A stretch of 12,271 nt of DNA from contig JANXDN010000006.1 of assembly GCA_025058005.1 (NCBI GenBank), positions 1 to 12,271 of the forward strand, given 5' to 3'. Each line of letters begins with the position of its first letter. Positions within the stretch are counted from its first letter, which is position 1. The position numbers and the translations under genes were made by a program. The DNA comes from Candidatus Aenigmatarchaeota archaeon. GTDB taxonomy: Archaea; Aenigmatarchaeota; Aenigmatarchaeia; CG10238-14. The notes under the pieces are model-generated. The model searched no databases. It worked only from the letters and a program-made list of their open reading frames with translations, and was not told the DNA's origin. Of the stretch, positions 1 through 12,271 are shown piece by piece.

Positions 1-1
1 T

Positions 2-526
2 GTTGGCACAATCAGCTTAGTACTCGTAGAAAAAAACGAGACATCTATATGGACAGGTAAGCTTACTCTGCATGGAAAGGAGTATAGCATCTATATACTA
101 GAAGGTAAGAGACAGTTTCAAAGGAATGAATTGAAAGAAAAAGTAAGAGAATATTGTGACGAAAGAGATGAAAACTGTGTTAAAATAGCGAAGGGGATTG
201 GAAACAGGTTTTGTGAAAAAGTTTACGATCAATCTTGCAGAGAAAAAATATCAGAATTTTGCGAGCAAAATCCAGATGACCCAAGATGTAGAGCAATTGC
301 AAAAAACTTTTGCGCCAACAATACAGAAGATATAAGATGTAGGGATTTACTCAAAGAAGTTTGCAAAACAACACCAAACGACCCAAGATGTTTAGAGTAT
401 TGCGAACAAAACCCAGAGTTGTGTAAAATACATATAAAAACTGAGATTAAAGAAAAAATAAGAGAAAGATTGCAAAGAACTGAAGAAACAAGACGAGTAA
501 ATAAAGCGATGGTGCAGGAGAGATGA
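2..526 (+). CDS. Cysteine-pair repeat protein, probably exported (5'-truncated)
   Basis: The frame is open from base 2 to the stop at 524-526, so the gene begins left of the window; the TTG at 131 lies inside this frame and is probably not the start. The visible 174 residues begin with a beta-rich stretch (about residues 1-43) containing one sequon, N-E-T. Then come 12 cysteines in six pairs (residues 52-141) and a basic, helical tail rich in Lys, Arg and Glu (about 142-174). The central cysteines follow a 17-residue period, C-x8-C-x7, with the recurring motif C-x-x-N-P-x-D-P-R-C. Regular Cys pairs suggest disulfide-stapled helices, hence an oxidising, extracellular setting, but any signal peptide is off-window. 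Metal binding is an alternative. The stop overlaps the next gene's ATG by ATGA, implying coupled translation. I do not recognise a characterised family. Confidence 0.8.
   Translation, partial: VGTISLVLVEKNETSIWTGKLTLHGKEYSIYILEGKRQFQRNELKEKVREYCDERDENCVKIAKGIGNRFCEKVYDQSCREKISEFCEQNPDDPRCRAIAKNFCANNTEDIRCRDLLKEVCKTTPNDPRCLEYCEQNPELCKIHIKTEIKEKIRERLQRTEETRRVNKAMVQER
155..424 (+). repeat. Tandem 17-residue Cys-pair protein repeat
   Basis: This part encodes six C-x6-8-C pairs. Cysteines at residues 87, 104 and 121 of the visible protein are exactly 17 apart, and each is followed eight residues later by another Cys (96, 113, 130). The preceding unit (71/79) and the flanking pairs (52/59, 134/141) are shortened variants. 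The DNA copies have diverged, so this is an old protein-level repeat, not a recent duplication. Confidence 0.8.
511..514 (+). promoter_or_regulatory. Probable ribosome binding site for the 523 gene
   Basis: GGTG, matching the archaeal anti-SD core, lies 8 nt before the ATG at 523, inside the end of the upstream gene. A second purine run, AGGAG at 516-520, is only 2 nt from the ATG and is probably too close. The arrangement suits translational coupling across the ATGA overlap. Confidence 0.4.
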
Positions 527-735
527 AGGCGGCGATTTTGATTGCTTCTTTCCTTTTGGTTTTATCTGGTTTTTTATTTTGGAGATTTTATAGCAAAACT
601 CTAGTGCCACAAACATCTCAAACGCAAGCAGTAGAAAACATGTTTGAAGAACAGGCGAATGCATTAGTAGAGGAAGAAGTCGGCCAAGTAGTAGAAAACA
701 TTACTCAAGAGGATATAGAAGCGCTACTCGAATAG
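523..735 (+). CDS. Small single-span membrane or exported protein
   Basis: The product is 70 residues. Residues 2-20 form one hydrophobic segment (K-A-A then I/L/V/F-rich, with W and F at its end), followed by R/K residues and a polar tail carrying many Glu and ending in an acidic helix (about residues 38-70). It could be a membrane-anchored small protein or a precursor with an uncleaved signal anchor. The charge pattern (K2 before, R21 and K25 after) does not settle the orientation. The ATG overlaps the stop of the Cys-repeat gene by ATGA, so the two are probably co-translated and may act together at the membrane. No family recognised; no catalytic motif seen. The tail contains one sequon, N-I-T, which could be used if the tail is outside. 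Confidence 0.65.
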   Translation: MKAAILIASFLLVLSGFLFWRFYSKTLVPQTSQTQAVENMFEEQANALVEEEVGQVVENITQEDIEALLE

Positions 736-750
736 GTTTTTTATTTTTTT
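736..750 (+). terminator. T-rich tract, possible archaeal terminator
   Basis: Immediately after the TAG at 733-735 the plus strand carries two T runs (737-742 and 744-751). Archaeal RNA polymerase can terminate on U-rich tracts without a hairpin. The same stretch also overlaps the promoter region of the next gene, so the T richness may serve that instead. Confidence 0.35.
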
Positions 751-756
751 TACACA

Positions 757-764
757 TTTATTTA
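757..764 (+). promoter_or_regulatory. Candidate box A (TATA) before the OB-fold gene
   Basis: TTTATTTA resembles the archaeal TATA element. Its centre at about 760 predicts a transcription start near 785. That fits a leaderless message beginning at the second in-frame ATG (784) better than the first (769), so it bears on the choice of start. The region is so T-rich that a chance match is easy. Confidence 0.35.
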
Positions 765-768
765 TTTT

Positions 769-1509
769 ATGGAAGTTAAGAGAATGGTCGCTGTAAAGGC
801 AAATATTTCTGATATATTAAATTCTACCTTTATCAAAAAGGATGGTTTAGAGCCGAGTTATGTTTTAACTAACATAGGTATGAAAATAGGTAAAGTTAAA
901 CTCATCGGCACAGTTGTGGACAAGTTCGTTAGCGAAAATGGAAATTATTCTACTATAACTATTGATGACGAATCAGGCAACATAAGAGTTAAAGTTTTCA
1001 GAGAAGATGTGAGTATACTTGATAACATAGAGATTGGAGATATGGTTGTGGTAGTAGGTAAGATTAAACAGTATGCAGATGAAATATACGTAATTCCTAA
1101 TTTTGTAAGAAAGGTTTTGGACCCTAATGTTTTTACATTACACAAGCTAGAAGTGCTAAAGGAGTTTTGTGAGCAAAAAAGCATTTTCGACTTGGTTTAT
1201 AACCAAAAAGACAATTTTGCCGATTTAGAAGAGCTGAAAAATTTTATGTTAAAAGAATACTTGATTGAAGAAGAAAGAATAAGTAGCATAATAGAGTTAA
1301 TGAGTGTTAAAGACAAAAAGTTTGAAAAGGAGTATAAATCTTTAATAATTGAAAAAATAAAAGAGTTGGATGCTGGTAAAGGTGTGGAACTGGCAAGACT
1401 TGCCCAAGAGGTAAGTGTGCCTATAGAAATACTAAGCAGTACAATAAATGAATTGCTTGAGGAAGGTACATGCTACGAGCCGTTACCTGGTTTAATAAAG
1501 TTGGTGTGA
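769..1509 (+). CDS. RPA32-like OB-fold single-stranded DNA-binding protein
   Basis: The 246-residue product has the layout of archaeal RPA-associated OB-fold proteins. A short N-terminal arm contains K-A-N-I-S-D-I-L. One OB-fold (about residues 41-117) shows the strand pattern K-L-I-G-T-V-V, Y-S-T-I-T-I-D-D, I-R-V-K-V-F, D-M-V-V-V-V-G-K-I and E-I-Y-V-I-P-N-F. A helical linker follows, then a C-terminal winged-helix-like domain (about 188-246). The expected role is binding single-stranded DNA in replication and repair, perhaps with RPA partners not in this window. The ATG at 784 (residue 6) is an alternative start: GGAAG lies 8 nt before it and the candidate TATA element is better spaced for it. 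The aIF2 beta gene follows after 1 nt, implying one transcript. Family-level confidence is good; whether it is the main RPA or an accessory subunit is not decidable here. Confidence 0.78.
   Translation: MEVKRMVAVKANISDILNSTFIKKDGLEPSYVLTNIGMKIGKVKLIGTVVDKFVSENGNYSTITIDDESGNIRVKVFREDVSILDNIEIGDMVVVVGKIKQYADEIYVIPNFVRKVLDPNVFTLHKLEVLKEFCEQKSIFDLVYNQKDNFADLEELKNFMLKEYLIEEERISSIIELMSVKDKKFEKEYKSLIIEKIKELDAGKGVELARLAQEVSVPIEILSSTINELLEEGTCYEPLPGLIKLV
1503..1506 (+). promoter_or_regulatory. Probable ribosome binding site for aIF2 beta
   Basis: GGTG sits 4 nt before the ATG at 1511 and overlaps the last codons of the upstream gene. Together with the 1-nt spacing this supports translation of both genes from one message. 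Confidence 0.4.
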
Positions 1510-1510
1510 G

Positions 1511-1921
1511 ATGAAGGAATACGAGAAAATGCTCGAGGAGGCTTTAAGCAAGCTTTCAGGAGAGAGTAAGTTGGATGTAAGGTTAGAAATACCTAAACCT
1601 GAAGTGATTATTTCTGGTAATAGGACTTTTATAAACAATTTTGGTGAAATTGCGAGTATTATAAGAAGAAAACCAGAACATATGCTAAAGTTTTTATCAA
1701 AAGAGCTAGCTTCTCCTGCGCACATAGAAGGTGGGAGGGCTATTTTTCAAGGAAAGTTGTATGCAAACCTAATAGAAAAAAAATTAGAGTCTTACTACAA
1801 AGAGTTCTTGTATTGTCCTGAGTGTAAAAAGCCTGACACACAAATAATAAAGCAAGATAGAATTTCTATATTGAAATGTGAAGCGTGTGGTGCAAAAACA
1901 CCTATAAGGCAAATAAAATAA
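1511..1921 (+). CDS. Archaeal translation initiation factor aIF2 subunit beta
   Basis: The 136-residue length and layout match aIF2 beta. The N-terminal helix Y-E-K-M-L-E-E-A (about residues 4-11) is of the kind that contacts aIF2 gamma. A central alpha/beta domain (about 24-98) carries the family-typical R-T-F-I-N-N-F and I-I-R-R-K-P-E-H segments. The C-terminal zinc ribbon has four cysteines (C102-x2-C105 and C123-x2-C126) within Y-C-P-E-C-K-K-P-D-T and L-K-C-E-A-C-G-A. As part of the aIF2 heterotrimer (alpha, beta, gamma) it helps deliver initiator Met-tRNA to the small ribosomal subunit in the cytoplasm. All four zinc ligands are present and the gene looks intact. It lies 1 nt after the RPA-like gene and probably shares its promoter. 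The related aIF5-type proteins share these domains, but the short form following a gamma-binding helix favours aIF2 beta. Confidence 0.93.
   Translation: MKEYEKMLEEALSKLSGESKLDVRLEIPKPEVIISGNRTFINNFGEIASIIRRKPEHMLKFLSKELASPAHIEGGRAIFQGKLYANLIEKKLESYYKEFLYCPECKKPDTQIIKQDRISILKCEACGAKTPIRQIK
1814..1888 (+). other. Zinc ribbon of aIF2 beta
   Basis: This stretch encodes C102-P-E-C105 and C123-E-A-C126, 17 residues apart, a Cys4 zinc-binding ribbon typical of the aIF2 beta/eIF5 C-terminus. Confidence 0.9.
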
Positions 1922-1924
1922 CGA

Positions 1925-1934
1925 ATTTAATTGA
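1925..1934 (+). promoter_or_regulatory. Candidate box A for the Ig/beta-helix gene
   Basis: An AT-rich element with core TTTAATTG is centred about 25 nt before the ATG at 1954. That spacing fits a leaderless transcript, and no Shine-Dalgarno-like motif is visible before this ATG. The flanking gap is almost wholly A/T, so the match is weak evidence. Confidence 0.35.
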
Positions 1935-1953
1935 ATAAAAATAATTATTAAAT

Positions 1954-3474
1954 ATGAGAGTTTTTTTGTTGGTCATGCTAATAGTCTTTTTTAGTTTGAT
2001 GTTTTCCAAGGGTTTGGAAGAGGTTCAAACTTATGTGAATGAAAGTCAAGAAAATTCGTTTTCAGAAAAATTTGTGTTGGAAATAAAACCATACTATTTT
2101 TTTGGCGAAAAGTTTTCTTTTAATTTTTCTTGTAACTGCACTGATTTTCTTCTAAGCTTACTCGATGAATCGTTAAACTATAAAGCTAATGCAACTGAAA
2201 ATCTCACACTTGAATTTCCCCCTGGAAAGTATTATTTGGAAGCCAACATTTCTGGAGAACGTGTGTATTTAGCCCAATTTGAAATTATAGCGTCAGAAGT
2301 AAAAGTTTATCCAAGAATATTGTTTGTGAATGATAGCTTGTATATTGAGGTTAGAGATTATATTGGCAAAAATTTTGAAATAATAATCGAGCCATCTGGA
2401 AGCATATATAATTTTATAGCTCTTAACGAAACTTCGAAATTTTCATTAAAAATGGAGCAAAGTGGAAATTATACTATTCTGATAGATAATAAGAGTTTTG
2501 AAATAGAGGTTCTACCTTATTTAAATGCAAAAAAAGAGTTAAAAATAATTTTTGATGAGGAAAAATTTTTTGCAAATAAAACAATTAACTATAAAGTGAG
2601 TGGCTCTCCTCATACAGAATTTAAATTAAGCATTTTAAGAGATGTTATCTTTTTCCAAATTTTTGGAGCAACCGATGAAAATGGTGTTTATGCTGGGAAC
2701 TTTACTTTAAATAATGAAGGAAATTACACTTTGATGTTAGAATATGACAATACAAGCAAAGAATATGAGTTTTTTGTTCAAAATATAGAAGTAAAACTGG
2801 AGATTATAGAAATGCAAAAAGTCTATTGTGAGAATGTCTCCTTTTTAATAAAAGGTTCTGATAATACCGACTTTCACCTCTATTTCACTAGTGGAAATTA
2901 CACCAAAGTATACTCGCTTAAAACAAACTCTAGCGGTTTTCACTATTTTGAAGATAAATTTGAAGATGGAAAGTATAAAGTATATTTGATTGTGGAAGAT
3001 TTTAATGAAAGTAGAGAATTTGATGTAATGTGTGTTGAAATGAAAGAAACTGATTTTATTGGTGATAACAGCTATGTAGAATTGAGTGAAGATATATTTT
3101 CGGATGATGTTGGTTTAAAGGTGTATGGGAAAAATGTAACAATAAAATGCAACGGTAGAAAAATTGTAAGTAAAATAGGAATAAACGTTAAAAACTCTAG
3201 TGATGTTTTTATTGATGGTTGTTTCTTTGAAAAAAATTATTTTGCCTTGTTGGTTGAAAACTCTGAAAATTTGAGATTGAGTAATATCATTGCAGCAAAC
3301 AACTCTAACGGCATAATAATCAAGCGATCAAAAAATGTGGAAGTTGTTGATAGCATCTTAGAAGAAAATGATTTTTATGGCTTGCTGTTTTTTAATGTAG
3401 AAAATCCTTTGGTGAAAAATACAAAAGTTAAAACACAAACTAATATGGAAGTTTTGGCGAAATTGAAAGATTAA
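1954..3474 (+). CDS. Secreted Ig-like and beta-helix (NosD-type) surface protein
   Basis: The 506-residue product starts with a clear signal peptide (M-R-V then a hydrophobic core to about residue 18). About four beta-sandwich modules of roughly 85 residues follow (about 27-112, 113-187, 190-277, 280-358). Each ends in a G-[KN]-Y strand: G-K-Y-Y-L-E, G-N-Y-T-I-L, G-N-Y-T-L-M, G-K-Y-K-V-Y. Residues about 366-497 form short beta-helix rungs of the NosD/pectate-lyase type, entered by the motif I-K-C-N-G-R-K-I and continuing with repeated N-S-x-[DE]-[VL]-x-[IL] turns. Many N-x-S/T sequons imply an N-glycosylated extracellular location. No C-terminal membrane span or anchor is seen, so it may be released, held by partners, or shortened at its 3' end. 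Binding of carbohydrate or surface polymer is a common role for such folds, but no catalytic residues can be assigned. Confidence 0.78.
   Translation: MRVFLLVMLIVFFSLMFSKGLEEVQTYVNESQENSFSEKFVLEIKPYYFFGEKFSFNFSCNCTDFLLSLLDESLNYKANATENLTLEFPPGKYYLEANISGERVYLAQFEIIASEVKVYPRILFVNDSLYIEVRDYIGKNFEIIIEPSGSIYNFIALNETSKFSLKMEQSGNYTILIDNKSFEIEVLPYLNAKKELKIIFDEEKFFANKTINYKVSGSPHTEFKLSILRDVIFFQIFGATDENGVYAGNFTLNNEGNYTLMLEYDNTSKEYEFFVQNIEVKLEIIEMQKVYCENVSFLIKGSDNTDFHLYFTSGNYTKVYSLKTNSSGFHYFEDKFEDGKYKVYLIVEDFNESREFDVMCVEMKETDFIGDNSYVELSEDIFSDDVGLKVYGKNVTIKCNGRKIVSKIGINVKNSSDVFIDGCFFEKNYFALLVENSENLRLSNIIAANNSNGIIIKRSKNVEVVDSILEENDFYGLLFFNVENPLVKNTKVKTQTNMEVLAKLKD
3049..3444 (+). other. Right-handed beta-helix domain (NosD-like rungs)
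   Basis: Residues about 366-497 show short repeats of roughly 20-25 residues with alternating hydrophobics and Asn/Ser turns: G-I-N-V-K-N-S-S-D-V-F-I, A-L-L-V-E-N-S-E-N-L-R-L, G-I-I-I-K-R-S-K-N-V-E-V, G-L-L-F-F-N-V-E-N-P-L-V. There are only about five rungs, fewer than in typical enzymes of this fold. Confidence 0.7.
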
Positions 3475-3478
3475 ATTT
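3471..3478 (+). promoter_or_regulatory. Candidate box A for the triplicated-Cys gene
   Basis: TTAAATTT is centred about 26 nt before the ATG at 3501 and overlaps the stop of the preceding gene. A second TATA-like match, AAATATAA at 3483-3490, is too close to the ATG to give a start upstream of it. No Shine-Dalgarno motif is visible, so a leaderless message is possible; read-through from the upstream gene is equally possible. Confidence 0.3.
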
Positions 3479-3500
3479 TTAGAAATATAAAAAAATCTTC

Positions 3501-4757
3501 ATGAAAAACATTACTATTTTTTTAGCAATTTTAATTTTCATACCTATTGTTCTTAGTATAGAGTGCGCATTAAGAGCTAGTTCTTGCAATAGCGGTGAGT
3601 TTTGTCTTTTTTCGAGATATCAAGAAAACAATAGCCATGTAGGCAATTGTTCTGCCTATTCGTTTTTAACCTGCTGCTCTGACCCTTATCTCAAAAAGGT
3701 GGAGATAAAATCTTATTGTGGTATAGGTGAAAATGGTACCATAGCGATGTTTAATTATACAAATGCTCATGCAGAAATCTATGACGCTAACAATTATGTT
3801 TATAAAGTATGCGTCAGTTGCCCTTGGATTTGCACTTTAAGAAATAATTGCCTATCTGGTGAGTATGCAATAGCTTCATTGAATGCTACTACAAATTCTC
3901 ATGTAGCATCACCTGGTTATTATGGAAATCAAGTCTGTTGTAAACGAGAGAATATATCGCCTAGTTACTCTAATCTTGGGCAAAACTCTAGCTCTGTTGA
4001 ATGGGGTGGTGCAGTGAAGCTTTATGCCTACTGGCAGGATAATGGTAACCTGTCTTATGCAATTTTATCAACCAATGAAACAGGTGCTTGGGAAAACAAA
4101 AGTGTCTACAACTCTCCTATAAATATAAATGCTAATAGTGGTTGGAGTAATTTTACTTGGCAAAATTCTTCTGTGTATGGTGGAGTTACAGTTGCGTGGA
4201 AAATCTATGCCAATGATAGTTGCGGTAATTGGAGGGAAACAAGTGTAAACACGTTTACCATCAATCAGATAATTTCATACCAAATTTCGCCCAAATTAAG
4301 TGAAGGTATATTTTTCACTAGTTTAAATGGATCAAAATATAACTTGCAAGAGAATATCAACATAAATAGTTGGAACAATGCTACGTGGAATTATAATCAC
4401 ACTCCACAACCTGGGGACAAAAAAACTTTGTATTGGTTGTATAACTCTGGAAATACTCCGCAAGACTTTTGTTTAAAGGCTAACACAAACTTGCTTTGTT
4501 CTACAGGTGGATGTATTGGGAATTATATCTCTGCTAATAGCATAGCGTGGCAAAATTCAACTACCAATAGCGAAACTGAACCTTCATTTGATACAACAAA
4601 AAGATTAAGCACTAGTTATGTAAAAATAGCCCAAAATGTTTTGCCAAATCAATATGTTTATTTCAGATTTTGGCTTTTCGGAGAAACTTATAAACCTTCT
4701 GGTGTTTACAACACAACTTTTACAATCAAAAATGTCCTAGTAGGACAAAGTTGCTAA
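3501..4757 (+). CDS. Secreted surface protein with triplicated Cys module
   Basis: The 418-residue product has a signal peptide (about residues 1-20; hydrophobic core I-T-I-F-L-A-I-L-I-F, probable cleavage before E21-C22). Three related Cys modules follow (about 22-59, 73-107, 111-147) sharing G-E, N-[SA]-H-[VA] and a closing Y-x(4,5)-C-C or similar. Residues about 150-257 form an Ig-like domain with the W-S-N-F-T-W-Q-N-S-S and I-Y-A-N-D-S-C-G-N-W pattern common in archaeal exoproteins. The C-terminal 160 residues are beta-rich, contain W-N-N-A-T-W-N-Y-N and four cysteines, and end in a final Cys. Sequons are frequent. There is no transmembrane anchor, so it is probably secreted or held at the surface by partners. 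It follows the Ig/beta-helix gene by 26 nt, and the two may form one surface-protein unit. The 3' end overlaps the convergent coiled-coil gene by 21 nt. Confidence 0.75.
   Translation: MKNITIFLAILIFIPIVLSIECALRASSCNSGEFCLFSRYQENNSHVGNCSAYSFLTCCSDPYLKKVEIKSYCGIGENGTIAMFNYTNAHAEIYDANNYVYKVCVSCPWICTLRNNCLSGEYAIASLNATTNSHVASPGYYGNQVCCKRENISPSYSNLGQNSSSVEWGGAVKLYAYWQDNGNLSYAILSTNETGAWENKSVYNSPININANSGWSNFTWQNSSVYGGVTVAWKIYANDSCGNWRETSVNTFTINQIISYQISPKLSEGIFFTSLNGSKYNLQENININSWNNATWNYNHTPQPGDKKTLYWLYNSGNTPQDFCLKANTNLLCSTGGCIGNYISANSIAWQNSTTNSETEPSFDTTKRLSTSYVKIAQNVLPNQYVYFRFWLFGETYKPSGVYNTTFTIKNVLVGQSC
3564..3941 (+). repeat. Threefold Cys/NxH protein module
   Basis: Copies at residues 22-59, 73-107 and 111-147 share the order Cys, G-E, [MSL]-F or A-S, N-[SA]-H-[VA], Y, then C-C (C-V-x-C in copy 2). 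The anchors are N-N-S-H-V-G, T-N-A-H-A-E and T-N-S-H-V-A. The copies are divergent in DNA, so the duplication is old. Confidence 0.65.
4734..4746. terminator. Palindrome at convergent gene ends, possible two-way terminator
   Basis: GTCCTAGTAGGAC has 6-nt arms around one base and can fold as a 5-bp stem with a 3-nt loop. On the minus strand it is followed one base later by a T5 run; on the plus strand a T5 run follows about 11 nt downstream. It lies inside the 3' ends of both convergent genes, a sensible place to stop both transcripts. The stem is short, and archaeal termination does not need hairpins. Confidence 0.35.
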
Positions 4758-5924
4758 TTTTTGTTCAAAAATTTCTTTTATTTCATTGTTTTGGTAATAC
4801 TCCCAAGCGTTCTTCAGCCAATATAATGTTTTTTTGAATAATTCTTGTGTATAATTGTCCCACATATTAAGCTGTGACATTTTGTTTTTAATCATATCTA
4901 TTTCACCAAGAATTTTTACTATTTCTTCTTTTGTCGAAGACATTAATAGCATATTGATAAGTTGTAAAAACTTTATTTGTAAGTGCATGTGATTTTCTTT
5001 GCTTGGTAAACTTGTTTTTAATGAGTTTATTAACATCACAATTTCGCTGGTTGTATTAACTAGTTTTTGTTTTTCAGCTTCTATTTCTTTTTTCGCATCA
5101 ACCTTTGTTTGCTCTATAATAGTTTTTAACTCAACCAAATAGTTTTTGTTTAATTCTTGCATGTTTTTTTTCACCATCTCTTCTATAAGTTTTTGCGCTC
5201 CATCTTTTTCTATTAATTTTGGTACTTTGAGACTTATGCTATCAAGCATTTTAACTAAATCCACTGTTAAATCATCAAGCTTTTGCACTTTAGCTTTCAT
5301 GTTTTCAACATCTTTAATTTTGCTCTCCATCTCAGTAAATATAGTTTCTGTTTTCCCAGCTAATCTATCCACATACATTTTTGCGTCATCTATCATTTGA
5401 ATTTTTTCATTCAGTTTGTTATACATGGAAATCAAATTGTCCAAGCTTTTTATTTTTTCAAGTATAACTCTCAGGGATTGATTATCCCTTTTCAACACGG
5501 CTATTATAGCTTTTAAAGCTTCTATATCTGTTTGTAGCTTTAAAATCTCTGCCTCTTTTTTTTGCAATTCTTTGCCAAATTTTTCAGGTTGTATCTCGCT
5601 AACAACTTGTATTGTTTTTTCAATTTTTGCTTCTAAAGAAGTGAAATTTCTATCAAGTTCTAAAAAGGAAGATCTTAACTCACCTATTTCTTCAGACAAT
5701 CTTGCCATTCTTTCATTTATATCATCTTTAATGCTTTCAAAAACAGAAAATCTTCCCTCAAGTTTTTCAACTCTTAAAAGTAAATCTAAGGAGTTAACTT
5801 CAGATTTTTCCTGTGTTTTGACATTTTTCTCATTTTCTTTAACTTGCTGCACAGGTATTTCTTTTGTCACACCATATCTTGCTTTTAATTCTTCCTTTTT
5901 ATCATTTTTCTTCGGTAAAATCAT
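4737..5924 (-). CDS. Coiled-coil protein coupled to the giant membrane ATPase
   Basis: The 395-residue product has no signal peptide or membrane span and is probably cytoplasmic. A basic, polar N-terminus (about 1-43) precedes heptad-rich helices (about 44-230), with segments such as L-L-L-R-V-E-K-L-E and I-G-E-L-R-S-S-F-L-E-L. More helices follow, ending in a compact-looking C-terminal bundle (about 310-395) that contains W355, W369 and W374. Its ATG overlaps the ATPase stop as ATGA, so the two are almost certainly one operon with coupled translation. Because the ATPase tail is cytoplasmic and also helical, a direct scaffold or adaptor role is a reasonable inference. The layout loosely recalls helical accessory subunits of archaellum or secretion machines, but I see no defining motif and assign no family. 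The 3' end overlaps the convergent surface gene by 21 nt. Confidence 0.8.
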   Translation of the reverse strand: MILPKKNDKKEELKARYGVTKEIPVQQVKENEKNVKTQEKSEVNSLDLLLRVEKLEGRFSVFESIKDDINERMARLSEEIGELRSSFLELDRNFTSLEAKIEKTIQVVSEIQPEKFGKELQKKEAEILKLQTDIEALKAIIAVLKRDNQSLRVILEKIKSLDNLISMYNKLNEKIQMIDDAKMYVDRLAGKTETIFTEMESKIKDVENMKAKVQKLDDLTVDLVKMLDSISLKVPKLIEKDGAQKLIEEMVKKNMQELNKNYLVELKTIIEQTKVDAKKEIEAEKQKLVNTTSEIVMLINSLKTSLPSKENHMHLQIKFLQLINMLLMSSTKEEIVKILGEIDMIKNKMSQLNMWDNYTQELFKKTLYWLKNAWEYYQNNEIKEIFEQKLATLSY

Positions 5925-8900
5925 TTAACCAACCCTAATTTTTTATTTAAAGATTCTATGTAAATTTCCGACACTCTGAACATACCTTTCTTTAGCTTAT
6001 CCTTAGCAAGCTTTAACTCTATCTTTAAATCAAACACATCCCTTCCTTCTTTCTCCAACCTTTCAATCTCCTTTTCTATTTTTTCAATTCTGAGATTATA
6101 ATCTTTATACATTTGTAGCTCTTGTTCTGTTATCTTGTGAGGCATATGCATAGGCGGTCTGAAAGAAACGAACCAAGGCAAACCTTTATTGTATTTTGGA
6201 TGTTGCACCATACCTATACCCACTTCTTCTTTTGCAACTCTTCTTGCATATTCTAAACCATACTTTTTCTCTATTCTCTGCAAATCGCTTAAGCTCTTGG
6301 TGTGCATTTGTATTTCGGTAAGCACATTACCTTTTATCGCTTCTTTGAAGTCAGATAAAACTTGCGAAACCATTATCAAGCCTATGCCCCACTTTCTAAA
6401 TTCTCTGCACGCTCTCTCCAAAGCTACATAGCCGCCTTTGCCGCCATATTTCTCTAAGAGTCTATGCACTTCATCAAAAACTATTATGAGTTTGGGTGTT
6501 GTTGATTCTTCCCATGGTTGACTGAAAATTGAATTTATTATGTTGGTGACTGCTTCGTCATATTCTCCTGGTTTTAGTTTGTTCAGCACGAAAACCGTTA
6601 TTTCACCAGGATTCATATATTTCTTAAAGTCAATTTTTGTTTTCGGATCTGTCATCTCATATATATTACCTGGATAGGATTTTGCATCATCTATTGTCAT
6701 ATTATGCATCTTGTAATATTTCAACACGTTTTCATCTTTACAAGGTTTAACAAAACCTGTCCATTGAGCTGTGGGGTCAAAGACTACCACAGGTATTTTT
6801 TTCTCTAATAACTCTTCGGCTAATATGCTTGCCGTAACAGACTTTCCAGCACCGGTTGCACCTGCTACTAGTATGTGTGTAGTCAAATCATTTGAGTTGA
6901 AAAATGCCTTTATGTTTGTCTCGGCTATTTTACCTATAGCTAAATCTCCTCTTGGAAGCAAGGAAAAATCTACTGGGAAGATATATCTTAATTTTGCCTT
7001 TCTCCAGGCAATATACTTTCTAAAGACTACTATCGACAAAATAACCGTCGCAACAGCAACTGAAGCTATTAAAACATATCTTATCGTCTTAGCAGTTATC
7101 AAGCCTAGAGTAATTTCAAAACTATCAAGAGAAGATAAAATCTCTTTATCATAAGTTGCGTTTACTATGATATAATATTTACCAGCGGAGATGTTTTCAG
7201 GTAGGTGAATGTATTTTATAGAATGATAAGGCGTTTTTACCTCAACAAGCTCTCTTTTATGGTAAATAATGCTATCGCCTTTTAGTGATTTGATTGTATA
7301 GCTAATCTCTGAGACAAATTCTTTTTTGTGCGTTAAGCTGAAAATGTTAAGTTCGAAAGCCAAAGTTTCATTTGGTTTCAATGTTTTGGTAATGGTTTTA
7401 ACTAATAATTGTAATTCGTAAGGTTGTTTGGTTACAAAAATTGTGAATGGCAATCTTTCTTTTCTATTGATGCTTGAAACTATTATTTCTCCTGTATAAG
7501 TGCCAGCTTCGATATTATCAGGTAAATTCAAGTCTATTATTATTTCTTTTTCTTTTTGTGGCAAAACATTAACAGCTTTTTCTCTTACATTTAATAAACT
7601 TGATGCCGGGCCACTTGTCATTATATTTACCTGTATGGGCTGTGTCAGCATGTTTAAAACCCACACTGCATAAGTTCTTTTTGTTGCCGGAGAAACATAA
7701 TCGGTTGTAAGATTTGTTTTTACACTAAAAGTAGAAATACAATCTTGTGGGCAAGAAAATGGATTTTCATCTTCATCACATATACCATTGCCACAATATG
7801 ATCTATATCTTTCTCCACCCCCTCCGCCTCCTCCTGCAGAAGATAGCTGGTTATTGGTTAAACCACTTCCGCATTCACCGCAATCAGCTACACAATTGAG
7901 GCAGGACTCTCCTGTGCCACAAATCTTATTACCACATATTTCTGCTTCAAATGCATAATAAGCTGAAGCGTTTGTTTGAATTGTGTAAACTTTCTGGTTT
8001 TCTGCATCTAGGATTGTGTCTACTTGAACCCAACCGCTAGAGCAAGAACCATTCCACTCGTTGCATTTATAGATAACTATTGCTGGAGCATAATCTATTT
8101 CATTAACTTTTTTTGAATAATCGAAATATACTGTTAGGTTGGAGAATGCAAAATTCGTTGATAGATAAATTCCTCCTATTTCATGTCTCCAGGGGACTGG
8201 TGGATTTAGTAAAGCCAAAGGAATTATTGAAATGTTTAATGGGTTTGTTATATTGCTCACTTCGCCAAACTGTTTTTGAGAGGTTAAAGTTGTGTTCAAA
8301 TCATTAAATATTATAAAGTGGTTTTGGTTTATATCATCATTAATTTCAACTTTTAAATCATAAGTTCTTCTATGCAAAGTCAAATTATGCCATCCACTTG
8401 GATATGTATAATTGTGAACTATTAGCGAGCTCCCCGGCCTGTAAAATGTAAATCTTTTTGGATAGGTTGTTTCAGCATAAAGCTGTATAGGCAAATAAAC
8501 CTCAAACCATGTGGTGGCGTTGCTTGTGAAGTTTGAAGTATCGTTGGCATAAACAACTATGTCATAATCTCCCAATGTTTTCATGTTTGTAAAGTTTGCT
8601 TCCCATATTGTTTGCCTTTTGTCAGGAGTTGTGTTGAAAAGCTTTATATCATATTTTGTTCCATTTGGGTAAGATACTTTTGCCCAAACAGCATCAACGC
8701 CATACCAATCTGTAATATTTGCTTGCAGCACTGTGTTGCCATTTAAAATGGTGGAGTTGATTGTTAATTTGTTTATTTTTGGTGGCATCGTATCTTTTTC
8801 TATTATCAATATGTCTGCAAAATCTATTGGCGTGGAAGCATTATATTTCCTATAAGCATCCAAACTTTGGCTTGTTATGTTGCAAAGTATTCTATACCAT

Positions 8901-11900
8901 CCTTCTGGCACTTGCTCTGCTGAAGAAATATTCCAAGTATAATTTACTCTTCCTGTAGGATAAAGTGTGTTTAAGCTTGCGATCACCGTGGAATTACCTT
9001 CATATATTTTAACAATATCCACTTTGTAACCATCTAATTTTATAGTGGTTGTGTTTGCATCTGTAACCTCACAAACTATATCTATTTTTCTCTCGGTCTC
9101 TGTTCTATTATAAGTTCCGTTTAAGGGCTGAAGCATGCTAACTTTCGACCATCCATAAATGTCTATACTCCTGCTTACTAAGCTTGTCTCATATAATTCG
9201 CCAGAAGTTGTTAAAGAAATCAACAATATACCAGGGTTACATTCTACTTGCCAAGTAGTGTTTGTTGCAGAAATTGTTGTGGAATAAGGCGGATAGCCAT
9301 GAGTCGTGCAATTCAATTTCCATAAAGAGTTATAGCTTTGTTCGGGTATGCCACAAGAGCCTAAAGCAGAAAAAGACAAATTCATAAGCTCTCCTTTATG
9401 ATAAATAGAATTTGGATATGGTGAGATTATGCTTGTGTTTAATTGCTCCTTTAAATACACATACTTTTCGTCGCTAGCCTTGCTATAGATATAATAATTA
9501 TTTGGATTTCCTGAAAGTGCGACAGTTAAATTGTATTTGCCTAACTCATTATAACAGTCTGGTTGAACTCTTAATAAGCAAATACCAGAAGCGCTTGTTT
9601 GGTTAATGCCAAGAGAGGTTTGGTTAAAAGTAAACAAACACTGATAGCCTGGCTGATTTATTGTTTGACCAAACTCATCGAATATTTTTGCTTTCAATAT
9701 TTTTTGTTTGTTTCTTGTTATATTCCCTACGCTATCTTCAGTTAAATTTATGTTAATCTTACCGTAAATATGAAGGGTAAAGTTTTCCGATAAGCTATCG
9801 TTGTAGTAATTATCGTCATAAACACCTGCTTTCCACCATCTTAATCCGGGCAGATAAGATGAGTTTGGCGTAAATTGATAATTGCAATAACCAGATGAGT
9901 TGCTAAAAGTATCATAGTGAAGCCAATGAGTATCATTAATGCTTGTCCAAAGTCTGCATCTGACATTTGAAACGTTTTGGTTAATTATAGTGTCGTTTAT
10001 TAAAACACTTAGCAAAATAGTTTCTGTTCTATTAACTGAATTCTTATCTGTAGCAAGTATTACTTGAGTTGTATGTTTTGTTACATTAGGCCAATAATAA
10101 ATTGAAGATAAAAACCAATCGTGATATTCTGTGTTCTCGTCAAAATCTCTTAGATAAATTGCTAGAAGATTATTGCCTGTCCATGTTTTATTGCTTTCAA
10201 GCAAAAACGCCATCTCTTCTCCTGTTATTGTATTTCCAGTAGAATTTTTTTCTGCAAAACAATTCCACACAATTGAAGATAAGTTTATTGTGCTTAAATT
10301 AAATGTTCGCGTCAAATTTAAACAAACCATAGCGCTAATGTTATTTCCTTCTGTGTCGCTTATATTAAATTTTAAAGTGAAATTTTTTCCCCAAAAGTCT
10401 TCTGCTGGTGAAAAGGAAATGTTAGAGATTTGTGGAGGGTTGTTTGCAGAACCAGATATTTCATAAACTGTATGAGTTTTATTGCTATTAGGCTGTTTCC
10501 AAATAAAAAAATCTACTCTACCGTCACTGTTTGTGTCTTGCTTGCACACATAAAACGTGTAATTTTCAAGAATTATAGAAGTATAAGTTGGGTTGTTTGA
10601 ATTGCAATCGTTTTGAGTGTTTGAAGGCGTGATGTCAAAAAGCGTGCCATTATTAAACCAATCGACTTTTATTTTCGTGTTACCAGTAATATAGCTCTCA
10701 TCCAAAGTTGTGTTTACTGTTATATTGAAGAAGATGGTGGTTGTTGCATTCCATACGGTTACATTCTTCTTCCAAAAACCTCCTTGGGATATGCCTTGTG
10801 TTTCATTGTAATAAATTGCTACTGCTTTGCTCATTGTGTCATCCAAAACATAATCATAACCGAGTTCACCAACTACAGGTAGAAGTCGTTGATTTAAAGA
10901 AATATTGCAAACTTTTTTCCCATTTATTAAAGCTGTGGGGTAACTGCTACCGTTGAAATCGCATACTGTAGCTGCTGGGTTAACGGTTATGTATTTAAAT
11001 CCTATTTTGTGAAATGGATTAAACAAATAGGTGATGTTCCTTATTTGATTGCCTACACTTTCATTTGCTTTTATGTTTTTTATTCTTGACCAGCTTGAGA
11101 TTGTCTCTATAGAAAAGATGTTGGAAATGTTGTAAGTATAAGTGATGTTTATAGATGAAATTTTCAAAATTCCTGGAAAAGATGAATAAAATAATAATGG
11201 CACAGAACATGCTCCTCTATCATCTTGCTGGCATGAGTTTAAGTAGCTTTGAAACGCCGAATTGTTTGAGATTTCTGCTTGCGATCTAAACTTGCCTGTA
11301 TAAGACCACTCTATTTGGCTATCACTACCTATATCCAAATAAGGATTTGTTGGGAAGTATTCAAAATTCAAAATATGTAAGGTATTTGTTGCAGGAATTA
11401 TTGTACCAGCGACTACTTCGTTGCCCATATCTGCTGTTAGATTGCCGATAGAAATGCCTTTAACATCATTCTCTGTTTTGTATTTCCAAACTAAAACGCC
11501 ATTTCTACTAAGCACATATAGGTAATCATCTACACTGCCGAATACTATTTCTTTGCCTTCATACTCTGTGGTGACCTCTTCGATTTTAATCTTGTTAATC
11601 ATGTTATAGCCTATCGAATAAGACCACAACACATTTAAACTGCTGTCAAGCAAATAAACCGTGCCGTTGGTGGTTGCTAATGCTATCTCATCATAGCCTG
11701 TATTATCTGCGTTATCAACATCCACATCATTTAAATTTCCTATATTTTTTGTTGCAATTACACTACCGCTTGCATTTAATATAAAAACATCTCCACTAGT
11801 AACTGCAACTATTTCTTTCCCTGTGGATGTAGCAAGCTCACCTACTCCAACTCCTTTAAAAGATAAGCCAGTAGAATAAGACCACATCTCGTTTAATGTG

Positions 11901-12271
11901 TGATTTAACAAATACACTTTGTCAGAAGCTATTACAATTTCGTCAAACAAGTTTGTTTCATTTATATTACTGACTTCTATCTCTTTTATATCATCACCCA
12001 TAGTTTTTGAAGCCAATAAATGACCAGAAGAATTCAGCAAGTATAAAATTCTTTCGGATGAAGCTGCAACTATTTCTTTACCAGCATTAAAGCTAAGGTT
12101 ACCAGCACTCACAGCAGTAATAGAGGCTGAGATGCTGTAATTCCATATTTGATGCCCAGAAGCATTTAGTAATTTTAAATTTTGATCAGAGCCAGCAACG
12201 CCTACAACAATCTCATCCCAATTATTGCTTTCGATAATATTGTCTACAAACAAATCAAAGATTTGTTGTTG
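5921..12271 (-). CDS. Giant surface-anchored HerA/FtsK-like ATPase (5'-truncated)
   Basis: The frame is open to the right edge (2116 residues visible, numbered here from the edge); the TTG at 12253 is probably internal, and a signal peptide must lie off-window. Order: beta-propeller-like repeats (about 1-300); a Cys-containing beta region; a D-x-N-x-D-G-x-x-D calcium-type loop (579-587); several Ig-like modules (about 610-1440); two CGNGxC-type cysteine motifs (1446-1467, 1493-1511) separated by seven glycines; two membrane-proximal beta-sandwiches (about 1512-1730); one transmembrane helix (about 1733-1750) followed by R/K-rich sequence; then a P-loop ATPase with Walker A G-A-T-G-A-G-K-S (1804-1811) and Walker B I-I-V-F-D-E (D1933, E1934); and a charged helical tail. 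Sequons are abundant before the helix and nearly absent after it, supporting an outside N-terminus. The ATPase belongs with HerA/DUF87-type pumping ATPases; substrate unknown. The gene is coupled to the coiled-coil gene downstream. Confidence 0.85.
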   Translation of the reverse strand, partial: QQQIFDLFVDNIIESNNWDEIVVGVAGSDQNLKLLNASGHQIWNYSISASITAVSAGNLSFNAGKEIVAASSERILYLLNSSGHLLASKTMGDDIKEIEVSNINETNLFDEIVIASDKVYLLNHTLNEMWSYSTGLSFKGVGVGELATSTGKEIVAVTSGDVFILNASGSVIATKNIGNLNDVDVDNADNTGYDEIALATTNGTVYLLDSSLNVLWSYSIGYNMINKIKIEEVTTEYEGKEIVFGSVDDYLYVLSRNGVLVWKYKTENDVKGISIGNLTADMGNEVVAGTIIPATNTLHILNFEYFPTNPYLDIGSDSQIEWSYTGKFRSQAEISNNSAFQSYLNSCQQDDRGACSVPLLFYSSFPGILKISSINITYTYNISNIFSIETISSWSRIKNIKANESVGNQIRNITYLFNPFHKIGFKYITVNPAATVCDFNGSSYPTALINGKKVCNISLNQRLLPVVGELGYDYVLDDTMSKAVAIYYNETQGISQGGFWKKNVTVWNATTTIFFNITVNTTLDESYITGNTKIKVDWFNNGTLFDITPSNTQNDCNSNNPTYTSIILENYTFYVCKQDTNSDGRVDFFIWKQPNSNKTHTVYEISGSANNPPQISNISFSPAEDFWGKNFTLKFNISDTEGNNISAMVCLNLTRTFNLSTINLSSIVWNCFAEKNSTGNTITGEEMAFLLESNKTWTGNNLLAIYLRDFDENTEYHDWFLSSIYYWPNVTKHTTQVILATDKNSVNRTETILLSVLINDTIINQNVSNVRCRLWTSINDTHWLHYDTFSNSSGYCNYQFTPNSSYLPGLRWWKAGVYDDNYYNDSLSENFTLHIYGKININLTEDSVGNITRNKQKILKAKIFDEFGQTINQPGYQCLFTFNQTSLGINQTSASGICLLRVQPDCYNELGKYNLTVALSGNPNNYYIYSKASDEKYVYLKEQLNTSIISPYPNSIYHKGELMNLSFSALGSCGIPEQSYNSLWKLNCTTHGYPPYSTTISATNTTWQVECNPGILLISLTTSGELYETSLVSRSIDIYGWSKVSMLQPLNGTYNRTETERKIDIVCEVTDANTTTIKLDGYKVDIVKIYEGNSTVIASLNTLYPTGRVNYTWNISSAEQVPEGWYRILCNITSQSLDAYRKYNASTPIDFADILIIEKDTMPPKINKLTINSTILNGNTVLQANITDWYGVDAVWAKVSYPNGTKYDIKLFNTTPDKRQTIWEANFTNMKTLGDYDIVVYANDTSNFTSNATTWFEVYLPIQLYAETTYPKRFTFYRPGSSLIVHNYTYPSGWHNLTLHRRTYDLKVEINDDINQNHFIIFNDLNTTLTSQKQFGEVSNITNPLNISIIPLALLNPPVPWRHEIGGIYLSTNFAFSNLTVYFDYSKKVNEIDYAPAIVIYKCNEWNGSCSSGWVQVDTILDAENQKVYTIQTNASAYYAFEAEICGNKICGTGESCLNCVADCGECGSGLTNNQLSSAGGGGGGGERYRSYCGNGICDEDENPFSCPQDCISTFSVKTNLTTDYVSPATKRTYAVWVLNMLTQPIQVNIMTSGPASSLLNVREKAVNVLPQKEKEIIIDLNLPDNIEAGTYTGEIIVSSINRKERLPFTIFVTKQPYELQLLVKTITKTLKPNETLAFELNIFSLTHKKEFVSEISYTIKSLKGDSIIYHKRELVEVKTPYHSIKYIHLPENISAGKYYIIVNATYDKEILSSLDSFEITLGLITAKTIRYVLIASVAVATVILSIVVFRKYIAWRKAKLRYIFPVDFSLLPRGDLAIGKIAETNIKAFFNSNDLTTHILVAGATGAGKSVTASILAEELLEKKIPVVVFDPTAQWTGFVKPCKDENVLKYYKMHNMTIDDAKSYPGNIYEMTDPKTKIDFKKYMNPGEITVFVLNKLKPGEYDEAVTNIINSIFSQPWEESTTPKLIIVFDEVHRLLEKYGGKGGYVALERACREFRKWGIGLIMVSQVLSDFKEAIKGNVLTEIQMHTKSLSDLQRIEKKYGLEYARRVAKEEVGIGMVQHPKYNKGLPWFVSFRPPMHMPHKITEQELQMYKDYNLRIEKIEKEIERLEKEGRDVFDLKIELKLAKDKLKKGMFRVSEIYIESLNKKLGLVK
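6140..6958 (-). other. Cytoplasmic HerA/DUF87-type P-loop ATPase domain
   Basis: Residues about 1772-2044 hold an ATPase core with L-V-A-G-A-T-G-A-G-K-S (Walker A, bases 6839-6862), V-V-F-D-P-T-A-Q-W, L-I-I-V-F-D-E-V-H-R-L (Walker B with catalytic Glu), R-E-F-R-K-W-G (possible arginine finger region) and G-L-I-M-V-S-Q (sensor-type Gln). The S-Q and D-E-x-H features are those of HerA/FtsK/VirB4 pumping ATPases, which act as hexamers. Only about 53 residues separate the membrane helix from Walker A, so there is no room for a full HAS-barrel as in HerA. No NurA gene is visible nearby. Confidence 0.85.
7022..7075 (-). other. Single transmembrane helix of the giant ATPase
   Basis: Residues 1733-1750 are an uninterrupted run of V, L, I, A, S, T and F, followed at once by R-K-Y-I-A-W-R-K-A-K-L-R. 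The positive cluster on the ATPase side places the C-terminus in the cytoplasm and the long N-terminal part outside. Confidence 0.9.
7739..7936 (-). other. Paired CGNGxC cysteine motifs with poly-Gly linker
   Basis: Residues 1446-1467 begin C-G-N-K-I-C and continue G-E-S-C-x2-C-x3-D-C-x2-C. Residues 1493-1511 read C-G-N-G-I-C-x3-E-x4-C-x2-D-C. This pattern is common in archaeal and bacterial exoproteins. Between them lies S-S-A then seven glycines (1480-1486), encoded by mixed codons, which should act as a flexible hinge between the Ig-like stalk and the membrane-proximal part. Confidence 0.8.
10511..10537 (-). other. Calcium-type DxNxDGxxD loop in the ectodomain
   Basis: Residues 579-587 read D-T-N-S-D-G-R-V-D, a canonical EF-hand-like or thrombospondin-type-3-like calcium loop, followed by F-F-I-W-K. 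It sits at the junction between the propeller-proximal beta region and the first Ig-like module. Confidence 0.65.
11372..12271 (-). other. Beta-propeller-like repeats at the outer end of the ectodomain
   Basis: About six to seven divergent repeats of 40-46 residues are visible, each with a [VL]-x-[IVL]-L-N/D-x-S-G or similar turn, a W-x-Y or comparable strand, and a closing G-K-E-I-V-A or D-E-I-[VA] strand (PQQ/FG-GAP-like). Examples of the closing strand are G-K-E-I-V-A-A, F-D-E-I-V-I-A, G-K-E-I-V-A-V, Y-D-E-I-A-L-A and G-N-E-V-V-A-G. Blades may continue beyond the right edge of the window. The fold is a likely ligand-binding head. Confidence 0.75.

What the first reader, a model, noticed from the sequence alone, without database searches (positions are those of the whole stretch)
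5921..12271. A HerA/FtsK-like ATPase fused through one membrane helix to a giant ectodomain
Pumping-type ATPases usually carry small N-terminal domains. Here at least 1732 extracellular residues (propeller, Ig-like stalk, Cys knots) precede a single helix and a compact cytoplasmic ATPase. If it hexamerises as its relatives do, six propeller-tipped stalks would project from one ring. Inferred role: a surface machine coupling contact or ligand binding outside to DNA or protein movement, or assembly, inside. DUF87-type ATPases with exported modules do occur in archaea, but I know of no characterised function for this architecture.
Basis: partly seen in the sequence, partly recalled or inferred. 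Interest (0 to 1): 0.8.

Follow-up and report, generated by a model that had tools for sequence, protein, structure and literature searches.

The report
Giant archaeal surface ATPase, SPEARE kind
A tiny archaeon carries a huge cell-surface protein whose inner end looks like a ring-type molecular motor; it belongs to an already described group of giant proteins thought to let such archaea grip and exchange material with other cells, and its usual partner gene is pointed out here.

Summary
Window 5921-12271 (-) is one open frame of 2,116 codons, cut only by the contig end: beta-propeller, sequon-rich ectodomain, one membrane helix, intact HerA/FtsK-fold ATPase. Three separate same-genus assemblies have the same colinear protein (2,204-2,210 aa), so no assembly join.

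The architecture is known. The ATPase is 53% identical to that of the published SG9 giant and homologous to SVXNc_0300 and BNXNv_0298, whose genes I identified by exact lengths. It is a smaller member of that kind in Aenigmatarchaeota; laminin-G, reported for SPEARE sensu stricto, was not found.

Not found in the papers read: (1) an all-helical cytosolic coiled-coil gene follows the ATPase gene at 78 of 93 testable loci (window 4737-5924); (2) 24 of 97 loci add a second exported protein family; (3) in four nanohaloarchaea the adjacent short-ectodomain ATPase looks homogenised with the giant's (clear in one genome, supported in a second, unresolved in two), suggesting mixed rings; (4) a case in Hydrothermarchaeum.

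Best mechanism (inferred): adhesive stalk on a ring motor at cell contacts, probably moving substrate; direction and cargo unknown. No ATPase structure model was obtained.

The parts
5921..12271 (-). Giant surface ATPase ORF, 2,116 aa shown, N-terminus (about 94 aa with signal segment) cut off by the contig end
11417..12187 (-). beta-propeller (PQQ/FG-GAP-like), about residues 29-285
   Evidence: Pfam; PDB sequence matches
7562..11281 (-). rest of ectodomain (stalk), no Pfam family above cut-off; sequon-rich; colinear in three same-genus orthologues
7880..7936 (-). Cys motif CGNxxC..C..DC, residues 1446-1464
7739..7795 (-). second Cys motif, residues 1493-1511
7097..7561 (-). membrane-proximal region, residues 1571-1725 (Ig-like by inference only); lies in the stretch shared with the giant paralogue of the genus
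7022..7078 (-). membrane helix, residues 1732-1750
   Evidence: hydropathy
6137..6949 (-). cytoplasmic HerA/FtsK-fold ATPase, about residues 1775-2045
6839..6862 (-). Walker A GATGAGKS, residues 1804-1811
6464..6481 (-). Walker B/catalytic Glu VFDEVH, residues 1931-1936
6386..6406 (-). REFRKWG motif, residues 1956-1962, aligns with HerA REGRKFG (trans-arginine role recalled, not tested)
4737..5924 (-). coiled-coil partner gene, 395 aa, overlaps the ATPase stop by 4 nt; predicted all-helical, no hydrophobic segment above 1.6

Best explanation
The window encodes the two core parts of a cell-contact machine of the SPEARE kind. The first is a surface stalk tipped by a beta-propeller, anchored by one helix to a cytoplasmic HerA/FtsK-fold ATPase. 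The second is a cytosolic coiled-coil protein translated right after it. Shown by sequence: domain order, topology signals, intact and strongly constrained ATPase, conserved gene pair, and homology to the published giant proteins. Inferred: the ATPases form a ring at the membrane base; the stalks bind a partner cell or surface; the coiled-coil protein connects the ring to a substrate or to other parts; ATP hydrolysis moves a substrate (protein or DNA) across the contact. Where a short-ectodomain paralogue is co-encoded, long and short subunits may share one ring. My odds: same family as the published giants 0.9; adhesion/contact role 0.75; translocation of a substrate 0.5.
For: Homology: in SG9 the window ATPase matches the giant (53% identity, 9.4e-131), the short ATPase (56%, 1.8e-136) and the 3,315-aa ORF (43%, 1.8e-90). 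Genomes G200 and G201 have exactly the published lengths of SVXNc and BNXNv (948,351 and 1,046,959 bp), and their ATPase-bearing giant ORFs span 28,230 and 26,643 nt by the coordinates, exactly the published gene lengths. ATPase: catalytic motifs invariant in 39 of 39. dN/dS is 0.018-0.032 in the three of four pairs where it could be estimated, against 0.06-0.28 in ectodomain segments that gave an estimate; dS is high throughout, so these are rough. Gene pair: partner at 78 of 93 testable unique loci, 68 of them within 160 nt. Mixed ring: the adjacent ATPases of B1-Br10 and BNXNv group by genome (100, 90) while the four short copies group together in the membrane-proximal part (100). Published biology (passages read): SPEARE peptides by mass spectrometry (PMC6642349); 9-11 nm cytoplasmic bridges and raised methylation at symbiont motifs in host DNA in the SVXNc coculture (PMC11001535), not tied causally to the protein.
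Against: No recurrent neighbour looks like a secretion part: besides the coiled-coil gene the recurrent ones are two families of exported proteins (24 and 16 of 97 loci) and a MinD-like gene (6 of 97) (not scanned against Pfam). No pore protein or effector was identified. The family is patchy (55 of 156 genomes of the window's phylum by my count) and occurs in Hydrothermarchaeum, which is not a DPANN archaeon (recalled), so it is neither essential to nor exclusive to ectosymbionts. The HerA HAS barrel is missing and the ring is inferred only. Homogenisation is unresolved in SVXNc and SG9: some between-species ATPase identities (up to 80.5%) equal the within-genome ones (79.0-84.7%). Fifteen of 93 loci lack a detectable partner. 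The partner's predicted fold has no PDB match at E<=0.001 (0 of 148).
Confidence: 0.55

Rival explanations
1. Adhesin with an energy-using anchor: the ATPase ring and coiled-coil protein cluster, position or retract the adhesin (or signal contact) and nothing is translocated.
For: Most of the protein is ectodomain; the recurrent neighbours beside the coiled-coil gene are exported proteins (24 and 16 of 97 loci); at several loci the operon holds a short protein with an exported part and usually a second hydrophobic segment but no ATPase.
Against: Well-studied members of the superfamily are translocases or pumps (recalled), and the ATPase is the most constrained part.
Confidence: 0.25
2. DNA uptake motor: the ring pulls host or environmental DNA into the cell, analogous to CedB/CedD in the crenarchaeal Ced import system.
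For: CedD is the best NCBIfam model for the window ATPase (3.1e-18); 36 of 36 members hit it, but 36 of 36 also hit a HerA model. CedD has a TM domain and a HerA/VirB4/CedB-like ATPase and is needed for DNA import, not export (PMC11868833 passages).
Against: The score is far below the CedD cut-off (65.8 of 600 bits), and the same genome's HerA-like gene on C61 scores higher in the whole-genome search (77.8 against 44.2), so closeness to CedD is not specific.
Confidence: 0.2
3. Component of a true type IV secretion system injecting effectors, as proposed for SVXNc (PMC10266531).
For: Published proposal. The TrwB coupling-protein profile passes its cut-off in the short ATPases of SVXNc (20.9 of 20.5) and BNXNv (23.8 of 20.5). 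Cytoplasmic bridges were seen in the SVXNc coculture.
Against: PDB and Pfam profiles rank HerA/DUF87 first. PF03135, reported for SVXNc_0299, is not among Pfam hits at E<=0.01 of the ORFs in that position in SVXNc and BNXNv or SG9. No recurrent neighbour looks like a T4SS gene.
Confidence: 0.15

Closest known systems
Giant membrane-anchored surface proteins of nanohaloarchaea: SPEARE (PMC6642349), SVXNc_0300 and BNXNv_0298 (PMC10266531)
   Same: Signal segment, long ectodomain (propellers and Ig-like in SVXNc_0300), one C-terminal membrane helix, same cytoplasmic ATPase family, coiled-coil gene nearby downstream
   Different: Window protein about 2.2 kaa rather than 8-9 kaa; no adjacent second ATPase gene; no laminin-G found; different phylum
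Archaeal HerA (PDB 4d2i)
   Same: Best solved sequence relative; RecA-like core with P-loop, Walker B and REGRKFG-type motif
   Different: No room for the N-terminal HAS barrel (25 residues between helix and aligned core, 118 in HerA), about 70 residues fewer between the two aligned blocks, membrane-anchored, coiled-coil neighbour instead of NurA (HAS and NurA recalled)
CedD / CedB of the Ced DNA-import system (PMC11868833)
   Same: TM-anchored HerA/VirB4-like ATPase
   Different: No giant ectodomain in the passages read; score far below the CedD cut-off
VirB4/TraG/TrwB ATPases of type IV secretion
   Same: Same superfamily; TraC and TraD models hit; TrwB profile passes its cut-off in two nanohaloarchaeal paralogues
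   Different: In the window TrwB is below cut-off (14.1 of 20.5); no T4SS-like recurrent neighbour

Membership tests
Giant membrane-anchored surface ATPases (the kind that includes SPEARE) | Cytoplasmic domain homologous to that of published members | tested here: met
   53%, 56% and 43% identity to three SG9 ORFs; SVXNc/BNXNv genes identified by exact genome and gene lengths
Giant membrane-anchored surface ATPases (the kind that includes SPEARE) | Most of the protein outside, one membrane helix near the C terminus | tested here: met
SPEARE sensu stricto (PMC6642349) | At least one laminin-G domain in the ectodomain | tested here: not met
   No laminin-G in the window, while the 3,315-aa SG9 ORF has it (7.3e-40). 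The 3,078-aa C-terminal piece of the SG9 giant shows none at E<=0.01. So I file the window with the wider kind, not with SPEARE in the strict sense
[quoted passage not shown]
   No protease family in the window. ResIII reaches 22.5 bits, equal to its cut-off, but over the ATPase and behind DUF87. PMC10266531 rejects the endonuclease reading
Nanohaloarchaeal giant operon | Adjacent second ATPase gene | tested here: not met
   Window has the coiled-coil gene directly after. Only 8 of 105 unique ATPase ORFs are followed by a second ATPase, so a subgroup trait
HerA | N-terminal HAS barrel and NurA partner (recalled) | tested here: not met
   HerA residues 1-118 unmatched, 25 residues available; neighbour is a coiled-coil gene; the genome has separate DUF87 genes on C61 and C47
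HerA/FtsK superfamily (fold) | P-loop, Walker B and RExRK motifs | tested here: met
   39 of 39; Pfam DUF87 and HerA_C above cut-off
CedD | Score above curated cut-off (600 bits) | tested here: not met
   65.8 bits
Type IV secretion (VirB4) | PF03135 domain and T4SS gene context | tested here: not met
   T4SS genes elsewhere in the genomes were not searched for
FtsK | FtsK_SpoIIIE profile above cut-off | tested here: not met
   18.6 bits against a cut-off of 24
Any ring translocase | Hexamer formation and ATP-driven movement | not testable with these tools

The most novel reading that the evidence does not exclude
DPANN archaea and a few neighbours share a contact machine that is not a type IV secretion system: a membrane ring of HerA-like ATPase subunits whose ectodomains range from about 200 to over 11,000 residues, with gene conversion keeping the motor halves interchangeable where long and short subunits are co-encoded, with a dedicated coiled-coil cytosolic adaptor and, in a subset, a second large exported protein. 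A ring would then carry a few giant stalks among short subunits and pump across the contact.
Probability: 0.3. Interest if true: 0.82.

Novelty: new member of a known kind. Interest (0 to 1): 0.55.

Why it matters
How DPANN archaea attach to and exchange material with hosts is open. This links some of the largest proteins of these cells to a motor and, with the coiled-coil partner, gives a defined gene pair that can be tested in existing nanohaloarchaeal cocultures. It also bears on two published points. The second ATPase beside the giant is a short member of the same family with its own signal segment and membrane helix; the 655-aa 'version' listed for SG9 in PMC6642349 is probably this gene. 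And the SG9 ORF of 3,315 aa, described there as 'reversed', carries the ATPase at its C terminus.

Tried and rejected
Assembly join or frameshift: rejected by three colinear same-genus ORFs. Viral copies: the IMG/VR scan gave 28 pattern matches, none a relative. CedD orthology: rejected as unspecific. Archaellum FlaC/D/E identity of the partner: only 2 of 30 members hit FlaC_arch, weakly. Other Pfam/NCBIfam hits of the partner look like generic coiled-coil matches; PDB profile and fold searches gave nothing usable. Giant paralogue in the window's own genome: not found, but the genome is 74% complete. Regular pairing of the two ATPase clades: not obligatory (54 genomes; clade labels assigned by me from the tree). 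Literature searches. Supplements could not be read. That the coiled-coil partner is unreported rests on section 11 of PMC10266531 read whole and on passages of PMC6642349, PMC9563170, PMC9765267 and PMC11001535.

A first neighbour clustering suggested the coiled-coil gene was the only conserved neighbour. Its largest cluster had merged 84 partner ORFs with 59 others; a stricter run without partners showed two further exported-protein families.

Limits of the counts. The partner model was built from 30 sequences of loci later counted (A2), so those are not independent. The single-sequence search found 35 partners, itself included, in 41 regions, 39 of which hold an ATPase. One search shows 80 of 303 confirmed relatives, biased to close ones. 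Four of 118 sequences were left out of the tree as too short.
Full report
WHAT IS THERE. The window is the whole contig G000:C86 of a 511-kb, 74%-complete genome. Its closest named matches are records titled Candidatus Aenigmatarchaeota. The minus-strand frame 5921-12271 is open for 2,116 codons to the contig end; chance of this at 33% G+C is about 1e-71. Order from the N terminus: beta-propeller; over 1,000 residues with no Pfam family above cut-off; two Cys motifs; a membrane-proximal region; a membrane helix (1732-1750); an ATPase (about 1775-2045); a short tail. Topology: 79 sequons and 30 Cys before the helix, 1 sequon and 2 Cys after it, and a basic stretch right after it. Complete orthologues in G024, G025 and G026 are 2,204-2,210 aa, start with a hydrophobic segment and are colinear. 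dN/dS of the ATPase is 0.018-0.032 in the three of four pairs that gave an estimate; ectodomain segments that gave one lie at 0.06-0.28, others being saturated.

THE ATPASE. Walker A, Walker B with catalytic Glu, and REFRKWG are invariant in 39 of 39 sequences. A profile of 36 members finds archaeal HerA 4d2i first in the PDB (4.2e-14), then HerA-like helicases; DotL and FtsK are weak. The HerA HAS barrel has no counterpart: HerA residue 119 aligns with window residue 1775, 25 residues after the helix. NCBIfam's best model for the window domain is CedD (3.1e-18), with HerA second (9e-14), but the genome's HerA-like gene on C61 scores better against CedD. I file the domain as a separate branch of the HerA/FtsK superfamily. 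Hexamer formation is inferred, not shown.

IT IS A KNOWN KIND. Papers on nanohaloarchaea describe SPEARE proteins up to 8,553 aa, mostly outside, with a C-terminal membrane helix and a conserved inner domain, with similar sequences in Woesearchaeota, Aenigmarchaeota, Micrarchaeota and Altiarchaeales but not Nanoarchaeota or Parvarchaeota (PMC6642349, passages). A later paper re-read the inner domain as a VirB4/TraG-like ATPase and proposed secretion 'straws' (PMC10266531, section 11 read whole). I tested membership directly. In the SG9 genome the window ATPase matches three ORFs: the giant (8,573 aa from its first start by my coordinates, published 8,553), a 625-aa ORF and an ORF of exactly 3,315 aa, the published length of SPEARE 3. 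Genomes G200 and G201 have exactly the published lengths of SVXNc and BNXNv, and their giant genes span 28,230 and 26,643 nt, as published. Against strict SPEARE membership: laminin-G, reported for all SPEARE ectodomains, is absent from the window though present in the 3,315-aa SG9 ORF (7.3e-40). So the window is a member of the wider kind of giant membrane-anchored surface ATPases. The earlier 'restriction endonuclease' label is probably due to the ResIII profile, which scores these domains below DUF87.

THE GENE PAIR. The gene after the window ATPase (4737-5924, overlap 4 nt) encodes a 395-aa protein without a strong hydrophobic segment, predicted all-helical with a confident C-terminal helical part (mean pLDDT 77.1, pTM 0.29) and without PDB match at E<=0.001. 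With the window protein alone as query, 35 partners including itself were found in 41 regions. With a profile, of 105 unique ATPase ORFs 8 were first members of a tandem pair and 4 had no room; of the remaining 93, 78 have the partner on the same strand within 1.3 kb, 68 of them within 160 nt. Of 107 profile hits among 938 ORFs, 106 lie beside an ATPase (redundant loci included; the odd one is next to it on the other strand). In SVXNc the partner is the 520-aa ORF after the second ATPase; section 11 of PMC10266531 does not mention it.

OTHER NEIGHBOURS. With partners removed and stricter clustering, two further families recur among the 97 loci. One, at 24 loci, all downstream (17 same strand), is a large exported protein whose complete members run from 358 to 2,073 aa, many with an N-terminal WWN.SWHYR-type motif and a C-terminal tail resembling that of some coiled-coil partners (by eye). 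The other, at 16 loci, is also exported, about 1,000-1,100 aa where complete. A MinD-like gene is at 6 loci. None resembles a T4SS part by eye; I did not scan them against Pfam.

LONG AND SHORT SUBUNITS. In SG9, SVXNc, BNXNv and B1-Br10 the order is giant, 623-628-aa ATPase, coiled coil. The second ATPase has a signal segment, about 210 outside residues, a helix at about 235-255 and the same ATPase. Its ATPase DNA is 79.0-84.7% identical to that of the giant in the same genome; between genomes like copies are 70.8-80.5%. The ATPase tree groups copies by genome for B1-Br10 (100) and BNXNv (90) but leaves SVXNc and SG9 unresolved (51-67). In the membrane-proximal 230 aa, within-genome identity is 35-45% and the four short copies group together (100). 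I read this as one old duplication with homogenisation of the motor half, clear in one genome and supported in a second. Tandem pairs in L093, L094, L108 and L134 are also sisters within a locus, though these may be separate duplications; L102 is unresolved. At seven loci (L059, L064, L086, L114, L124, L125, L128) the middle gene is a 233-315-aa protein without ATPase; five of the seven show both an N-terminal and an inner hydrophobic segment above threshold, L086 only the first and L124 only the second. That long and short subunits share one base is inference.

DISTRIBUTION. Genomes with an ATPase match at E<=1e-30: window's phylum 55 of 156 (my count), SG9's phylum 15 of 28, phylum of the Pacearchaeota-titled L114 67 of 371, phylum of the Altiarchaeota-titled L124 5 of 10, phylum of L130 (titled Micrarchaeota, listed as Microcaldota) 1 of 19, phylum of Hydrothermarchaeum profundi 1 of 23. 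The Hydrothermarchaeum gene spans 32,508 nt inside a 1.9-Mb contig, followed by a 271-aa stub and the partner; one case of 23 suggests transfer. The IMG/VR scan found none. The window's genus has a second, giant paralogue of 11,259 aa in G024 and 11,248 aa in G026.

MECHANISM. Shown: outside stalk, inside motor domain, conserved partner gene, strong constraint on the motor. Inferred: ring, contact function, substrate movement. Published observations that fit but do not prove it: SPEARE peptides by mass spectrometry, with inner and outer parts in different gel fractions, and cytoplasmic bridges with symbiont-type methylation in host DNA. For a T4SS link: the TrwB profile passes its cut-off in two short ATPases. 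Against: HerA/DUF87 rank first, PF03135 is not found at that gene in SVXNc, BNXNv or SG9, and no T4SS-like neighbour recurs.

NOT DONE. The ATPase structure job was never accepted, so there is no fold comparison for the motor and no complex model.

Noticed in passing
L068:1316 to L069:15092 (G024:C2) and L071/L070 (G026:C12): Single ORFs of 11,259 and 11,248 aa with the same ATPase, about 4% of a genome of about 0.8 Mb; the N terminus has several hydrophobic segments by eye. Longer than the 9,409 aa reported as the largest protein of cultivated archaea.
   Followed up: partly
L224:2-3892 and L223:5724-11999 (G356:C23): A 12,057-aa open frame of the same family whose start looks like a winged-helix domain by eye; N-terminal domain unverified.
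   Followed up: partly
L220:6187-16134 (SG9): ORF of exactly 3,315 aa, the published 'reversed' SPEARE 3, has laminin-G near its N terminus, the ATPase at its C terminus and a coiled-coil partner next to it.
   Followed up: yes
e.g. L146:13169-19087, L097:13848-20069, L124:13111-18771, L128:4782-10502: A second large exported protein family recurs downstream of the gene pair at 24 of 97 loci; several members end in a tail like that of the coiled-coil partners. Possibly a third component.
   Followed up: partly
L215, L217, L219: In SVXNc, BNXNv and SG9 another long ORF with an N-terminal hydrophobic stretch is transcribed divergently from the start of the giant gene.
   Followed up: no
L171:101-3893 (G000:C61): A 697-aa HerA-like gene follows two small genes with pilin-like N termini (by eye) in the window's own genome.
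   Followed up: partly
G116:C1:248403, G101:C13:29621, G186:C31:1217, G159:C2:326013, G188, G189: Some ATPase matches contain one in-frame stop (TAG, TGA or TAA); decay, recoding, match overrun or assembly error not distinguished.
   Followed up: no
L094:13309-14304 (-): A partner homologue directly after the tandem ATPases but on the opposite strand, the only such case of 107 profile hits.
   Followed up: no
window 769-1509 (+) and 1511-1921 (+): OB-fold (RPA-like) gene and translation initiation factor IF2B/IF5-domain gene, ordinary archaeal housekeeping genes.
   Followed up: partly
window 1954-3474 (+) and 3501-4757 (+): Two further exported-looking proteins, the first with a right-handed beta-helix (NosD-like) domain.
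   Followed up: no
L075, L131, L136: Copies on contigs labelled Heimdallarchaeota (L075, L131) and Omnitrophota (L136). L075 and L131 pair with Aenigmatarchaeota sequences in the tree (support 100), so likely binning errors; L136 was too short for the tree.
   Followed up: partly
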